Source: Porphyrobacter sp. CACIAM 03H1
GTDB lineage: Bacteria > Pseudomonadota > Alphaproteobacteria > Sphingomonadales > Sphingomonadaceae
Assembly (NCBI RefSeq): GCF_002215495.1
Contig: NZ_CP021378.1
Location: 186,001 to 250,000 of the forward strand
DNA: 64,000 bases
Direction: 5' to 3'
The translations under genes were made by a program, and so were the position numbers. This document shows positions 1 through 64,000 of the stretch, piece by piece. The stretch's first letter is position 1. Every line of letters begins with the position of its first letter. The notes beneath the pieces are model-generated. The model searched no databases and was not told the DNA's origin. It saw only the letters and a program-made list of their open reading frames with translations.

Positions 1-222
1 GACAAGGGTGATGCAGCAAAGTGGCAGCGCGCTGCCGCAGGGGCCAAGGCCTTCATCGGCGAGAATGTCGACGCCATCGCCCGCGAGGCGGTGCAGATGC
101 ACGGCGGCATGGGCATCACCGACGAACTTGCCATCGGCCACGCCTTGAAGCGCGTGCTGCTGCTCGCCCGCCTGTTCGGCGACGTCGACACCGTGCTTGC
201 GGAATATGCGCTGGCCGCCTGA
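1..222 (+). CDS. Acyl-CoA dehydrogenase, C-terminal part (cut by window edge)
   Basis: The frame is open at the left edge and gives the last 73 residues of a protein. It carries QMHGGMGITDE, the recurring signature of the C-terminal helical domain of acyl-CoA dehydrogenases, FAD enzymes that introduce a double bond next to the thioester and pass electrons to ETF. Its stop is 24 bases before the DUF35 gene, so it is the first visible member of the catabolic operon running to 5524. Substrate cannot be told from this fragment. Confidence 0.85.
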   Translation, partial: DKGDAAKWQRAAAGAKAFIGENVDAIAREAVQMHGGMGITDELAIGHALKRVLLLARLFGDVDTVLAEYALAA

Positions 223-246
223 CGGCCTGCTGGAGGGGACTGAACA

Positions 247-672
247 ATGGGCGAAAAGATCGACCCGAACCTGTGGAGTGACGGGGCGCAGCCTCATCTG
301 ATGGGCGGCAGGTTGCCTTCGGGGCAGATCGTCTTCCCGATGCCGGTCGGCGATGCGGCCGAAGGCGTGGAGCCCTACAAGCTTTCGCGGCGGGGCAAGC
401 TGTGGTCGTGGACCTCGCAGGGCTTCCTGCCCAAGGAACCCTATGAGGGCCCCGGCTCCGGCCCGGGCGAAGGCCCGCCCGATTTCCAGCCTTATCTCCT
501 CGGCTATGTCGAACTGCCCGGCGAGGTGATCGTCGAAAGCCGCATCGTCGATGCGCGGCTGGAAGACCTGCACCTCGGCATGGATCTCGAATTCTGCATT
601 GTGCCGTTCAACGCGCGTTACGACACCTTCGCCTTCCGCCCCGTCGCCCAAACAGAAAGTCAGGCCGCATGA
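247..672 (+). CDS. DUF35/OB-fold acyl-CoA-binding partner of thiolase
   Basis: This 141-residue protein resembles the OB-fold (DUF35) proteins that pair with SCP-x-type thiolases and help them hold acyl-CoA. The ORF has the expected beta-rich core (PYLLGYVELPGEVIVESRI, then a DLHLGMDLEF strand). The rubredoxin-like zinc ribbon that many relatives carry at the N-terminus (two CxxC pairs) is absent: the only cysteine is in LEFCIV. The ATG at 247 follows a good ribosome site, GGAGGGG. The stop overlaps the thiolase start as ATGA, so the two are translationally coupled, consistent with a heteromeric thiolase. Family assignment is by resemblance and context. Confidence 0.7.
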   Translation: MGEKIDPNLWSDGAQPHLMGGRLPSGQIVFPMPVGDAAEGVEPYKLSRRGKLWSWTSQGFLPKEPYEGPGSGPGEGPPDFQPYLLGYVELPGEVIVESRIVDARLEDLHLGMDLEFCIVPFNARYDTFAFRPVAQTESQAA

Positions 673-1823
673 GCGAGAACGTCTACATCATCGGCGCAGG
701 GATCCATCCCTTCGGCCGCACCGACAGCCGCTCGGGCCGCGAGCAGGGCGTCTATGCCGTGCGCGAGGCGCTGAAGGATGCTGGCCTTGAATGGCCCGAC
801 ATCGAGTGCGCCTATGGCGGCTCGGCGGCTGCGGGCAATGCCGATATCATGGTCAACGAGCTGGGGCTGACCAGCCTTCCCTTCACCAACGTCGCCAACG
901 GCTGCGCCACCGGCGGCAGCGCGCTCGCCGCCTCGCAGCAGGCGATCGCGAGCGGGATGTATGACCTCGCGCTGGCGGTCGGCTTCGACAAGCATCCGCG
1001 CGGCGCGTTCAACGCCAAGCCGTCCGACTATGGCCTGCCCGAATGGTATGGCCAGACCGGCATGATGCTGACGACGCAGTTCTTCGCGCTCAAGATCCAG
1101 CGTTACATGCAGCTCCACGGCATCAGCCGCACGACGCTCGGGCGGGTGGCCGAGAAGGCCTTCCGAAACGGCACGATCACGCCCCACGCCTGGCGGCGCA
1201 GCCCGGTCGATCTCGACACGATCATGAACGCGCCGATGATCAACGATCCGCTGACCAAGTACATGTTCTGCTCGCCCGCCGAGGGCGCCGTGGCGCTGAT
1301 CCTTGCGTCCGAGAAGAAGATGAAGGAGCTGGGCGCGGACGGGGTCAAGATCCGCGCCGTGGCGGTGAAGACCCGGCCGCCCAATTCCTTCGAGGTGTTC
1401 CAGGCCGGCATCAGCATCGAGGAGGGCGGCAAGCCCACCGTGCTCGCCTCGCAGGCCGCGTTCGAGAAGGCCGGGATCGGGCCGGAGGACATCTCCGTCG
1501 CGCAATTGCAGGACACCGAAAGCGGCGCCGAGATCATGCACATGGCCGAAAACGGTTTCTGCAAGGACGGCGAGCAGGAGGAATGGCTCGCCAATGGCTG
1601 GACCGAGATCCACGGCGGGAAGCTGCCGGTGAACACCGACGGCGGCTGCCTCGCCTGCGGGGAGCCGATCGGGGCATCGGGCCTCAGGCAGGTCTACGAG
1701 AACGTCACCCAGCTGCGCCAGCGCGCCGGCGAGCGGCAGGTGCCCGGCAAGCCCCGCTTCGGTTACAGCCATGTCTACGGCGCCCCCGGTCTTTCCGGCG
1801 TCGCCATCCTGGAGCGCGAATAG
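669..1823 (+). CDS. Thiolase-family acetyl-CoA acyltransferase (SCP-x/lipid-transfer type)
   Basis: 384 residues with a thiolase fold. The nucleophilic cysteine is expected at Cys79 in NGCATGGSAL, and the C-terminal CLACGEPIGASG motif supplies the second active-site loop. The sequence is closer to the SCP-x or lipid-transfer thiolases used for side chains of sterols and other bulky acyl-CoAs than to FadA. It would cleave a 3-oxoacyl-CoA with CoA. It overlaps the DUF35 gene by four bases and is followed two bases later by an SDR gene, so it sits in the middle of the beta-oxidation-like operon. Confidence 0.85.
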   Translation: MSENVYIIGAGIHPFGRTDSRSGREQGVYAVREALKDAGLEWPDIECAYGGSAAAGNADIMVNELGLTSLPFTNVANGCATGGSALAASQQAIASGMYDLALAVGFDKHPRGAFNAKPSDYGLPEWYGQTGMMLTTQFFALKIQRYMQLHGISRTTLGRVAEKAFRNGTITPHAWRRSPVDLDTIMNAPMINDPLTKYMFCSPAEGAVALILASEKKMKELGADGVKIRAVAVKTRPPNSFEVFQAGISIEEGGKPTVLASQAAFEKAGIGPEDISVAQLQDTESGAEIMHMAENGFCKDGEQEEWLANGWTEIHGGKLPVNTDGGCLACGEPIGASGLRQVYENVTQLRQRAGERQVPGKPRFGYSHVYGAPGLSGVAILERE

Positions 1824-1825
1824 CC

Positions 1826-2593
1826 ATGCGGATGCAGGGCAAGGTGGCGCTGGTCTCCGGCGGCGCCGAGGGGATCGGGGCGGCGGTTGCGCGCCTGATC
1901 GTGGCCGAGGGCGGCAGCGTGATGCTCGGCGATGTGCAGCTGGAAAAGGCCCAAGGCCTCGCTGCCGAACTGGGCGAGCGCGCGGCGGCGTGCCAGCTCG
2001 ACGTGCGCGATCTCAGGCAATGGGAAGCGGCGGTATCGGCGACGCGCGGGCGCTTCGGGAAGCTCACCGTGCTGTGCAACATCGCCGGCATCTCCAAGCC
2101 TGGCAATGTCCCCGACGGCGCGCTCGACGTGTGGGAGCGCACCATCGACATCAACCTCAACGGCCCCTTCTACGGGATGCGCGCCGCGATCCCGGCGATG
2201 GAAGCGAGCGGCGAGCCCTGCGCCATCGTCAACATCGGCTCGATGATCGCGCTGCGCCCGGCCTCTTTCGTCGCCGCCTACAGCGCGTCGAAGACCGGCC
2301 TCAGGGGCCTCACCCAATCGGTCGCGCTCGATCTGGCAGAACGCGGCCTGCCGATCCGCGTCAACATGGTCCATCCCGGCGCGATCCGCACGCCGATGTA
2401 CAACCGCTACAAGTTCTCGGGCGCCGACACGCCCGAAAACATCGAGACCAATTTCGCCGCCACCCACCCGATGAACCGCATCGGCGAGCCCGAGGAGGTT
2501 GCCCGCGCGGTGGTCTTCCTCTCCAGCGACGAGGCGAGCTTCACCACCGGCTGCGACCTCACCGTCGACGGCGGCGGGAGCATCAGGAGCTGA
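1826..2593 (+). CDS. SDR-family NAD(P)-dependent dehydrogenase
   Basis: A 255-residue classical short-chain dehydrogenase. The nucleotide-binding glycines are in GGAEGIGAAVA, the NxAG motif is NIAGI, and the catalytic pair lies in YSASKTG. The C-terminus ends FTTGCDLTVDGGGS, as in most classical SDRs. The frame stays open far upstream, but the ATG at 1826 gives the canonical start MRMQGKVALVSGG two bases after the thiolase stop. By context it probably oxidises a 3-hydroxyacyl-CoA or a ring hydroxyl in the same pathway; the exact substrate is not visible. Confidence 0.85.
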   Translation: MRMQGKVALVSGGAEGIGAAVARLIVAEGGSVMLGDVQLEKAQGLAAELGERAAACQLDVRDLRQWEAAVSATRGRFGKLTVLCNIAGISKPGNVPDGALDVWERTIDINLNGPFYGMRAAIPAMEASGEPCAIVNIGSMIALRPASFVAAYSASKTGLRGLTQSVALDLAERGLPIRVNMVHPGAIRTPMYNRYKFSGADTPENIETNFAATHPMNRIGEPEEVARAVVFLSSDEASFTTGCDLTVDGGGSIRS

Positions 2594-2594
2594 C

Positions 2595-3350
2595 ATGGCA
2601 GAGCAACCCGCCACCCGCATCGACGCGCACTTCATCACGGCCGGCAAGTATCACGATATCGACTACCCGCGGCTCGAGATCCTGAAGCTCCTCGCCGAAC
2701 ACCCGCATATCCGCACCACGGTCGCCTGCGACTATTCGGGGCTCGAGCGGCTCGACCAGTGCCGCTTCCTCATCACCTATACCTGCGATCTGATGCCGAC
2801 CGAGGAACAGGCCGCGCAGCTGAAGGCATGGCTGGACAAGGGCGGCAAGTGGATGGCGCTCCACGGCACCAATTCGATCCTCGTCTTCACCGCCGAGGGG
2901 CTGGTGGACGCGCCCGAAACCCGGCCCGACGTGATGGACATGCTCGGCACCCAGTTCAAGGCGCACCCGCCGATCGGCAAGTTCCCGGTCGAGGTGGTCA
3001 ACAAGGATCACGAGCTGACCCGCGGCATCGCGGACTTCGAGGTGGTGGACGAGCTCTACCTCTCGAAAACCACCGCGCCCATCGACACGCTGATGCAGAC
3101 CACCTTCGAGGGCGAGGCGACCGGCTTCGTGGATGCCAACTGGGAAAAGACCACCGTCCCTATCGTTTATACGAGGGATATCGGCGCGGGGCAGATCGTA
3201 TACAACGCGCTGGGCCATTGCCGCGGGCACTACGACCTGCCGGGCATGGCCGATTTCTACCCGCACAAGGAAATGTGCGCCTGGAACTACGACGTCTATT
3301 ATGACCTGCTGCGGCGCACGATCCGCTGGGCCATGCGAGACGGGGACTGA
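2595..3350 (+). CDS. ThuA-domain protein
   Basis: 251 residues resembling the ThuA (trehalose-utilisation-like, glutamine-amidotransferase-fold) family, which is common in sphingomonad catabolic clusters but of unproven chemistry. Recognisable stretches are AWLDKGGKWMALHGTNS, VVNKDHELTRGI and GAGQIVYNALGHCRGH near the C-terminus. The ATG at 2595 comes one base after the SDR stop. The surrounding genes suggest a role tied to acyl-CoA or terpenoid/steroid breakdown rather than trehalose use; that is inference from position. Confidence 0.75.
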   Translation: MAEQPATRIDAHFITAGKYHDIDYPRLEILKLLAEHPHIRTTVACDYSGLERLDQCRFLITYTCDLMPTEEQAAQLKAWLDKGGKWMALHGTNSILVFTAEGLVDAPETRPDVMDMLGTQFKAHPPIGKFPVEVVNKDHELTRGIADFEVVDELYLSKTTAPIDTLMQTTFEGEATGFVDANWEKTTVPIVYTRDIGAGQIVYNALGHCRGHYDLPGMADFYPHKEMCAWNYDVYYDLLRRTIRWAMRDGD

Positions 3351-3404
3351 AGCTGGCAGGGGCTGAAGGCCGTACCTGCGGGATCGCAAGTGGGATTGAA
3401 TAGA

Positions 3405-4613
3405 ATGGACTTGGACTTCACCCCCGAGGATCTGGCGTTCCGCGAGGAAGTGCGCGCCTTCCTCAAGGACAACCTGCCCGAACGGCTGCGCGATGGCGCG
3501 CGCCGCACGCCGGGCGTTTTCGTCGAGCCCGACATCGGGATGGAGTGGCACCGCATCCTCTATAAAAAGGGCTGGGTCGCCCCGCACTGGCCCAAGGAGG
3601 ACGGCGGCACCGGCTGGACGCCGACCCAGAAGTTCATCTTCGAGAAGGAATGCGCGCTTGCCGGCGCGCCCGCCCTCGCGATCCTCGGCCTGCGCCTCGT
3701 CGGCCCGGTGATCTGCGAATTCGGCACGCCCGAACAGAAGGCCCGCTTCCTGCCCGGCATCCTCTCGGGCGACGACTACTGGTGCCAGGGCTATTCGGAG
3801 CCCGGCAGCGGGTCGGACCTCGCCAGCCTCAAGACCTCGGCCCGGCTGGAGGGCGACGAATATGTCATCAACGGCTCCAAGATCTGGACCACCCATGCCC
3901 ACCACGCCGACTGGATCTTCGCGCTGGTGCGCACCGATGCCACGGTGAAGAAGCAGCAGGGGATCAGCTTCCTGCTGGTGCCGATGGATCAGCCAGGGGT
4001 GGAAGTGACCCCGATCCACTCGATGTCGGGCGATCACGAGGTCAACGCGGTGTTCTTCACCGATGCGCGCACCTCGGCCCAGAACCGTATCGGCGCGGAA
4101 GGCGCCGGATGGACGATCGCCAAGTTCCTGCTCGAAAACGAGCGCGGCGGATCGTGCTACGCCCCGCGCCTGCTCCAGTCGATCGACCGGCTCGAGACCC
4201 TTGCGCAGACCCAGCCTTCCGGGGTCAACGGCGCAATCGCCCACGATCCGCGCTTCCGCGACAAACTCGCCCGCGTGCGGCTCGAGGCCGAGGCTCTGGA
4301 GGTGACCGAACTGCGCATCCTCGCCGAACTCGCCAAGGGCCGCGCGCCGGGGCCGCAAACCTCGCTGGTGAAATTGCTCGGCTCCAATATCGGCCAGAAG
4401 GTCGATGTGCTGCGGCTGGAACTGCTCGGCCCCGACGCGCTGCAACTGCCGCTCGAGCGCCCGCTCTACGGCAACGAGGCGCCCGAGCCGGTGGGGAGCG
4501 AATATGCCCAGACCGCCATGGGCAAATACCTCAACAACCGTGCCTCGACGATCTTCGGCGGATCGGACGAGGTGCAGAAGAACATCATCGCCAAGACCGT
4601 GCTCGGTCTCTGA
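3405..4613 (+). CDS. Acyl-CoA dehydrogenase
   Basis: A 402-residue full-length acyl-CoA dehydrogenase. Recognisable parts are the N-terminal helix DFTPEDLAFREEVRAFL, the middle beta domain CQGYSEPGSGSDLASLKT with INGSKIWTTHAHHADW, and the C-terminal FGGSDEVQKNIIAKTVLGL. The ATG at 3405 gives the typical MDLDFTPED start; a GTG fifteen bases upstream is also open but less natural. It is the second dehydrogenase of this type in the operon (the first is cut by the edge), and paired ACADs of this kind often form heteromers acting on large substrates such as steroid side chains. Substrate unproven. Confidence 0.88.
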   Translation: MDLDFTPEDLAFREEVRAFLKDNLPERLRDGARRTPGVFVEPDIGMEWHRILYKKGWVAPHWPKEDGGTGWTPTQKFIFEKECALAGAPALAILGLRLVGPVICEFGTPEQKARFLPGILSGDDYWCQGYSEPGSGSDLASLKTSARLEGDEYVINGSKIWTTHAHHADWIFALVRTDATVKKQQGISFLLVPMDQPGVEVTPIHSMSGDHEVNAVFFTDARTSAQNRIGAEGAGWTIAKFLLENERGGSCYAPRLLQSIDRLETLAQTQPSGVNGAIAHDPRFRDKLARVRLEAEALEVTELRILAELAKGRAPGPQTSLVKLLGSNIGQKVDVLRLELLGPDALQLPLERPLYGNEAPEPVGSEYAQTAMGKYLNNRASTIFGGSDEVQKNIIAKTVLGL

Positions 4614-4624
4614 AAGGACAGATC

Positions 4625-5524
4625 ATGGACGTATCCAAGCTGATGTTCCGCGATGGCCTGATGGCGGGCGAGCGCATCCTCGTGACCGGCGGGGGCACCG
4701 GCCTCGGGCGCGAGATGGCCGAGGCCTTCCTCAAGCTTGGCGCGACCGTCTACATCTGCGGCCGCCGTCAGGGGAAGCTCGACGAGACCGCCGAGGAGCT
4801 GACGAAGCTGCACGGCGGCAAGATCGTCGGGATGGCCTGCGACATCCGTGACGCGGACGCGATTCATGCGATGGTCGATGCGATCTGGGCCGATGGCGGC
4901 GCGCTGACGGGCGTCGTCAACAACGCCGCGGGCAACTTCATCAGCCGCACGGAGGACCTTTCGGTCAACGGCTTCAACGCCATCGCCGATATCGTGATGC
5001 GCGGCACCTTCTACGTCACGCTCGACATCGGCAAGCGCCTGATCGCGGAGAAGAAGAAGGCGAGCTTCCTCTCGATCCTCACCACCTGGGTGTGGTCGGG
5101 CAGCGCCTTCGTGGTGCCTTCCGCGATGAGCAAAACCGCGATCAACGCCATGACCCAGAGCTTGGCCACCGAGTGGGGACGCTATGGCCTGCGCTTCAAC
5201 GCCATCGCCCCGGGCCTCTTCCCGACCAAAGGGATGAGCGCGCGGCTCAATCCCGGCGGCTCGGGCGGCAATTCGAACAACGCGATGAACCCGATGGGCC
5301 GCGCGGGCGAGATGCACGAGCTTGCGAACCTCGCGGTGTTCCTGATGGGTCCGGGCGCGGAATACGTGAACGGGCAGACCATCGCCATCGACGGCGCGGG
5401 CTTCCAGGCGACCGGCGGAACCTTCTACCCGATGCTCCATGCGCTCGGCGACGCCGAGTGGGAGCAGATGCGTGCCATGATCAAGGGCACGAACGAGAAG
5501 GACAAAGCCGAAAGAACCGTTTGA
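4625..5524 (+). CDS. SDR-family 2,4-dienoyl-CoA reductase-like protein
   Basis: 299 residues with the SDR cofactor motif TGGGTGLGREM and the NNAAGNF motif. The usual YxxxK is replaced: the active-site stretch reads VVPSAMSKTAINAM, which fits the 2,4-dienoyl-CoA reductase branch rather than classical SDRs. The C-terminus has GQTIAIDGAGFQATGGTF. It would reduce a dienoyl or enoyl-CoA with NADPH in the preceding pathway. It starts eleven bases after the dehydrogenase stop and is the last gene of the operon, followed by a hairpin repeat. Confidence 0.82.
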   Translation: MDVSKLMFRDGLMAGERILVTGGGTGLGREMAEAFLKLGATVYICGRRQGKLDETAEELTKLHGGKIVGMACDIRDADAIHAMVDAIWADGGALTGVVNNAAGNFISRTEDLSVNGFNAIADIVMRGTFYVTLDIGKRLIAEKKKASFLSILTTWVWSGSAFVVPSAMSKTAINAMTQSLATEWGRYGLRFNAIAPGLFPTKGMSARLNPGGSGGNSNNAMNPMGRAGEMHELANLAVFLMGPGAEYVNGQTIAIDGAGFQATGGTFYPMLHALGDAEWEQMRAMIKGTNEKDKAERTV

Positions 5525-5613
5525 TTGCGAAGGCGCCTCCGCGCCTTCGTCCTCGGCGCGGTTCCCTTCGCTTCGCTACGGGGCGCCTGCGGCTCGCGCG
5601 CGTGCGCTCGCGG
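5525..5613. repeat. Mosaic palindromic repeat, copy 1
   Basis: Lies between two convergent genes. Read on the minus strand it consists of a GC-rich module (5613 to 5584), a spacer that can fold, and a 34-base hairpin module (5558 to 5525). The hairpin has arms AGGCGC and GCGCCT around GGAG, extended by GA/TC. A second copy is at 32171-32260, where the hairpin arms are different but still complementary. It may act as a two-way transcription barrier; no U-tract is present. Confidence 0.75.
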
Positions 5614-5636
5614 CCCTGCGGGCCGGACGATATTCG

Positions 5637-6860
5637 TCAGGTCACCGCCGCGCGCTCGTTGAACTCAGCCCGCTGCCACTCGCCGCTTGCCAGCACCTCG
5701 GCGAGATGGCGGGCGGCGGCGGCGATGTCGGCGAAGCTCAGATAGGCGGGCGCGAAGCCCAGCCGCAGCACGTCGGGCGCGCGGAAATCGCCGATCACCC
5801 CGCGCGCGATCAGCGCCTGGCAGATCGCGTAGGCCTCCGGGTGGCGGAAGGAGAGCTGGCTGCCGCGCTCGCCGCTTTTGGGCGGGCTGACCAGTTCGAG
5901 GTCCACCCCGTGCGCCATCAGGCATTCGAGGAAGAACTCCGAGAGCGCCTGCGACTTGCCGTAGAGCCGCGCGACGCCGATCTCGGCGATCAGATCCACC
6001 CCCACCTCCAGCGCCGCGAGCCCCAGCACCGGCGGCGTGCCGCATTGCAGCCGCTCGATCCCCGGCGCGCCGGCGTAGTCGTCGGAGAAGGCGAAGGGCG
6101 CGGCGTGGCCGAACCAGCCGGTCAGAGGCTGTTGCAAGTCTGCCTGGTGCCGCTCGGCGACGAAGGCGAAGGCGGGGGCGCCGGGGCCGCCGCACAGGTA
6201 CTTGTAGCCGCAGCCCACTGCGAAATCTGCGCCCGCCGCGCGCAGATCGACCGGCAGTGCACCGGTCGAGTGCGACAGGTCCCACAGCACCAGCGCCCCC
6301 GCTTCATGCGCGGCACGGGTCAGGGCGGCCATGTCGTGGAGCGCGCCGGTCTTGTAATGCGCGTGGGTGAGCAGCAGCAGTGCGACATCATCACCCAGCG
6401 CCCCGGCCAGCTTGTCCCGTTCCGCCAGCCGGCGCTCGGCGAGACCCTGCGCCTCGAGCCCGGCGATCATGTAGAGATCGGTCGGGAAGTTGCCGGGTTC
6501 GGAGAGCACAACCTTGCGCCCGGGCCGCATCGCCAGGGCAGCGGCGATCAGTTTGAACAGGTTCACGCTGGTCGAATCGCAGGCGATCACCTCATGCGGC
6601 GCGGCCCCGACCAGCGGCGCGATCTTGCCGCCGATGCGGCTCGCCATGTCGAACCAGCTCGCGCTGTTCCACGAACGGATCAGGCCCTCGCCCCACTCGC
6701 CTTCGATCACCGCCTGCAAACGCGCGGGCGTCGCCTTGGGCAGGGCACCCAGGGAATTGCCGTCGAGATAGATCACCCCGCCGGGCAGGATGAACCGCTC
6801 GCGGTAGCCCGCCAGCGGATCGGCGGCGTCGAATTCGGCGGCGCGCTGTTCGGGTGTCAT
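5637..6860 (-). CDS. kynU: Kynureninase
   Basis: A 407-residue PLP enzyme that cleaves kynurenine to anthranilate and alanine. Visible motifs are YLDGNSLGALPK near residue 31, the phosphate-binding DSTSVNLFKL near 95, the aspartate in LWDLSHSTGA, and the Schiff-base lysine at about residue 220 in VGCGYKYLCGGPG. Length fits the family. It overlaps the tryptophan 2,3-dioxygenase gene by four bases (ATGA), so the two are coupled. The intervening kynurenine formamidase is not in this window. Confidence 0.93.
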   Translation of the reverse strand: MTPEQRAAEFDAADPLAGYRERFILPGGVIYLDGNSLGALPKATPARLQAVIEGEWGEGLIRSWNSASWFDMASRIGGKIAPLVGAAPHEVIACDSTSVNLFKLIAAALAMRPGRKVVLSEPGNFPTDLYMIAGLEAQGLAERRLAERDKLAGALGDDVALLLLTHAHYKTGALHDMAALTRAAHEAGALVLWDLSHSTGALPVDLRAAGADFAVGCGYKYLCGGPGAPAFAFVAERHQADLQQPLTGWFGHAAPFAFSDDYAGAPGIERLQCGTPPVLGLAALEVGVDLIAEIGVARLYGKSQALSEFFLECLMAHGVDLELVSPPKSGERGSQLSFRHPEAYAICQALIARGVIGDFRAPDVLRLGFAPAYLSFADIAAAARHLAEVLASGEWQRAEFNERAAVT

Positions 6861-7648
6861 ATAGCGGTCCGCACGCTCAGTAGCTCGGGGAAGAAGGCCT
6901 GCTTCAGCACGCCTTCGAGATAGGGCACGCCGGGGGTGCCGCCGGTGCCGCGCTTGAAGCCGATGATGCGCTCGACCGTCTTCAGATGCCCGAAGCGCCA
7001 GCGCTGGAAGTGGTATTCGAGATCGACCAGCTTCTCGGCGAGTTCATAGAGGTCCCAATGCGGCTGGGGATCACGGTAGATCGCCGCCCAGGCCGCCTCG
7101 ACACTGGCGTCGGGCGCATAGAGGGTCGCCGGGTCGCGCCCCAGCACGGTCGCGTCGATGGCGAAGCCGCGCCGCGCCAGCAGCCGGATCGCCGCATCAT
7201 AGAGGCTCGCCCGCCCACGCTCCGCCTCCAGCCGGTCGGCCCAGTCGGCATTCGACTTGTGCAGCCGCACGTGCTTGCCGTCGCGCCCGCCGAGCATGAA
7301 TTCCATCATTCGGTACTGCGCCGACTGGAACCCGCTCGAGGCGCCCAGATGTGGGCGGATCGCGGAGTAATCATGCGGGGTCATGGTGCTGAGCACGTCC
7401 CAGCTCTGGATCAGCTGCTGCTGCGCCCGCGCCACCCGCGCGAGCATCTTGAAGGCGGGCCTGAGGTCGTCGGCCTCGATGCATTCGCGCGCCGCAGTCA
7501 GTTCATGGAGGCACAGCTTGAGCCACAGCTCGCTCGCCTGATGCACGATGATGAACAGCAGTTCGTCATGCGCAGCCGAGGCAGGATGCTGCGCGGCAAG
7601 GATGCGGTCGAGATCGAGATAGCTCGCATAGGTGACATCGGCGCTCAT
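6857..7648 (-). CDS. kynA: Tryptophan 2,3-dioxygenase
   Basis: 263 residues; a cytosolic haem enzyme opening the indole ring of tryptophan to N-formylkynurenine. The family signatures are present: ELLFIIVHQASELWLK near residue 30 (substrate pocket), SSGFQSAQYRMMEF in the middle, and FGHLKTVERIIGFKRGTGG near the C-terminus, which includes the likely haem-ligand histidine. It lies directly upstream of kynureninase. The gene 38 bases upstream on the same strand encodes a DUF4112 protein, so a longer transcript is likely. Confidence 0.93.
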   Translation of the reverse strand: MSADVTYASYLDLDRILAAQHPASAAHDELLFIIVHQASELWLKLCLHELTAARECIEADDLRPAFKMLARVARAQQQLIQSWDVLSTMTPHDYSAIRPHLGASSGFQSAQYRMMEFMLGGRDGKHVRLHKSNADWADRLEAERGRASLYDAAIRLLARRGFAIDATVLGRDPATLYAPDASVEAAWAAIYRDPQPHWDLYELAEKLVDLEYHFQRWRFGHLKTVERIIGFKRGTGGTPGVPYLEGVLKQAFFPELLSVRTAI

Positions 7649-7685
7649 GGCCGCTGTCCCTAGCGCGCGAGCGCGCCGGAGGAAA

Positions 7686-8108
7686 CTACCGGTCGATCAC
7701 CCGCGTCTCGGGATGGTGCTTGTCGATGTGCTTCAGGAGGATGCGCAGGTTCCGGGTGTTGGAGCGGAACACGAGGTCGGCGGCATCGCCGATCAGCGGG
7801 ATCGCGCCGATGGCCGTGTCGAACAGCACGTTCGCGCCCATCCGCGCCAGCTTCCACTTGGGCACGCCGAGGTTCTTGGCCTCCCACACGATGTAGGCCC
7901 CCATCGCCGCGGTCACGACCTCGCCGATCACCGGCACGAGGCCGACGAGCGCGTCGAGGCCGACGGGCATGTTGATGCCGGGGATCGTGAAGCTGCGTTC
8001 GAGCAGCCGCTCCATCATCACCACGCGGGCGCGCACCGATGCGGCGTCGGTTCCGGTCGGCAGCGCGAAGTTCATGGGTTCGGGGCGGCGGTGCATGGTC
8101 TTGTCCAT
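7686..8108 (-). CDS. DUF4112-family small membrane protein
   Basis: 140 residues from the ATG at 8108, which lies five bases after the stop of the binding-protein gene upstream; the frame stays open further but has no better start. It resembles the DUF4112 family: a conserved hydrophobic block IPGINMPVGLDALVGLVPVIG, then a second glycine-rich block IGAIPLIGDAADLVFRSN, suggesting two membrane-associated hairpins. Function is unknown. It sits between an oligopeptide-type binding protein and tryptophan catabolism genes, with no visible logic linking them. Confidence 0.75.
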   Translation of the reverse strand: MDKTMHRRPEPMNFALPTGTDAASVRARVVMMERLLERSFTIPGINMPVGLDALVGLVPVIGEVVTAAMGAYIVWEAKNLGVPKWKLARMGANVLFDTAIGAIPLIGDAADLVFRSNTRNLRILLKHIDKHHPETRVIDR

Positions 8109-8113
8109 GCCCG

Positions 8114-9577
8114 TTATGTGGTGGGCTGGGACAGCGGGAACAAGGGGTGGAGACCCCATGGGTTCGGCAGATAGTTGCGGATCGAGCCGCGCACCAGCGA
8201 CCAGCGCACGGGCGCGCCGAGGGGAATGTAGATCTCGCGTTCGACCAGCGCGGCATGGGCTTCGACGAGCAGCTCCTCGCGGCGCGCCGGATCGCGTTCG
8301 GCAAGGGTCTCGCGCACCAGCGCGTCTGCCCGCGGCGCGCACAGCCCTGCATCGAGGCTGCAGTGGAACTGGTTCAGAAACCAGCGCGGCGAGGAATAGC
8401 GCGCCAGCGTGTCGCGCAGCTCCAGATCGGCGGCCTCGCCAGGCGCGGCGCGGCGGGTGGTGACACCGATGGTGTCCCATGCCTCGGCCAGCTGGCGCAG
8501 GAGCAGGTCGCCCCCGGGGCCGCGCGGCATCGCCACGCGCACCACCGCCTCGTTCCCGGCGGCGGTCCAGGCGCTGATCCGGGCGGCGGCGGCAGCGCGG
8601 CGCTCGTCAATCGAGGCGCCGTCCCAGCGGTCTTCCGGATAGGGGGCCGAGGCGAAGAACGCGGGCGGGACGATCCAGCTGCTCTGGCGCCAGCCGTTAA
8701 GGCCGAAGCTCTGGATCAGCGCGGCCCGGTCGATCGCCATCGACAGTGCCTCGCGCCGCTTCGGATCGGCCAGAAGGCCGGTCTCGCGGCGCACCGTCAG
8801 CCCCAGCAGCCCGATGGCCGGATCGACCTGGATCGTCCCGCGCGACAGCGGTCCGGCCTCGGCTTGGGGGAAATTGACGATGCTGCCGCCCAGCACCAGG
8901 TCGACGTCCCCGCGGGAGAAGGCGCCGACCGCATCCGTGACCGACAGGGCCCGAACCGCGACAGGGCGGGCAACGGCCTCCCAGTCCTCCCGCGCGGGCA
9001 GGCCGCGTGATTCGGGCGGGAGGGCAGTGAGGCGCGCGGTGTCGTCCGTCTCGTCACGCGACAGCACCATCGGCCCGGCGCCGCTGCCGTTCTTGACGAG
9101 GCCGAGCTCGGGCTGGGCCAGCAGACGCAGGAAATCGGGCATGGGCGAGGTCAGGCGGACCTCGATCACGCGGCCCGTCATCGCGCGGATATCGCGCACC
9201 TTGGCTAGATCGAGCCCCAGCGAGGTGCCGCGCACCCGCGTGAGCGCCTGACGCAGCTGCTGGCGCACCTCAACGGCGGTGATCTCGTCGCCGTCCGGCC
9301 AGGTGCTGTCACGCAGGCGGAAAATGTAGCTGAGGCCGTCCTCGGTGACGATCCAGCGCTCGGCGATGGCGGGTACGACCTGCCCGGCCTGGTCGAGCGC
9401 GACCAGTCCCTCGACGGTCGCGCCGCGGATGTGCTGGGCCGGAAGGGAAAGGCGGACGCCTTCCTGATAGAGACTGTCGGGCGCCCCGATGATGGCCACT
9501 TCGACCGCCCCTCCGCCGTTCGAGGGGCCGCAGGCGGATAGCGCCAGAGCGGCAATCAGGGGCAGCCAGAATCGCAT
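8114..9577 (-). CDS. Extracellular solute-binding lipoprotein, family 5 (oligopeptide type)
   Basis: 487 residues. The N-terminus is a lipoprotein signal with lipobox LSAC (Cys16), so it should be lipid-anchored in the periplasm. The body follows the OppA/DppA pattern: VEGLVALDQAGQVVPAIAERW, then LSYIFRLRDSTWPDG, and later DPKRREALSMAIDRAAL. Such proteins normally feed an ABC permease, but no permease or ATPase gene is next to it. It may serve a transporter encoded elsewhere or act as a stand-alone binding lipoprotein. Downstream genes follow closely on the same strand. Confidence 0.85.
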   Translation of the reverse strand: MRFWLPLIAALALSACGPSNGGGAVEVAIIGAPDSLYQEGVRLSLPAQHIRGATVEGLVALDQAGQVVPAIAERWIVTEDGLSYIFRLRDSTWPDGDEITAVEVRQQLRQALTRVRGTSLGLDLAKVRDIRAMTGRVIEVRLTSPMPDFLRLLAQPELGLVKNGSGAGPMVLSRDETDDTARLTALPPESRGLPAREDWEAVARPVAVRALSVTDAVGAFSRGDVDLVLGGSIVNFPQAEAGPLSRGTIQVDPAIGLLGLTVRRETGLLADPKRREALSMAIDRAALIQSFGLNGWRQSSWIVPPAFFASAPYPEDRWDGASIDERRAAAAARISAWTAAGNEAVVRVAMPRGPGGDLLLRQLAEAWDTIGVTTRRAAPGEAADLELRDTLARYSSPRWFLNQFHCSLDAGLCAPRADALVRETLAERDPARREELLVEAHAALVEREIYIPLGAPVRWSLVRGSIRNYLPNPWGLHPLFPLSQPTT

Positions 9578-9646
9578 CAGGCCCGTGTCTAGCAGGTTGC
9601 TGCGGGGCGGTCAGCTTGGCGGGGCGATGCCTTCCCCGGAATGCGT

Positions 9647-10024
9647 TCAGATCTTGCGGAGCTGGCTCGGCTCGGGCGGGCGCGGGGCGCGATGGGCCCT
9701 GGAGGGCTGGATGATGGCCGCGGCCGGATCCTCGGCGGCCTGAAGGGGGCGGCGGGCTTTCTGGGAATCGACCTCCTCATCGAAGGCGACACCGAAACGG
9801 TTGTCCTGCACCCAGGCCACCGTGCCGCCGACAGCGCCGATGTTGCGCAGCTCGACCGACACGCGATGCCCGCGCTGCACGCGCAGGTGCCCCTCTCCCA
9901 TCATCCCGCCATCCGACAGATTGCGCACCCGGACGCGATGCACTTCGGCGCCCTGCTCGATGCGGATGTCGGCCAGCAGGAAAAGGCTGTCGCGCGCGAC
10001 ACTGCGTGTCTCAACCCCCGTCAT
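9647..10024 (-). CDS. PilZ-domain protein (putative c-di-GMP binder)
   Basis: 125 residues. A PilZ-like core can be seen: arginines in an N-terminal RDSLFLLADIR stretch, followed by RVRNLSDGGMMGEG, which matches the D/NxSxxG part of the c-di-GMP-binding signature, and GGTVAWVQDNRFGVAF, the usual closing strand. The last forty residues are proline- and arginine-rich and look disordered. It would act as a cytosolic c-di-GMP effector. The gene is 69 bases upstream of the solute-binding lipoprotein on the same strand. Confidence 0.75.
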   Translation of the reverse strand: MTGVETRSVARDSLFLLADIRIEQGAEVHRVRVRNLSDGGMMGEGHLRVQRGHRVSVELRNIGAVGGTVAWVQDNRFGVAFDEEVDSQKARRPLQAAEDPAAAIIQPSRAHRAPRPPEPSQLRKI

Positions 10025-10213
10025 TATGCGGATCGCCTCCTCAGCGCCAAAATCAGTCGACCTGTTGCCGCGTCATGGATCACCCGTCGACGCGGCATTG
10101 CAATGTCGAAGGTGGGCCATTCGCGGTTAACGCGCGGTAAACCGAGCCCCTCGCGGGCCCCGCTTGTTGCAGGGCGTCCCAAGGCGGCACAGGTCTTGGC
10201 CGCCCTGTTGATA

Positions 10214-10672
10214 TCAGTCGTCGCGCGAGACCTTCTCGCGCCGCTCGTGGGCTTCCTGGGCCTCGACCGTCATCGTGGCGACAGGCCGGGCGATCAGCCG
10301 CCTCAGGCCGATCGGATCGCCGGTGACCTCGCAATAGCCGTATTCGCCGGAATCGATCCGCCGCAGCGCAGCGTCGATCTTGGCGACGAGCTTGCGCTGG
10401 CGGTCCCGGGTGCGCAGTTCGATGCCCCAGTCCGTCTCGCTCGAGGCGCGGTCGGTCAGGTCGGCCTCGCGGATCGGCCCGTCCTGGAGCGATTGCAACG
10501 TCTGTCCGGCGGCGGAATGGATCGAGCGCTTCCATTCGATCAGCAGCATCCGGAAATAGGCCTGCTGGCGCTCGTTCATGTATTCCTCGTCCTCGCCCGG
10601 GACATAGTCCGGTGCGAGAAGGCGCTTGGCCTTTTCGAGGATATCGATGTCGTCAGACGCGGTGGTTGGCAT
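10214..10672 (-). CDS. dksA: DksA/TraR-family RNA-polymerase-binding protein
   Basis: 152 residues from the ATG at 10672. The N-terminal half forms the coiled-coil part (YMNERQQAYFRMLLIEWKR), the C-terminal half the zinc-finger-like region YGYCEVTGDPIGLRRLIARP. Only one of the four zinc cysteines of the E. coli protein is present (CxxT, with none in the second pair), which is typical of the alphaproteobacterial DksA type. It should bind the RNA polymerase secondary channel and modulate promoters with ppGpp. Upstream 10673-10948 is non-coding. Confidence 0.88.
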   Translation of the reverse strand: MPTTASDDIDILEKAKRLLAPDYVPGEDEEYMNERQQAYFRMLLIEWKRSIHSAAGQTLQSLQDGPIREADLTDRASSETDWGIELRTRDRQRKLVAKIDAALRRIDSGEYGYCEVTGDPIGLRRLIARPVATMTVEAQEAHERREKVSRDD

Positions 10673-10948
10673 CAAGCTCTCTCGTCCCGTGAGCCGCTGG
10701 GAAGACCATCGCGTCCTGACGCCCTGAATATTTTCATCGGCTCACTTGGTCCCAGCAAGCGGAAAGCACTGGGGGCCCTATAGGGAAGGCCCCCGAGGGG
10801 CACAAGCGGCTTTGGCAGCGAGGCGGGGGCAAAAGCGCGCGCACCGAAGGCGCAAATCGCGTTAACTAATTTTTGACCATAATTGCCGCACTTCTCCGAC
10901 CACGGAAGGACGCCGAGGGGGGCGATCCGGTAAAGACGGGGACCAGAC
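10673..10948. other. Intergenic region between divergent dksA and Sel1-like genes
   Basis: About 276 bases without a convincing gene. Two short GC palindromes, GGGCCCTATAGGG and GGCCCCCGAGGGG-like runs, lie near 10770-10800, and an AT-rich patch GTTAACTAATTTTTGACC lies near 10861. This patch is the likeliest promoter region for the rightward gene, but no clear -35/-10 pair could be assigned. Confidence 0.4.
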
Positions 10949-11269
10949 ATGAACATCATCGCAATCGGGACGAACCTCTCCCGCGAGAATGCCGGCGAAA
11001 ACCAGCTCGGGGCCTGGCTGGCCGCAGCGGGATGCGGCGATGCGGGAGCCTGCTATGACCTCGGCGTCGCTTTCTCGACGGGCAGCAACGGTGCGCCCTG
11101 CGATCTGATCGAGGCGCACAAGTGGTTCAACCTCGCCGCCGCGCGCGGCCATGAGGAAGCCGCCCATTGCCGCGCCGACATTTCGGAAGAGATGACCGCC
11201 CGCGAGATCGCCGAAGCCCAGCGCCGCGCGCGCCAATGGCTCGCCGAGGGCCGTCAGCGCGCCGCCTGA
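10949..11269 (+). CDS. Small Sel1-repeat protein
   Basis: 106 residues containing about one and a half Sel1-like (TPR-related) repeats: DAGACYDLGVAFSTG, then DLIEAHKWFNLAAARGHEEA with the hallmark alanine/glycine spacing, and a final helix REIAEAQRRARQWL. No signal peptide is evident, so it is probably cytosolic and mediates protein contacts. Its 3' end overlaps the convergent acyltransferase gene by 16 bases. Partner proteins cannot be told from the sequence. Confidence 0.8.
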   Translation: MNIIAIGTNLSRENAGENQLGAWLAAAGCGDAGACYDLGVAFSTGSNGAPCDLIEAHKWFNLAAARGHEEAAHCRADISEEMTAREIAEAQRRARQWLAEGRQRAA

Positions 11270-12402
11270 TCTTTCCTGAACGGCGTGCGACCGCCAAGAT
11301 AGAGCTGGTCGCTCGCCACCCCGGCGCGTTCGCGTTCGAGAAAATCGGCGACCGCCGCGCGAAAGCCCGGATCGGCGATCCAGTGCGCGGACCAAGTCTG
11401 CACCGGTTCATAGCCGCGCGCCAGCTTGTGCCCGCCCTGCGCCCCGGCCTCGACCCGTGCCAGACCCCGCGCGATGGCGGCGTCGATCGCCTGATAGTAG
11501 CACAGCTCGAAATGCAGGAAGCGCACCTCGCGGGTGCAGCCCCAGTACCTGCCGTAGAGCGCATCCTTGCCCACGAAATTGAGCGCCCCGGCAATCGCCT
11601 CGGCCCTGTCATAGGCGAGGATCAGCACGATCCGGTCCCCCATCCGCTCCCCCAGCAGGCTGAAGGCCTCGCGAGTCAGATAGGGGCTACCCCACTTCCT
11701 TGCGCCGGTGTCCTGATAGAAGACCCAGAAGGCGTCCCAGTGCTCCTCGCCGATGTCGCGGCCGGTGAGGTGGCGGATCGTCAGGCCCTCTACCGCGGCG
11801 GCGCGCTCCTTGCGCAGGTCCTTGCGTTTGCGGGAGGACAGCGCGCCGAGGAAATCCTCGAAGCTGGCATAGCCGCGGTTGAACCAGTGGAACTGGATAT
11901 CGGCGCGCGGCATCCATCCCGCTTCCTCGAAAAGCGGGAGCTGCGCGGGATCGATGAAGGTCGCGTGGGCGCTGGACAGCTTGTTCTGAAGGCATACCGC
12001 CTCCGCGCCTTTCAGCAAGTGCGGGGCGAGACCCTCATCGCTCAGCAACAGGCGCGGACCCGTGGCTGGGGTGAAGGGCGCCGCGATCTGGAGCTTCGGA
12101 TAGTAGCGCCCGCCCGCGCGGTGCCAGGCATCGGCCCAGCTATGGTCGAAGACATATTCCCCCTGCGAGTGCCCCTTGGCGTAGGAGGGCATCGCGGCCA
12201 GCAACCGCCCCGCATCGTCGGTGATGGCGATCGGCGCCGGCTCCCAGCCGGTTCCGGGGCCGACGCTACCCGAATCCTCCATCGCGGTGAGGAATTCGTG
12301 GGAGACGAAAGGGTTGTCGTTGCCGCCCAGCGCGTTCCAATCCGCCGCGTCGAACGCGCCGACCGAGGAGGCGATGCGCACCGTCAGCTCCGGGGAACTC
12401 AC
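11254..12402 (-). CDS. FemAB/GNAT-like N-acyltransferase (DUF482, COG3146 type)
   Basis: 382 residues resembling the DUF482 proteins called putative peptidoglycan-biosynthesis or N-acyltransferase. Hallmarks are NPFVSHEFLTAMEDSGSVG near the N-terminus, GEYVFDHSWADAWHRAGG, YYPKLQIAAPFTP and, late, HFELCYYQAIDAAI. The start is a GTG at 12402 whose GTGA overlaps the stop of the phosphodiesterase gene; the frame is open much further upstream but only as antisense of that gene. It ends a chain of overlapping minus-strand genes. Acyl donor and acceptor are unknown. Confidence 0.8.
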   Translation of the reverse strand: MSSPELTVRIASSVGAFDAADWNALGGNDNPFVSHEFLTAMEDSGSVGPGTGWEPAPIAITDDAGRLLAAMPSYAKGHSQGEYVFDHSWADAWHRAGGRYYPKLQIAAPFTPATGPRLLLSDEGLAPHLLKGAEAVCLQNKLSSAHATFIDPAQLPLFEEAGWMPRADIQFHWFNRGYASFEDFLGALSSRKRKDLRKERAAAVEGLTIRHLTGRDIGEEHWDAFWVFYQDTGARKWGSPYLTREAFSLLGERMGDRIVLILAYDRAEAIAGALNFVGKDALYGRYWGCTREVRFLHFELCYYQAIDAAIARGLARVEAGAQGGHKLARGYEPVQTWSAHWIADPGFRAAVADFLERERAGVASDQLYLGGRTPFRKDQAAR

Positions 12403-13127
12403 GCCAGCCCCGCCCCTTCCGCGATCAGCGCATCGGCATGGGCAAGGCCCCGCTCCCGCGTTTCTACGGAGCGCACCGTCCAGGTCAGCAGCGCCCGCCC
12501 GCTCTCGCGCCACAGGCTGGCGAGCACATTGGGAATGTCGCGCACGTCGCTGGCAAGGAAATCGGGACGCGCGCGCTCGAGCGCATGGGGCGCACGCCAT
12601 GCATGGCGGTAGCCGTGATCGAGCGTGTCGGTGACGACCAGACCGCGCACCACCTCCGGCGCGTTCTTCGCGAACCATTCGCCCACCCTGAGATCGAAGC
12701 TCATCACCGCCAGCGGCCCCGTATAATCCGCCAGCACCTTGGCAATGGCGATACAGGATTCGGCCACTGCGAGATGCGGCTGGGCTTTGACCTCGACGAG
12801 GATCGGCACCCGGCCCGCGACCAGATCGAGCAGTTCGGACAGGCGCCAGATCGTCCCCTGCGTTTCGAGCAGGGGAATGCGACACAGATCGTCAGCGGCG
12901 CGAGCGGCGACCTTCCCGCGTTCGCTGGTGAGGCGGTCGAGCTCCCGGTCGTGGAACACCAGCGGCACGTTGTCGCGGCTCATCTGGATATCGCATTCGA
13001 TCCCCATGCCGCGCGCGATCGCGCCCTCGGCGGCGGCCCGCGAGTTCTCGGGCACGCCCGCGCCGTGCAGTCCGCGGTGGGCATATTCCCACGCGGTCAG
13101 CCAGTCGGGAGCTGGCCTTGCCGTCAT
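12399..13127 (-). CDS. Glycerophosphodiester phosphodiesterase
   Basis: 242 residues of the GDPD TIM-barrel family, hydrolysing glycerophosphodiesters to glycerol-3-phosphate and an alcohol. The catalytic motif is clear: AHRGLHGAGVPENS at residue 16 (HR...EN), the metal ligands in GIECDIQMSRDNVPLVFHD (E, D, then H), and VEVKAQ in the middle. There is no signal peptide, so it acts in the cytosol like UgpQ. It overlaps the RidA gene by four bases upstream and the acyltransferase by four bases downstream. Confidence 0.9.
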   Translation of the reverse strand: MTARPAPDWLTAWEYAHRGLHGAGVPENSRAAAEGAIARGMGIECDIQMSRDNVPLVFHDRELDRLTSERGKVAARAADDLCRIPLLETQGTIWRLSELLDLVAGRVPILVEVKAQPHLAVAESCIAIAKVLADYTGPLAVMSFDLRVGEWFAKNAPEVVRGLVVTDTLDHGYRHAWRAPHALERARPDFLASDVRDIPNVLASLWRESGRALLTWTVRSVETRERGLAHADALIAEGAGLA

Positions 13128-13579
13128 GCCTTCAGCGCGACAATCGCATCGACTTCGACCGCCGCTCCGCGCGGCAGGGCGGGCACGCCGACAGCGGCCC
13201 GCGCGTGCTGGCCGGCGCCGCCGAAGATCTGCTCCATCAGGTCCGAGGCGCCATTGGCGACTTCCGGCTGCTGAGTGAAATCGGCGGTGCAGTTGATGAA
13301 GGCACCGAGCTTCACCACCCGCTCGACCTGGTCGAGCAGACCTGCCGCCTGGAGCTGGGTCACGATCATCAGCCCGCAGGCGCGCGCCGCAGCCTTTCCG
13401 GCTTCGACGTCGACATCATCACCCAGCCGGCCTGTCACGACTGCTCCCTCCACGAAGGGCAGCTGGCCCGAGACATAGGCGATGCCGCCATGCACCACGA
13501 CCGGCACATAGCTGGCGACCGGCGCGGCGGCCTTGGGAAGGGTGATGCCGAGTTCGGCGAGGCGTGCGGTGTAACTCAT
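13124..13579 (-). CDS. RidA-family (YjgF/UK114) protein
   Basis: 151 residues of the RidA superfamily, whose best-known member deaminates reactive enamine/imine intermediates from PLP enzymes. Visible elements are YVSGQLPFVEGAVVTGRLG, an AARACGLMIVTQLQAAG helix, VVKLGAFINCT and the closing ARAAVGVPALPRGAAVEVDAI, with the arginine before the last strand in the place expected for substrate binding. It is coupled by ATGA to the GDPD gene and lies three bases downstream of a HAD hydrolase gene. Confidence 0.88.
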   Translation of the reverse strand: MSYTARLAELGITLPKAAAPVASYVPVVVHGGIAYVSGQLPFVEGAVVTGRLGDDVDVEAGKAAARACGLMIVTQLQAAGLLDQVERVVKLGAFINCTADFTQQPEVANGASDLMEQIFGGAGQHARAAVGVPALPRGAAVEVDAIVALKA

Positions 13580-13582
13580 GTT

Positions 13583-14203
13583 TCAGTCCTCCAGTTGTTC
13601 AAGCAGCCACGGCAGGGCCTCGTCCCAGCGGTCGATCCGCGAATGGGCGTGGCCGGCCTTGTGGGCGCAATCGATGGCATGGGCGATCATCGGCTCGCCG
13701 CACAGGTGGAGCCGCGTCACGTGCGGCGTGATTTCGGCGACCGAGGCGTGGTGCTGGGCGAGGTCATCGATGAACAGCGCGCGGGTGGGGGCATACTCGT
13801 CGATGATCGCCTTCAGGGCGGGGCCTTTGGGGCCCTGATTGGTGAACACCCGGGCATTGATCCCGACCTTGGCGAGCTGCTCGGCCCGCGCATCGCGGTG
13901 ATGGTCAACGAGGTTGGTTAGGATCACGACGTCGGCCTTTTCGGCCAGCGTGTTGATCCCTTCGACCGCGCCGGCGATCGGTTTCTGCGAGTCCATCTCG
14001 TTGTCGAAGAAGAGCCGCAGCATCTTCCAGATATCGGGCGGGGCGAGCAGTTCGCCGCTGTCCTGCCAGCGCAGGGCCTCGGCGAAATTGTGGCCTTCGA
14101 GGTGGAAACTGACGCCTTGGCTCGCCTCCAGCCAGTCCTTGAAGGGCGCGACCATGTGCAGCAGCACTTCGTCGCAATCGGAGATGATCAGGGGGCGGGT
14201 CAT
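13583..14203 (-). CDS. HAD-family hydrolase
   Basis: 206 residues with a degenerate but recognisable HAD fold: motif I is ISDCDEVLLHMV (DxDxV, aspartates near residues 9 and 11), motif II is VVILTNL, and the late FIDDLAQHHAS gives the acidic metal-binding motif. It probably hydrolyses a phosphomonoester in the cytosol; the substrate is unknown. It overlaps the DUF3572 gene by four bases and lies three bases before the RidA gene, as part of a tightly packed operon. Confidence 0.8.
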   Translation of the reverse strand: MTRPLIISDCDEVLLHMVAPFKDWLEASQGVSFHLEGHNFAEALRWQDSGELLAPPDIWKMLRLFFDNEMDSQKPIAGAVEGINTLAEKADVVILTNLVDHHRDARAEQLAKVGINARVFTNQGPKGPALKAIIDEYAPTRALFIDDLAQHHASVAEITPHVTRLHLCGEPMIAHAIDCAHKAGHAHSRIDRWDEALPWLLEQLED

Positions 14204-14436
14204 GCTGTCAGAGCGTCCTTGGCGGCGACCAGTTCCTCGGGCGTGACGGCAAGGGCCTCGGCCGCGCGGATCAGATCGGGTTCGTGGTTGGCGAGAAATT
14301 CGAGCGCCGAGGCGAGGATCACGGGATCGCCGAGACCGGTCCGCAGAGAATCGGGATCGAGACCGGTAAGTTCAAGATAGCGCGCGGCGCGATCCTCGGA
14401 TTCCAGCACCCAGCCGAGCGCGGCGAGCGCCAGCAT
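14200..14436 (-). CDS. DUF3572-family protein
   Basis: At least 78 residues, matching the small alphaproteobacterial DUF3572 family (LALAALGWVLESEDRAARYL, then LTGLDPDSLRTGLGDP and FLANHEPDLIRAAEAL). Function is unknown. The ATG at 14436 is the only ATG near the family's usual start, though it has a poor ribosome site. A TTG at 14538 is also in frame and would add 34 residues, but that would overlap the divergent regulator's start. It heads the operon of HAD, RidA, GDPD and acyltransferase genes. Confidence 0.7.
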   Translation of the reverse strand: MLALAALGWVLESEDRAARYLELTGLDPDSLRTGLGDPVILASALEFLANHEPDLIRAAEALAVTPEELVAAKDALTA

Positions 14437-14531
14437 TTCGGGATATGCGGGCTCGGATGGGGGACGATGCGGGATTGTCCTGTCCTTCGGCTGCGGGTAA
14501 CTGACGGAACGGGCGAAAAGCGGGGCGTTCA

Positions 14532-14894
14532 GTGACAAAGCGGATCATGGTTGTCGAGGACAATGACCTCAACCGGAAATTGTTCTGCGATGTGCTCAGG
14601 GCCAACGGCTTTGATGTGGAGCCGGTGGCCGAGGGCGACAAGGTGCTGGACACGGCGCGCGCGGTCTCGCCCGATCTCATCATCATGGACATCCAGCTCG
14701 GCGGGATCTCCGGCGTCGACCTGATCGAGGCCGCCAAGCGGGACCGGCGGCTGGCCGGCATCCCGGTGCTCGCGGTGACCGCCTTCGCCGCAAAGGGTGA
14801 CGAGGAACGTATCCGCGCGGCAGGGGCCGAGGGCTATCTGTCGAAGCCGGTGTCGATCGGACCGTTCATGAGCGCGGTGAACGCCCTGGTGTGA
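14532..14894 (+). CDS. Single-domain response regulator (DivK-like)
   Basis: A 120-residue lone receiver domain with no output domain. The acidic pocket is VVEDND near residue 8, the phosphoacceptor is Asp53 in LIIMDIQLGG, the switch threonine is in AVTAFAAKGDE, and the conserved lysine is Lys105 in YLSKPVS. It closely resembles DivK, the cell-cycle regulator that modulates DivJ/PleC kinases in Caulobacter. The start taken is the GTG at 14532 (VTKRIMVVED); an ATG five codons later is possible. A PleD gene often follows divK but is not seen here. Confidence 0.85.
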   Translation: MTKRIMVVEDNDLNRKLFCDVLRANGFDVEPVAEGDKVLDTARAVSPDLIIMDIQLGGISGVDLIEAAKRDRRLAGIPVLAVTAFAAKGDEERIRAAGAEGYLSKPVSIGPFMSAVNALV

Positions 14895-14939
14895 GCGGTC
14901 AGGGACCGGAGTTCATGGGCCATTCAGCCTTCCGTCGCT

Positions 14940-14979
14940 AAAATTATCTACATAAATTAGCATATTACGGGAGGTTCGA
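14940..14979 (+). promoter_or_regulatory. AT-rich promoter region and ribosome site of the exported protein
   Basis: A sharp AT-rich stretch (AAAATTATCTACATAAATTAG, then CATATTACGGGAGG) stands out in a very GC-rich window and ends in a strong GGGAGG ribosome site seven bases before the ATG at 14980. A -10-like TACATAAAT is present, but the -35 element is not clear. Confidence 0.45.
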
Positions 14980-15909
14980 ATGCGCGCCGCAGCCCTCGGG
15001 ATTCTTGCTCTTGCTGCGGCGGTGCTGACCCATCCCGCCGCGCTGTCTGCCCGCGATCAGGCTGGCCGACTCGAACAGGACAGCACCGAGATCGAAGTGC
15101 TCAGCCAGCGCGAGATGGCGCGCCAGGTGTTCAAGGACAACCTGCGGCAGATGACCGAGCGCCTTAGCGTTGTCGAATCCATGCCGCGCTTTTTCCAGCC
15201 GCTGTGCATCGAGGTAGCAGGGCTGGAACCGGAGCAGGCCCGCTTCGTGGCCGATCGCATCCTTGCCACCTCGCTCGAACTCGGCCTGGGAGAACCGCGT
15301 GCCGGATGCCGGGCCAATGCGGTGGTGATCGTGGTCGATGACCCCGAAGGGATGTACAAGCGGCTGGTGAGCAAGCGGCTCGATCTCGTGGGGGTGCTGC
15401 CCTTCCGCGATGTGCACACCCGCCGGATCGAGAGCGAGGTGCGCGGCAAACGGCCGGTGGTGTGGTGGAGCATGCTTGCCACCGCCAATGCGCAAGGAGT
15501 GACCTTCAACGACCTCGGCCTCGTCGTCTCGCAGAGCACTGCGGCGTCCCGCACCGCCTCGTCCACCTACCGCCCAAAGACCCTGTCGGTGGTGATGTAT
15601 GATGCAAACCAACTCGGCGGCGCAACGCTGGGGCAGATCGCCGATCATGCCGCGCTCCACATCCTCGGCATGCCACGCCGCCAGATCGATTTCGGCGGCA
15701 TCGGCCTGCCCTCGATGCTGAGCCTGTTTGCCGATGGTCCGGACGTGGCCCCGCAGGCGCTCACGGATTTCGACCGCGCCTATCTGCAAGGGCTTTACAG
15801 CCTCGGCCCGGGCGCGTTCCAGGTGCGGGTGCCGCGGGCCGTGGTCGCGGCCTATGCGGCGCAGTGCGAGGCCGACCAGAGCGACTGCCGGATCAAGTTG
15901 CAGAACTGA
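14980..15909 (+). CDS. Exported protein of unknown function
   Basis: 309 residues; I do not recognise the family. The first 24 residues form a signal peptide ending near ALSARDQ, so the protein should be secreted to the periplasm. After it come a charged helical stretch (LSQREMARQVFKDNLRQM), a globular part with single cysteines in PLCIEVAGLE and AGCRANAVVIVVDD, and a late region DHAALHILGMPRRQ. The C-terminus has AQCEADQSDCRI, possibly a disulfide. It has its own AT-rich upstream region and a strong ribosome site, suggesting separate regulation. Confidence 0.75.
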   Translation: MRAAALGILALAAAVLTHPAALSARDQAGRLEQDSTEIEVLSQREMARQVFKDNLRQMTERLSVVESMPRFFQPLCIEVAGLEPEQARFVADRILATSLELGLGEPRAGCRANAVVIVVDDPEGMYKRLVSKRLDLVGVLPFRDVHTRRIESEVRGKRPVVWWSMLATANAQGVTFNDLGLVVSQSTAASRTASSTYRPKTLSVVMYDANQLGGATLGQIADHAALHILGMPRRQIDFGGIGLPSMLSLFADGPDVAPQALTDFDRAYLQGLYSLGPGAFQVRVPRAVVAAYAAQCEADQSDCRIKLQN

Positions 15910-15912
15910 CGC

Positions 15913-16491
15913 TCAGGCGATCGGCAGCGCATATTCCAGTGCGAAGGTGATCACCGTCAGCACGAGCCCGGCCATGAAGCTCTTGTAGGCATAGGCGAGG
16001 TACTTGTACTTCTTGCGCTGGAGCACCTGCCCGTTCTGGTAGATGTCGTGCAGCATGGTGCGGAACACGGTTTCGTCGGCGTGGAGTTCATCGAGGATGC
16101 TCTCGGCCCATTCGCCCTCGTCCATGTGGGTGAAGCAACCGAAGAACAGCTTGTTGGGCACGCCGTCATTGAGCTTGGCCGACGCCGGACTGCTCACCGA
16201 AGGCAGCACCGCGAACACCGCGCACATCGCCGAGATGAAGGCGAACAGGGCGAGGACGGCAAGCGAGACGGGCAGCGTCCCGCCCCGCGCCTGTCCGACC
16301 GCGATCGTGAATACGAGGAAGGTCGCCCCCATCAGGATCGAGGCCTTCTGGTCGGCCATCTGGCTCAGGGCGAGGTTGATCTGCTGCGCGGTGCGCACCA
16401 GATGGATCGCGTGGTTCGAATAGCCGGAGGGCGAAGGCAGCGAAGGCGCGGCCTTGGGCGTTTCGGACTGCACGGGTTCTTCAGCCATCAT
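15913..16491 (-). CDS. PycTM-like (DUF5706) membrane protein
   Basis: About 192 residues resembling the effector of Pycsar phage defence (PycTM). Typical are LALSQMADQKASILMGATFLVF leading into the first membrane helix, a second helix LAVLALFAFISAMCAVFAVL, the FGCFTHMDEGEW motif, a region DIYQNGQVLQRKKYKYLAYAYKSF, and a third hydrophobic segment at the C-terminus. In Pycsar the effector responds to cCMP or cUMP, but no nucleotide cyclase gene is adjacent. Two ATGs (16491, 16488) are possible starts after a G-rich ribosome site. Function outside Pycsar is unknown. Confidence 0.7.
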   Translation of the reverse strand: MMAEEPVQSETPKAAPSLPSPSGYSNHAIHLVRTAQQINLALSQMADQKASILMGATFLVFTIAVGQARGGTLPVSLAVLALFAFISAMCAVFAVLPSVSSPASAKLNDGVPNKLFFGCFTHMDEGEWAESILDELHADETVFRTMLHDIYQNGQVLQRKKYKYLAYAYKSFMAGLVLTVITFALEYALPIA

Positions 16492-16622
16492 CCCCCCGGA
16501 TCGGCTGCCGCATCCCGGATGGGCGCGGCGAAAACTTGACAAGCTGCATCATCCGCCGCTTTGCAGCCGTAATACCGGGCTAAGTCCCGCGCGACAACCG
16601 ATCCGAAGAAAGCAGACCCGCC

Positions 16623-16865
16623 ATGAGCCCCGCAGACGTCGATGCCGCCATCCGCAATCTCGTCGAGCCCTTCAACAAGAAAGGCATAGCCATCGAGGAT
16701 GCGACCACCTTTGCCGGCGATCTCGAGTTCGACAGCCTGACGGTGATGGATTTCGTCGCCGCGATCGAGGACGAATTCGACATCATCATCAGCATGAACC
16801 AGCAGGCCGAGATCGAAAACTGGGGCCAATTGGTGGCGGCAGTCCACAAGCTGCAGGATAGCTGA
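16623..16865 (+). CDS. Acyl carrier protein dedicated to sphingolipid synthesis
   Basis: 80 residues; a typical acidic ACP with the phosphopantetheine serine at Ser38 in EFDSLTVMDFV. It is followed after two bases by serine palmitoyltransferase, the arrangement known from Caulobacter, Sphingomonas and Zymomonas, where this specialised ACP delivers the acyl group to the transferase in place of acyl-CoA. It should act in the cytosol at the membrane surface. Promoter elements upstream (16536-16541 TTGACA) are only suggestive. Confidence 0.92.
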   Translation: MSPADVDAAIRNLVEPFNKKGIAIEDATTFAGDLEFDSLTVMDFVAAIEDEFDIIISMNQQAEIENWGQLVAAVHKLQDS

Positions 16866-16867
16866 TA

Positions 16868-18106
16868 ATGGCAACTGCTATGAACGACACCCTTGCCCAG
16901 ACTGAGCCGGTCGATCTGCTCGCCAAGTTCGATCCCATCATCCAGACTCGCGAGGCGCTGCTTGCCGCAGGGGTGGAGGATCCGTTCAACCTCGTCATGG
17001 AAAAGGTGCTCTCGCCCACGCAAGCGATATGCAACGGGCGCGACACGATCCTGCTCGGCACCTACAACTACATGGGGATGACCTTCGACGATGACGTCAT
17101 CGCCGCGGGCAAGCAGGCGATGGAGGATTTCGGCGCCGGCACCACCGGCAGCCGCGTCCTCAACGGCACCTTCCGCGACCACCGCGATGTCGAGGCGGCG
17201 CTGCGCGAATTCTACGACATGGACCACGCGATGGTCTTCTCGACCGGCTATCAGGCCAACCTCGGGATCATCTCGACGCTGGCAGGCAAGGGCGACTACA
17301 TCATCCTCGACATCGACAGTCACGCCTCGATCTACGATGGCTGCGCGATGGGCAAGGCCGAGGTCGTGCCGTTCAAGCACAACGACGTCGAGGCGCTGGA
17401 AAAGCGCCTGAAGCGCATCCCCGAAGGCGCGGGCAAGCTGGTTGTGCTGGAAGGCGTCTATTCGATGATGGGCGACGTCGCCCCGCTCAAGGAGATGGTC
17501 CGCATCGCCAAGGCCCACGGGGCAATGGTGCTGGTCGACGAGGCGCACTCGATGGGCTTCATCGGCGAGCACGGCCGCGGCGTCGCCGAGGAGCAGGGCG
17601 TGCTCGACCAGGTCGATTTCATCATCGGCACCTTCTCCAAGAGCGTCGGCACGGTCGGCGGCTTCTGCGTGTCGAACCACCCGAAGTTCGAGGTGCTGCG
17701 GCTGGTGTGCCGTCCCTACGTCTTCACCGCCGCCCTGCCGCCGAGCGTGATGGCGAGCTCGGCCACCTCGATCCGCAAGCTGATGCACGGCGGCAACAAG
17801 CGCGCGCATCTGTGGGAGAACAGCCGCACCCTTCACAAGGGCCTGCGCGATCTCGGCTTCAAGCTCGGCACCGACGAGCCCCAGAGCGCGATCATCGCCG
17901 TCATCATGCCGGATCTGGAACGCGGCGCGATGATGTGGGAGGCGCTCCTGAAGGAAGGCCTCTACGTCAATCTGGCCCGTCCCCCGGCGACCCCGGCGGG
18001 CATGACCCTGCTGCGCTGCTCGCTGTGCGCAGAGCATTCTGCCGAACAGGTCCAGACCATCCTCGGCATTTTCGAACGCGCCGGCAAGGCGATCGGGATT
18101 ATCTGA
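16868..18106 (+). CDS. spt: Serine palmitoyltransferase
   Basis: 412 residues of the alpha-oxoamine synthase family, condensing L-serine with an acyl thioester to 3-ketosphinganine, the first step of sphingolipid synthesis. PLP ligands are visible: Asp224 and His227 in VLVDEAHSMG and the Schiff-base Lys258 in IIGTFSKSVGTVGGF. The glycine-rich GAGTTGSRVLNGTF and MVFSTGYQAN are hallmarks of the soluble sphingomonad enzyme. It directly follows its ACP gene. This gene is the strongest taxonomic pointer in the window, since sphingolipids replace lipopolysaccharide in Sphingomonadales. Confidence 0.94.
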   Translation: MATAMNDTLAQTEPVDLLAKFDPIIQTREALLAAGVEDPFNLVMEKVLSPTQAICNGRDTILLGTYNYMGMTFDDDVIAAGKQAMEDFGAGTTGSRVLNGTFRDHRDVEAALREFYDMDHAMVFSTGYQANLGIISTLAGKGDYIILDIDSHASIYDGCAMGKAEVVPFKHNDVEALEKRLKRIPEGAGKLVVLEGVYSMMGDVAPLKEMVRIAKAHGAMVLVDEAHSMGFIGEHGRGVAEEQGVLDQVDFIIGTFSKSVGTVGGFCVSNHPKFEVLRLVCRPYVFTAALPPSVMASSATSIRKLMHGGNKRAHLWENSRTLHKGLRDLGFKLGTDEPQSAIIAVIMPDLERGAMMWEALLKEGLYVNLARPPATPAGMTLLRCSLCAEHSAEQVQTILGIFERAGKAIGII

Positions 18107-18114
18107 GGTGCGGC

Positions 18115-18138
18115 GCGGGGCGGCGATCGCCCCGCCCT
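18115..18138. terminator. Hairpin between spt and usg
   Basis: GCGGGGCG and CGCCCCGC pair around GCGAT, followed by CCCTTTC. It sits between convergent genes and probably ends spt transcripts; the U-run is short. Confidence 0.6.
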
Positions 18139-18144
18139 TTCGGT

Positions 18145-18414
18145 TCAGTGGATCGAAATGATCCCGTCGACGGCCCGCCATTCCTGCGGGCCGATCAGGT
18201 GCTTGTGCGCCACCCGCACCGAATGCAGCACCGCGTCGATCTCGCGCCGCCAGAAGCCGAGGAACCGGTCGAGCTCGGGAAATTGCGGTGCCACGTCGTA
18301 TTGCTGCATCACGAACCGCTGCAGCAGGTTGCGGTGATCGGGCATCCAGTAGTGGATCTCGACCGTCGACAGGCCGTAGCCTACCATCTGGGCCAGGAAC
18401 GCGCGATCTGTCAT
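18145..18414 (-). CDS. Usg-family protein
   Basis: 89 residues matching the small Usg family of alphaproteobacteria (AQMVGYGLSTVEIHYWMPDH, then LDRFLGFWRREIDAVLHSVR and AHKHLIGPQEW). The name comes from a reading frame near tryptophan genes; its function is unknown. The ATG at 18414 is fixed by an excellent ribosome site, AAGGAGAGG, and gives the family's MTDRAFL start, although the frame stays open upstream. It converges on spt. Confidence 0.85.
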   Translation of the reverse strand: MTDRAFLAQMVGYGLSTVEIHYWMPDHRNLLQRFVMQQYDVAPQFPELDRFLGFWRREIDAVLHSVRVAHKHLIGPQEWRAVDGIISIH

Positions 18415-18568
18415 CACCTCTCCTTTCGTTGACATGACAGGAAGGGGGCCCTCGAAAAATCGCATATTCCTGTTTGCGGTCAATGGGGAACCGCAGACCA
18501 CTTCTCCGGCAGGCGCGTGCCGCGACCCCCTTCCGCATTCTGCCAGATAACCGGATTGGTGATTTTTC

Positions 18569-18597
18569 TTGACATCGTGACGCTATCTGGTTATCAG
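18569..18597 (+). promoter_or_regulatory. Putative sigma-70-type promoter before the phage remnant
   Basis: TTGACA (18569-18574), a 17-base spacer, then TATCAG. The -10 is preceded by GGTTATC (18589-18595), which is the inverted copy of GATAACC at 18546-18552 upstream of the -35, so the promoter may be flanked by an operator dyad. A terminator-like hairpin follows at 18631. Confidence 0.5.
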
Positions 18598-18630
18598 AAG
18601 GCATCATCGGAAAATTGCGATTCGCCCAAG

Positions 18631-18661
18631 GGCGGCCCTCCGGACCGGAGCGCCGCCTTTT
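18631..18661 (+). terminator. Terminator-like hairpin in the leader of the remnant
   Basis: Arms GGCGGC...CTCCGG and CCGGAG...GCCGCC (one C-C mismatch) are followed by TTTT at 18658-18661. It lies between the promoter at 18569 and the first remnant gene at 18690, so transcripts would either stop after about 55 bases or read through. Confidence 0.65.
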
Positions 18662-18689
18662 CCGTGTCTGCGGTCCAGGAGTATCCGCC

Positions 18690-19169
18690 ATGGCCAAACC
18701 GCCCGGCAAGCGCATCGTCATCCGCCCGGGCCTGAAGGCCGGGGAAAGCGGGCACATCAACAACAACTGGCGCCGCCTGTTCCTCGATCACCTCGCCGAA
18801 AGCTCGAACGTCACCGCATCGGCGGAAAAGGCCGGGATCAGCGTGAGCCGCGCCTACAAGGTGCGGCGCGAGGAACCCGAATTCGCCCGCTAGTGGCTCG
18901 TTGCCCTCGCGGAAGGCTATCTGCACCTCGAAATGGACGTCGTGCGTCACCTGCGCGAAGGCGACGCACGCACCGCCGATGACGGCAAGTTCGACTTCGC
19001 CAACTCCATCCGCCTGCTGGCGGCCCACCGCAACACCGCCGCGCGCGGGGCCTGCGAGGTGCAGGATGTCAGCGCCGCCGAGGTGCGCGCCTCGATCGAC
19101 CGCAAGATCGAGGACATCCGCAAGCGCATCGCCCGCCAGCGGGCCGCCGCGGAAGCCAGGGGCCTATGA
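18690..19169 (+). pseudogene. Small-terminase-like gene with internal amber codon
   Basis: The ATG at 18690 has a good ribosome site (CAGGAG). The frame reads NVTASAEKAGISVSRAYKVRREEPEFAR, a helix-turn-helix typical of phage or GTA small-terminase proteins, and then hits TAG at 18891-18893. The same frame continues without another stop to 19169 (WLVALAEGYLHLEMDVVRHL and so on). A functional relative would be expected to have a sense codon, for instance AAG, in place of TAG. Its end overlaps the terminase gene start as ATGA. The C-terminal part has a coiled helix IDRKIEDIRKRIARQRA. Confidence 0.8.
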
Positions 19170-19622
19170 CCGGCCCCTTCAACGACATGATCTCCGACTT
19201 CTCGGAAGACGGGGACAAGCTGCGCCGCCAGGTCACCGAGGCGCTGGACCGGAACGAGCGCAACAGCTTCGCCTATCTGTGGGAATACACCGCGCCCGAG
19301 AACCAGCTCCCGCCCGAGGGTGACTGGCGCATCTGGATGATCATGGCCGGGCGCGGCTTCGGCAAGACCCGTTCGGGCGCCGAGTGGGTGCGGATGATCG
19401 CCGATGCCAATCCCGACGCCCGGATCGCGCTGGTCTCGTCCTCGCTGGCCGAGGCGCGCGCGGTGATGGTGGAAGGCGAGAGCGGGCTGCTGGCAATCTG
19501 CTGGCCGGGGCACAAGCCCCTGTTCGAACCCTCGCTGCACCGCGTCCGCTTCCGCAACGGGGCGCAGGCGCAGCTCTTCTCGGCGGCCGAGCCGGAAAGC
19601 CTGCGCAGCCCCCAGCACAGCC
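19166..19622 (+). pseudogene. GTA/phage large terminase, N-terminal fragment
   Basis: About 152 residues of the DNA-packaging ATPase remain: DWRIWMIMAGRGFGKTRSGAEW carries the Walker A motif, followed by ARIALVSSSLAEARAVMVEGESG and ending in EPESLRSPQHSHA. Relatives go on with Walker B, the rest of the ATPase and the nuclease domain; here these are missing because the sequence switches at 19621-19628 into a DUF2793 gene. The reading frame itself stays open to 20032, so a chimeric 288-residue product is formally possible, but it would include about 45 out-of-frame residues. Confidence 0.82.
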
Positions 19623-20032
19623 ATGCCTGCCGGTCAGGCGCAGAAGGAGTTCTTCGTCAACCAGGCACTCGGCCTGCTGGATGCCCTCCACGCCCGAGCG
19701 GTCATCGCGTCCCGCCCGGCACCGCCGGCCGCTGCTGCAGAGGGCGAGCCTTTCGGGTGACCGCCACGGCCACGGGCGCCTGGGCGGGCCACGAAGACAG
19801 CATTGCCATCCTGATCGGCGGTGGCTGGCACTTCGTAGCACCGGCCGAGGGCATGCTCCTGTTCGATCGCGATGCCGTCCGGACGATCATGTTCCGGTCG
19901 CAATGGGAGGTCGCGACAGCCCCTGTCATGCCCTCGGCAGGGGCGGTCGTGGACACCGAGGCGCGGGCCGCGCTGGCGGGGCTGATTCAGGCCCTGATGG
20001 CAATCGGGATACTCGGACCGGCCGCATCCTGA
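19623..20032 (+). pseudogene. DUF2793-type GTA tail-region protein, frameshifted
   Basis: Starting at 19623, MPAGQAQKEFFVNQALGLLD matches the start of DUF2793 proteins that lie at the far end of sphingomonad GTA-like clusters. This frame stops at 19760 (EGEPFG, stop). The family sequence resumes in another frame with RVTATATGAWAGHEDS, GGWHFVAPAEGMLLFDRD and so on to 20032, so one base has been lost near 19755. The gene is therefore broken, and it adjoins the start of the cluster because everything between has been deleted. Confidence 0.75.
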
Positions 20033-20201
20033 TCTTCGAAAAACGGCGGAAACACGCCCCTTTTCTGCAAGTATTTTCTAATGCGCCGCTTTAACGCGAC
20101 ATTCTTGCAACACCGGAGAGGCATTGATCGCTTGCCTCGCGTCGGGGGAAAAGATAGAGACGCCGGGTGCCTCAAGTCTAACGCAAAGGGGAAATTTGGA
20201 A

Positions 20202-21347
20202 ATGCGCAAACTCATCATTGGGGCGGCGCTGGCGTCGACTGCGCTAGCTACGCCTGCCATGGCTCGTGAAGGCCAATGGTACATCGAGGGTAACGGCGGC
20301 GTCATGCTCGTCGAAGATCAGGACATCGACGTCAATGGCGCACCCGACGACGCTCGAGCAAATTATAACACGGGGTTCGATTTTGGCGCCATCGTAGGTC
20401 ACGATTTCGGTGCGTTTCGCCTTGAAGCCGAAGCAAGTTACCGCGCAGCCAACGTGGACGACGTCGCTGCTGGACGGCAGGGACTTCAGATCGACCCGAT
20501 CGGTAGCCCGGGCGGTCGTAATGGTCGTTTAACAAACCAAACCGCTCCGGCTCTTTGGGAGATTAACGCGCTCAGTTTCATGCTCAACGGCCTGTTCGAC
20601 TTCGGTTCGGATGACGGCCTTCAGGCTTTCGCTGGCGGCGGTATCGGCGTTGCCCGAGTGGATATGAACGCTCAGTTCGACCAACGCGGTCCGGGCGCAT
20701 ACGATGACTCAGACACCGGCCTCGCTTGGCAGCTTCTTGCGGGCATTCGAGCTCCGCTAAGCAAATCGTGGGATATTGGCCTCAAGTATCGCTACTTCAA
20801 CATGCCGGACATCGGCATTGTGGACACGATTGGACGTCCGCTCGAATCGAGCCTGACCAGCCACTCGGTCCTCGGCACCATCACCTACAACTTCGGTGGT
20901 GAAGAGCCGGCTCCGCCGCCGCCGCCCCCGCCGCCCCCGCCGCCGCCTCCCCCGCCGCCGCCTCCCCCGCCGCCCCCGCCGCCGCCGAAGGCGCCGTGCA
21001 ACACGGGCCCGTACATCGTGTTCTTCGACTTCGACAAGTCGGACATCACTGCGGAAGCCGCCGGCATCCTCAACAGCGCCGTCACCGCCTATGCGAACTG
21101 CGGCACTGCGAGCGTCATGCTGGCCGGTCACACCGACCGTGCGGGCAGCGCGAAGTACAACGAAGGGCTGGCCGAGCGTCGCAACACCTCGGTTCGCAAC
21201 TACCTGACCGGCCGTGGTATCCCGGCTGCCCGCATCACCGGGCAGGCCTTCGGCGAAACCAAGCCGCGGGTCCCGACCGCCGACGGCGTGCGCGAAGCGC
21301 AGAACCGTCGCGTGGAGGTGACCTACGGTCCGGGCTCGGGCATGTAA
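20202..21347 (+). CDS. OmpA-family outer-membrane protein with polyproline linker
   Basis: 381 residues. Signal peptide MRKLIIGAALAS...AMA (cleaved near residue 21), an N-terminal eight-strand OmpA-like barrel (GFDFGAIVGHDFGAFRLEAEASYR, then FMLNGLFDFGSDDGLQAFAGGGIG), a run of 25 consecutive prolines (20913-20987), and a C-terminal OmpA peptidoglycan-binding domain (YIVFFDFDKSDIT, LAGHTDRAGSAKYNEGLAERR, NRRVEVTYG). It should anchor the outer membrane to peptidoglycan. The ATG at 20202 follows AAAGGGGAAA. The barrel part has lower GC and a different codon style than the C-terminus. A strong terminator follows. Confidence 0.92.
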   Translation: MRKLIIGAALASTALATPAMAREGQWYIEGNGGVMLVEDQDIDVNGAPDDARANYNTGFDFGAIVGHDFGAFRLEAEASYRAANVDDVAAGRQGLQIDPIGSPGGRNGRLTNQTAPALWEINALSFMLNGLFDFGSDDGLQAFAGGGIGVARVDMNAQFDQRGPGAYDDSDTGLAWQLLAGIRAPLSKSWDIGLKYRYFNMPDIGIVDTIGRPLESSLTSHSVLGTITYNFGGEEPAPPPPPPPPPPPPPPPPPPPPPPPPPKAPCNTGPYIVFFDFDKSDITAEAAGILNSAVTAYANCGTASVMLAGHTDRAGSAKYNEGLAERRNTSVRNYLTGRGIPAARITGQAFGETKPRVPTADGVREAQNRRVEVTYGPGSGM

Positions 21348-21373
21348 GCCCAGCCTTCCAGGCTACAGAAAGA

Positions 21374-21401
21374 GGGGCCGGAGAAATCCGGCCCCTTTTT
21401 T
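21374..21401 (+). terminator. Intrinsic terminator of the OmpA-like gene
   Basis: GGGGCCGGA and TCCGGCCCC (9 bp) close a GAAA tetraloop and are followed by TTTTTT (21396-21401), 27 bases after the stop codon. A textbook Rho-independent terminator. Confidence 0.92.
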
Positions 21402-21509
21402 GTTGGCCGGAGCATGGTCGGGCACGGGAGCGCGTGTCGCAACCTTGTTTGCAGACTCCACCGACAGCGCATCCCTATCGACCGATGGGCGCACAACGGC
21501 ATGACACGG

Positions 21510-21557
21510 AAAAACGCGCCGCAGCACGGGTGAGCCCCGCGCTGCGGCGCGCTTTCT
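21510..21557 (-). terminator. Bidirectional terminator after the MFS gene
   Basis: CGCGCCGCAGC (21515-21525) and GCTGCGGCGCG (21541-21551) form an 11-bp stem. On the minus strand the stem is followed by TTTTT, giving a good terminator for the MFS gene; on the plus strand CTTTCTT follows. Confidence 0.8.
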
Positions 21558-21583
21558 TGTGTGTGTGTGGAACGCCCCGTTGG

Positions 21584-23143
21584 CTATGCCGCCGAGGCGG
21601 CCGCCGCGCGCTCGGCCATCGTCGCTTCGGCTTGCGGCAGGGCCCGATAGGCCCAGATCAGCAGCGCCAGCGAGATCGGCGCCACCCCGATCAGCGACAG
21701 CACGCCGGTCCGCATGCTCCCGCTCAGCTCCGAGATCTGGCCGACCATGTAAGGCCCTAGCCCCAGCCCGACGAGCGTCGTCGCCAGGAAGAATGACGCC
21801 GTGGCTGTGCCCCGCATATGGGGCAGGACAAGATCCTGCGTCGTGGCGGCAGCTGCGCCCAGGGCGGTCGCGGCAAACATACCGGCCAGGAAGTTCATCA
21901 GGTAGAACACCAGCGCGCTCTCGGTGGTGAAGCCGACCCAGATCGGGATCACCGGGGCGAGAATGCCGAACATGATCACGAGAATCCGGCCCGAAGGATT
22001 GCGGGCGCGCAGCCAGTCGGACATGCGCCCGCCGAGGATCACCCCCAGAAAGCCCGACACGGCGCCGTTGCCACCCAGCACGAGGGCCAGTTCCGCCTTC
22101 GGCAGCGCGAGCACGGTCTCGGCATAGGGCGCCGCCCAGAAGGCCAGCGCATAGGCGCCGAGCGAGACCAGCCCGTAGCCGAGCGCGGTGCAGATGAAGG
22201 CCGGCGTTCCCCAGATCAGGCTGAACGTCGCCGGGTCATGCCGGCGCAGGGTCGCGGCCCAAGAGAACACCGCATAATAGCCGAAGGCGATCGCCGACCA
22301 TTGCGGCAGGTTGCCGGTCAGCTCGATCATCACCAGCGCAAGCGCGGTCATCGCCGCGGCCATGGCGATGTTGACGATAAGCGCCTTCGGTCCGCGCCGC
22401 ATCGCGTGGTAGAAGGTGAGCGGCGGCAGCAGCATCGACAGGTCGACGAAGAAGTCGGCCAGCGGGTGCCGCCCCCCCGTCCGGCCCGGATCCGGCGCAC
22501 GCACAGGCTCGCGCAGCGAGGCCACCCACACGGCCAGCAGCAGCCCCGGCACGCCCACGGCGATGAACGCCGCCTGCCATCCCACCAGCCCCGCCAGACC
22601 GCCGCCCGGATAGGCCGCGTCCCAGAGCTGCGAGATCTTCGCGCCGATCAGCAGCGACACCCCTCCCCCGAGATACAGGCCCGAGGAATAGATCGCGAGC
22701 GCGGTCGCCCGCTGGCGCGAAGGAAAATAGTCGGAGATCAGCGAATAGGCCGTCGGGCTCGCCGTCGCCTCGCCCACCCCGACGCCCATGCGGGCGAGCG
22801 ACAGCGTCAGGTAATTGCGCGCCAGCCCCGACAGCGCGGTCATGGTCGACCAGAGCACCAGACCGATCGTCAGCAGCCGCACCCGGTGCCAGCGGTCCGC
22901 CAGCCGGCCGAGCGGCACCCCGAACAGCGCGTAGAACACCGCGAAGGCCGCGCCTCCGAGAAAGCCCAGCTGTCCGTCGGTCAACTCGAGGTCGCGCTTG
23001 ATGTCGACGGCGAGGATCGAGAGGATCTGCCGGTCGATGAAGTTGAGGATGTAGACCACCACCAGAACGCCCAGCACATACCAGCTGTAGGCGGATGCAG
23101 GTTGTTCGCTGCGGCTGGCGGCAGCCGTCGTGTCCTCGGTCAA
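21584..23143 (-). CDS. MFS transporter, spinster-like
   Basis: 519 residues with about twelve membrane segments. The start of helix 1 (YSWYVLGVLVVVYILNFIDRQ) and the loop-2 motif GVPLGRLADRWHRVRLL are those of the spinster-like branch of the major facilitator superfamily, followed by GVGEATASPTAYSLISDYFP. The only sensible start is a TTG at 23143, eight bases after AGAGGGG. In sphingomonads these proteins often export or import small organic acids or lipids; substrate is not inferable here. Confidence 0.85.
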   Translation of the reverse strand: MTEDTTAAASRSEQPASAYSWYVLGVLVVVYILNFIDRQILSILAVDIKRDLELTDGQLGFLGGAAFAVFYALFGVPLGRLADRWHRVRLLTIGLVLWSTMTALSGLARNYLTLSLARMGVGVGEATASPTAYSLISDYFPSRQRATALAIYSSGLYLGGGVSLLIGAKISQLWDAAYPGGGLAGLVGWQAAFIAVGVPGLLLAVWVASLREPVRAPDPGRTGGRHPLADFFVDLSMLLPPLTFYHAMRRGPKALIVNIAMAAAMTALALVMIELTGNLPQWSAIAFGYYAVFSWAATLRRHDPATFSLIWGTPAFICTALGYGLVSLGAYALAFWAAPYAETVLALPKAELALVLGGNGAVSGFLGVILGGRMSDWLRARNPSGRILVIMFGILAPVIPIWVGFTTESALVFYLMNFLAGMFAATALGAAAATTQDLVLPHMRGTATASFFLATTLVGLGLGPYMVGQISELSGSMRTGVLSLIGVAPISLALLIWAYRALPQAEATMAERAAAASAA

Positions 23144-23193
23144 AGCTGATCCCCTCTCTCGGATAGTCCCATGGCCCGGACGGGCCCGCCCTT

Positions 23194-23886
23194 TCAGGCG
23201 TTGTAGGCGGTGCTATCGACAATCCCCGCCTCGGCAAAACCCTTTTTCCGCAAGCGGCAGGAATCGCACAGCCCGCAGGCGCGCCCCTCGGGCGTCGGGT
23301 CGTAGCACGACCAGCTCCACGCCGGATCGAGCCCCAGCCGCGCGCATTCGCGGGCGATGTCCGCCTTGGTCATGTGCTGGAGCGGCGCGTGGATCGTGAA
23401 GGGTGCGCCCTCCACCCCCGCCTTGGTGCCGAGCCGCGCGGTCTCGGCGAAGCTGGCGATGAATTCCGGCCGACAATCGGGATAGCCCGAATAGTCCAGC
23501 GCATTGACCCCGATGAACACGTCGCGCGCCCCCGCCGCCTCCGCACAGGCGGTGGTCAGCGCGAGGAACACGAGGTTGCGCGCCGGCACGTAGGTTACCG
23601 GGATATCGTCCCCCACCCCGCCTTTGGGCACATCGATCGCATCGGTGAGCGCCGAGCCGCCGAAGGCGCGCAGGTCGAGCGCGATCTGGGTGTGACGGGC
23701 AAGGCCCAGCTTCCCGGCAATGCGCGCGGCCGATTGCAGCTCGAGCTTGTGGCGCTGTCCGTAATCGACCGTCAGCGCGTGGACGGCGAAGCCCGCTTCC
23801 TGCGCCAGCGCAGCCGTCACCATCGAATCCAGCCCGCCCGACAGCAGCACCACGGCCAAGGGCTTGGTTTGTCCCGGTTCACTCAT
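23194..23886 (-). CDS. queC: 7-cyano-7-deazaguanine synthase
   Basis: 230 residues. It converts 7-carboxy-7-deazaguanine to preQ0 with ATP and ammonia on the way to queuosine. The PP-loop is VVLLSGGLDSMVTAALA, the second nucleotide motif is TYVPARNLVFLALTTA, and four zinc cysteines are grouped near the C-terminus (SWSCYDP, then CGLCDSC). Length fits. It is the only visible queuosine gene here, standing between an MFS transporter and a DUF3617-like gene. Confidence 0.95.
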   Translation of the reverse strand: MSEPGQTKPLAVVLLSGGLDSMVTAALAQEAGFAVHALTVDYGQRHKLELQSAARIAGKLGLARHTQIALDLRAFGGSALTDAIDVPKGGVGDDIPVTYVPARNLVFLALTTACAEAAGARDVFIGVNALDYSGYPDCRPEFIASFAETARLGTKAGVEGAPFTIHAPLQHMTKADIARECARLGLDPAWSWSCYDPTPEGRACGLCDSCRLRKKGFAEAGIVDSTAYNA

Positions 23887-23931
23887 GCGCGCGGCCCTAA
23901 CACGGCGGCGGGCAAAGGCAATGGAGCCGCC

Positions 23932-24354
23932 TCAGCACGGCCCAGTGCGGCGGGCCTCGGCGGTCATCTGGAACGGCATCCCGTCGTGAATGCCCTGGCT
24001 TTCGAGCTGCACGAGCGCGCCCGTCTCGCGGCGGATGCTGGTGCGGCCATAGCCGTTGCCGGGGCAGGTGTATTGCACCGTCACCCGCGCCGCGTCGTCT
24101 TCGACCACAAAACGGCTGCAGCCGCTCTCGCGGTGCATCAGCTGGATCAGCTCGGCCCCGGACTTGAGGCAGATCTTCCGGTCCGCCGCGCCGCCGCGCT
24201 GCTTGATCGTCCATTCGCCCTTGGTCAGCGTGCCGAGCATGGCGAGCCCGGCCCCCTGCGCGAGCACAGGCACGGCGAGGCACAGCGCCGCACCGGCAGC
24301 CGCGAGGCCCCACGGCGCCAGCCTGCGTATCCGGGTTGTGTTTGCGTCGGTCAT
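23932..24354 (-). CDS. Exported DUF3617-like protein
   Basis: 140 residues with an N-terminal signal segment (RLAPWGLAAAGAALCLAVPVLAQ). The mature part follows the DUF3617 pattern: LTKGEWTIKQRGG, then KICLKSGAELIQLMHRESGCSRF and VTVQYTCPGNGYGRTSIRRE, with cysteines spaced as in that family and probably forming disulfides. Periplasmic and of unknown function. The ATG at 24354 is supported by an AAGAGGAA ribosome site; the frame remains open upstream but only as antisense of hslO. Confidence 0.75.
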   Translation of the reverse strand: MTDANTTRIRRLAPWGLAAAGAALCLAVPVLAQGAGLAMLGTLTKGEWTIKQRGGAADRKICLKSGAELIQLMHRESGCSRFVVEDDAARVTVQYTCPGNGYGRTSIRRETGALVQLESQGIHDGMPFQMTAEARRTGPC

Positions 24355-24440
24355 CCCGTTCCTCTTGCCAGCTTTCGGCAGCTGCGAATTGCAAAAATTG
24401 GCCTTCGGGTACGAAAATGCCCGGCCTTTTCGACGAAGGA

Positions 24441-25340
24441 TCAGATCGCGAGGGCGAAGGTCTTCGAGCAGAAGGCGCAGTCGACCGCGATCACCCCGTC
24501 GGGGCCCCGCATGTCTTCCTGTTCCTCGGGCGGGAAGCGGGCGATGATCGCCTCGTAATGCGCCGCGGTGCAGCGGCATCCGCGCGAAAGCGCCGCGCCG
24601 GGCAGCACCCGCACTTCCTCCTCCTCGTGAAATAGCCGCCAGGCGATCGCCTCGAGCGACAGCTCCGGATCGAGCAGCTCGTCGTGGCTGATCGAGCCCG
24701 CCATTACGGCGACGTGCTCCCAGTCGGGATGATCCATCCGCACGTGGAGCCGCTCGCGCCCCTCCTCGCCGTCGGGCAGGTGCTGGACCAGCAGGCCCGC
24801 CGCCGTCCGTCCGCCCGCGCCTGCACGACTGGCGACCCGGATCAGCGTCGGGATCTGTTCCGACTGGCCGAAATAGCTCTCGCACGCCTCGGCGAGGCTG
24901 TCGCCCTCGAGCGGCACGATCCCCTGATAGCGCTGGCGCCCTTCGGTCTCGAAGGTGATCGCGAGATAGCCTTCCCCGAACAGCGCCGAAAGGCTCGGGT
25001 TCGCGCCCAGCGCGGCCAGCCGCTCGCCATCGAACTCGGCATAGCCGCGCACCGCGCCGGCGCGATAGTCGCACACCAGCAGGCTCACGATCCCGCCCCG
25101 GGTCTGGGCCTGCATGGTCATCTGCGCCTCTTCGCCCTTGAGCAGCCCGCCCATCAGCGCGCCCAGCACCAGCGCCTCGCCCAGCAGATGCGTGATCGGC
25201 GCGGGATAGTCATGGGCCGAGAGCACCTGCTCCAGCACGCTGTCCATCCGCACGATCCGCCCGCGCGCATTGCGCCCCGGCAGGGTGAAGCCCATCAGCG
25301 TGTCGGCGAAGGTCTCGGCAATATCGGTCGTGTCAGCCAT
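24441..25340 (-). CDS. hslO: Hsp33 redox-regulated chaperone
   Basis: 299 residues. A holdase chaperone activated by oxidative unfolding. The four zinc-binding cysteines are at about 255, 257, 288 and 291 (GCRCTA and DCAFCSK), the usual CxC plus CxxC switch. The N-terminal domain has HDYPAPITHLLGEALVLGALM. It ends a minus-strand run with argD and argF upstream, which begins 54 bases away; co-transcription is possible. Cytosolic. Confidence 0.94.
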   Translation of the reverse strand: MADTTDIAETFADTLMGFTLPGRNARGRIVRMDSVLEQVLSAHDYPAPITHLLGEALVLGALMGGLLKGEEAQMTMQAQTRGGIVSLLVCDYRAGAVRGYAEFDGERLAALGANPSLSALFGEGYLAITFETEGRQRYQGIVPLEGDSLAEACESYFGQSEQIPTLIRVASRAGAGGRTAAGLLVQHLPDGEEGRERLHVRMDHPDWEHVAVMAGSISHDELLDPELSLEAIAWRLFHEEEEVRVLPGAALSRGCRCTAAHYEAIIARFPPEEQEDMRGPDGVIAVDCAFCSKTFALAI

Positions 25341-25394
25341 GACGCGCCATATGGGGATACTTCGTGTCAGGCGAAAGACCCCGCTTGATCGCGC

Positions 25395-26345
25395 TCAGTC
25401 GCCGAGCAACCCGAAACTCCACAACAGCACCGATTTCTGCGCGTGGATGCGGTTCTCCGCCTCGTCGAACACCACCGACTGCGGGCCTTCGAACACGTCC
25501 TCGCTGACTTCCTCGCCGACATGGGCCGGGAGGCAGTGGAGGAACACCGCGTCGGGCTTGGCCAGCGCCATCAGGTCGGCATTGACCTGATAGGGCGCCA
25601 TCGCCGCGAGCTTCGCCTCGGCGTGGGCCTGCCCCATCGAGATCCAGGTGTCGGTGACGATCACGTCCGCCCCGCGCGCGGCGGCGGCAGCGTCCTGCGT
25701 CAGCGTGACCACCGCCCCGCGCTCGCGCGCGAGTGCGACGAAGGCGGGATCGGGTTCGTAGCCGGCCGGGGTCGCGACGCGGACGTTGAACTTCATCAGC
25801 CCCGCCGCCTCGAGGATCGAGTGGAGCACGTTGTTCCCGTCCCCAAACCACGCAACCTCCAGCCCGGGCAGGGCCTTGCCGTGCTCGATCACCGTCAGCA
25901 GGTCGGCGACGATCTGGCAGGGGTGCGACATGTCCGTGAGGCCGTTGATCACCGGCACCGTCGCGTGGGCCGCCATCTCCTCGATCTTGGCGTGATCGTC
26001 GGTGCGCAGCATGATGCCGTCAACCATCCGGCTGAGCACGCGGGCGGTGTCGGCGATGGTCTCTCCCCGTCCCAGCTGGCTCGAAGCCGAATCGAGCAGC
26101 AGCACCGTGCCGCCCAGCTGGCGCATCGCGATGTCGAAGCTGACGCGGGTGCGGGTCGAGTTCTTCTCGAACACCAGCGCCAGCACGCGGCCCGCAAGCG
26201 GCGCGTCGGCATCGGGCGCACCCTTGGGCAGCCCGGAACGCGCCGCCTTGCGGTCCAGCGCGTCATTGATCATGGCCGCGATCGCATCGCCCCCGGCATC
26301 GCCGAGGTCGAGGAAGTGCCGCATCCGCCCCCGTGCGCCGCTCAT
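25395..26345 (-). CDS. argF: Ornithine carbamoyltransferase
   Basis: 316 residues. Makes citrulline from ornithine and carbamoyl phosphate. The carbamoyl-phosphate motif [13 protein letters not shown], the HPCQ motif in [13 protein letters not shown], and the ornithine-binding [13 protein letters not shown] are all present. The ATG at 26345 overlaps the argD stop (ATGA), fixing the start although the frame is open far upstream. The argD-argF pairing is usual in alphaproteobacteria. Confidence 0.95.
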
Positions 26346-27541
26346 GCCGCCTCGGGCACCTTGAAGGTGGCCGCACCGGCGGACAGCTTGTCGAAGAACT
26401 CGTCGATTTCGGCATCGCCGATCACCAGCGGCGGGATGATGCGGATGGTGTTGTCGCCCGCGGCCACGGTCAGCAGCTGGTGGTTGTCGCGCAGGTGCAC
26501 ATAGAAGGGGCGGCTTTCCATCTTCATCTTGAGGCCGAGCATCAGGCCCTTGCCCCGCACCAGCTCGAACAGCTCGGGGTAGTTGCCGATGAACTGTTCG
26601 AGCCGCGCGCGCAGGCGCTCGCCCTTCTCGGCAACCTCGCTCAGGAAGGCCTCGTTCGCCACGGCCTCCATCACCGCCGTCCCCGCCGCCATCGCCAGCG
26701 GGTTGCCGCCATAGGTCGATCCGTGGGTGCCGAAGGTCATGCCGCGCGCGGCTTTCTCGGTGGCGATGCAGGCGCCGAGCGGGAAGCCGCCGCCGATGCC
26801 CTTGGCGGTCGCCATGATGTCGGGCTCGATCCCGTAATGCTCGTAGGCGTAGAGCTTGCCCGTGCGCGCGACGCCGCACTGCACCTCGTCGAGCACCAGC
26901 ATCAGGTCATGCTCGTCGGCGAGCTGGCGCAGGCCCTGCATGAACTCGGCCGACGCGGGGCGGATGCCGCCCTCGCCCTGGATCGGCTCGACGAGGAAAC
27001 CCGCCGTGTGCGGACCGATGAGGGCCTTGGCGGCTTCCAGATCGTCGAAGGGCGCGTACTTGAACCCGTCCAGCAACGGCGAGAAGCCGTGGTGCATCTT
27101 GGTCTGGTTCGAGGCGCTGATGGTCGCCATCGTCCGCCCGTGGAAGGCGTTGTGGAAGGTGATCAGCTCGTAGCGTTCGGGGTTGCCGGCATCGCCCGCG
27201 TTCTGGTGATAGGCGCGCGCGGTCTTGATCGCGCATTCGACCGCTTCCGCGCCCGAATTGGTGAAGAACACCGTGTCGCCGAAGGTGGTGTCGACCAGCA
27301 TCTGCGCCAGCTTCTCCCCCTGCGGGCTGCCGTAGAGGTTGGAGACATGCATCAGCGTCGCCGCCTGCCGCTGGATCGCGCCGATCAGCCCCTCGTGCGA
27401 GTGGCCGAGCAGGTTGACCGCGATGCCGCTCGCGAAATCGAGGTAGCGGGTGCCGTCCTCGTCGATGAGATGGCAGTGCTCGCCGCGCACCGGCCGGACA
27501 CCGCAACGCGGATAGACGGGCATGAGCGGAGTGATCGACAT
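26342..27541 (-). CDS. argD: Acetylornithine aminotransferase
   Basis: 399 residues of class-III aminotransferases, converting N-acetylglutamate semialdehyde to acetylornithine in arginine synthesis (and possibly the lysine-pathway equivalent). PLP contacts are seen at [31 protein letters not shown] and the Schiff-base Lys247 in [15 protein letters not shown]. It is coupled to argF. A hairpin with arms ATGGCGGC/GCCGCCAT lies 44 bases upstream of the ATG at 27541 and separates it from the cold-shock gene. Confidence 0.94.
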
Positions 27542-27580
27542 GATGCTGTTTCCTGAGAATGAGATTCGGGGGTCTGAAAC

Positions 27581-27615
27581 GCAAATGGCGGCCCTGATCC
27601 AGAGCCGCCATCTGC
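27581..27615 (-). terminator. Hairpin between the cold-shock gene and argD
   Basis: ATGGCGGC (27585-27592) and GCCGCCAT (27604-27611) enclose CCTGATCCAGA. It may end the cold-shock transcript; on the minus strand it is followed by TTTGCGTTTC rather than a clean U-run. A role in the argD leader is also possible. Confidence 0.5.
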
Positions 27616-27674
27616 ATTCCGTTTAATCTTCCGGCTCCCCATGGTCAAACCGCGGGGATCGGGTTGCGGCCGGG

Positions 27675-28448
27675 TCAGCCTTCGATCGGTGCCAGATTGA
27701 CGGCGGAGTACTTTCCGCGTCGATCGACTTCGAGATCGAATTCGTAGCGCTCGCCCTCGTTGATGCCCGAAAGGCCCGAACGCTCGACCGCGCTGATGTG
27801 GACGAAGGCGTCCGGCTGGCCGTCATCGCGCACGAGGAAGCCGAAGCCCTTCATCGCGTTGAAGAACTTGACTGTGCCCTTGGCGCGCTCGCCCGTCAGC
27901 TCGCGCTGGGGTGCGGCGGGCTTGGCCGCCACGGCGATCACGTCACCCACGACCTGGAGGTCCTGCGCCGACACCTTGCCGCCGCGGTCCACGAGGTTGT
28001 ACTGGAGCTCCTGCCCCTCGGCGAGGCCTTCGAGGCCGGCACGCTCGACTGCGGAGATGTGCACGAACACATCCTCGCCGCCGCCTTCCTGCTGGATGAA
28101 GCCGAAGCCCTTCTGGCTGTTGAAGAACTTCACCGTGCCCTTGCCGGTGCCGACGATCTGGGCGGGCATGCGGCTGAATCCGCCGCCACCGCCACCACCG
28201 CCGCCACGCGGGCCGCCGCCGAAGCCGCCGCCACCGCCGCGCGGGCCGCCGCCACCGCCACCGCCGTAGCGATCGCCGCCGCCGCCGCCGCCGTAGCGGT
28301 CACCACCGCCGAAACGGTCGCCGCCGCGGTCGCCGAAGTCGCGCGGGGGCGGAAAACCGTCCATCCCGCCGCCAAACGGATCGAAGCCATCTTCGCCGAA
28401 ACCGTCGCGCTTGTCGCGGCCGCGCCGGCGTCCCCTATCGTAACCCAT
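27675..28448 (-). CDS. Double cold-shock-domain protein with Gly-rich N-terminus
   Basis: 257 residues. Residues 1-95 are a glycine-rich, arginine-containing low-complexity region ([10 protein letters not shown] and similar). Two cold-shock domains follow, each with the RNA-binding motifs: [17 protein letters not shown] with [10 protein letters not shown], and [17 protein letters not shown] with [10 protein letters not shown]. Double-CSD proteins are a standard alphaproteobacterial form; they bind single-stranded nucleic acid and help translation under stress. The glycine-rich tail is at the N-terminus here and could support RNA binding or condensation. A long leader lies upstream. Confidence 0.92.
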
Positions 28449-28587
28449 AGATCAGTACGTACCTTGCCACACTGCCCGTCCTCCATTGTGCCGATGTCGT
28501 GGACAGTGAGCCGCACCGGACACAGACGCGCCGATCTTGTGGTCCGGAGCGCACGTTCCTGAAGGTATAGCGCACAAAAGCTTGCTT
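28449..28587 (-). promoter_or_regulatory. Long leader and putative promoter of the cold-shock gene
   Basis: On the minus strand TTCGCA and TATACC (28564-28569 as GGTATA on plus) are 18 bases apart and would start a transcript near 28556, leaving about 108 untranslated bases before the ATG at 28448. Long 5' leaders are typical for cold-shock mRNAs. The promoter match is moderate. Confidence 0.4.
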
Positions 28588-28707
28588 TGCGAACGAAATT
28601 ACCGGCCCGCCATCGGCATCGCGCCACGCCCGGCCGGCGATGCTTGTGCAAGGGCCGGGCTTTGGGCATGAACGGGGCAAGAGGCCCGGTCAAAAGCAGG
28701 ACAAACC

Positions 28708-29139
28708 ATGAGCGATTTTCGCCGCATCAACGAGAATATGCTGGTCAGCCCGCAACTTGCGCTGGAGGATATCGCTGCCGCAGCAGCACAGGGCGTGACG
28801 ACCATCGTCAACAACCGCCCCGACGGCGAGGAGCCCTCCGCCCCCCAGAGTGACGCGATCGAAGCCGCCGCCGCCGCCGCGGGGCTCAACTATGTTGCGA
28901 TTCCCGTCGGCCACGCCGGCTTCAGCGAGCCGCAGGTCGACGCCATGATCGCCGCGATGGAGCAGGCCGAGGGCCCGATTCTCGCCTATTGCCGCTCGGG
29001 CACGCGATCGACCCTGCTGTGGGCGCTGGCGAGCGCGAAGCTGGGCGAGGACCCTGACGCCATCGCTCGCGCCGCTGCACAGGCGGGCTACGACGTGAGC
29101 CCGATTCGCACCATGATCGACATGCTCGCCGCGCGCTGA
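28708..29139 (+). CDS. Blh-like (DUF442/TIGR01244) phosphatase-family protein
   Basis: 143 residues matching the beta-lactamase-hydrolase-like (Blh) domain family, related to protein tyrosine phosphatases. The nucleophile loop is ILAYCRSGTRSTLLWALA with Cys95, and NNRPDGEEPSAPQ provides the acidic loop. In some species this domain is fused to a sulfur dioxygenase in sulfide detoxification; here it is free-standing. Cytosolic. It starts a plus-strand run with a small membrane-anchored protein and a fatty-acid-hydroxylase-family gene. Confidence 0.82.
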   Translation: MSDFRRINENMLVSPQLALEDIAAAAAQGVTTIVNNRPDGEEPSAPQSDAIEAAAAAAGLNYVAIPVGHAGFSEPQVDAMIAAMEQAEGPILAYCRSGTRSTLLWALASAKLGEDPDAIARAAAQAGYDVSPIRTMIDMLAAR

Positions 29140-29150
29140 GGCGCCTGCCT

Positions 29151-29558
29151 GTGGACTTGCTGGTCCAGACCGCCGGTTCGCTCGCCGCGATCCTCGCGTT
29201 GGCCGGGCTCGCCTGGTGGATGAAGCTGGGCGGAACGCCGCGGCTGGAGAGCGAGGATGCCGTGCGCCATGCCGCGGGCGAGGTCGAGGACGGGTTCGAT
29301 CCCGTCACCTGGTCGTGGGATGCCGAGGGTGCAGGCGCGCTGGCCCGCGACGCCGAGGGGCGGATCATGGTCATCCGTCGCCACGGCAACCGTTTCGCGG
29401 GGCGCATTCTCGGCCCCGCAGCACAGGCGCAGGCATCGGGCGGCACGCTCGTCGTCGACCCGGGCGAGCGGCGCTTCGGCACCCTCTCCCTCGCCCTTTC
29501 CGACGCCCAGGCTTGGGCCGCGGCGATCAATCGGATAGACGGGCGGCAGGATGCCTGA
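29151..29558 (+). CDS. Membrane-anchored hypothetical protein
   Basis: 135 residues starting with GTG at 29151, eleven bases after the Blh gene. One N-terminal transmembrane helix (LAAILALAGLAWWMKLGG) and a globular domain (DPVTWSWDAEGAGALARD, then RRHGNRFAGRIL). I do not recognise a family; similar short proteins accompany hydroxylase genes in sphingomonads. It overlaps the following gene by eight bases, so the two are likely coupled and act together at the membrane. Confidence 0.72.
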   Translation: MDLLVQTAGSLAAILALAGLAWWMKLGGTPRLESEDAVRHAAGEVEDGFDPVTWSWDAEGAGALARDAEGRIMVIRRHGNRFAGRILGPAAQAQASGGTLVVDPGERRFGTLSLALSDAQAWAAAINRIDGRQDA

Positions 29559-30513
29559 CTTCAGCCCCACCCAATATGCCGTGCCGCTGTTCGTGGTGGC
29601 GGTGCTTGCCGAGATGATCTGGGCGAAATTCCGCGCGCCCGAGGCCTACGAGCCGAAGGACACGCTCGTCAGCCTTGCCTTCGGCCTCGGTTCGACAGTG
29701 GCGGGCGCGCTGCTCGGCGGTTTTGCGCTCGCCTTGTTCATCAAGGCCTACGAATACCGCATCTTCGACTTCGGACCTGAATGGTGGGCGGTGGGGTGGG
29801 CCTGGCCGGTGTGCTTCGTGCTCGACGATCTCAAGTATTATTGGGTCCACCGCGCCGGGCACCGAATCCGCTGGATGTGGGCGAGCCACGTGAATCACCA
29901 CTCCAGCCAGCACTACAACCTGTCGACCGCGCTCAGGCAGACCTGGACCGGATCGCTGACCTTCGGCTTCCTCTTCGCGGTGCCGCTGGTGCTGCTGGGC
30001 TTCCATCCGGCGATGATCGCGATCTGCGGGGGCTTCAACCTCATCTACCAGTTCTGGATTCACACCGAGGCGATCAAGCGGATGCCCGCGTGGTTCGAGG
30101 CGGTGATGAACACGCCCAGCCACCACCGCGTCCACCACGCCACCAACCCGCGCTATCTCGACCGCAACTACGCGGGGGTGTTCATCGTCTGGGACCGGAT
30201 GTTCGGCACCTTCACGCCCGAGGTCGACGACGAGAAGATCCGCTACGGGATCGTCAAGCAGCTCGGCAGCTTCAACCTGCTGTGGGCGGTGTTTCACGAA
30301 TGGATCGGGATGCTCGCCGACATTGCCCGCGCGCCGTGGCGGCACAAGCTGTCCTACCTGCTGCGCGAACCCGGCTGGAGCCATGACGGCAGCCGTGAGA
30401 CCAGCGACATGATCCGCGCCAAATGGCAGGCGCGGACCGGCGCACAGGCTGCGCCACTCGCAAGTTCGGTAGCTGATCGAAACGCGATTGCGGAGGCCCG
30501 CGAAGCTTTCTAG
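29551..30513 (+). CDS. Fatty-acid hydroxylase / sterol desaturase family protein
   Basis: 320 residues, a membrane-bound di-iron enzyme. The histidine boxes are clear: HRAGHR, HVNHHSSQHYN and, late, HHRVHHATN with an upstream H in WIHTEAI. Four hydrophobic segments frame them. Family members hydroxylate or desaturate sterols, carotenoids, fatty acids or sphingoid bases; in an organism that makes sphingolipids any of these is conceivable. Upstream overlap with the small membrane protein suggests a partnership. The GMC oxidoreductase gene follows 24 bases later. Confidence 0.88.
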   Translation: MPDFSPTQYAVPLFVVAVLAEMIWAKFRAPEAYEPKDTLVSLAFGLGSTVAGALLGGFALALFIKAYEYRIFDFGPEWWAVGWAWPVCFVLDDLKYYWVHRAGHRIRWMWASHVNHHSSQHYNLSTALRQTWTGSLTFGFLFAVPLVLLGFHPAMIAICGGFNLIYQFWIHTEAIKRMPAWFEAVMNTPSHHRVHHATNPRYLDRNYAGVFIVWDRMFGTFTPEVDDEKIRYGIVKQLGSFNLLWAVFHEWIGMLADIARAPWRHKLSYLLREPGWSHDGSRETSDMIRAKWQARTGAQAAPLASSVADRNAIAEAREAF

Positions 30514-30537
30514 TCTCTGCCGCCAAAGGGAGAGATC

Positions 30538-32127
30538 ATGGAAAGTTTCGACTACATCGTCATCGGCGGTGGCAGTGCCGGCAGCGCCGTCGCCGGAAGG
30601 CTCGCGGTGGACGGCACGCGCCGGGTGTGTCTGCTGGAAGCGGGCGGCACCAACGACAACGTCTGGATCAAGACGCCGGGCTTCATGCCCTTCATCCCCG
30701 AGAAGTCGAACTACAAGTACGAGACCGTTCCACAGAAGGGCCTGAACGGGCGGACCGGCTACCAGCCGCGCGGGCGGGGCCTTGGCGGCTCCTCGGCGAT
30801 CAACGCGATGGTCTATATCCGCGGCAACCGCTGGGATTACGACAACTGGGCGGCCGAGGGTGCGACCGGCTGGGCCTATGACGACGTGCTCCCCTACTTC
30901 AAGCGCGCCGAGGCCAACGAGCGCGGGGGCGACGACTTCCACGGCGCGGGCGGGCCTTTGTTCGTCGAGGACCAGAAGCACGCCAACCCCGCCTCCCACG
31001 CCTTCGTCGATGCGGCGGCAGCCTTGCAGCTGCGCACCAATCCCGATTTCAACGGCGAGCGGCAGGAGGGCTTCGGCCTCTACCAGGTGACCCAGCGCAA
31101 GGGCGAACGCTGGTCGGCGGCGCGCGCCTACGTGGAGCCGATCCGCGACGCGGGCAACTTCGCCGTGCGCACCGATACGCTGGTCGAGAAGCTGCTGATC
31201 GAGGGCGGGCGTGTCACCGGGGTGCAGGTTCGTCGCGGGGGCGTTGTCCAGTCGTTGCTCGCCCGTCGCGGGGTCATTCTGTCCGCAGGGGCGTTCAATT
31301 CGCCCCAGATCCTGATGCTGTCAGGGATTGGACCCGCCGCGCATCTCAAGGCGCACGGGATCGAGGTGGTGCTCGACCGCGCGGGCGTCGGCGGCAATCT
31401 CCAGGACCATATCGATTACGTCTCCGGCTGGGAGACCGAGAGCAACGTGCTGATCGGCGGGACGCTGAAGGGCACGCTGCGCATGGCGGCCGCGATGGTC
31501 GAGCACCGGCTGAAGCGCACGGGCGTGATGACCACCTGCTATGCCGAAGCGGGCGGGTTCTTGACCCTGATGCCCGACAGCCCCGCCCCCGATGTGCAGT
31601 GGCACTTCGTCCCCGCGGTACTCGAGGATCACGGGCGCGAGAAGGTGAAGGCGCACGGCTTCTCGCTCCACGCCTGCGTGCTGCGCCCGGAAAGCCGGGG
31701 CACGGTGCGCCTCGGGAGCGCCGATCCGGCGGCCGCACCGGTGATCGACCCCAACTTCCTCGACGACGAGCGCGACATGGCCGTGATGCGCGCCGGCGTG
31801 CGCCTGTCGCACCGCATCGCCGAGGCGCCGCCGATGCAGGCCTTCGGGCCGAGGGACCGCCATCCGGTCGACCTCCATGACGACGCCGCGCTCGACGAAC
31901 TGATCCGCAACCGCGCCGACACGGTCTATCACCCGGTCGGCACCTGCCGTATGGGGAGCGATGCGGATGCGGTGGTCGATCCGACGCTCAGGCTCAACGG
32001 GCTCGATGGCCTGTGGGTGGCCGATGCGAGCGTCATGCCCAAGATCGTCAGCGGCAACACGAACGCGCCGAGCATCATGATCGGCGAAAGATGCGCCGAC
32101 TTCGTCATGCAGGCGGAGCGGGTCTAA
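30538..32127 (+). CDS. GMC-family FAD oxidoreductase (choline dehydrogenase-like)
   Basis: 529 residues. The FAD-binding motif is YIVIGGGSAGSAVAGRL, followed by PRGRGLGGSSAINAMVYIRG (GMC signature 1), GVILSAGAFNSPQILMLSGIG (signature 2) and HPVGTCRMGSDADAVV with the catalytic histidine, then NTNAPSIMIGE. It probably oxidises a primary alcohol to an aldehyde. The name choline dehydrogenase is only a family label. It closes the plus-strand run and is followed by a mosaic repeat. Confidence 0.9.
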   Translation: MESFDYIVIGGGSAGSAVAGRLAVDGTRRVCLLEAGGTNDNVWIKTPGFMPFIPEKSNYKYETVPQKGLNGRTGYQPRGRGLGGSSAINAMVYIRGNRWDYDNWAAEGATGWAYDDVLPYFKRAEANERGGDDFHGAGGPLFVEDQKHANPASHAFVDAAAALQLRTNPDFNGERQEGFGLYQVTQRKGERWSAARAYVEPIRDAGNFAVRTDTLVEKLLIEGGRVTGVQVRRGGVVQSLLARRGVILSAGAFNSPQILMLSGIGPAAHLKAHGIEVVLDRAGVGGNLQDHIDYVSGWETESNVLIGGTLKGTLRMAAAMVEHRLKRTGVMTTCYAEAGGFLTLMPDSPAPDVQWHFVPAVLEDHGREKVKAHGFSLHACVLRPESRGTVRLGSADPAAAPVIDPNFLDDERDMAVMRAGVRLSHRIAEAPPMQAFGPRDRHPVDLHDDAALDELIRNRADTVYHPVGTCRMGSDADAVVDPTLRLNGLDGLWVADASVMPKIVSGNTNAPSIMIGERCADFVMQAERV

Positions 32128-32170
32128 CCCACCGCAGTAGGCGCGCTGATCCGGCCCGCCGAAGGACGGG

Positions 32171-32260
32171 CCGCGAGCGCACGCGCGCGCGAGCCGCAGG
32201 CGATCAGGCCCGCAGGGCCTGAGACTCGCCGAGGACGACCCCGCGGAGGCGGGGTCGCAA
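32171..32260. repeat. Mosaic palindromic repeat, copy 2
   Basis: Shares a GC-rich module (32171-32202) and a 34-base hairpin module (32227-32260) with copy 1 at 5525-5613, in inverse orientation. The hairpin has arms CCCCGC and GCGGGG around GGAG; copy 1 has AGGCGC and GCGCCT. A further hairpin, CAGGCCC-GCA-GGGCCTG, lies between the modules. It again lies between convergent genes. Confidence 0.75.
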
Positions 32261-32273
32261 ACAAGAAACTCAA

Positions 32274-32311
32274 ACAAAAAAAGGCCGGAGACGCTCTGGG
32301 CGGCTCCGGCC
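32274..32311 (-). terminator. Intrinsic terminator of glnK-amtB
   Basis: GGCCGGAG (32283-32290) and CTCCGGCC (32304-32311) pair; on the minus strand the stem is followed by a run of seven or more T (AAAAAAA on plus at 32276-32282). Good Rho-independent terminator. Confidence 0.88.
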
Positions 32312-32399
32312 ATATTCAGTCTGTTCGTTCGCAGGAGGAACAAGGTGAGGCGGGGGGAGGGGAGAGGGAGAGAGAGGCCTCCCCCCGCCAAACTGGAGA

Positions 32400-33755
32400 T
32401 TAGTTGTAGGCGCGCTCCCCGTGTTCGGAGATGTCGAGGCCGTTGACTTCGCTTTCCTCGTCCACACGCAGGCCGGTGACGGCCTTGGCGATGAAGATCG
32501 CGATGGCGGTGCCGACCGCGGCGAGGGCGATGGTGAAGGCCGAGGCGAAGGCCTGGACGCCGAGCTGGGAGACCATGTCGTAGTCCTCGCCGCCCGGGCC
32601 GCCCAGACCGGGGGCGTAGACGATGGCGGTGCCGATCGCGCCGACGATGCCGCCCACCCCGTGGATGCCGAAAGCGTCGAGCGCATCGTCATAGCCGAGC
32701 GCCGGCTTCACCTTGGCGACGAAGAAGTAGCAGACGATCGAGGCGACCGCGCCGAGCAGGATCGCGCCGAAGGGGCCCGAGTTGCCCGCCGCCGGGGTCA
32801 CCGCGACGAGGCCGGCAATCACGCCCGAGCAGAAGCCCAGCGCCGAACCCTTGTGGCCCATGGCCCGCTCGGTCAGCATCCAGAAGAGGCCGCCCGCCGC
32901 CGTGGCAACGAAGGAGTTGATCATCGCCAACGCAGCCGAGCCGTTGGCCTCCAGCGCCGAACCGGCGTTGAAGCCGAACCAGCCCACCCACAGCAGGCCC
33001 GTGCCGACCATGGTCAGCGTCAGGCTGTGCGGCGGCATCGGCTCGTTGGGATAGCCGCGGCGCTTGCCGAGGATGAAGGCCGCGACCAGCGCCGAGATGC
33101 CGGCGTTGATGTGCACCACCGTGCCGCCGGCGAAATCGAGCGCGCCCATCGCGAAGAAGAAGCCGCGCGCTTCCCACACCATGTGGGCAATCGGGAAGTA
33201 GACGATCGTCAGCCAGACCAGCGTGAACACCATCGTGGCCGAGAACTTCATCCGCTCCACCACCGATCCCAGCACCAGCGCGGCGGTGATCGCGGCGAAG
33301 GTCATCTGGAAGCTGATGAAGATGTATTCGCTGATGACCTCGTCGGTGAAGGTCGCCGCGGTCGAATCCGGAGTGACCCCGGCGAGGAAGAACTTGCCCC
33401 AGCTGATCCATTCGTTGCCTTCGGGACCGAAGGCGAGGCCGTAGCCCCACATCACCCACACCAGCATCGCCAGCGAGGCGGCCGCGCCGATCTGGGTCAT
33501 GGTCGAGAGCATGTTCTTCGAGCGGGTGAGGCCGCCGTAGAACAGCGCGAGGCCAGGCAGGATCATCAGCAGCACGAGGACGGTCGCCGTCATCATGAAG
33601 CCGTTGTTGCCGGGGTTCGGCACGGCGGGCGCGGCCTGGGCCACTTCGGCGACGACTTCGGCCACCTCGGCCGCGGGAGCAGCAGCGAGCGCGGGCGCGG
33701 CCAGCAGCACAGCCCCCGTCATGAAGGCTGCGGTGTTAACGAGAAAACGCTTCAT
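32400..33755 (-). CDS. amtB: Ammonium transporter
   Basis: 451 residues. An N-terminal signal-like segment rich in alanine is followed by eleven membrane helices. Family motifs are FYGGLTRSKNMLSTM near residue 75, the pore histidine region GGTVVHINAGISALV and AFGIHGVGGIVGAIGTA near the C-terminus. It conducts ammonium/ammonia across the inner membrane. It follows glnK by twelve bases; when nitrogen is plentiful the PII protein binds and blocks the channel. Expression is expected from the sigma-54 promoter at 34151-34166. Confidence 0.95.
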   Translation of the reverse strand: MKRFLVNTAAFMTGAVLLAAPALAAAPAAEVAEVVAEVAQAAPAVPNPGNNGFMMTATVLVLLMILPGLALFYGGLTRSKNMLSTMTQIGAAASLAMLVWVMWGYGLAFGPEGNEWISWGKFFLAGVTPDSTAATFTDEVISEYIFISFQMTFAAITAALVLGSVVERMKFSATMVFTLVWLTIVYFPIAHMVWEARGFFFAMGALDFAGGTVVHINAGISALVAAFILGKRRGYPNEPMPPHSLTLTMVGTGLLWVGWFGFNAGSALEANGSAALAMINSFVATAAGGLFWMLTERAMGHKGSALGFCSGVIAGLVAVTPAAGNSGPFGAILLGAVASIVCYFFVAKVKPALGYDDALDAFGIHGVGGIVGAIGTAIVYAPGLGGPGGEDYDMVSQLGVQAFASAFTIALAAVGTAIAIFIAKAVTGLRVDEESEVNGLDISEHGERAYN

Positions 33756-33767
33756 GGACTTGCCCCC

Positions 33768-34196
<429 letters not shown>

Positions 34197-34288
34197 TCAG
34201 CGCGTTTCTTCGCACCTGCGGTAGAATACGTGCCTAATTTTTCATCATGTGATTAACTTATGAGCAAGTTTGGCGACGAACTGCGCCG

Positions 34289-34852
34289 CTAGCCCTCGGC
34301 GTCGGCGATGAACCTGTCGGTGGCGCGGGTCGGAAGGCCGTCGATGCTGCGCGTGCGTGCGGCCATCTTCGCCGTCCATGCCGCCGGATCGGACTGGCGG
34401 TGCGCTTTCTTCAGCGTCTCGCGTTCGCCCTCGAGCGTCATGAAGGGCACGCCCCAGCCGCAGGAGGACTGCACGCTTTCGACCGCGATGTCGAAGATCT
34501 GGCGGGTGCCGGCGATCATGGTGAAATGGCCGGCGAGCTCATCCCAGCCCGCGTCCTGCGGGAGGACGGGCGCCCCCCGCCCGTAGATCCGCAGGATCAG
34601 GGCCGGCTGCCGGAAGTTGCAGAACATCACCGTGATGCGCCCGTCCGCGGCAAGGTGGGCATGGGTCTCGTTCCCCGACCCGCCGAGGTCGAGATAGGCG
34701 ACCCGGTCCGGCGCGATCACGCGGAAGGCGTCATAGCCCTTGGGGCTGAGGTTGATCCGGCCCTCGGCCGCCGCTGTCGCCACGAAGAACACCGGCTGGG
34801 CGGCGATCATGGCGATGTGCTTCTCGGTGAGCGTGTCGGTGAAATCGGCCAT
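34289..34852 (-). CDS. Pyridoxamine-5'-phosphate-oxidase-family FMN-binding protein
   Basis: 187 residues of the split-barrel flavin-binding superfamily: FFVATAAAEGRINLSPKGYDAF near the N-terminus, AYLDLGGSGNETHAHL, then ITVMFCNFRQPALILRIYGRG. It lacks the specific pyridoxine-oxidase C-terminus, so it is probably a general flavin or F420-like reductase; true substrate unknown. Cytosolic. A plausible -10 hexamer TATAAT on the minus strand lies at 35026-35031, about 170 bases upstream. Confidence 0.8.
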   Translation of the reverse strand: MADFTDTLTEKHIAMIAAQPVFFVATAAAEGRINLSPKGYDAFRVIAPDRVAYLDLGGSGNETHAHLAADGRITVMFCNFRQPALILRIYGRGAPVLPQDAGWDELAGHFTMIAGTRQIFDIAVESVQSSCGWGVPFMTLEGERETLKKAHRQSDPAAWTAKMAARTRSIDGLPTRATDRFIADAEG

Positions 34853-35093
34853 GCGAACCCTCCTCGCGCCAGCTCTAGCACAGGTGCGCGGACGCGACAG
34901 GAGCCTTTCCTACAGCGGCCGGGGCGCGTTAGGCTGCGCGTGGCTCTTTCGCATTGTCGACGCCCCGGCAGGACACGCAATCGCCGTGCACAGTGTCAAC
35001 TTCGGTTTTGCGCCCTATCACACTGAATTATAGAGAAAATTCCTGTAGGATTACGAAGTTTACAGTGTCAACTTTGTAAACTTCGCGGGGCCC
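34853..35093. repeat. Intergenic region with hairpin and a 13-base direct repeat
   Basis: No gene. ACAGTGTCAACTT occurs at 34990-35002 and again at 35062-35074. The second copy forms the loop of a perfect 10-bp stem, CGAAGTTTAC (35054-35063) and GTAAACTTCG (35076-35085). The region is AT-rich for this genome. Possibly the 3' end of the hydrolase transcript plus regulatory sites for the downstream oxidase-family gene. Confidence 0.6.
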
Positions 35094-35963
35094 TTACAGG
35101 AAATCGCGCAAGGTCGCGATGAAGCGGTCGAACTGGTCGTGGTGGAGCCAGTGGCCCGCCTTCTCGAACTCGATCACCCTCGCGGTGTTGAAGTGGGCGA
35201 TCCGTCCGTCCCTCTCCGGGTTGGAAGCCCAGGAGTCCGCCCCGTAGAGCAGCAGCGTCGGGCAGGTGATGGCTCCCCACAACTGCTCGATGAACTCGTC
35301 GCCGATGTCCTCGACCGGCCAGACATTGAGATGCGGATCGAACTTCCAGCTATAGGTGCCGTCTTCGTTGCGGTTGACCCCGTGGACGGTGAGGTGGCGG
35401 GCCTGATCCTCGGTGAGGTAGGCGTTTTCCTCGATCATGCGGGCGAAGGCGGCCTCGATGCTCTCGTATTTGCGCGGGGTGCGCCCGGCGGCCTTGCGCT
35501 TCTTCTCGATCCATTCGGCGAGGCGTTCGGGATAGGGCTGGCTGCGCTGCTTCTCGCGCCATTCGGGCGAGGGGCCGAGACCCTCGATCGCGACGAGCTT
35601 CGTCACCATGTCGGGAAAGGCCCCGGCATAGCGCAGCGCGACGTTCCCGCCCATCGAATGCGCCACCATCCTGACCGGCCCGACACCGAGCTGGTGGATC
35701 AGCTGGGCAAGATCGTAGACCATGTCGGCGGCGGAATAGACCCCGTCCGATACCCAGTCGGAATCGCCATGCCCGCGGTGGTCCATGGCGATGACATGGT
35801 AGTCCTCGCGCAGCGCCTCGGCGGTCCAGTCCCAGCTGCGGGCATGGTCGCGCCCGCCATGCACGAGCACCAGCGGCGGCTTTCCGCGCCCGCCCCAGTC
35901 GAGGTAGTTGAGGCGAAGGCGCTGGGAGATGAAGGTCTGCGAGGTCGGGCCGGCGGTCTGCAT
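35094..35963 (-). CDS. Alpha/beta hydrolase
   Basis: 289 residues of the alpha/beta-hydrolase fold. The oxyanion region is LVLVHGGRDHARSWDW, the nucleophile elbow MVAHSMGGNVALRY with the serine near residue 105, an acid expected in LLLYGADSW, and the histidine in FEKAGHWLHHD. Probably an esterase or haloalkane/epoxide-hydrolase relative; substrate unknown. The ATG at 35963 is preferred; a TTG twelve codons upstream falls in a palindromic patch. Confidence 0.85.
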   Translation of the reverse strand: MQTAGPTSQTFISQRLRLNYLDWGGRGKPPLVLVHGGRDHARSWDWTAEALREDYHVIAMDHRGHGDSDWVSDGVYSAADMVYDLAQLIHQLGVGPVRMVAHSMGGNVALRYAGAFPDMVTKLVAIEGLGPSPEWREKQRSQPYPERLAEWIEKKRKAAGRTPRKYESIEAAFARMIEENAYLTEDQARHLTVHGVNRNEDGTYSWKFDPHLNVWPVEDIGDEFIEQLWGAITCPTLLLYGADSWASNPERDGRIAHFNTARVIEFEKAGHWLHHDQFDRFIATLRDFL

Positions 35964-36012
35964 GGATGATGCTTTGGCCAAAGCTTGCGCTTTGGGCAAG
36001 TCACCCGCGCTC

Positions 36013-36076
36013 CCGTTGGAGTCGAGCGCAGTCGAGACACCCCGATCAAGCCTCTCGACTTCGCTCGAGGCGAACG
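36013..36076. repeat. Dispersed palindromic repeat (sphingomonad type)
   Basis: Contains GTCGAGCGCAGTCGAGACAC and CTCGACTTCGCTCGAGGCG, two related hairpin units in inverse arrangement ending in AACGGGGG. This motif family is frequent between genes in sphingomonad-type genomes. It lies between prfC and the hydrolase gene. Confidence 0.6.
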
Positions 36077-36086
36077 GGGGCGGGTT

Positions 36087-37607
36087 CTACCGTTCCTTCG
36101 TGGCCGAGAAGGTCAGCTCCGGGTTCTTCTCCACCTGGTAGCTCACGTCCCACGGGCTCTTGGCCATGAACACGAGGTCCCCGTCGCGGTCCTTGGCGAG
36201 GTTGGCGCGGTTGAAGCTGGCGAAGCCGTCCAGCGCCTTGGCGTCTCCCTTGATCCAGCGCGCGGTGGCAAAGGGCGACGGTTCGAGCGCGGCTTCGACC
36301 TTGTATTCCGCCTCGAGCCGGCTGATCAGCACCTCGAGCTGAAGCTGGCCGACCACGCCGACGATGTGGGCGGAGCCGATCTCGGGGTAGAAGACCTGGA
36401 TCACGCCCTCCTCCGACAGGTCGTCGAGAGCCTTCCGCAGCTGCTTTGTCTTGGTCGGGTCCTTGAGCTGGACGCGGCGCAGGATTTCGGGCGCGAAGTT
36501 GGGCAGGCCCGTGAAGCGGACCTGGTTGCGCTCGGAAAGGGTATCGCCCACCCGCAGGGTGCCGTGGTTGGGAATGCCGATGATGTCACCCGCCTCGGCC
36601 GTGTCGGCAAGCTCGCGGTCCTGCGCGAAGAACAGGATCGGCGAGTGGACCGCGATGGGCTTGCCCAGCCCGCTCGGCGTCAGCTTCATTCCCCGTTTGA
36701 AGGTGCCCGAAACCTGCCGCATGAAGGCGATGCGGTCGCGGTGATTGGGGTCCATGTTGGCCTGGACCTTGAAGATGAAGCCGGTGACCTCGTCGCGCTC
36801 CGGGCTGATCTGCTCCTCGCCCGCCGGCTGGGGGCGCGGCGGGGGCGCGAAGCGGGCGATGGCGTCGATCAGCTCGGTGACGCCGAAGTTCTTGAGCGCC
36901 GATCCGAAGTAGACCGGGGTGAGGTCGCCGTGGCGGAAGGCCTCGAGGTCGAATTCCGGATAGCCGCCGCGCGCCAGCTCGATCTCGTCGGCGAAGCGCT
37001 GGGGGATCGCCGCGGTGTCGCGGGTGCCGAGGAACTCGCGGCTCGGCCCCTCGGGACGGCTGACGGTCTCGGTGGCGAAATCGAGCAGGCCCTCGAACTC
37101 GCCGCCCATGCCGATGGGCCACATCTGCGGCGAGACGTCGAGCGCCAGCATGTCGGCGACCTCGTCCAGCGTCTCGAAGGGGTCGCGGCCCTCGCGGTCG
37201 ACCTTGTTGACGAAGGTCAGGATCGGGACGGAGCGCAACCGGCACACCTCGAACAGCTTGCGGGTCTGCGGCTCGATGCCCTTGGCGGCGTCGATCACCA
37301 TCACCGCGCTGTCGACGGCGGTCAGCGTGCGGTAGGTGTCCTCGGAAAAGTCCTCGTGACCCGGCGTGTCGAGCAGGTTGAAGACGATCCCGTCCTTCTG
37401 GAAGGTCATCACCGAGGACGTGACCGAGATCCCGCGCTGCTGCTCGATCTTCATCCAGTCCGACCGCGCCCGCCGCGCCGCCCCGCGCGCCTTGACCTCG
37501 CCCGCAAGGTGGATCGCGCCGCCCTGGAGCAGCAGCTTCTCGGTCAGTGTAGTCTTCCCTGCGTCAGGGTGCGAGATGATCGCGAAGGTGCGGCGATTGG
37601 AGGTCAC
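36087..37607 (-). CDS. prfC: Peptide chain release factor 3
   Basis: 506 residues. A GTPase that recycles RF1/RF2 from ribosomes. G-motifs: ISHPDAGKTTLTEKLLLQ (P-loop), LDTPGHEDFSEDTYR and FVNKVDREGRDPFE; the EF-Tu-like beta-barrel domain and an EF-G-like C-terminus follow. The start is a GTG at 37607 whose GTGA overlaps the stop of the SDR gene, so translation is coupled; the frame is open further but only as antisense. It closes the pheS-pheT-SDR-prfC operon. Confidence 0.93.
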   Translation of the reverse strand: MTSNRRTFAIISHPDAGKTTLTEKLLLQGGAIHLAGEVKARGAARRARSDWMKIEQQRGISVTSSVMTFQKDGIVFNLLDTPGHEDFSEDTYRTLTAVDSAVMVIDAAKGIEPQTRKLFEVCRLRSVPILTFVNKVDREGRDPFETLDEVADMLALDVSPQMWPIGMGGEFEGLLDFATETVSRPEGPSREFLGTRDTAAIPQRFADEIELARGGYPEFDLEAFRHGDLTPVYFGSALKNFGVTELIDAIARFAPPPRPQPAGEEQISPERDEVTGFIFKVQANMDPNHRDRIAFMRQVSGTFKRGMKLTPSGLGKPIAVHSPILFFAQDRELADTAEAGDIIGIPNHGTLRVGDTLSERNQVRFTGLPNFAPEILRRVQLKDPTKTKQLRKALDDLSEEGVIQVFYPEIGSAHIVGVVGQLQLEVLISRLEAEYKVEAALEPSPFATARWIKGDAKALDGFASFNRANLAKDRDGDLVFMAKSPWDVSYQVEKNPELTFSATKER

Positions 37608-38356
37608 TGGTTGTCGCGTGCGACGCGGAAGCCCGCGAAGTCCTGGTTGACCGGCATCAGCTCGATCCGGTTGATGTTGAGATGCGGCGGGAGGCTGGCG
37701 ATCCAGCCGATGGTATCGGCGATGTCCTCGCCGGTCATTGGGTTGACGCCGGCATAGAGCTTGTCGCTGGCTTCCTGGCTGCCGGTGCGCACGAGGGTGA
37801 ACTCGGTCTCGACCATCCCCGGCTCGATGCTGGTCACGCGCACACCGGTGCCGTGGAGGTCCGCGCGCAGAGCAAGCGTGAAGTGGTTCACGAAGGCCTT
37901 GGACCCGGCATAGACGTTGCCGCCCGGATAGATGTAGCTCCCCGCGACCGAGCCAATGGCGATGATCGCGCCCTTGCGCTCGATCAGGCCGGGGAGCAGC
38001 TTGCGGGTCAGCACCACCATTGCGGTGATGTTGGTGTCGATCATCGTCTGCCAGTCGTCGAGACTGGCGTTCTGGGCGGGCGACAGCCCTTGCGCGAGGC
38101 CGGCGTTGTTGACCAGCAGGTCGATCTCGCGGAAGGCCTCGGGGAGCGAAGCCAGCGCGGCATCGAGCGCGGCCGTGTCCCGCACGTCGAAGCAAAGGGC
38201 ATGGACCTTGTCCGCGCCCAGCTCCGCGACCAGCGCGTCGAGCCGCTCCTGCCGCCGTCCGGTGGCGACGCAGCGCCAGCCGTCCGCGACGAGGCGGCGC
38301 ACGGTGGCAAGGCCGATCCCGGCGGTGGCACCGGTCACGAAAGCAGTTCTGGTCAT
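37604..38356 (-). CDS. SDR-family oxidoreductase (YdfG-like)
   Basis: 250 residues of the classical SDR family closest to YdfG-type 3-hydroxy-acid dehydrogenases: FVTGATAGIGLATVRRL, NNAGLAQG, the active-site GSVAGSYIYPGGNVYAGSKAF and the family's EPGMVETEFTLVR stretch. NADP preference is suggested by ATGRRQERL. It overlaps pheT by four bases and prfC by four bases, so it is locked into a translation-gene operon despite a metabolic role. Confidence 0.87.
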   Translation of the reverse strand: MTRTAFVTGATAGIGLATVRRLVADGWRCVATGRRQERLDALVAELGADKVHALCFDVRDTAALDAALASLPEAFREIDLLVNNAGLAQGLSPAQNASLDDWQTMIDTNITAMVVLTRKLLPGLIERKGAIIAIGSVAGSYIYPGGNVYAGSKAFVNHFTLALRADLHGTGVRVTSIEPGMVETEFTLVRTGSQEASDKLYAGVNPMTGEDIADTIGWIASLPPHLNINRIELMPVNQDFAGFRVARDNQ

Positions 38357-40743
38357 CCGCGCAGCTCCCCGCCCAGCTTGGTGGCGGCGGCGACAACCTT
38401 ATCGGCGATGGCCTTGAGGTCGGCGTCCTTGAAAGAAGTCTCGCCCGGCTGGAGGGTGACTTCGACGGCGATGGACTTCTTGCCTTCCGGCACGCCCTGC
38501 CCGGCAAAGACGTCGAACACGCGCACGGCGGTGATGAACCCCTTGTCCGCACCCTGCACCGCGCGCACGAGGTCGCCCGCCGCCAGCGTTGCCGGGACGA
38601 GGAAGGCGAAATCGCGGGTCACGGCCTGCAATGCCGGCGGCGTGAAGCCCGGACGCGCGAAGGCCGCGCCCTTCTTCGCCGGGATCGCGTCGAGGAACAG
38701 CTCGACCGCGGCGATGGGCCCGTCGGCGTCGAAGGCCTTGAGCGTCGCCGGATGCACCATCCCGAAGCGCGCCAGCACGACCTTGGGGCCGAGGCGCAGC
38801 GTCGCCGACTGGCCGGGGTGGAACTGCGGTCCCGCCTCGCCCATCACCATCAGGTTCGCCACCGGAGCCCCGGCGGCTTCGAGCAGCTGGAGCGCGAGCG
38901 CCTTGGCGTCATAGGCGTCGAAGCTCTTGGCCTTGCCGCTCTGCCAGCCGCGCGGGATCTTCTCGCCCGCGAGCACGATGCCGAGCGTCGGCTTTTCGTC
39001 GCTGAGGCCATCGGTCCCGCGGAAATAGCGCCGCCCGATCTCGAAAAGGCGCGAGGAGGCCGCGCCGCGATCGGCGTTGCGCTTGGCCGCCATGAGGAGG
39101 CCCGGAAGCAGCGAGGGGCGCATCGCCTTCATGTCCTCGCTGATCGGATTGGCGAGCACCCAGGGGGTGTCGTTGCCGTCGGAGAAGTGGTTCGCGGCCC
39201 ATTCAGGCAGGAAGGACCACGTGACCGCCTCGTTGAGGCCGCTGGCGGCAGCGGCACGGCGCAGGCCGCGCTCAAGCTTCTGCTGCGAGGTGGCGGTCGG
39301 CCGGGCGACACCCTCGACACGCGGAAGCGCGACGCTCGCCACCTTGTCGAGGCCATGGATGCGCACGACTTCCTCGACCAGATCGGCCGGGCCTTCGATG
39401 TCGTGGCGGCGCAGCGGGCAGGTGACCTGCCAGTCCGCGCCGACGCTGAAACCGAGGCTTTCGAGGATGCGCTTCTGTTCGCCCTCGGGCACCTCCACAC
39501 CGCCGAGGCGGGTGGTAAGGACCGGGTCGAAGGCGACGACCTTGGCCTGCGACGGGGGCGAACCGGCGCGCACCGCCTCGCTCGGCGTGCCGCCTGCAAG
39601 TTCCACGATCAGGCCGGTCAGCAGGTCGAGACCCGTGTCCAGAAACTCAGGGTCGACGCCCCGCTCGAAACGGGTGCGGGCGTCGCTCGACAGGCCCAGC
39701 TTGCGCCCGGTCGCACCGATGCGCGCGGGATCGAAATAGGCGATTTCGAGCAGCACGTCGGTGGTCTCGTCCGAGACACCCGAATGTTCCCCGCCCATGA
39801 TCCCGGCGATGTCGTGCACGCCCGCATCATCGGCGATCACGACCATTTCGCTGTCGAGCGTGTAGGTCTTCTCGTTCAATGCCAGCACCTGCTCGCCGTC
39901 CTTGGCGCGGCGGGCCACCACCGCGCCCGAAAGCTTGGCAAGATCGTAGGCGTGCGCCGGACGTCCGAAGCCGAGCATCAGGTAGTTGGTGAGGTCCACC
40001 AGCAGCGAGATCGGGCGCTGGCCCGCGCTCTTGAGGCGCGCTTGGAGCCAGTCGGGCGAGGGGCCATTGCGCACCCCCTTCACCACCCGCCCATAGAACG
40101 CCGGGCAGCCCTGCGGATCGTCGGTGCGGATATCGACCGGGCACGCGCCGCTCGCCGTGAAGGCGGGCATGGCGACCGGCTTCAGCGTCCCCAGACCCTT
40201 CGCCGCCAGATCGCGGGCGATGCCGTAGACGCCCATGCAATCGGGGCGGTTGGGGGTCACGGCGACCTCGATCACAGGGTCGGAGCCGTGGTAGTCGGCA
40301 AAGCTGGTGCCGAGGGGCGCATCGTCGGGCAGTTCGATGATCCCGTCGTGATCGTCGCCCAGTTCGAGCTCCCGGGTCGAGCACATCATGCCGTTGCTCT
40401 CGACCCCGCGGATCGCGCTCTTGCGCAGCACCATGCCGTTGGCGGGCACGATCGCGCCGGGCAGGCCCAGCACGCCCTTCATCCCGGCGCGGGCATTGGG
40501 CGCGCCGCAGACGACTTGCAGCGGCTCGCCCTCGCCCGTGTCGACCGTCAGCACCTGGAGCTTGTCGGCATCCGGATGGCGCGCGGCGGTCAGCACCTTG
40601 GCGACGCGGAAACCGGCGAGCTTCTCCGCCGGGTCCTCCACCCCCTCGACCTCGAGGCCGATGGCGTTGAGCGCGTCGCAGATCTCCGCGACGGTGGCGT
40701 CGGTTTCAAGGTAGTCCTTGAGCCAGGTCAGCGAGAACTTCAT
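38353..40743 (-). CDS. pheT: Phenylalanine-tRNA ligase, beta subunit
   Basis: 796 residues. Begins [20 protein letters not shown], with the EMAP-like tRNA-binding domain ([21 protein letters not shown]), the B5 and B3/4 editing region, and the C-terminal anticodon-binding FDX domain (FPAKVV-like [19 protein letters not shown]). The ATG at 40743 overlaps the pheS stop (ATGA). Together with PheS it forms the alpha2beta2 enzyme that charges tRNA-Phe. Confidence 0.96.
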
Positions 40744-41840
40744 GCACGCGCTCCCACGCCGGCGGACAAGGTGGGCTGGTCGAAGGGCGAGAAGCCGTAA
40801 TGCGCCAGCCAGCGCGGATCGCCGTCGAAGAAGGCGCGCAGGTCGTTCATCCCGTATTTGAGCATCGCGATGCGGTCGATCCCGAGGCCGAAGGCGAAGC
40901 CCTGCCACTCCTGCGGGTCGAGCCCGCCGGCGGCGAGAACGCGCGGGTTCATCATCCCGCTGCCGCCCAACTCCATCCACGCATGGCCCGGCGCATCGCC
41001 GTGCCCGCCGACGACCCGGCGGCCACCCTCGTTCGAGTAGCCCACGTCGACTTCGACGCTCGGTTCGGTGAAGGGGAAGTAGGAGGGCCGCAGGCGCAGC
41101 ACGATGTCCTCGCGCTCGAAAAAGGCCTTGAAGAAGGTCTCCAGCGTCCACTTGAGGTGGCCGAGATGGATGCCCTTGTCGATCACCATGCCTTCGACCT
41201 GGTGGAACATCGGGGTGTGGGTCGCGTCGCTGTCGGAACGATAGACGCGACCCGGGGCGATCACGCGGATCGGGGCGCCCTGCTGGATCATCGCGCGGAC
41301 CTGCACCGGCGAGGTGTGGGTGCGCAGGAGGATGTCCTTCCCGTCCGCCGTCTTGTCCGGGAAATAGAACGTGTCATGCATCGCCCGCGCCGGGTGAGTC
41401 TCGTCCATGTTAAGCGCGGTGAAGTTGTGCCAGTCGTCCTCGATCTCCGGGCCGGTGGCGACCGCGAAGCCGAGGTCGGCGAAGATCTCGACGAGCTCGT
41501 CCATGACCTGCGAGACGGGGTGCACCGAACCCTTGGGAGCGACCTGTGCCGGAAGCGTCAGGTCCACCGTCTCGCGCGCCAGCTGCTCCTCGAGCGCGGC
41601 GGCTTCGAGCGCGGCCTTCTTGGCGTCGAGCGCCTCGGCAATGCTCGCGCGGGCCGACTGGATCGCAGGCGCGGCGGCGGTCCGCTCCTCGGGGCTCATG
41701 CCGCCCAGGGTCTTGAGGGCGAGGCTCACCCAGCCCTTCTTGCCGAGCGTTTCGAGCCGCTCGGCCTCGAGCGCATCGAGGCTGTCAGCCGCCGCGATCG
41801 CGGCGAGCGCGGCCTGTGTCTGGGATGTGATGTCGGTCAT
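40740..41840 (-). CDS. pheS: Phenylalanine-tRNA ligase, alpha subunit
   Basis: 366 residues. A class-II synthetase catalytic subunit: N-terminal coiled coil, then motif 2 region [26 protein letters not shown] and motif 3 [20 protein letters not shown]. The ATG at 41840 gives the MTDITSQ start; the frame is open slightly further. First gene of the coupled operon with pheT, the SDR and prfC. No phenylalanine leader peptide was recognised upstream. Confidence 0.96.
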
Positions 41841-41931
41841 GGTTTTCGAATGGTCTGCCCGCGGGATTTCGCCGCCGCCCGCTAGCGGCAAATCGCCCGG
41901 ATTGCAAAGCGCCAGTGCCGCGCCGGCGCGG

Positions 41932-42861
41932 TCAGCGCGGCGTCGGGGGCGGCGGCGGGTCGAGCGTCTGCGCCGCGCTTCCCCAGACCCGCGCGCGGGC
42001 CTCCATGAACGAGGTCAGGATCGGATGGTCGAGCGCGGCATATTCGCTCGGGTTCATGGTCATGAACTCGCGGAACTCGCGGGTGAACTGTGCCTGGTCG
42101 TGGTAGTGGGCATCCATCGCCTCGGTCCAGCGGGTGCCGCGGTGGAGCATGAAGGTCGTCAGGCTGCGCATGAATCGCTGACGGCGCATCAGCAGCTTGG
42201 GCGAGAAGCCGAAATAGCGCGCGCAGATCCGCTCAAGCGTGCGGATGCTCATCGCGCAGGCGTCTGCCAGATCGTGGACCGAGGCGTGATCGCCGCTCAC
42301 CAGCCCGGCGTGGACGCGCGCAATGCGCGGCTCGTCGCGGTTGCGGCGCATCGCGGCGGTCATGGCGGCGACGATCGCGTCATATTGCTCGTCGAGCGTT
42401 GCCTCGGGGTCGCACAGCACCTCGGTGAGACCTGCGAAATGGGCGAAAGCCGGGTGCGCGGCGCCGTCGCAGACGATGTTCGCGCAGGCGCTCGCATCGG
42501 CATTGAAGAACCGGGCCCAGCCCAGCGGGAGGAAGCCCACACCCCACATCCGCACCGGGCCCAGCGCAAAGCGGCAGGGCAGCGCGCTCGGCCCGGTGCC
42601 GACGAAACGCGCGCCGCTCACCCGGCTTGCGGCGATTTCAGCCTCAGGCGCTGTGCCGCAGAAGAAGCGGATGTTGGCCCATTCGGGCTGAAGGTAATCG
42701 GCCACCCGCGCCGCGCCTTCGGGAAGGTCGAGCGTCAGGTGATAGAAGGTCGTGAAGCAGCCCGCGAACTCGGGCGGCGGTTCGCGGAACTCGGCCGAGA
42801 GCCGATAGGCCTGAAGCGACGCAAAGCGCCGCGCGGCACGCTGGTTATCTCCATCCCCCAT
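41932..42861 (-). CDS. AraC-family transcriptional regulator
   Basis: 309 residues. The C-terminal half has two helix-turn-helix motifs: [34 protein letters not shown] and ...[23 protein letters not shown], the AraC signature. The N-terminal part is an unassigned effector domain ([19 protein letters not shown]). The last residues are proline-rich. Its target genes cannot be told; none of the adjacent genes looks like an obvious partner. Confidence 0.88.
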
Positions 42862-42928
42862 GGGTGCAGATAGCCGCAGTTGGCGCAGTTATACAAGAGG
42901 CGTGACGGGTTTCTACAAGGCGCACGCG

Positions 42929-42962
42929 AAAGGGGCAGGCTCCCGGCGGGAACCTGCCCCTG
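42929..42962 (-). terminator. Terminator of rpmI-rplT
   Basis: GGGGCAGG (42932-42939) and CCTGCCCC (42953-42960) form the core of a long GC stem; on the minus strand it is followed by TTT. It lies 33 bases after the rplT stop. Confidence 0.75.
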
Positions 42963-42993
42963 ATCTGCGTGCCGGGCCGGAGCCGCGGAAGGC

Positions 42994-43353
42994 TTACGCC
43001 GGCAGAGCCGCCTTCGCCTGCTGGATCACGGCCTTGAAGGCGCCGCCTTCGTTCATGGCGAGATCGGCCATTGCCTTGCGGTCGAGCTCGATGCCGGCCA
43101 GCTTGATGCCGTGCATGAACTGCGAATAGGTCAGGCCTTCCATACGGACGGCAGCGTTGATGCGCTGGATCCAGAGAGCACGGAAGGTCCGCTTCTTCAC
43201 CTTGCGGTCGCGGTAGGCGTACTGCCCGGCCTTCTCGACCGCCTGACGAGCGATGCGGATGGTGTTCTTGCGGCGACCGCGATAGCCCTTGGCCTGGTCC
43301 AGAATCCGCTTGTGCTTGGCGCGGGTGGTAACACCCCTTTTGACGCGTGCCAT
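42994..43353 (-). CDS. rplT: 50S ribosomal protein L20
   Basis: 119 residues, beginning [20 protein letters not shown] and very basic in its N-terminal tail, with the RNA-binding helix [20 protein letters not shown] universal bacterial protein that binds 23S rRNA and can repress its own operon. It is preceded by rpmI after 47 bases; infC, the usual neighbour, is not next to them here. Confidence 0.97.
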
Positions 43354-43400
43354 ATCAGTATATCCTTATCTTGAGATGTCGGGGCCGATGGCCGCTCGCA

Positions 43401-43604
43401 TCAATCCAGCCCGTAGGGCGCCCACTTCTTGATCGTCGGCGTGTCATTGGCCGACAGGACCGAGGTGCCGCGGTTGGTGCGGATATACTTCGCGTTGTGG
43501 CTGATCAGGCGGTGACGCTTGCCAGCGACGCCGTGCTTGACCTTGCCGGTGGCGGTGATCTTGAAGCGCTTCTTCACACCGCTCTTGGTCTTCAGCTTGG
43601 GCAT
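43401..43604 (-). CDS. rpmI: 50S ribosomal protein L35
   Basis: 67 residues: [20 protein letters not shown], a very basic body and the family's C-terminus. The start is fixed by a GCAGGAG ribosome site and the well-conserved MPKLKTKSG beginning, although the frame is open upstream. First gene of a two-gene ribosomal operon. Confidence 0.97.
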
Positions 43605-44152
43605 TTTCATCTCCTGCAAGAGACACGTCGGAACCGGCCATGGCAGCCCTTGTCGCCAGGCTGGCTGATTGATTCGTGTCGGTGAAGTGCGCGCGCTTAG
43701 GCGGGAAGGACGCGAAAGGCAAGGCATATGGCGCCGAGGCATGGATCGCAGATGGTGCGGCGCCGGGTGCGACGGGGGCAGTCATGGTGAACGCAAGGCC
43801 CGTTCCATCGGGGATCCTGTAGGGAAATTCACCAAGCCCAATTCCGATAAACCCTTAATTTACCATCTCCGGGTTAGTTGACGCCCAACGAACGATTTCG
43901 CCGAGCTACGCCGGGATCAAGGCCAAGTGCCTGATCCTTCAGCGCTCCGGGATCACAAAGGGGTGTCGCACATGTATCTCAACCGGCTGACCGGCGCTGC
44001 GCGCGCATCAGATGCGGCGCGTGCCGTCGCAGGCCGGAGGCTAACCCGCATCCTTAACTCACATGCCCGGCCGACGACGCGCGCGAGCGACCGCCGCGAC
44101 GCCGCCCGCCACGCCATTACCGCCAACTGAGACGCCAGAAGAGGACCAGATC
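43605..44152. other. Long intergenic region before the pilus cluster
   Basis: About 550 bases. It must hold the leftward rpmI promoter and the rightward pilin promoter. An AT-rich segment CCCTTAATTTACC with TTAGTTGACG lies at 43853-43881. An open frame at 43972-44130 (MYLNRLTGAARASDAA and so on) has no recognisable product; its last bases, ACCGCCAACTGA, equal the 3' end of the first pilin gene and may be a trace of an older pilin copy. Confidence 0.4.
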
Positions 44153-44704
44153 TTGCGAACCTCCGTTATCCCGGTCGCCGGCCTTGCCGCGCTTGCCGCT
44201 GCGCCGCTGGGTGCCCAGAACCTCACCTACGAGATGAATGCGCAAGTGACGCCGCGCTGCGGGGTCTACTCGTCGTCGGGCACGGTGATCGACGTCAATT
44301 TCGGCTCGTTGGCCGATGTTGCCACGACCGCGACCGTCAGTGTCGGAGCGGGGAGCGCCACCTATCGCTGCAACGGGCGGACCGGTTTCACCCGCACCAT
44401 CACCTCGCAGAACAACGGCTGGCTGACCCTCGATGGCAATCCGACCACAGATGCCAGCCGCCGCATCCGCTTCAACATGCAGCACGGCGGCGGCAGCGGC
44501 ATGGGCTTCCCGACCCAGCAACTGACTGCGCCGTTGAGCCGCAGCTTCCCCGGCAATCCGACCTGGCTTGCCGGACAGACCGGGGGAATCACCTTCCAGG
44601 CCTTCGGGGTACGCGGTGCCCCTGCCGCCAACGGCGTGCCCGGCACGACCGTGCTGGCGGGCAATTACCGCGACACGGTGACGATCACGGTCACCGCCAA
44701 CTGA
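44153..44704 (+). CDS. Spore-coat-U (SCPU) domain pilin, copy 1
   Basis: 183 residues starting with TTG at 44153, chosen because the ribosome site and following bases (GAGGACCAGATC) line up with those of the second pilin gene (AGGACCAGACCG). Signal peptide to GAQ, then an SCPU domain: LTYEMNAQVTPRCGVY, YRCNGRTGFTRTITSQNNG, and the closing AGNYRDTVTITVTAN, with a conserved cysteine pair. SCPU proteins are secreted subunits of chaperone-usher fibres. It is 183 residues like copy 2 and about two-thirds identical to it by eye. Confidence 0.82.
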   Translation: MRTSVIPVAGLAALAAAPLGAQNLTYEMNAQVTPRCGVYSSSGTVIDVNFGSLADVATTATVSVGAGSATYRCNGRTGFTRTITSQNNGWLTLDGNPTTDASRRIRFNMQHGGGSGMGFPTQQLTAPLSRSFPGNPTWLAGQTGGITFQAFGVRGAPAANGVPGTTVLAGNYRDTVTITVTAN

Positions 44705-44746
44705 CCGACCAACTTGTTCAAGACCACCCACAAAAGGACCAGACCG

Positions 44747-45298
44747 ATGAAGAAGATTGCCCTCCTCGCTGCCGGGATCGCCGCTTTCGCCGCCGTGCCA
44801 GCTTCGGCCCAGAGCCTGACCTACAACCTCAACGCCCAGGTCGCGCCGTCGTGCGGCGTGTACAATTCGAGCGGTTCGACCATCGCCGTCGACTTCGGTG
44901 AACTGGCCGCCGTTGCCACCAGCAGCACGGTTGATGTCGCTGCCGGCGAGGCGACCTACCGCTGCAACAGCGTGAACGGCTTCACCCGCACGATCACCTC
45001 GCAGAACAACGGCTACCTGACGCTCGACGGCAATGCCACGACCGACAACGCCCGCCGCATCCGCTTCAACATGGCGCACACCGGCAACTCGGGCCTGTCG
45101 TTCTCGGCCCAGCAGCTGACCTCGCCGGTCAGCGGGACCTTCGGCGGCAGCACCGCCTTCCTTGCGGGCGAAACCGGCAACGTCAGCTTCCAGGCTTTCG
45201 GCGTGCTCGGCGCGACCGGCGGCAACGGCGCGCCGGGGACCACCGTCTACGCGGGCAACTACCGCGACACCGTGACGATCACCGTCACCGCGATCTGA
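44747..45298 (+). CDS. Spore-coat-U (SCPU) domain pilin, copy 2
   Basis: 183 residues. Signal peptide MKKIALLAAGIAAFAAVPASAQ, then LTYNLNAQVAPSCGVY, YRCNSVNGFTRTITSQNNG and AGNYRDTVTITVTAI, the same architecture and length as copy 1. Cysteines in PSCGVY and YRCNSV should form the domain's disulfide. It lies 42 bases after copy 1 and is followed by a strong terminator, so the two pilins can be expressed well above the assembly machinery. Confidence 0.9.
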   Translation: MKKIALLAAGIAAFAAVPASAQSLTYNLNAQVAPSCGVYNSSGSTIAVDFGELAAVATSSTVDVAAGEATYRCNSVNGFTRTITSQNNGYLTLDGNATTDNARRIRFNMAHTGNSGLSFSAQQLTSPVSGTFGGSTAFLAGETGNVSFQAFGVLGATGGNGAPGTTVYAGNYRDTVTITVTAI

Positions 45299-45334
45299 TC
45301 CTTGCGGGGCCACGGCCCCGTCAGGACCCACAGG

Positions 45335-45371
45335 AAGTGGTGGAGCCCGCCGGGTTCCACCACTTTTTTTG
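45335..45371 (+). terminator. Intrinsic terminator after the pilin genes
   Basis: AGTGGTGGA (45336-45344) and TCCACCACT (45356-45364) form a stem, followed by TTTTTTT (45364-45370). It separates the pilins from chaperone, usher and tip genes and probably sets their ratio. A smaller GGGGCCACGGCCCC hairpin precedes it. Confidence 0.92.
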
Positions 45372-45390
45372 TGCCCCCGATGTAAGTTAA

Positions 45391-45475
45391 ATCTTGTTTA
45401 CAATAAGGGCTGGGACGAGGGTCCCTGCTGCACCGCACCCTTCGGCGGTGCGGGACCCGTTCGCAAAAACAAGAT
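45391..45475 (+). promoter_or_regulatory. Large folded leader upstream of the pilus chaperone gene
   Basis: Outer arms ATCTTGTTT (45391-45399) and AAACAAGAT (45467-45475) enclose a second stem, GGGTCCC (45419-45425) with GGGACCC (45452-45458), and within it GCACCGC (45430-45436) with GCGGTGC (45445-45451). It lies 18 bases before the ATG at 45494. No match to a known riboswitch was seen. Confidence 0.6.
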
Positions 45476-45493
45476 CGGGTAACGGACGGGCGC

Positions 45494-46258
45494 ATGACGC
45501 AATCGGGCAAGGTCGTTTTCGGGCAAGGGCTGACGCGCTTGCTATGGATCGTTCTGGCGCTCGCCACGGCTTTCGCGCTGGCAGGTGCGGTGCGGGCCTA
45601 CGAGGTCACGCCGATGCGGGTGTTCCTGCAGCCCGATCGCGGCCAGAACAGCGCCACCATCACCATCAACAACATCCGCGAGGAACCGCTCCCTGTCGAG
45701 ATCCAAGTGTTCCGCCGGGTGGTTGCCGCCAACGGCGAGCAGACCTTCGAGCCGGCGGAGGAGGAGTTCATCACCTTCCCCCCGCAGGTGCAGATCGCCG
45801 CAGGCCAGTCGCAGGCAATCCGCATCCAGTATGTCGGCACACTGGGCGAGACGGCCGAAGCCTTCGTGGTGCAGGTCACCGAGGTGCCGGTGAACAAGCT
45901 GGAGGGCACGGGGATCCAGTTCACCTACAATTTCGGCGTTGCCGTCTATGTCCAGCCGCCCCGCGCGCGGGCGCGGCTGGCGGTGAGCGAAGCGAGTGCG
46001 GCGGAGGGGACGTTGCGCTTCAAGGTCGCCAACAGCGGCAACGACTACGGCTTCCTGACCGGGCAGGTGCTCGAATACCGGGTTGGCGCGGCGCGGGTCC
46101 AGGTGACGCCTGACGAGCTGTCGACCCTGGTGAGCAACCCGATCGTCCCGCCCGGTGCCTCCCGCGAATTCGCGATTCCGCTCGCCGCGACGCCCGAGGC
46201 AGGCACGGCTGCGGCAAACGGGCCGGTCGAAGTCCGGCTGCTGCGCGGTGAGAGCTGA
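45494..46258 (+). CDS. Periplasmic pilus assembly chaperone
   Basis: 254 residues. Signal peptide with hydrophobic core WIVLALATAFALAG, mature start near AYEVTPMRVFL. Two immunoglobulin-like domains follow; the chaperone pattern is seen in NSATITINNIREEPLPVEIQVF and QAIRIQYVGT, and the FGG-type groove arginine/lysine residues are present in this order. It would hold secreted SCPU subunits by donor-strand complementation until they reach the usher. First gene after the leader, with the usher 91 bases downstream. Confidence 0.88.
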   Translation: MTQSGKVVFGQGLTRLLWIVLALATAFALAGAVRAYEVTPMRVFLQPDRGQNSATITINNIREEPLPVEIQVFRRVVAANGEQTFEPAEEEFITFPPQVQIAAGQSQAIRIQYVGTLGETAEAFVVQVTEVPVNKLEGTGIQFTYNFGVAVYVQPPRARARLAVSEASAAEGTLRFKVANSGNDYGFLTGQVLEYRVGAARVQVTPDELSTLVSNPIVPPGASREFAIPLAATPEAGTAAANGPVEVRLLRGES

Positions 46259-46349
46259 GGCCGGCCTGCCCGGCACGGGTGCAAGGACGCGGGCCCGGCC
46301 GGTGACGACGGTCTGAGCCGTGGGGCGCGGGGGCCGCTCACAGATCGGC

Positions 46350-49300
46350 ATGAGGCGCGGCCGGCTGATGCTGGCGCCGCTGCTGACCGCGACAAGCGGC
46401 GCCGCCTGGGCCGCGCCCGAGAGCCTCGCCGGGGCCGCGGACCTCCCGCCTCCCCCGCCGCTGCCGCCCCCGCCCGATGCAGCCGCAACCCCGGCGACGA
46501 TCGCCGTGCAGACGCAGCCCGTCAGCCTGTTCATCATGCGCCCGATGCTCGACGGGACGCGGCTCGATCAGGTCACGGCCGAGTTCAACATCATCGAGCT
46601 GCGCGCGATCGAGGCCGGTTCGCTCGAACGCGCGCTGGGCAACAGGCTGCCGGCCGCGCAGCGCGCCGAGCTGCGGCGCGAGGCGGGACAGTTCCTGCCG
46701 GTGGCGCGGCTCCAGGAACTCGGCATCGTCGCCACCTATGATCCCTCCAACCTCACGCTCAACCTCGCGCTGGTGCCCGAGGCCGTGGGGGCACGGATCG
46801 CGTCCCTCGCCGGTGACGAGGACAGGCCCGGGTCGCGCTGGCGCAGAAGCAAGGGCCATGCCCTGTTCGGCGGCCTCGTCGACTGGGCCGACAGAGTGGT
46901 GCGCAATGCCGGCCGGTCGCGCTTGATTCCGGCGCGGGACGTTGCGGCCCCGGCGCTGCGCGAGGCAACCGCGCCCGTCGAGACAGCGCTGCCGCTCGTG
47001 GCGGACACAGCGGCCCGGGACATTCCGCCCGCGCCCCCCGAACCCCCGCCCTCGGGGACGACACTTGCCCCTGCGTCCCATCCGGTACAGCCGCTGGCGC
47101 CCTCCGGCCCACGCACGCAGCGGGTCAGCCGGATCACCATGCATCCCGTGCTCGACGGCAACCGCCTCGCGCTGGTCAACGCCGAACTCACCGTGAGCGA
47201 GCTGCGCGGGATCGAGGCGGCTTCGCTCGAACGTGCGCTCGGCGGCAAGCTCGCCGCCGCGCCGCGCGCCGAATTGCGGCGCGAGGCGGGCCAGTTCCTG
47301 CCCTTGGCGCGGCTCCAGGAGCTCGGCATCACCGCCACCTACGATCCCGCCAATCTCACCATCACGCTCGCGCTCGCGCCCGGGGCGGTGGGGCCGCAGA
47401 CCTTCACCTTCACCGGCGATGTCGATCTCGGCGCGGCCGCGCGCGTCCGGCCCGCAGGCCTCGCCCTCGGCGTAACCGGCAACCTCGTGGGCTCGCACGA
47501 CTTCAGCGATCCCGATGGCGACACCCGGTTGCTCTACGACTTTGCCGGCTTCGTGAACATCGGCGGGCGCGAGACGGGGGCCTATCTCCTGTTCGGGGGT
47601 CTGGTCGACCTCGCCGACAAGGCGCAGCGCCGGTTCGAGCGCGACCGGCTGGTGGCCTTCAAGGACTTCGAAGGTACGGCGCTGCGCCTCGCCGCCGGGG
47701 ATCTGGTGGCGGGCCTGCCGGTGATCGCGGGCGAGGCCGACGTCGCCGGCATCGCGCTCGAACGGCGCTACGATGCCCTGCAACCCCTGCGCAACATCCG
47801 CCCCACGGGCCGCCGCCAGTTCGTGCTCGAACGCCCGGCGCGGATCGAGATCTATGCCAACGGCGCGCTGGTGCAGGCGCTCGAGGTCAATGCCGGGCCG
47901 GTCGATCTCAACCGCATCCCCGCGCTCTCGCTGTCGACCAACATCGCGATCATCGTCGAGGACGCGACCGGGCGGCGCGAGATCGACAGCTTCACACTCG
48001 CCAACGACATCGAGCTGCTGGGCGCAGGCATCAGCGAGTTCAACGTCACCGCCGGGATGATGCGCAAGCCCTCGGCGGGCGGCTTCGCCTATTCCGCGAC
48101 GCCCCTGCTGACCGGCCAATTCGCGCGCGGCTTCAGCGATGTGGCAACCGCAGGCGGGCATTTCGCGGTGATGGAGGATTACCAGAACCTCGGCGTGACC
48201 TTCGCCACCCTCGCGCCGGGGGGCGCGCTGTTCCTGGGCGGCAGCGCCAGCCACGACGTCGCCAGCGGCGATCTCGGCTATGCGCTCAGCCTCGCCTATC
48301 GCGGCGATCCCCTGCGGCTGTCCGATCTCGACAGCCAGCTCAACGTCCGGTTCGACTATCGCACGGCCGATTACCGGCGGCTCTCGCAATCGCTCGCCCC
48401 CGATCCGGTCAAGATCGACATGGCGCTCGATTACCGGCTGAGTCTCACCGAACGGCTAGCGCTCTCGCTCGGCGGAAATTACCTCGAGACCCACGCCCCC
48501 GGCCCGTCCAGCCTCGCCGTCTTCGGCGGCGTGCAGGTGTCGCTGGGGCGGGTGCTGGCCTCGGCGACGGCGCGTTACACCGACATCGGCGGGCGCAGCG
48601 ACCGGGGCGTGCTGGCAACGCTGACAATCCCGCTCGGGCGCAACCACTTCTCGACCGCAAGCTACGACAGTGTGACCCGCCAGGCCCGGCTCGAGGCGCG
48701 GCGGGTGCGCGACATCACCGTGCCGGAATTCGATTACGGGATGATCGCGGAACACGCCCCGCTGTTCGACCGCCTCACCGGGCAGGCGCGCTTCGCCAAT
48801 TCGCGCTTCAACCTCGATCTCGAGATGGTCGGCACCCGCGCGGCGGGGGGCAGCGGAATGCGCGACCAGAACGTGGTCAATTTCCGTCTGCAATCGGGTC
48901 TTGCCTTTGCCGACGGCGAGCTCGGGATCGGACGCAACCCGGGGCGCGGCTTCGTGATGGTCGATCGCCACCCCTCGCTCAAGGACGCGCGGGTCGAGGT
49001 CGAGACCAGCGGCGTCGGGCGGCGCGCCGGGCAGAGCAATGCGCTGGGGCCTGCCATCGTCAGCCAGCTTTCGGGCTACCGGCCGGACAATGTCCGGGTG
49101 AGCGTGCTCGGCGCGCCGCCGGGCTATGACATCGGCCCCGGCGAATATCTCAGCGAGCCCGGGGCCCTGAGCGGGGTGAAGCTCACCATCGGGAGCGATG
49201 CCTATCGCTCGGCGCTGGTCACCTTCGTCTTGCCGGGCGGCGCGCCGGTGAAGCTTGCCGACGGCGTGGTCCGCAACCTCGCCACGGGCGAAACCAGCGG

Positions 49301-49463
49301 GGTGTTCACCAATGCGGCCGGCCGCGCGGTGCTCTCGAAACTTGCCGAGGGACGCTATCGGGTCGAACTGGTGGGCGGGGACCTGGTGTACGAATTCACG
49401 ATCGACAAATCCGCGCCCGCGATCATCAGGATGGGCACGCAGACGATGGAGGTTGCACCATGA
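46350..49463 (+). CDS. Outer-membrane usher with duplicated N-terminal module
   Basis: 1037 residues from the ATG at 46350 (a GTG 30 bases upstream is possible). Signal peptide MRRGRLMLAPLL...AWA. Residues 40-230 hold a proline-rich linker and a periplasmic N-terminal module (ERALGNRLPAAQRAELRREA, then EAGQFLPVARLQELGIVATY). The same module occurs again at about 256-350 (ERALGGKLAAAPRAELRREA, then EAGQFLPLARLQELGITATY), 603 bases further on. A long beta-barrel of FimD/PapC type follows, with a C-terminal domain. It should translocate SCPU subunits. The first copy lacks about 41 residues present after the second. Confidence 0.88.
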   Translation: MRRGRLMLAPLLTATSGAAWAAPESLAGAADLPPPPPLPPPPDAAATPATIAVQTQPVSLFIMRPMLDGTRLDQVTAEFNIIELRAIEAGSLERALGNRLPAAQRAELRREAGQFLPVARLQELGIVATYDPSNLTLNLALVPEAVGARIASLAGDEDRPGSRWRRSKGHALFGGLVDWADRVVRNAGRSRLIPARDVAAPALREATAPVETALPLVADTAARDIPPAPPEPPPSGTTLAPASHPVQPLAPSGPRTQRVSRITMHPVLDGNRLALVNAELTVSELRGIEAASLERALGGKLAAAPRAELRREAGQFLPLARLQELGITATYDPANLTITLALAPGAVGPQTFTFTGDVDLGAAARVRPAGLALGVTGNLVGSHDFSDPDGDTRLLYDFAGFVNIGGRETGAYLLFGGLVDLADKAQRRFERDRLVAFKDFEGTALRLAAGDLVAGLPVIAGEADVAGIALERRYDALQPLRNIRPTGRRQFVLERPARIEIYANGALVQALEVNAGPVDLNRIPALSLSTNIAIIVEDATGRREIDSFTLANDIELLGAGISEFNVTAGMMRKPSAGGFAYSATPLLTGQFARGFSDVATAGGHFAVMEDYQNLGVTFATLAPGGALFLGGSASHDVASGDLGYALSLAYRGDPLRLSDLDSQLNVRFDYRTADYRRLSQSLAPDPVKIDMALDYRLSLTERLALSLGGNYLETHAPGPSSLAVFGGVQVSLGRVLASATARYTDIGGRSDRGVLATLTIPLGRNHFSTASYDSVTRQARLEARRVRDITVPEFDYGMIAEHAPLFDRLTGQARFANSRFNLDLEMVGTRAAGGSGMRDQNVVNFRLQSGLAFADGELGIGRNPGRGFVMVDRHPSLKDARVEVETSGVGRRAGQSNALGPAIVSQLSGYRPDNVRVSVLGAPPGYDIGPGEYLSEPGALSGVKLTIGSDAYRSALVTFVLPGGAPVKLADGVVRNLATGETSGVFTNAAGRAVLSKLAEGRYRVELVGGDLVYEFTIDKSAPAIIRMGTQTMEVAP

Positions 49464-50362
49464 TCGGTTCGCGGATCGCCCGGCGCGCGTGCAGCGCGGT
49501 TCTGGGCCTGCTGCTGTGGGCCGGCGCGCTGGGCGAGGCGGCGGTGCTGGCGCAGGGCCAGGGCGGTGGCGGGTGCCCCGACGGCTACCGCATAACCGGA
49601 CGCCAGGCGAGCGGGCAGAGCTACGATCCCAATCAGGCCAACCGCACCGTGCTCCAGATCACCCTTCAGGCCGCCGACAGCGACATCCCGTCGCGGTGCA
49701 ACAGTGCGCCGGTTGTCATCACCCCGCAATCGGGCGCGGCCTTCGTCTTCGCGAACGGGAGCGACCAGCTGGGCCTCGTCCAGCTCAATTCGAACCTCGT
49801 TTCGCAGGCCAATGTCACCCGCTTCGTGCTGGCGGGCAACGCCCGCGGGCGGCTGGTGCGCGGCGAGGCGGTGACGATCGACCTGTTCGAGCTCAGCGCC
49901 GGCCAGTTTCCCGCCGCAGGCGAGTATCGCGGCACCGTGCTGGTGCAGGTCGGCGACGGGCTCCCGCAGGCGGTGCTGTTCGCGATCACGGTGCGCCCCG
50001 CGATCCGGTTCCTCGCCGAACAGGGGGCGACGAGCCGCGACCTCAGTTTCGGCGAGGTGAGCGCGGGCTCGGTGATCCGCACGAACGTGTTCTACCAGAG
50101 CAACGCCGCGGTCAACATCACCATCCAGTCGCAGAACCGCGGCCGGCTGGTCCACACCGTGCAGGGCCCGCTGCGCGCCATTCCCTACCGGCTGACCTAT
50201 GACGGGGTGCCGGTGAACCTGTCCGCCGGCGCGCAGATCAACCGCCCGTTCCGCGGACTGCTGGCCCTGCGCGAGGAAATGGTGCTGGAGGTCGCCCCCG
50301 GCACCGACCGCTTCGCGGGCGATTACCGCGACGTGCTGACCCTGCTCTACACCGCCTACTAA
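49460..50362 (+). CDS. Tip-like SCPU pilus subunit
   Basis: 300 residues coupled to the usher by ATGA. Signal peptide to about residue 31 (LLLWAGALGEAAVLAQ), then a first domain with cysteines (GGGCPDGYRITG and PSRCNSAPVV) and a C-terminal pilin-like half ending FAGDYRDVLTLLYTAY, which resembles the pilins' AGNYRDTVTITVTAN. Two-domain subunits at the end of such clusters are usually tip adhesins. The ligand, if any, is not predictable. Confidence 0.78.
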   Translation: MIGSRIARRACSAVLGLLLWAGALGEAAVLAQGQGGGGCPDGYRITGRQASGQSYDPNQANRTVLQITLQAADSDIPSRCNSAPVVITPQSGAAFVFANGSDQLGLVQLNSNLVSQANVTRFVLAGNARGRLVRGEAVTIDLFELSAGQFPAAGEYRGTVLVQVGDGLPQAVLFAITVRPAIRFLAEQGATSRDLSFGEVSAGSVIRTNVFYQSNAAVNITIQSQNRGRLVHTVQGPLRAIPYRLTYDGVPVNLSAGAQINRPFRGLLALREEMVLEVAPGTDRFAGDYRDVLTLLYTAY

Positions 50363-50787
50363 AGCGGCTGGAGCGTCACGGCGATCGGGCCGGCGCTCAC
50401 GGGCGCATCGAGCTCGATGGTGGTGAGGGCTTGGCCGGGGCGTGTGCTGGTGATCGTGACCGTGCCGGCACCGATCTGCACCACTCCCGCTGAACTGCGC
50501 GCCGTGCGCAAGACGGCCTGTCCCTCGGGCGGGTGGAGCAGCAGCTGGTATCGCTCCGCGTTACAGGTCGTGGTGACGGCGAGGCTAGCCGGGCGGTCGG
50601 CGGGCGTCTCCACATCGAGGATGGCGCAGATCACCGGCACCCTGGCCTCAAGCCGCCACTGCAAGCCGTTTCCGGCGCGCGCCACCGGTCCGGGCGCGCA
50701 CGCGAGAACCAGCACAAGCGCCAGCGCAAGCGCGGACACGCCGACGTGCCGCGAGGGGCGCTGCGTGGCGGGGTACGGATGCGGCAT
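50359..50787 (-). CDS. Pilin-like exported protein, convergent to the pilus operon
   Basis: 142 residues from the ATG at 50787, supported by GGGAGG eight bases upstream. Signal segment VSALALALVLVLACAPGPVARA, then a short domain with two cysteines, ARVPVICAILDV and TTCNAERYQLLLHPPEG, arranged like the N-terminal half of the SCPU pilins, and a final VTLQPL strand. It overlaps the end of the tip gene by four bases on the opposite strand. It could be a minor subunit made under separate control, or an unrelated secreted protein with the same fold. Confidence 0.65.
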   Translation of the reverse strand: MPHPYPATQRPSRHVGVSALALALVLVLACAPGPVARAGNGLQWRLEARVPVICAILDVETPADRPASLAVTTTCNAERYQLLLHPPEGQAVLRTARSSAGVVQIGAGTVTITSTRPGQALTTIELDAPVSAGPIAVTLQPL

Positions 50788-51075
50788 CGCTCGGCCTCCC
50801 AAAGGAACGGCATGGCCTGTCCTGCCCAGTGCCGATCAGGCGCGAGCCCATGCGGAGGACAGAACGGCGCGACCTTGCCGCCTTTAAGACCTTGTTAGCA
50901 ATTGCCGCGGCCAAGCTTTCGCGGCGCTGTGCCGCCGAGGGACAGCCGGGCCCCGGAAGGTTTTCCTGTCCCGCCGCAGCGCAGTCCGATCCGATCTGCC
51001 ACGCCGGTTGCGAACGCGTCGGAGAGGCAGGGCTGGCCGCTTGCCAGGGCAGCGGCGAACGGCGGCATCAGCGCA

Positions 51076-51825
51076 CTACATCCCGTAGGCAAGCAGCATC
51101 CAGATCGCCATCGCGATCATCATCAGGTTCTCGGTAAGCGAGACGAAGCCGAGCGGCACGTTGCTGTCTCCGCCGACGCAGGCACATTTGAGCTCGCGCC
51201 TGTCGAGATAGACCGCCTTGAACACGCTCGCCGCGCCGATCGTGCCGATGAACAGCGCGACCGGGACCGACACCCAGTGGAGCGCGCCCGCCACCATCAG
51301 CACGCCCGCCAGCCCCTCGGCAAAGGGATAGATCCGCGCATAAGGCACCCAGCGCGCAGCCAGCAGGTCGTAGTTCAGGAACATCGTCGCGAACTTTTCG
51401 ACATTCTGGAGCTTGAGCAACGCCAGCGCGCACATCGAGAAGGCGACGAACCATTCGCCTGCGCGGATGGAGAGCACGGTGCCGTCCGCTGCATAGCCCG
51501 CCGCCATCGCCATCAGCGCGGTCATCGCGAACAGGGCGATCACCGGGCGGTAGGTGGTGGCCGAGGGGTCGGCGACCCTGAGGCCGAAGAACCGCCGCAG
51601 ATCGTCGTAGCCGCCGATGCGCACCCCATCGATGAAGGTCTGCGGGGTGGTCGCCACGCCATGCTCGGCCTTGAACCGGTCGGTCTCCTCGCGGGTGGCG
51701 AGGTGGTGATCCTCCACCTCGTAGCCGCGCGAGCGCAGCAGGTGGCGGGCCTTGAGGCCATAGGGGCAGGTGTGCCCGGGCATCACCATGCGGTGGAGGA
51801 CGGCGGACCGGGGTGCGGATTTCAT
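51076..51825 (-). CDS. Glutaredoxin-MauE fusion (redox membrane protein)
   Basis: 249 residues. The N-terminal 85 residues are a glutaredoxin with active site CPYG (GHTCPYGLKARHLLRSRG) and TTPQTFIDGVRIGGYDDL. The remainder is a four-helix MauE/DoxX-like membrane domain (IALFAMTALMAMAAGYA, then LAGVLMVAGALHWVSVPVAL and LTENLMMIAMAIWMLL) with a late KCACVGG motif. Such fusions move reducing equivalents across the inner membrane. It is divergent from the MerR regulator and has the MerR-type promoter at 51862-51892. Confidence 0.85.
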   Translation of the reverse strand: MKSAPRSAVLHRMVMPGHTCPYGLKARHLLRSRGYEVEDHHLATREETDRFKAEHGVATTPQTFIDGVRIGGYDDLRRFFGLRVADPSATTYRPVIALFAMTALMAMAAGYAADGTVLSIRAGEWFVAFSMCALALLKLQNVEKFATMFLNYDLLAARWVPYARIYPFAEGLAGVLMVAGALHWVSVPVALFIGTIGAASVFKAVYLDRRELKCACVGGDSNVPLGFVSLTENLMMIAMAIWMLLAYGM

Positions 51826-51861
51826 CTCGATTCTTCCCTTGATACCTATCGGATGACCCGT

Positions 51862-51892
51862 ATATAAGTCCCGTACTGTAGTACGGTTTCAA
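51862..51892 (-). promoter_or_regulatory. MerR-type promoter/operator
   Basis: On the minus strand: TTGAAA (-35, 51887-51892), a 19-base spacer, TTATAT (-10, 51862-51867). The spacer carries a perfect 7-2-7 dyad, CCGTACT-AC-AGTACGG (51871-51886). Long spacers with a dyad between the elements are the hallmark of MerR-activated promoters. It drives the glutaredoxin-MauE gene and lies 9 bases before the divergent merR-type start. Confidence 0.85.
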
Positions 51893-51901
51893 GAGGCAAA
51901 T

Positions 51902-52324
51902 GTGAAAATCGGCGATCTGGCACGTGAAGGCGGTGTCTCGGTCGAGACCATCCGGTTCTATCAACGCCGCGGCCTGCTCGCCGAGCCGCCGCGCGGGAAT
52001 GGCGTGCGGCGCTATACCGAAAGCGATCTCGAACGGCTTCGCTCGATCCGCGCGGCGCAGACGGCGGGTTTCACGCTCGAGGAGATCGCAACGCTGCTGG
52101 GGCTCGATCCGGACGACCGCGCCGCCGCGCGCGCGCTCGCCGAAGCGCGGATCGCCGCAATCGACGAGAGGATCGCGACCCTGAAAACCATGCGCGCCGC
52201 GCTCAAGAGCCTAGCTGCCGACTGCGCGCGGGGCGAAGACGGACCATGCCCGATTCTCACTGCGTTCAGCATGCCGGCCGGTACCGGCTCGGGCAGCAAC
52301 CAGGCGCGAACCCGCCGCGTATAG
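51902..52324 (+). CDS. MerR-family metal-responsive regulator
   Basis: 140 residues beginning with GTG at 51902. The DNA-binding region is MKIGDLAREGGVSVETIRFYQRRGLL, followed by RYTESDLERLRSIRAAQTAGFTLEEI, a dimerisation helix and a metal-binding loop with cysteines in ADCARGEDGPCPIL. The loop type fits copper/mercury-class sensors. It sits between its own operator and the copA-copB-copC genes, which follow six bases later, so it probably regulates both directions. Confidence 0.9.
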   Translation: MKIGDLAREGGVSVETIRFYQRRGLLAEPPRGNGVRRYTESDLERLRSIRAAQTAGFTLEEIATLLGLDPDDRAAARALAEARIAAIDERIATLKTMRAALKSLAADCARGEDGPCPILTAFSMPAGTGSGSNQARTRRV

Positions 52325-52330
52325 GACCCC

Positions 52331-54037
52331 ATGACCTTTTCCCCGATCTCCCGCCGCGGCTTCGTCCGTGCCGCCGGCGCCGCCTCTGCCTTCGCGGCCA
52401 TGCCCGCATGGGCACAGGGCCACTCGGTGCATCGCCGCCACGGCGGCACGCCGATCCGGGTCGGCTTCGACACGGTGTCGGGGCCGATCATCGACCTGTC
52501 GGTCGGCGAGGGACGGCGCATCGTGCAGGGCCGCAAGGGCCACGGCATCGCCGTCAACGGCTCGGTACCGGGGCCGCTGATCCGCCTGCGGGAAGGCCAG
52601 AACGTCCGCCTCAACGTCACCAACCACCTCGATGAGGACACCTCGATCCACTGGCACGGCCTGCTGCTGCCGTTCCACATGGACGGCGTGCCGGGGATCA
52701 GCTTTCCGGGCATCAAGCCGGGGCAGACCTTCACCTATGAATTCCCGATCCGTCAGACGGGCACCTACTGGTATCACAGCCATTCCGGGCTTCAGGAACA
52801 GCAGGGCCATTACGGGCCGCTGATCATCGACCCGGCGGGCGCGGAGCCGGTGGAATACGACCGCGAGTTCATCCTGCTGCTGAGCGAGTTCACCCCGCTC
52901 CACCCGCACTTCATCATGGACCGGCTGCGCAAGGGCGAGGGCTATTTCAACTACCAGCAGACCAGCTGGGCGGACGATTACCCCCTCTCCGCCGCCGACC
53001 GCCGGATGTGGGCCGAAATGCGCATGCCCGCGACCGACATCGCGGACGTCACCGGCTCCACCTACACCTATCTCGCCAACGGGCGTGGGCCGAAGGAGGG
53101 GCTGGAGTTCCTGTTCACCCCCGGCGAGCGCATCCGCCTGCGGGTCATCAACGGCGCGGCACAGACCTTCTTCAACCTGCGCATTCCAGGCCTTCCCATG
53201 ACGGTGATCGCGGCCGACGGTCAGAACGTGAAGCCGGTCGAGGTCGACGAGTTCCAGATCGGCACGGCCGAGACCTACGACGTGATCGTGGAGCCGCGTG
53301 CCGAGGCCTACACCATCGTCGCCGAGAGCATGGACCGCTCGGGGCTCGCGCTCGCCACTCTGGCGAGCCGCCCCGGCGCGCGGGCGGCGATTCCCCCGCC
53401 GAGGAAGCCCCCGCTGCTCGACATGGGCGACATGGGGATGAACCACGGGGATCATGGTTCGGGTCACTCGATGGACGGCATGAAGATGCGCGACACGCTG
53501 CTGCTGCCGCCCGATGTGAAGGTAGGGCCGGGGATCGACATGGTCTCCATGGCCCCGGTCGACAAGCTCGGCGATCCGGGCCTTGGCCTGCGCGATGTGG
53601 AGCACCGGGTGCTCAATTACCGGATGCTGTCGGCGCTCGAGCCCAATGCCGACACCCGCGAACCGTCGCGCCTGCTGGAGCTGCACCTCACCGGCAACAT
53701 GGAACGCTACATGTGGTCGTTCGACGGCGAGATGTATTCGGCCGTGTCCGACAAGCCGATCCGCTTCGCCTGGAACGAGCGGGTGCGGGTCAAGCTCGTC
53801 AACAACACCATGATGGCGCACCCGATCCACCTGCACGGCATGTTCTTCACGCTGGTCAACGGCGAGACACCTGCGCACCAGCCGCGCAAGAACATCGTCA
53901 TCGTCCAGCCGGGCGCGAGCGCGCAGTTCGATCTCACCGCCGACGAGCCGGGCGACTGGGCGTTCCACTGCCACCTGCTCTACCACATGCATGGCGGGAT
54001 GATGCAGACCGTGACGGTGATGGGGCCGGAGGCATGA
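52331..54037 (+). CDS. copA: Multicopper oxidase CopA
   Basis: 568 residues with a twin-arginine signal (ISRRGFVRAAG), so it is exported folded. Copper ligands: IHWHGLLLPFHMDG (107-109), YWYHSHSG (149-151), HPIHLHGMFF and, at the end, WAFHCHLLYHMHGGM. A methionine/histidine-rich insert, DMGDMGMNHGDHGSG with HSMDGMKM, probably binds additional copper. It oxidises Cu(I) in the periplasm. It overlaps copB by four bases. Confidence 0.93.
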   Translation: MTFSPISRRGFVRAAGAASAFAAMPAWAQGHSVHRRHGGTPIRVGFDTVSGPIIDLSVGEGRRIVQGRKGHGIAVNGSVPGPLIRLREGQNVRLNVTNHLDEDTSIHWHGLLLPFHMDGVPGISFPGIKPGQTFTYEFPIRQTGTYWYHSHSGLQEQQGHYGPLIIDPAGAEPVEYDREFILLLSEFTPLHPHFIMDRLRKGEGYFNYQQTSWADDYPLSAADRRMWAEMRMPATDIADVTGSTYTYLANGRGPKEGLEFLFTPGERIRLRVINGAAQTFFNLRIPGLPMTVIAADGQNVKPVEVDEFQIGTAETYDVIVEPRAEAYTIVAESMDRSGLALATLASRPGARAAIPPPRKPPLLDMGDMGMNHGDHGSGHSMDGMKMRDTLLLPPDVKVGPGIDMVSMAPVDKLGDPGLGLRDVEHRVLNYRMLSALEPNADTREPSRLLELHLTGNMERYMWSFDGEMYSAVSDKPIRFAWNERVRVKLVNNTMMAHPIHLHGMFFTLVNGETPAHQPRKNIVIVQPGASAQFDLTADEPGDWAFHCHLLYHMHGGMMQTVTVMGPEA

Positions 54038-55008
54038 AGGTCGCGCTTGCCCTGCTCGCGCTGACGGGCGCTGCGCCGCTCGCCGCGCAACATCAGCACC
54101 ATGAACCCGCGCCTGCACCGCAGCAGGACCAACACGCCGGGCACGACATGCCGCAACCGGCGACTGACCCGCACGCGGGCCATGACATGAGCGCTCCTCA
54201 GGCCGACCCGCACGCCGGTCACGACATGGGCGATGCCGAAGCAGACCCCTCCCCCGGCCCGGCGATGGAGACACCGCCTCCGCTCGAGGCCGGCAACGGG
54301 CCGCCGCGCGCTGCCGATGCGATCTGGGGACCCGAGGCAATGACCGCCTCGCGCGCGGACCTGCGCCGCACCCACGGCGATTTCCCGGTGTTCTGGTTCC
54401 AGGGCGACCGGATCGAAGCGCAGGTGCGCGAAGGCGCGGACCTCTACCTCTGGGACATACAGGGCTATTACGGCGGCCCGACCGAGCGGCTGTGGTTCAA
54501 GTCCGAGGGCGAAGGCGAGTGGGGCGCGAACCCGGAGGACGCGGAGGTGCAGACGCTCTATGCCCGCGCCTTCAAGCCCTTCTGGGATCTTCAGGCCGGT
54601 ATCCGCCACGACATCGCCGGGCCCGACACCACCCATGCCGTCATCGGGGTGCAAGGCCTTGCGCCCTACATGTTCGAGATCGACGCCGCGCTTTTCCTCT
54701 CCCACCGGGGCGATTTGACGGCGCGAATCGAGGCCGAGGTCGACCAGCGCATCACCCAGCGCCTGATCCTCCAGCCGAGGATCGAGGCGAACCTTTCGGC
54801 GCAGAACATTCCCCAGCTCGGCATCGGCGCGGGCCTCGACCAGATCGAGGTGGGCGCAAGGCTGCGCTACGAGTTCCGGCGCGAGTTCGCGCCTTATATC
54901 GGCATCGAGCAATCCTGGCGCACCGGACAGGGCGCCGACTATGCCCGCTTGCGCGGCGAGAACCCTTCCGCCACCAGCCTCGTCGCCGGCATCCGTTTCT
55001 GGTTCTGA
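54034..55008 (+). CDS. copB: Copper resistance outer-membrane protein CopB
   Basis: 324 residues. Short signal peptide, then a histidine/methionine-rich segment holding three near-identical DPHAGHDM-type units spaced 13 residues apart (residues 32-65), and a CopB beta-barrel (DLYLWDIQGYYGGPTERLWFKSEG, then YARAFKPFWDLQAGIRHD and ARLRYEFRREFAPYIGIEQSW). It probably binds or transports copper at the outer membrane. The ATG overlaps the copA stop (ATGA), although the frame is open far upstream inside copA. Confidence 0.92.
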   Translation: MKVALALLALTGAAPLAAQHQHHEPAPAPQQDQHAGHDMPQPATDPHAGHDMSAPQADPHAGHDMGDAEADPSPGPAMETPPPLEAGNGPPRAADAIWGPEAMTASRADLRRTHGDFPVFWFQGDRIEAQVREGADLYLWDIQGYYGGPTERLWFKSEGEGEWGANPEDAEVQTLYARAFKPFWDLQAGIRHDIAGPDTTHAVIGVQGLAPYMFEIDAALFLSHRGDLTARIEAEVDQRITQRLILQPRIEANLSAQNIPQLGIGAGLDQIEVGARLRYEFRREFAPYIGIEQSWRTGQGADYARLRGENPSATSLVAGIRFWF

Positions 55009-55032
55009 TCAACACGAAGGACGTTACCCCCC

Positions 55033-55416
55033 ATGCGTATCCCTGCCCTTCTCGCCGCTCTCGCCCTCGCCGCGCTCGCCCCGTCCGCGCCGGTGATGGC
55101 GCACGTCAAGCTGACGGCATCGACCCCGGCGGCGGGGGCCAAGGCCAAGGCCCCGAAGACGGTCACCCTCACCTTCAGCGAGAAGGTCGATTCGGCCAAG
55201 GCCGCCGCCGCGATCGTCATGACCGCGATGCCAGGCATGGCCAACCATGGCGAAATGCCGATCCGCAACTTCACCGCCAGCTGGTCGCCCGACGGCAAGA
55301 CGATGACCCTCTCGCTGAAGCAGGCCCTGCCGAAGGGCACCTACGAGGTGCGCTGGCAGGCCGCCGCGGGCGATGGTCACGCGATGAGCGGGAAGGTGGA
55401 GTTCGTGGTGAGCTGA
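55033..55416 (+). CDS. copC: Periplasmic copper-binding protein CopC
   Basis: 127 residues. Signal peptide ending VMAHVKLTAS, the H being the N-terminal copper ligand after cleavage; a cupredoxin-like fold with TLTFSEKVDSAKAA, methionine-rich MTAMPGMANHGEMP and a closing GDGHAMSGKVEFVV. It carries copper in the periplasm. CopD, the usual inner-membrane partner, is not present in the cluster. Convergent with the GT87-like gene after four bases. Confidence 0.9.
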   Translation: MRIPALLAALALAALAPSAPVMAHVKLTASTPAAGAKAKAPKTVTLTFSEKVDSAKAAAAIVMTAMPGMANHGEMPIRNFTASWSPDGKTMTLSLKQALPKGTYEVRWQAAAGDGHAMSGKVEFVVS

Positions 55417-55420
55417 CCGC

Positions 55421-56620
55421 TCACGCCGGCTGGGCTAGCCTGCCTTCGGACGCGGGACGCCATTCTCCCGGCACCCGCGCGCCCTCGATCGACCCGCGGT
55501 TCCAGATCAGCGCGACCATCGCCAGCGCGGGGATCGGCATCAGGTTGATCTCCAGCGGCAGCGCCGCCGCGCGGGTGGCAAGCGGGGCGAGGTAGAGTCC
55601 GGCCACCAGCAGCTTCTCCCAGGGCCGCCAGCCGCGCGCGCGTCCATCGGCGATCAGCCAGAACACCGGCACGGCGAGGAACGGCAGGTCATAGGAGAAC
55701 AGGTAGGGCGAGGCGACCGCAGTGGCCGCGAGCATCAGCGCCCCGCTCGCAAGGCTGTCGCGGGTACGGCGGGCGAAGATCATGGTCAGCGCGAGCATCG
55801 CCAGCGTGATGGCGGCCTGCACCACCATCGCCGCCTCGGGCGTGGCGTAGTAGCGCAGGGCGGCATAGGGCGTGGTCATGCGCAGCCAGAACACGCTCTG
55901 TCCCTGCGCCATCAATTGCCGGCTGACCTCGAACACCTCGGGATAAGCGAGCCACGCCGCCGGGCCGAACACGGCGAGGCTGGCGAGGATCATGCCGCCC
56001 GCCCCCAGCACTCCGCCCGCAATCGCCTTCCAGTCGCCCCGCGCCAGCAGCCAGAAGGGCGCGAGCAACGCGAGGTGCGGCTTGATCACCAGCATCCCGA
56101 GCAACACCCCCGCCAGCCACGGCGAGCGGCGCAGCGCCAGCACCGCACCGGCCAGCAGCGCGCCGGTGACGAAGCCGTTCTGCGCATGGGCCGCGGCGAG
56201 GAAGGCGGCGGGAAAGGCCAGCAGCGGCCAGGTGAGATCGCCCCGGTATTCGCGGTGCATGGCGCCGAACCAGATGGCGAAAGTCACCGCAGTCCACGCG
56301 ATCCACGCCGCGCCGAAGGGCAGCAACGCCAGCCAGAACACGAAGAACAGGAAAGGCGGCGGGTTCACATAGGCGATCATCGCATCGAAGCCCGCCTGCT
56401 TCTGGACCGCGCGCTGGAGATCAAGATCGAAGGCCGCCGCAGGTCCCTGATCGGCAAGGATGCGCGCGGCGGACCAGAAGGCCTGGAAATCCGTCCCGTC
56501 CTTGTAGATCGCAAGGTAGTTGACCGTCAGCATCGCCAGGAAGGCGAGCGCGAGCATCATCGCATAGGCGCGCGCGCGCCGGGCGTTCAGCCAGTGTGCG
56601 TCGCGCAGGAAGGCGTGCAT
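55421..56620 (-). CDS. GT87-like (DUF2029) membrane glycosyltransferase
   Basis: 399 residues, about ten membrane segments. The N-terminal DGTDFQAFWSAARILADQGPAAAFD (catalytic Asp in DFQ), then AYVNPPPFLFFVFWLALLPF and LLGMLVIKPHLALLAPFWLLARGDWK, follow the GT87 pattern of polyprenyl-phosphate-sugar transferases. It likely adds a hexose or mannose to an envelope lipid or glycan. No other glycan genes are nearby. An 8-bp hairpin lies directly upstream of its start. Confidence 0.8.
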   Translation of the reverse strand: MHAFLRDAHWLNARRARAYAMMLALAFLAMLTVNYLAIYKDGTDFQAFWSAARILADQGPAAAFDLDLQRAVQKQAGFDAMIAYVNPPPFLFFVFWLALLPFGAAWIAWTAVTFAIWFGAMHREYRGDLTWPLLAFPAAFLAAAHAQNGFVTGALLAGAVLALRRSPWLAGVLLGMLVIKPHLALLAPFWLLARGDWKAIAGGVLGAGGMILASLAVFGPAAWLAYPEVFEVSRQLMAQGQSVFWLRMTTPYAALRYYATPEAAMVVQAAITLAMLALTMIFARRTRDSLASGALMLAATAVASPYLFSYDLPFLAVPVFWLIADGRARGWRPWEKLLVAGLYLAPLATRAAALPLEINLMPIPALAMVALIWNRGSIEGARVPGEWRPASEGRLAQPA

Positions 56621-56627
56621 CGCGTCT

Positions 56628-56653
56628 CGGTCCCCTGAAACTGTCGGGGACCG
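56628..56653. terminator. Hairpin between HisN-like gene and GT87-like gene
   Basis: CGGTCCCC and GGGGACCG pair around TGAAACTGTC, without a U-run. It lies after the HisN-like gene's end and just before the GT87-like start, both on the minus strand. A weak terminator or an mRNA-stabilising stem. Confidence 0.45.
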
Positions 56654-56715
56654 GCTTAGCCGCGCGCCTCTTTAGGAAGTGCTAACCCTGTTTTCGCTGG
56701 GCCAGCCGCCCGACC

Positions 56716-57486
56716 TCAGCCCATCGCCTCGAGCACGTCCTCGAGCCGCGCCGGATCGCCGAGCGCGATCACGGTGCCGTCGGACCCGGCATCGAGCGGG
56801 TTGCCCTGCCAGTCGCTCATCATCCCGCCAGCGCCTTCGACCACCGGGACAAGCGCGGCATAATCGTGAAGCTTCAATCCCGCCTCGATCACGATGTCGA
56901 CATGGCCCGAGGCAACGAGGCCGTAATTGTAGCAGTCCCCGCCGAACACGATCTTCTTTTCCGCGACCGTCTTGGCGACCGACATGAAGGCGTCGGCCTC
57001 CTCGTTGGTGAAGAGGTGCGGACTGGTGGTGGCGAGCACCGCGTCGGCAAGGTCCTTCAGCGGCTTGGTCTGCGCGGGCTTGTCGTTGAACAGGGTCGGC
57101 TGGCCGATGCGGCCCACCCAGCGCTCGCCGCTCACAGGCTGGTCGATGATGCCGAGCACCGGCCAGCCATCCTGCAAGAGCGCGATCAGCGTGCCGAAGA
57201 TCGGGCGGCCGGCGATGAAGCTGGTGGTACCGTCGATCGGATCGAGCACCCATTGCCGCCCCGCGCCCTCGTTGCGGGTGCCGTATTCCTCGCCGATGAT
57301 GCCGTCGGCGGGGAACGCCTCCTCGATCAGCGCGCGCATCGCGGCTTCGGCGGCGCGGTCGGCTTCGGTGACGAAGCTGCGGTCGGCCTTGCGTTCCTCG
57401 GTCCACTGGCCGCGGAACAGGGGGCGGATGGCCGCGCCCGCCGCGTCGGCAAGGCGCAGCGCGAGGGCGAGATCCTTATCGGTCAT
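56716..57486 (-). CDS. hisN: Inositol-monophosphatase-family protein, HisN-like
   Basis: 256 residues. Magnesium ligands in GIIGEEYGTRNEGAG (E) and WVLDPIDGTTSFIAGRP (DxxDG), and the late LHDYAALVPVVEGAGGMMSDW. This branch supplies histidinol-phosphate phosphatase in many alphaproteobacteria, so histidine synthesis is the likely role; an inositol- or fructose-phosphatase cannot be excluded. Overlaps the upstream membrane-protein gene by four bases. Confidence 0.8.
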   Translation of the reverse strand: MTDKDLALALRLADAAGAAIRPLFRGQWTEERKADRSFVTEADRAAEAAMRALIEEAFPADGIIGEEYGTRNEGAGRQWVLDPIDGTTSFIAGRPIFGTLIALLQDGWPVLGIIDQPVSGERWVGRIGQPTLFNDKPAQTKPLKDLADAVLATTSPHLFTNEEADAFMSVAKTVAEKKIVFGGDCYNYGLVASGHVDIVIEAGLKLHDYAALVPVVEGAGGMMSDWQGNPLDAGSDGTVIALGDPARLEDVLEAMG

Positions 57487-58088
57487 GGGAAGCTTTCCAA
57501 ATAACGCGGCGGGATCGCCGGGTCCGTTGCCATAACGCCGACGAAAGCGGCTGCAAGAGCGATACCGATCGCCGCGACGCAGACCGGCACCGCCCGGCCC
57601 CGCACCCGCCAAGCGAGCGCGCAGGCGGCATGAACGAACAGCGCGGCGACGCCGAGGAAGTAGTAGGGCACGAAGAACGCCGCATAACCGGCATGCATGC
57701 CCGCGGCAGCGAAGTGGTAGTTGGTGTCGAGCCCCAGCAGCAGCCGCCCCGCCCACACCGCGCCGACATGGTTGAGCACGAACAGCGCCAGCACCGCGCC
57801 CGATATCGCCTGCCACCGCGCCAGCCCGCGCCGCCGCTCGCCGCGGGTGCGCCAGATCATCGCGAGGCCGCTCGCCAGCTGGAACGCGAGCGCCAGCATC
57901 AGCAGCGTCTCGGCGACGGGATGGCGGTAGAACGGGCGCAGCGCCGTCATCGCCGCAATATGCGCCTGTTGGCCCGAGAGCATCGCGAGGTGGTTGCCGA
58001 GGTGCAGCGCGAGGAAGGCACCGATCAGCGCGCCGCTTGCGAGATGCAGGCGGCGCGTGGTGCGGTTGCGGTCGTCATGCGTCTCCAC
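57483..58088 (-). CDS. Five-helix membrane protein of unknown function
   Basis: 201 residues from the GTG at 58088 (a TTG two codons upstream is also open). About five membrane segments, for example LHLASGALIGAFLALHLGNHLAML, ETLLMLALAFQLASGLAMIW and YAAFFVPYYFLGVAALFVHAA, with histidines placed like haem ligands of cytochrome b-type anchors (succinate dehydrogenase C subunit-like). Assignment to that fold is tentative. It overlaps both neighbours, suggesting coupled expression with the HisN-like gene. Confidence 0.6.
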   Translation of the reverse strand: METHDDRNRTTRRLHLASGALIGAFLALHLGNHLAMLSGQQAHIAAMTALRPFYRHPVAETLLMLALAFQLASGLAMIWRTRGERRRGLARWQAISGAVLALFVLNHVGAVWAGRLLLGLDTNYHFAAAGMHAGYAAFFVPYYFLGVAALFVHAACALAWRVRGRAVPVCVAAIGIALAAAFVGVMATDPAIPPRYLESFP

Positions 58089-58431
58089 GGGCAACCCAAT
58101 AATCGAAGGCTTCGGCCTGTCGAGCCTCGGTGTAACGCCGCGCCTCGGGGCCCTCCCACTCCAGCGGCAGGTCGTCGTGGATGCCCGTGCGGGTGACGAA
58201 CCAGCCCTGCCCGGGAAGCCCGTCCGATTGGCGCACCACCAGCACGGCGAGGCCCGGCTCTCCGCACGCGCGCCCGTCCTCGTCGATCCGGTCGAGCACC
58301 TTGCACATCTGGCGCATCAAGGGCCGCGTGAAGGTGTGGCCGAGCAGGTTCAGCAGCGCGCCATAGGTAAAGGTCTCGCGTGCGCGGGCCGCTTCGATCA
58401 GCAGCCCGCGCACCTCGAGCGGATCGAACAT
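58075..58431 (-). CDS. Conserved hypothetical protein
   Basis: 118 residues: LLIEAARARETFTYGALLNLLGH, RQMCKVLDRIDEDGRACG, GLAVLVVRQSDGLPGQGWF, EARQAEAFDYW. I recognise no named family; the pattern is that of a small cytosolic protein seen beside prs in sphingomonads. Its start overlaps the prs stop by one base (TGATG), and its end runs into the next gene by fourteen bases, so it is part of a coupled run. Confidence 0.7.
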   Translation of the reverse strand: MFDPLEVRGLLIEAARARETFTYGALLNLLGHTFTRPLMRQMCKVLDRIDEDGRACGEPGLAVLVVRQSDGLPGQGWFVTRTGIHDDLPLEWEGPEARRYTEARQAEAFDYWVARGDA

Positions 58432-59366
58432 CAGTCGAAGAGGGAGCTGACCGAGCTCTCGTCCGCGATCCGCCGGATCGCCTCGCCCACCAAGGGGGCG
58501 ATGGGGAGGATGCGGATGCGGTCGGAAGCTTCGGCGGCCTCTGTGGGCCGAATCGAATCGGTGATCACCAGCTCCTTGAGGCTCGACCCGTTGATCCGCG
58601 CCACTGCGCCGCCCGACAGCACGCCGTGGGTGATGTAGGCCGCGACGGACTTGGCCCCGCCTTCGAGCAGCGCCTCGGCAGCGTTGACGAGGGTGCCGCC
58701 CGAATCGACGATGTCGTCGATCAGGATGCAGTGCCGGCCTTCCACATCGCCAATGATGTTCATCACCTCGCTCTCGCCCGGTCGGTCGCGGCGCTTGTCG
58801 ACGATGGCGAGCGGGGCGTTGTCGAGCCGCTTGGCCAGCGCACGGGCGCGCACCACGCCGCCGACGTCGGGCGAGACCACCATCAGCTGCTGGTCACCAT
58901 AGCGGGCCTGGATATCGGCGGCCATGACCGGCGCGGCATAGAGATTGTCGGTGGGGATGTCGAAGAAGCCCTGGATCTGCCCGGCGTGGAGGTCCACCGC
59001 CAGCACGCGGTCGGCCCCCGCTTCGGTGATCAGGTTCGCCACCAGCTTGGCCGAGATCGGGGTGCGCGGGCCGGGCTTGCGGTCCTGACGGGCGTAGCCG
59101 AAATAGGGCACCACCGCGGTGATCCGCTTGGCCGAGGCGCGGCGCAGCGCGTCGATGCAGATCAGCAGTTCCATGAGGTTGTCGTTCGCCGGGAAGTTGG
59201 TCGGCTGGACGACGAACACGTCCTCCCCGCGCACGTTCTCGTGGATCTCGACGAACACTTCCTCGTCCGAGAAGCGCCGCACGCTGGCGTCTGTCAGGGG
59301 GATCTCGAGATAGGCCGCGATGGCGCGGGCAAGCGGCAGGTTCGAATTGCCGGACATGATCTTCAT
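58431..59366 (-). CDS. prs: Ribose-phosphate pyrophosphokinase
   Basis: 311 residues. Makes PRPP from ribose-5-phosphate and ATP for nucleotide, histidine and tryptophan synthesis. Motifs: [40 protein letters not shown], the PRPP loop [19 protein letters not shown], and [19 protein letters not shown]. It heads the minus-strand run that includes the HisN-like gene, and its product feeds histidine synthesis. Confidence 0.95.
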
Positions 59367-59463
59367 CGCTGCGAATCCCCGTTGGCGCGTGATGCACCTC
59401 GCCTAGCGCCGCGTCATGGAATTGCAACGCAATGAACGCCGGTTCTCGTCCGCTGGGCAATCG

Positions 59464-59502
59464 GGGCGCGGCGGCGGCAAAGGAGAACCCGCCGCCGCGC
59501 CC
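59464..59502 (-). terminator. Perfect 14-bp hairpin after the GH16 gene
   Basis: GGGCGCGGCGGCGG (59464-59477) and CCGCCGCCGCGCCC (59489-59502) pair perfectly around AAAAGGAGAA-like loop sequence. It lies 35 bases after the GH16 stop (minus strand) without a U-run. It may terminate or block read-through into prs. Confidence 0.6.
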
Positions 59503-59536
59503 GCCCCCTTTCCGGAGGCTGCCGGGCGCCTGTGCC

Positions 59537-60907
59537 TCAGCCCGGCACCTTCCAGACCGCGAAGGATCGCACCCGCATCTCGGCCGTGCCGCCGGTGTAT
59601 TCGGCTGTGCCGTGCTTGACCGCGACGTTCATCAGCGGGAACCAGGTGACGCCCTTGAACGGATTGACCGTCTGGTAGGTCTCCTTCCCATCGACGAACC
59701 AGGTGATGAAATCGGGGGCGATGTCGACGGCGAAGCGGTGGTAGCTCGTGTCGAAGCCGCTGATCCCGTAGGCATTTGCGGCATTGACCTGCATCAGCGC
59801 GGTGAAGCTCCGCGTGCCGTTCGCCCCGCCGTGGATGTTGCCGGAGATGTTGCGGGCGAAGTTCCAGCCGCTCGAATAGCCGAAGCCCTCATAGACATCG
59901 ATCTCCGGCGGCCAGGCGCCGCTCGCGGGGAGCAGCCAGAGCGCGGGCCAGCCGCCGCGGCGGTTGGGCATCATCGCGGTCCATTCGTACTGGCCGTACT
60001 GGACCTGCGTCGTCGGCATGCGCTGGCCGGTGAGGATCGCCGCACCGTGGTTCCAGTACTTGCTGTCGTGAAAGATCGGGCTGACGAGGTGCTGGCTGCG
60101 GATCACCACCTCGTTGTTCTCGATGGCGAAGGGCGCCAGCGCGGTGGGGTGCAGCACCGGATCGAGATAGAGCCCGCTTTCGTTGTTGGCGGGCTGGGTC
60201 CGGCCGTGGGGCAGGCGGGTGCGCCACACGTCCGCCCCGCCCGCGTCGCTCCAGGTCACCTTGGCCGGATCGAGCTGGTAGGAAAGCGCGCCGGTGGGTG
60301 CGAAGGTGCGCGCCGCGCGGAACCCCGCGGTCTTCGCCACCCCCGGCTTCGCCCCGACGACGGCCGTCACCTTCGCAGAGGAGTTGATCACCCCCCCACC
60401 GACCACGCCTTCGGGCAGAATGATGTCGAAGTTCCGTCCGGCATCCATGTTCACGAGCGGGATGCGCAAGGTCTGCTCCAGCGCGTCGCCGGGGCGGAAG
60501 AACAGGGTTGTGGCGGTGCGCTGGAAGTGCCGCCCCTCAAGACCCGCAAGCGTTCCCGATCCGTTGCGGGTCATCACCCGCACGATCACGGTGTTGGGGG
60601 TATGGCGATTGATGCGGACGGGAACGAAAGCCTCGGTCGCGCCCACGGGCACGCTGACCGTCCCGATGCTCACCGCAGCCTTGGCGGGGTAGGCCGTGCC
60701 GTTCTTGAAATCGAAGGCGGCGAAGGGATTGGTCGTGGTGGTCGCGCCCTCGGGGAGAGTGCCGCTCAGCGAGGCCAACTTGTCGCCGGAGGGAGCCAGT
60801 GCCGCCACCGGCTCCGGCGCGGACATGGCGGCAGGCGGCGCGGTCTCGTCCCCCCCACACCCACCGAGGATCGAAACCATGATTGCCAGAGAGAACAAAC
60901 GCTTCAT
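59537..60907 (-). CDS. Secreted GH16-family glycoside hydrolase lipoprotein
   Basis: 456 residues. Lipobox LGGC with Cys17. Residues 60-190 look like a Calx-beta or other Ig-like accessory domain (VPVRINRHTPNTVIVRVMT, then PGDALEQTLRIPL). The catalytic GH16 domain follows, with the nucleophile/acid motif PPEIDVYEGFG (Glu335 and Glu340) and the WPALWLLPASG stretch. It should cut beta-1,3 or beta-1,4 glucans or galactans at the cell surface; substrate type is not decided by the motif. The gene is not in a polysaccharide-utilisation cluster. Confidence 0.88.
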   Translation of the reverse strand: MKRLFSLAIMVSILGGCGGDETAPPAAMSAPEPVAALAPSGDKLASLSGTLPEGATTTTNPFAAFDFKNGTAYPAKAAVSIGTVSVPVGATEAFVPVRINRHTPNTVIVRVMTRNGSGTLAGLEGRHFQRTATTLFFRPGDALEQTLRIPLVNMDAGRNFDIILPEGVVGGGVINSSAKVTAVVGAKPGVAKTAGFRAARTFAPTGALSYQLDPAKVTWSDAGGADVWRTRLPHGRTQPANNESGLYLDPVLHPTALAPFAIENNEVVIRSQHLVSPIFHDSKYWNHGAAILTGQRMPTTQVQYGQYEWTAMMPNRRGGWPALWLLPASGAWPPEIDVYEGFGYSSGWNFARNISGNIHGGANGTRSFTALMQVNAANAYGISGFDTSYHRFAVDIAPDFITWFVDGKETYQTVNPFKGVTWFPLMNVAVKHGTAEYTGGTAEMRVRSFAVWKVPG

Positions 60908-61258
60908 GGGGGCATACTCCTGTTGCCCCTTGGTGATGACGCCCTTTCCTTAACCGTCAATGCAATCCATGTTAAAAACAGGATGAGCTGAGTCCTATCC
61001 TAAGTTAGGAACGAGAAATTCAGTCTGAAATGATCATTTGATAAACGGCTCGTCTCAGCTTCTACTTAGAAGCTCGGTGTTCATATCTTTTGATAATGAA
61101 CGCAGCGAATCGTTGTTGAGCGGGTTCGGCTTCAGGGATGCCGGAATAAACCGGTTCCGCGGAGCCAAACCCGGGATGCGCTTTTGGCCTGGACCTGGAC
61201 AAAGGGAAGCGAGACCGGGCCCCGACCCGGTCGATATGGCCGAGGCACGGCTAGCGCG
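60908..61258. other. Intergenic region with tandem small hairpins
   Basis: 351 bases without a gene. AGCTTCTA/TAGAAGCT (61057-61074) and GTTCAT...ATGAAC (61079-61101) form two neighbouring hairpins in an AT-rich patch; GACCGGG/CCCGGTC (61213-61232) is a third, possibly the HNH gene's terminator. The GH16 promoter must lie here (ribosome site GGAG before 60907). No small RNA could be confirmed. Confidence 0.45.
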
Positions 61259-61867
61259 TCAGGCTTCCAGTTCGACGTCCCAGTAGAGCCAGTCGCGCCA
61301 AGTTTCGTGGAGATAGCCCGGCGGGAACATCTTGCCCGCCTGCTGCAACTGCCAGCTGGTCGGACGGATCGGAGCCTGGTGGAGCGCCATCCCCGCCTGC
61401 TTCGGCGTCCGCCCGCCCTTCTTCATGTTGCACGGCGCGCAGGCGGTGATGATGTTCTCCCAAGTGGTGCGCCCGCCCAGCCGGCGCGGGGTGACGTGGT
61501 CGAAGGTCAAGTGCTCGTGGCTGCCGCAATACTGGCACTGGAAGCGATCGCGCAGGAACACGTTGAAGCGGGTGAAGGCGGGAAACTCGCTCGCCCGCAC
61601 ATATTGCCGCAGCGCGATCACGCTCGGGATCTTCATCTCGAAGCTGGGGGAGTGCACCTCGCGGTCGTAGCTTGCGACGATGTCCACCCGGTCGAGGAAC
61701 ACCGCCTTGATCGCGGTCTGCCACGGCCAGAGGCTGAGCGGGTAGTAGGACAGCGGAGTGTAGTCGGAGTTCAGGACCAGCGCCGGACAGGCCGAAAGGT
61801 TGCGGGTCGGATCCTCCTCGACCCCGCGGAACCGGGCAGCTTTCTCGATCAGTTCGGCATTGAACAC
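61259..61867 (-). CDS. HNH endonuclease
   Basis: 202 residues. The HNH core: FQCQYCGSHEHLTFDHVTPRR (CxxC, then DH), LGGRTTWENIITACAPCNMKKG (N, CxxC-like). N-terminal half: NLSACPALVLNSDYTPLSYYPLSLWPW. The start is taken as GTG at 61867 because a strong GGAGGA site lies seven bases upstream; an ATG ten codons earlier has none. This is a chromosomal HNH protein common in alphaproteobacteria, with no partner that would suggest a defence or homing system. Confidence 0.88.
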   Translation of the reverse strand: MFNAELIEKAARFRGVEEDPTRNLSACPALVLNSDYTPLSYYPLSLWPWQTAIKAVFLDRVDIVASYDREVHSPSFEMKIPSVIALRQYVRASEFPAFTRFNVFLRDRFQCQYCGSHEHLTFDHVTPRRLGGRTTWENIITACAPCNMKKGGRTPKQAGMALHQAPIRPTSWQLQQAGKMFPPGYLHETWRDWLYWDVELEA

Positions 61868-62009
61868 GGCGCGCGTTCCTCCCTGATTGCCCTCCATCCT
61901 GACCTGACAGGGCAAAGAGTCAAACCCGTGACAGGGCGGCTATCCACAGGGACAGGCAGTGGATAGGCTGTGGATAGCGCAAGGATATGTCGTGTGGCAT
62001 GGGGCTGCG

Positions 62010-62840
62010 ATGGATCGCCGCACCCCGACCGTGACCCGTTTCGCACCCAGCCCCAACGGGCGGCTGCACCTCGGCCATGCCCTCTCGGCGATCGTCGCGC
62101 ATGATCTGGCGAAGGCGGCGGGCGGGCGCTTCCTGCTCAGGATCGAGGACATCGACGGGCCCCGCTCGCGCCCCGAACTGGCGGATGAATTCAGGCGCGA
62201 TCTGGAGTGGCTCGGGCTGGAGTGGGAGGAGGTCCCCGCCCAGTCCACCCGCCTCGCCAGCTACGCCGCCGCCGACGAGACGCTGAAGGCGCGGGGCCTG
62301 CTCTATCCCTGCACCTGCACCCGCAAGGAGATCGAGGATGCGGGAGCGGTCGAGGGCAGCGATGGCCCGATCTACCCCGGCACCTGCAAGCGCCGCCCGC
62401 CTGATCCCGCCCGGCCTACCGCGTGGCGGCTCGATGCGGACAAGGCCCTCGCCGAAACCGGCCCGCTGGTCTGGGAGGATGCGCTGGCGGGGGCGCAGGC
62501 GGCGGACCTCTCCGGGCTCGGCGATGTCGTGCTGGTGCGCAAGGACCTGCCCGCGAGCTATCACCTCGCCGTCACCCTCGACGATGCGGCGGACGGCGTC
62601 ACGCTGGTCACGCGGGGCGCGGACCTCTTCGCCGCCAGCCACGTCCACCGCACGCTCCAGGCGCTGCTCGGCCTTCCCGTTCCGCGATGGCACCACCACC
62701 CGCTGCTGCTCGGCGAGGACGGCGAGAAGCTCGCCAAGCGCCGCGGCTCCCCCGCCCTGGCCGAGCGGCGCGAGGGCGGCGAGGACGGGCGAATGCTTGC
62801 GGCACAACTGAGGTTGCAACATTTCCGGCTTGGAACCTGA
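62010..62840 (+). CDS. gluQ: Glutamyl-queuosine tRNA(Asp) synthetase
   Basis: 276 residues, the truncated GluRS paralogue that attaches glutamate to queuosine in tRNA-Asp. HIGH-type motif GRLHLGHALSAIVAHD, zinc motif YPCTCTRKEIEDAG with YPGTCKRRPP, and KRRGS in place of KMSKS. The anticodon-binding domain of normal GluRS is missing, as expected. ATG at 62010 is preferred over an upstream GTG. It links functionally with queC in this window. Confidence 0.93.
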   Translation: MDRRTPTVTRFAPSPNGRLHLGHALSAIVAHDLAKAAGGRFLLRIEDIDGPRSRPELADEFRRDLEWLGLEWEEVPAQSTRLASYAAADETLKARGLLYPCTCTRKEIEDAGAVEGSDGPIYPGTCKRRPPDPARPTAWRLDADKALAETGPLVWEDALAGAQAADLSGLGDVVLVRKDLPASYHLAVTLDDAADGVTLVTRGADLFAASHVHRTLQALLGLPVPRWHHHPLLLGEDGEKLAKRRGSPALAERREGGEDGRMLAAQLRLQHFRLGT

Positions 62841-62865
62841 GGCCGGAGCGTCCATTTAGGGGCCC

Positions 62866-63096
62866 ATGACCTATTTTCTCGTCGCCGTGCTCGTCGTCCT
62901 CATGGGGCTGACCGCCTTCTCGCTGATCCGCGGGGTGGTGGCCTTCCTCCAGACCACCAAGATCGACCTGGAAACCGGCGAGGGCACCACCGCCACCGAC
63001 ATGCAGCTCGCCCAGAACAAGGCGATGTTCGCGCGGATCAAGTATCAGGGTCTCGCCATCGTGGTGGTGGCGATCATTCTCGCGGTCTCGCGCTGA
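62866..63096 (+). CDS. HIG1-domain membrane protein
   Basis: 76 residues with two membrane helices: YFLVAVLVVLMGLTAFSLIRG and YQGLAIVVVAIILAVS, joined by a polar loop with the family's NKAMFARIKYQ. HIG1-type proteins in alphaproteobacteria are small respiratory-chain-associated factors (cytochrome oxidase assembly or supercomplex). Located 25 bases after gluQ and 13 before the adenosyltransferase. Confidence 0.85.
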   Translation: MTYFLVAVLVVLMGLTAFSLIRGVVAFLQTTKIDLETGEGTTATDMQLAQNKAMFARIKYQGLAIVVVAIILAVSR

Positions 63097-63109
63097 CCCT
63101 TCGCCAGCG

Positions 63110-63685
63110 ATGGTCAAACTCAACCGCATCTACACCCGCACCGGGGATGACGGGACGACGGGCCTCGTCGACGGCTCGCGCTGCCCCAAGCATTCCGCGC
63201 GGATCGCCGCGATGGGCAAGGTCGACGAGGCGAACTCCGCCATCGGCCTCGCGATCTGCGCGCTCGAAGGCGAGGCGGAGCGGGCGCTGCTGACCCGCGT
63301 CCAGAACGACCTGTTCGATCTCGGCGCGGACCTCGCGACGCCTTCGACCGACGGCGATTTCACCCCTTCTGAGATGGTTTTGCGGATCGTGCCCTCCCAG
63401 CCCGAATGGATCGAGGGCCGGATCGACGAGCTCAACGAGCGGCTCGAACCCCTCACCAGCTTTGTCCTGCCCGGCGGGAGCGAGGCGGCAGCGCGCGTCC
63501 ATGTCGCCCGCGCCACCACCCGCGCCGCAGAGCGCGCGATGGTCGCGCTGGCGGCCGAAGATGCAGTCAACCCGGCCGCGCTCGCCTATATCAACCGCCT
63601 CTCCGACCTGCTCTTCGTCCTCGCCCGCGTGGCGAATGACGATGGCCGGGCGGACGTGAAGTGGGTTCCCGGGGCCAATCGCTAG
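63110..63685 (+). CDS. Cob(I)alamin adenosyltransferase (PduO type)
   Basis: 191 residues. YTRTGDDGTTGLVDGSRCPKHS gives the ATP-binding N-terminus, KVDEANSAIGLAIC the second motif, and late VARATTRAAERAMVAL and YINRLSDLLFVLARVAN are PduO-family signatures. It makes adenosylcobalamin from reduced cobalamin and ATP. Proximity to a 3-hydroxyacyl-CoA dehydrogenase suggests a link with propionyl/methylmalonyl-CoA metabolism, but no mutase is visible here. Confidence 0.94.
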   Translation: MVKLNRIYTRTGDDGTTGLVDGSRCPKHSARIAAMGKVDEANSAIGLAICALEGEAERALLTRVQNDLFDLGADLATPSTDGDFTPSEMVLRIVPSQPEWIEGRIDELNERLEPLTSFVLPGGSEAAARVHVARATTRAAERAMVALAAEDAVNPAALAYINRLSDLLFVLARVANDDGRADVKWVPGANR

Positions 63686-63761
63686 CCAAATAGGCTGCTA
63701 GCCAGCCGACATCTTCCCCGCTAGGGCGGCTGCTTTGCTGCACTTGCGAAGGACAGGCCTC

Positions 63762-64000
63762 ATGCGCAACATCGCCGTCATCGGCGCCGGTCAGATGGGA
63801 ACCGGCATCGCCCAGACCGTCGCCGCCCAGGGCATGAACGTCATGCTCACCGACGTCGATCTGCCCCGCGCCGAGGCGGGCAAGCAGGCGGTCGAGAAGG
63901 CGCTCGTGAAGCTCATGGGCCGCGGCAAGATCGAGGCAGACGAAGCGGAAAAGCTGCTCGCCCGCATCACCCCCGTCGGCGACTATGCCCCCTTTGCCGA
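63762..64000 (+). CDS. 3-Hydroxybutyryl/acyl-CoA dehydrogenase (cut by window edge)
   Basis: First 79 residues. The NAD-binding Rossmann motif is IAVIGAGQMGTGIAQTVAAQG with the acidic end VMLTDVD, as in 3-hydroxyacyl-CoA dehydrogenases (PaaH/Hbd type). The ATG at 63762 starts MRNIAVIGAGQ after a weak GGACAGG site. The enzyme would oxidise a 3-hydroxyacyl-CoA with NAD. The catalytic half lies outside the window. Confidence 0.9.
   Translation, partial: MRNIAVIGAGQMGTGIAQTVAAQGMNVMLTDVDLPRAEAGKQAVEKALVKLMGRGKIEADEAEKLLARITPVGDYAPFA

Follow-up and report, generated by a model that had tools for sequence, protein, structure and literature searches.

Among the closest described systems is the RcGTA-like head-tail cluster, in which DUF2793 is named as the GTA tail fibre (PMC10883770). 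The passages of that paper on gene loss describe GTA genes as lost in many alphaproteobacterial lineages, suggest that non-producing cheaters exist, and say that it is not known in detail what selection maintains GTAs (PMC10883770). In a modelling study, GTA costs exceed plausible recombination benefits, and the upkeep of GTAs is hard to explain (PMC6209664); their persistence despite producer lysis is an open problem. A second system is chromosomal curing by transformation, for which it is reported that 10-kb islands are removed about half as efficiently as base substitutions enter, and that 2-kb fragments suffice (PMC5850275).

Here we describe a locus in a window of 64,000 nt, the whole stretch of DNA analysed (G000:C1:186001-250000), which is part of the 3.53-Mb single-contig genome of Porphyrobacter sp. 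CACIAM 03H1. It has GTA gene loss in common with the lost and pseudogenised RcGTA-like clusters, and intact relatives of the window genome likewise have terminase, further genes, gp15 and DUF2793, whereas the window retains just the two ends of such a head-tail cluster. The passages on loss in PMC10883770 present neither a fixed breakpoint nor a shared null allele or within-species presence/absence, while here one register occurs in at least 13 genera. As in the asymmetry described for transformation, we propose that short DNA without the island removes a long island through flanking homology; the published account concerns pneumococcal genomic islands (PMC5850275), whereas in our case a GTA cluster takes the place of the island, several genera have the deleted allele and we infer the curing. 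Among the papers listed in a literature search, titles and abstract openings gave no invariant GTA deletion and no GTA presence/absence within Sphingomonadales species.

Two half genes abut in the window

The large terminase of the window ends at 19,622-19,634 after SHA, and DUF2793 (AGQAQKE..) resumes 7 bases on in the +1 frame. The features of the region are as follows.

16868..18106, + strand: aminotransferase-like gene (query name als), presumably serine palmitoyltransferase-like; left-hand neighbourhood of both allele types (tblastn)
18690..19169, + strand: small-terminase-like gene belonging to the GTA cluster, interrupted by a premature stop codon (18,891-18,893)
19166..19624, + strand: fragment of the GTA large terminase comprising its N-terminal third (153 aa), Walker A kept, cut just before the Walker B region (between HA and WCDE)
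19625..19631, + strand: junction spacer GCCTGCC, 7 nt, of identical length and register in 28/28 deleted genomes of the genus, this register pattern being the criterion by which they were scored deleted
19632..20032, + strand: DUF2793 (tail-fibre family) gene minus its first ~20 codons, with a frameshift near 19,740-19,757
20202..21347, + strand: OmpA-like gene, lying to the right of DUF2793 wherever the fetched locus was long enough, in intact as well as deleted genomes (tblastn)

The frame 0 terminase ORF from 19166 reads ..AEPESLRSPQHSHA and then CRSGAEG, and the +1 frame MPAGQAQKEFF starts at 19,623. Relatives are matched by the terminase frame from 19,166 to SHA at 19,624, together with the GC of the next codon; the CAT at 19,622-19,624 is thus the final terminase codon in common with relatives, and the DUF2793 GGT codon lies at 19,632. 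Pfam matches and the ORF reading bear out the first-pass annotation in that a terminase half gene is abutted by a DUF2793 half gene. Positions 19166-19630 scored 26.5 bits against Terminase_6N (cut-off 22) and cover only profile positions 1-86 of 215, and positions 19751-20029, the C-terminal piece of the frameshifted gene, scored 45.9 bits against DUF2793 (PF10983), over the curated cut-off of 27; the piece at 19623-19757 scored 17.3 bits, under that cut-off. The small-terminase-like gene matched no Pfam family over cut-off. When its two halves were joined by X and searched by tblastn in the fetched loci, a match was found in 26/28 deleted and 54/54 intact genomes, the misses being G105 and G119, both fetched as short contig pieces. 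Because DUF2793 is frameshifted and the small-terminase-like gene has a premature stop, two defects that the first-pass annotation does not mention, the window's copy is decaying. The OmpA-like protein contains a proline run of more than 20 residues (window 20911-20990) preceding its C-terminal part.

Extent of the loss

In the intact relative G031, the terminase has 446 aa with both terminase domains (Pfam: ATPase and RNase H-like nuclease) and is followed by a run of open frames up to one of 727 aa, which we take to be gp15 in GTA numbering, and then by DUF2793 (MSDPVSFPTITPYLGLPLLIPGQAQKE..) and OmpA. The gap between the two junction points is 12,241-12,700 bp in 11 of the 12 intact genomes for which ~20 kb was fetched; in the twelfth, G019, ~1.5 kb lies between the points, owing to a different loss further on. 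With G031 gp15 and the terminase C-terminus as queries, none of the 28 deleted genomes, window genome included, gave a match at E 0.001, and all seven intact controls matched. The window genome has an N-terminal terminase fragment, the C-terminus was not found elsewhere in the genome and neither was gp15, and the terminase directly abuts DUF2793. As far as these two genes tell, the segment between the half genes was lost and not moved, and its relocation elsewhere in the 28 deleted genomes is ruled out for gp15 and terminase C.

What appears to be missing is a precise block, the GTA body: the terminase from Walker B on, the structural genes and the first ~20 DUF2793 codons. The deletion scar proposed in the first-pass annotation stands insofar as two half genes were joined through the loss of a segment that relatives still carry; it is not a scar of this genome's own. 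Judging from the loss of terminase C and gp15, deleted genomes should not make GTA particles.

Distribution of the deleted form

The terminase N-terminus matched in 91 of 114 genomes of the genus, and 89 of these were examined (G076 and G088 were not fetched), a genome being scored deleted when the pattern CAY-7nt-GGNCAR was present at the junction. This gave 28 deleted genomes, 54 intact across the point and 7 others: three end at the point in the fetched sequence (G083, G085 and G100), two are broken elsewhere (G010 and G126) and two carry a terminase-gp13 fusion (G090 and G128). Some of the 54 intact genomes have losses further on, by match positions (G019, G067, G111 and G116). Deleted species make up about a third of those scored deleted or intact at the junction (28/82), and since all have the identical join in the identical register, the junction is not a product of chance. 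An intact relative in which terminase and DUF2793 are naturally adjacent, which would speak against a deletion, was not found: the terminase is cut wherever the two adjoin.

Across the wider family, a terminase match was present in 309 of 397 genomes, and among the matches listed at least 22 genomes outside the genus had open frames of at most 300 aa. Twenty of these 22 were fetched, and 18 join DUF2793 at the junction point, of which 17 keep the register and the other has gained 1 nt by insertion; of the remaining two loci, G238 runs into other sequence and G368 stops with its contig. The 18 joined loci represent 12 genus codes, and with the window's genus the same deletion register is present in at least 13 genera. 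Protein lists gave a similar picture. Among the best 120 of 2,203 protein matches to the window terminase N-terminus, 71 were intact and 49 truncated, and all 49 truncated proteins break after SHA with tails that resemble DUF2793 in the other frame. In a second list (query G523, locus L324, best 120 hits), 34 of 41 proteins shorter than 400 aa break in the junction register, including P0141, which breaks two residues later in the same register. The other seven comprise P0128, which breaks earlier, and P0139, P0147, P0180, P0185, P0188 and P0220, which continue past the point and stop at other places, perhaps in some cases because the contig ends. Combining both lists (240 best protein hits), 83 of 90 terminases shorter than 400 aa break in the junction register.

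Beyond the family, open frames of at least 376 aa were found in 20/20 matched order-level genomes, 6/6 in f6 and 25/26 in f5, the f5 exception (G541) being a fragment match; because the flanking motifs differ there, these intact frames do not separate the two models weighed below. One of the 25 f5 genomes, G544, has a second terminase match (G544:C183:4665-5051) with a 190-aa frame ending at query residue 154, which may represent either a deleted form or simply the end of a contig. Scans of a viral collection yielded 226 loci, several from the same contigs, and none matched the deleted-junction expression, which probably reflects a bias of the viral collection.

Scatter over trees and near-identical flanks

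Deleted genomes are scattered. On an rpoB tree of 82 genomes (26 deleted rows), the deleted label takes 21 changes (the mean for shuffled labels being 22.4), and it takes 20 changes on the terminase N tree and 21 on the DUF2793 tree. Holding the deleted rows together was rejected on the terminase N and DUF2793 trees (p-AU 1e-48 and 7e-7), which rules out one clade of deleted genomes. On the terminase tree, many deleted flanks group with intact sisters (for example G117/G005, G101/G024, G071/G133, G021/G078 and G089/G066). The terminase C tree of 53 intact genomes retains rpoB groups, for example G024 with G133, G019 with G127, and G113, G123, G132 and G134, and is not identical to the rpoB tree; because it keeps several such groups, intact clusters look mostly vertical, with the deleted state appearing at many tips. 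The terminase N tree conflicts with rpoB in deleted, intact and mixed sets alike, and so this conflict does not separate the models. Terminase N and rpoB distances correlate at 0.93 in deleted species and 0.73 in intact species. G114 and G115 are 0.7% apart in rpoB and 8% apart in the terminase fragment, which suggests recombination at the locus in one of the pair, and the GTA terminase N-terminus of G033 clusters with G005/G117, unlike its rpoB, which suggests that this locus was replaced horizontally.

Moreover, both forms occur with nearly the same flanks. For ten of the 49 truncated proteins, the first 150 aa are at least 98% identical to those of an intact partner, and for two of the ten the identity is 100% (P0005 with P0006 and P0007; P0039 with P0044), and the top truncated/intact pairs of the second list reach 99.3% and 98.5%. 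At the DNA level, the intact contig IMGVR_UViG_3300043466_004587 and deleted G107, taken as Porphyrobacter sp. LE19-196.1G, align on the left over 2,731 nt with one mismatch, which is in the spacer, and on the right over 407 nt with zero mismatches, that is, 99.96-100% flank identity over 3.1 kb. Apparently one species carries both the intact and the deleted allele; this was the one same-species pair among the viral contigs compared. A trans-species polymorphism would call for both alleles within several species, of which one is seen at the DNA level, beside the ten protein pairs. For the window's own species, no intact allele was found among the best 120 of 2,203 matches, the nearest intact protein being 92% identical in the N-terminus.

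Spacer sequence and breakpoint

In the same-species pair, the deleted sequence is CAGCCACGCTTGCCGGACAGG, the terminase CAGCCACGCCTGGTGCGACG and DUF2793 CTGCTGTTTGCCGGACAGG, and the LE19-196.1G cut lies between CACGC and TTGCC, with a TG one base on that is common to both in the same register. Apart from this TG in LE19, no common core at both ends in a fixed register was seen by eye; the exchange point shifts over several bases and the register is constant.

Of 8 close pairs of a deleted genome with its nearest intact relative, 5 have the same codon before GQ (1.3 for random relatives), and of all 24 pairs 8 do (3.9 for random ones), this comparison using 24 of the 28 deleted genomes (G000, G004, G105 and G119 were out). 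Of five measures against the nearest intact relative, just this codon and, in close pairs, its first base stood out; spacer positions 3-4 matched the nearest intact relative no better than random ones in the 24 pairs. Positions 3 and 4 are linked to each other (Fisher p 0.002, 45 spacers). A haplotype common to deleted alleles was not seen beside the junction, and the sequence there gave no signal that the deletion had travelled together with a common flank.

In G090 (L139) and G128 (L140), which are species from different clades, the terminase is fused in frame, after SHA, to the Cys-rich C-terminal portion of gp13 (CRAxFCGPGC); the fusion point is the same in both, and gp15 and DUF2793 are retained. 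Their fusion has the left cut of the junction. A two-step path via gp13, in which a terminase-gp13 fusion is followed by a gp13 to DUF2793 exchange, was rejected in that it could yield GCNTGCC spacers and not GCTC ones.

Origin of the junction

The same register across genera, the non-clade distribution, and flanking protein or DNA of both forms at 98-100% identity are facts that hold under either of two models. We give a probability of about 0.5 to the reading that a GTA-null allele with a single old origin exists alongside the intact cluster, its flanks overwritten by recombination, and that the junction in the window genome is one copy of it; the single origin in a family ancestor, persistence as an alternative allele and spread by homologous recombination are what we infer in it. 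An ancestor in the family would have undergone the deletion a single time, after which the deleted allele would have persisted beside the intact cluster and, through homologous recombination, moved within and between species. A fragment of 2-4 kb with the join, homologous on both sides, could delete the 12.7 kb body, and fragments from intact strains would replace the flanks of deleted ones as far as the heterology boundary. Flanks would thus track the species, while the 7-nt spacer would keep the register, and deleted cells may be non-producers (cheaters) among producers. A single old allele would give a fixed register without a special enzyme, and overwriting recombination would account for flanks of local type, for the small number of broken copies and for the low dN/dS of the terminase fragment.

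Several observations weigh against the old allele. Recent transfer would show as a shared haplotype at the join, and there is none; the linkage of positions 3 and 4 and the local codon preceding GQ fit fresh local joins at least as well; and intact clades look mostly vertical, with a single same-species DNA pair and none intact found for the window's species. The two alleles may be an ancient producer/non-producer polymorphism maintained across speciation.

A tentative second model, somewhat less probable than the old allele, is that the GTA body is cut out repeatedly at one register by a hypothetical site-specific process, which would use either a recombinase or paired nuclease cuts followed by end joining. 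Such excision, with ~20 independent occurrences in one genus and others in no fewer than 12 further genera, would possibly make non-producers out of producers, the domesticated virus being lost in a programmed manner or at a hot spot. The ~20 changes on three trees fit repeated exact deletion, as do flanks local to each lineage and the 99.96-100% identical flanks in one species; the spacer looks like a mosaic of local terminase and DUF2793, the left cut recurs in a different deletion in G090 and G128, and most deleted copies have few disabling mutations, as if young. However, terminase and DUF2793 show no visible homology at the join, the exchange point varies under a constant register, and positions 3-4 resemble the nearest intact relative no more than random ones. 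We know of no recombinase, motif or homology that accounts for the fixed register.

A single null allele that is recognisable, widespread in a family and apparently present beside the intact cluster in one species would supply natural pairs of producers and non-producers, and the diagnostic junction would let frequencies, fitness and gene flow be measured directly in genomes and metagenomes. The deleted allele may be a natural form of cells unable to make the agent.

State of the remnant

Most deleted copies are open and have few disabling mutations, and the NG86 dN/dS of the terminase fragment is 0.03-0.22 in seven deleted-deleted pairs. These values would be expected if the remnant (small terminase, terminase N fragment and DUF2793) were a domesticated functional module under selection, but a young deletion or refreshed flanks would also give low dN/dS. 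The small terminase or terminase N is disabled in 3/28 deleted genomes (G000, G099 and G101) versus 0/54 intact ones (Fisher 0.03 on 26 deleted, no small terminase having been found in the two short-piece genomes), and DUF2793 is broken in G000 and G004. Moreover, DUF2793 is left without its own start: its frame at the junction has ATG in 13/28 deleted genomes (window 19623 included), ACG in 14 and ATT in one. We therefore regard a domesticated module as unlikely.

Least credible, and refuted as a private event, is the one-step deletion through a short microhomology in this genome that the first-pass annotation had drawn from the abutting half genes, since the join recurs in 27 further species of the genus as well as in 18/20 truncated loci fetched from other genera, and since the intact DUF2793 reads ..LPLL(I/F)AGQAQKE (e.g. 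CTG ATC GCC GGT) and not MPA. The CATGCCTG microhomology was therefore dropped; several identical bases at both intact breakpoints were not found, and in the same-species comparison CACGC is joined to TTGCCGG with zero shared bases at the cut.

Outside the locus, PF20057 (DUF6456), which is presumably linked to GTA regulation, was present in 57/57 genomes and is uninformative because these include eight without a terminase match.
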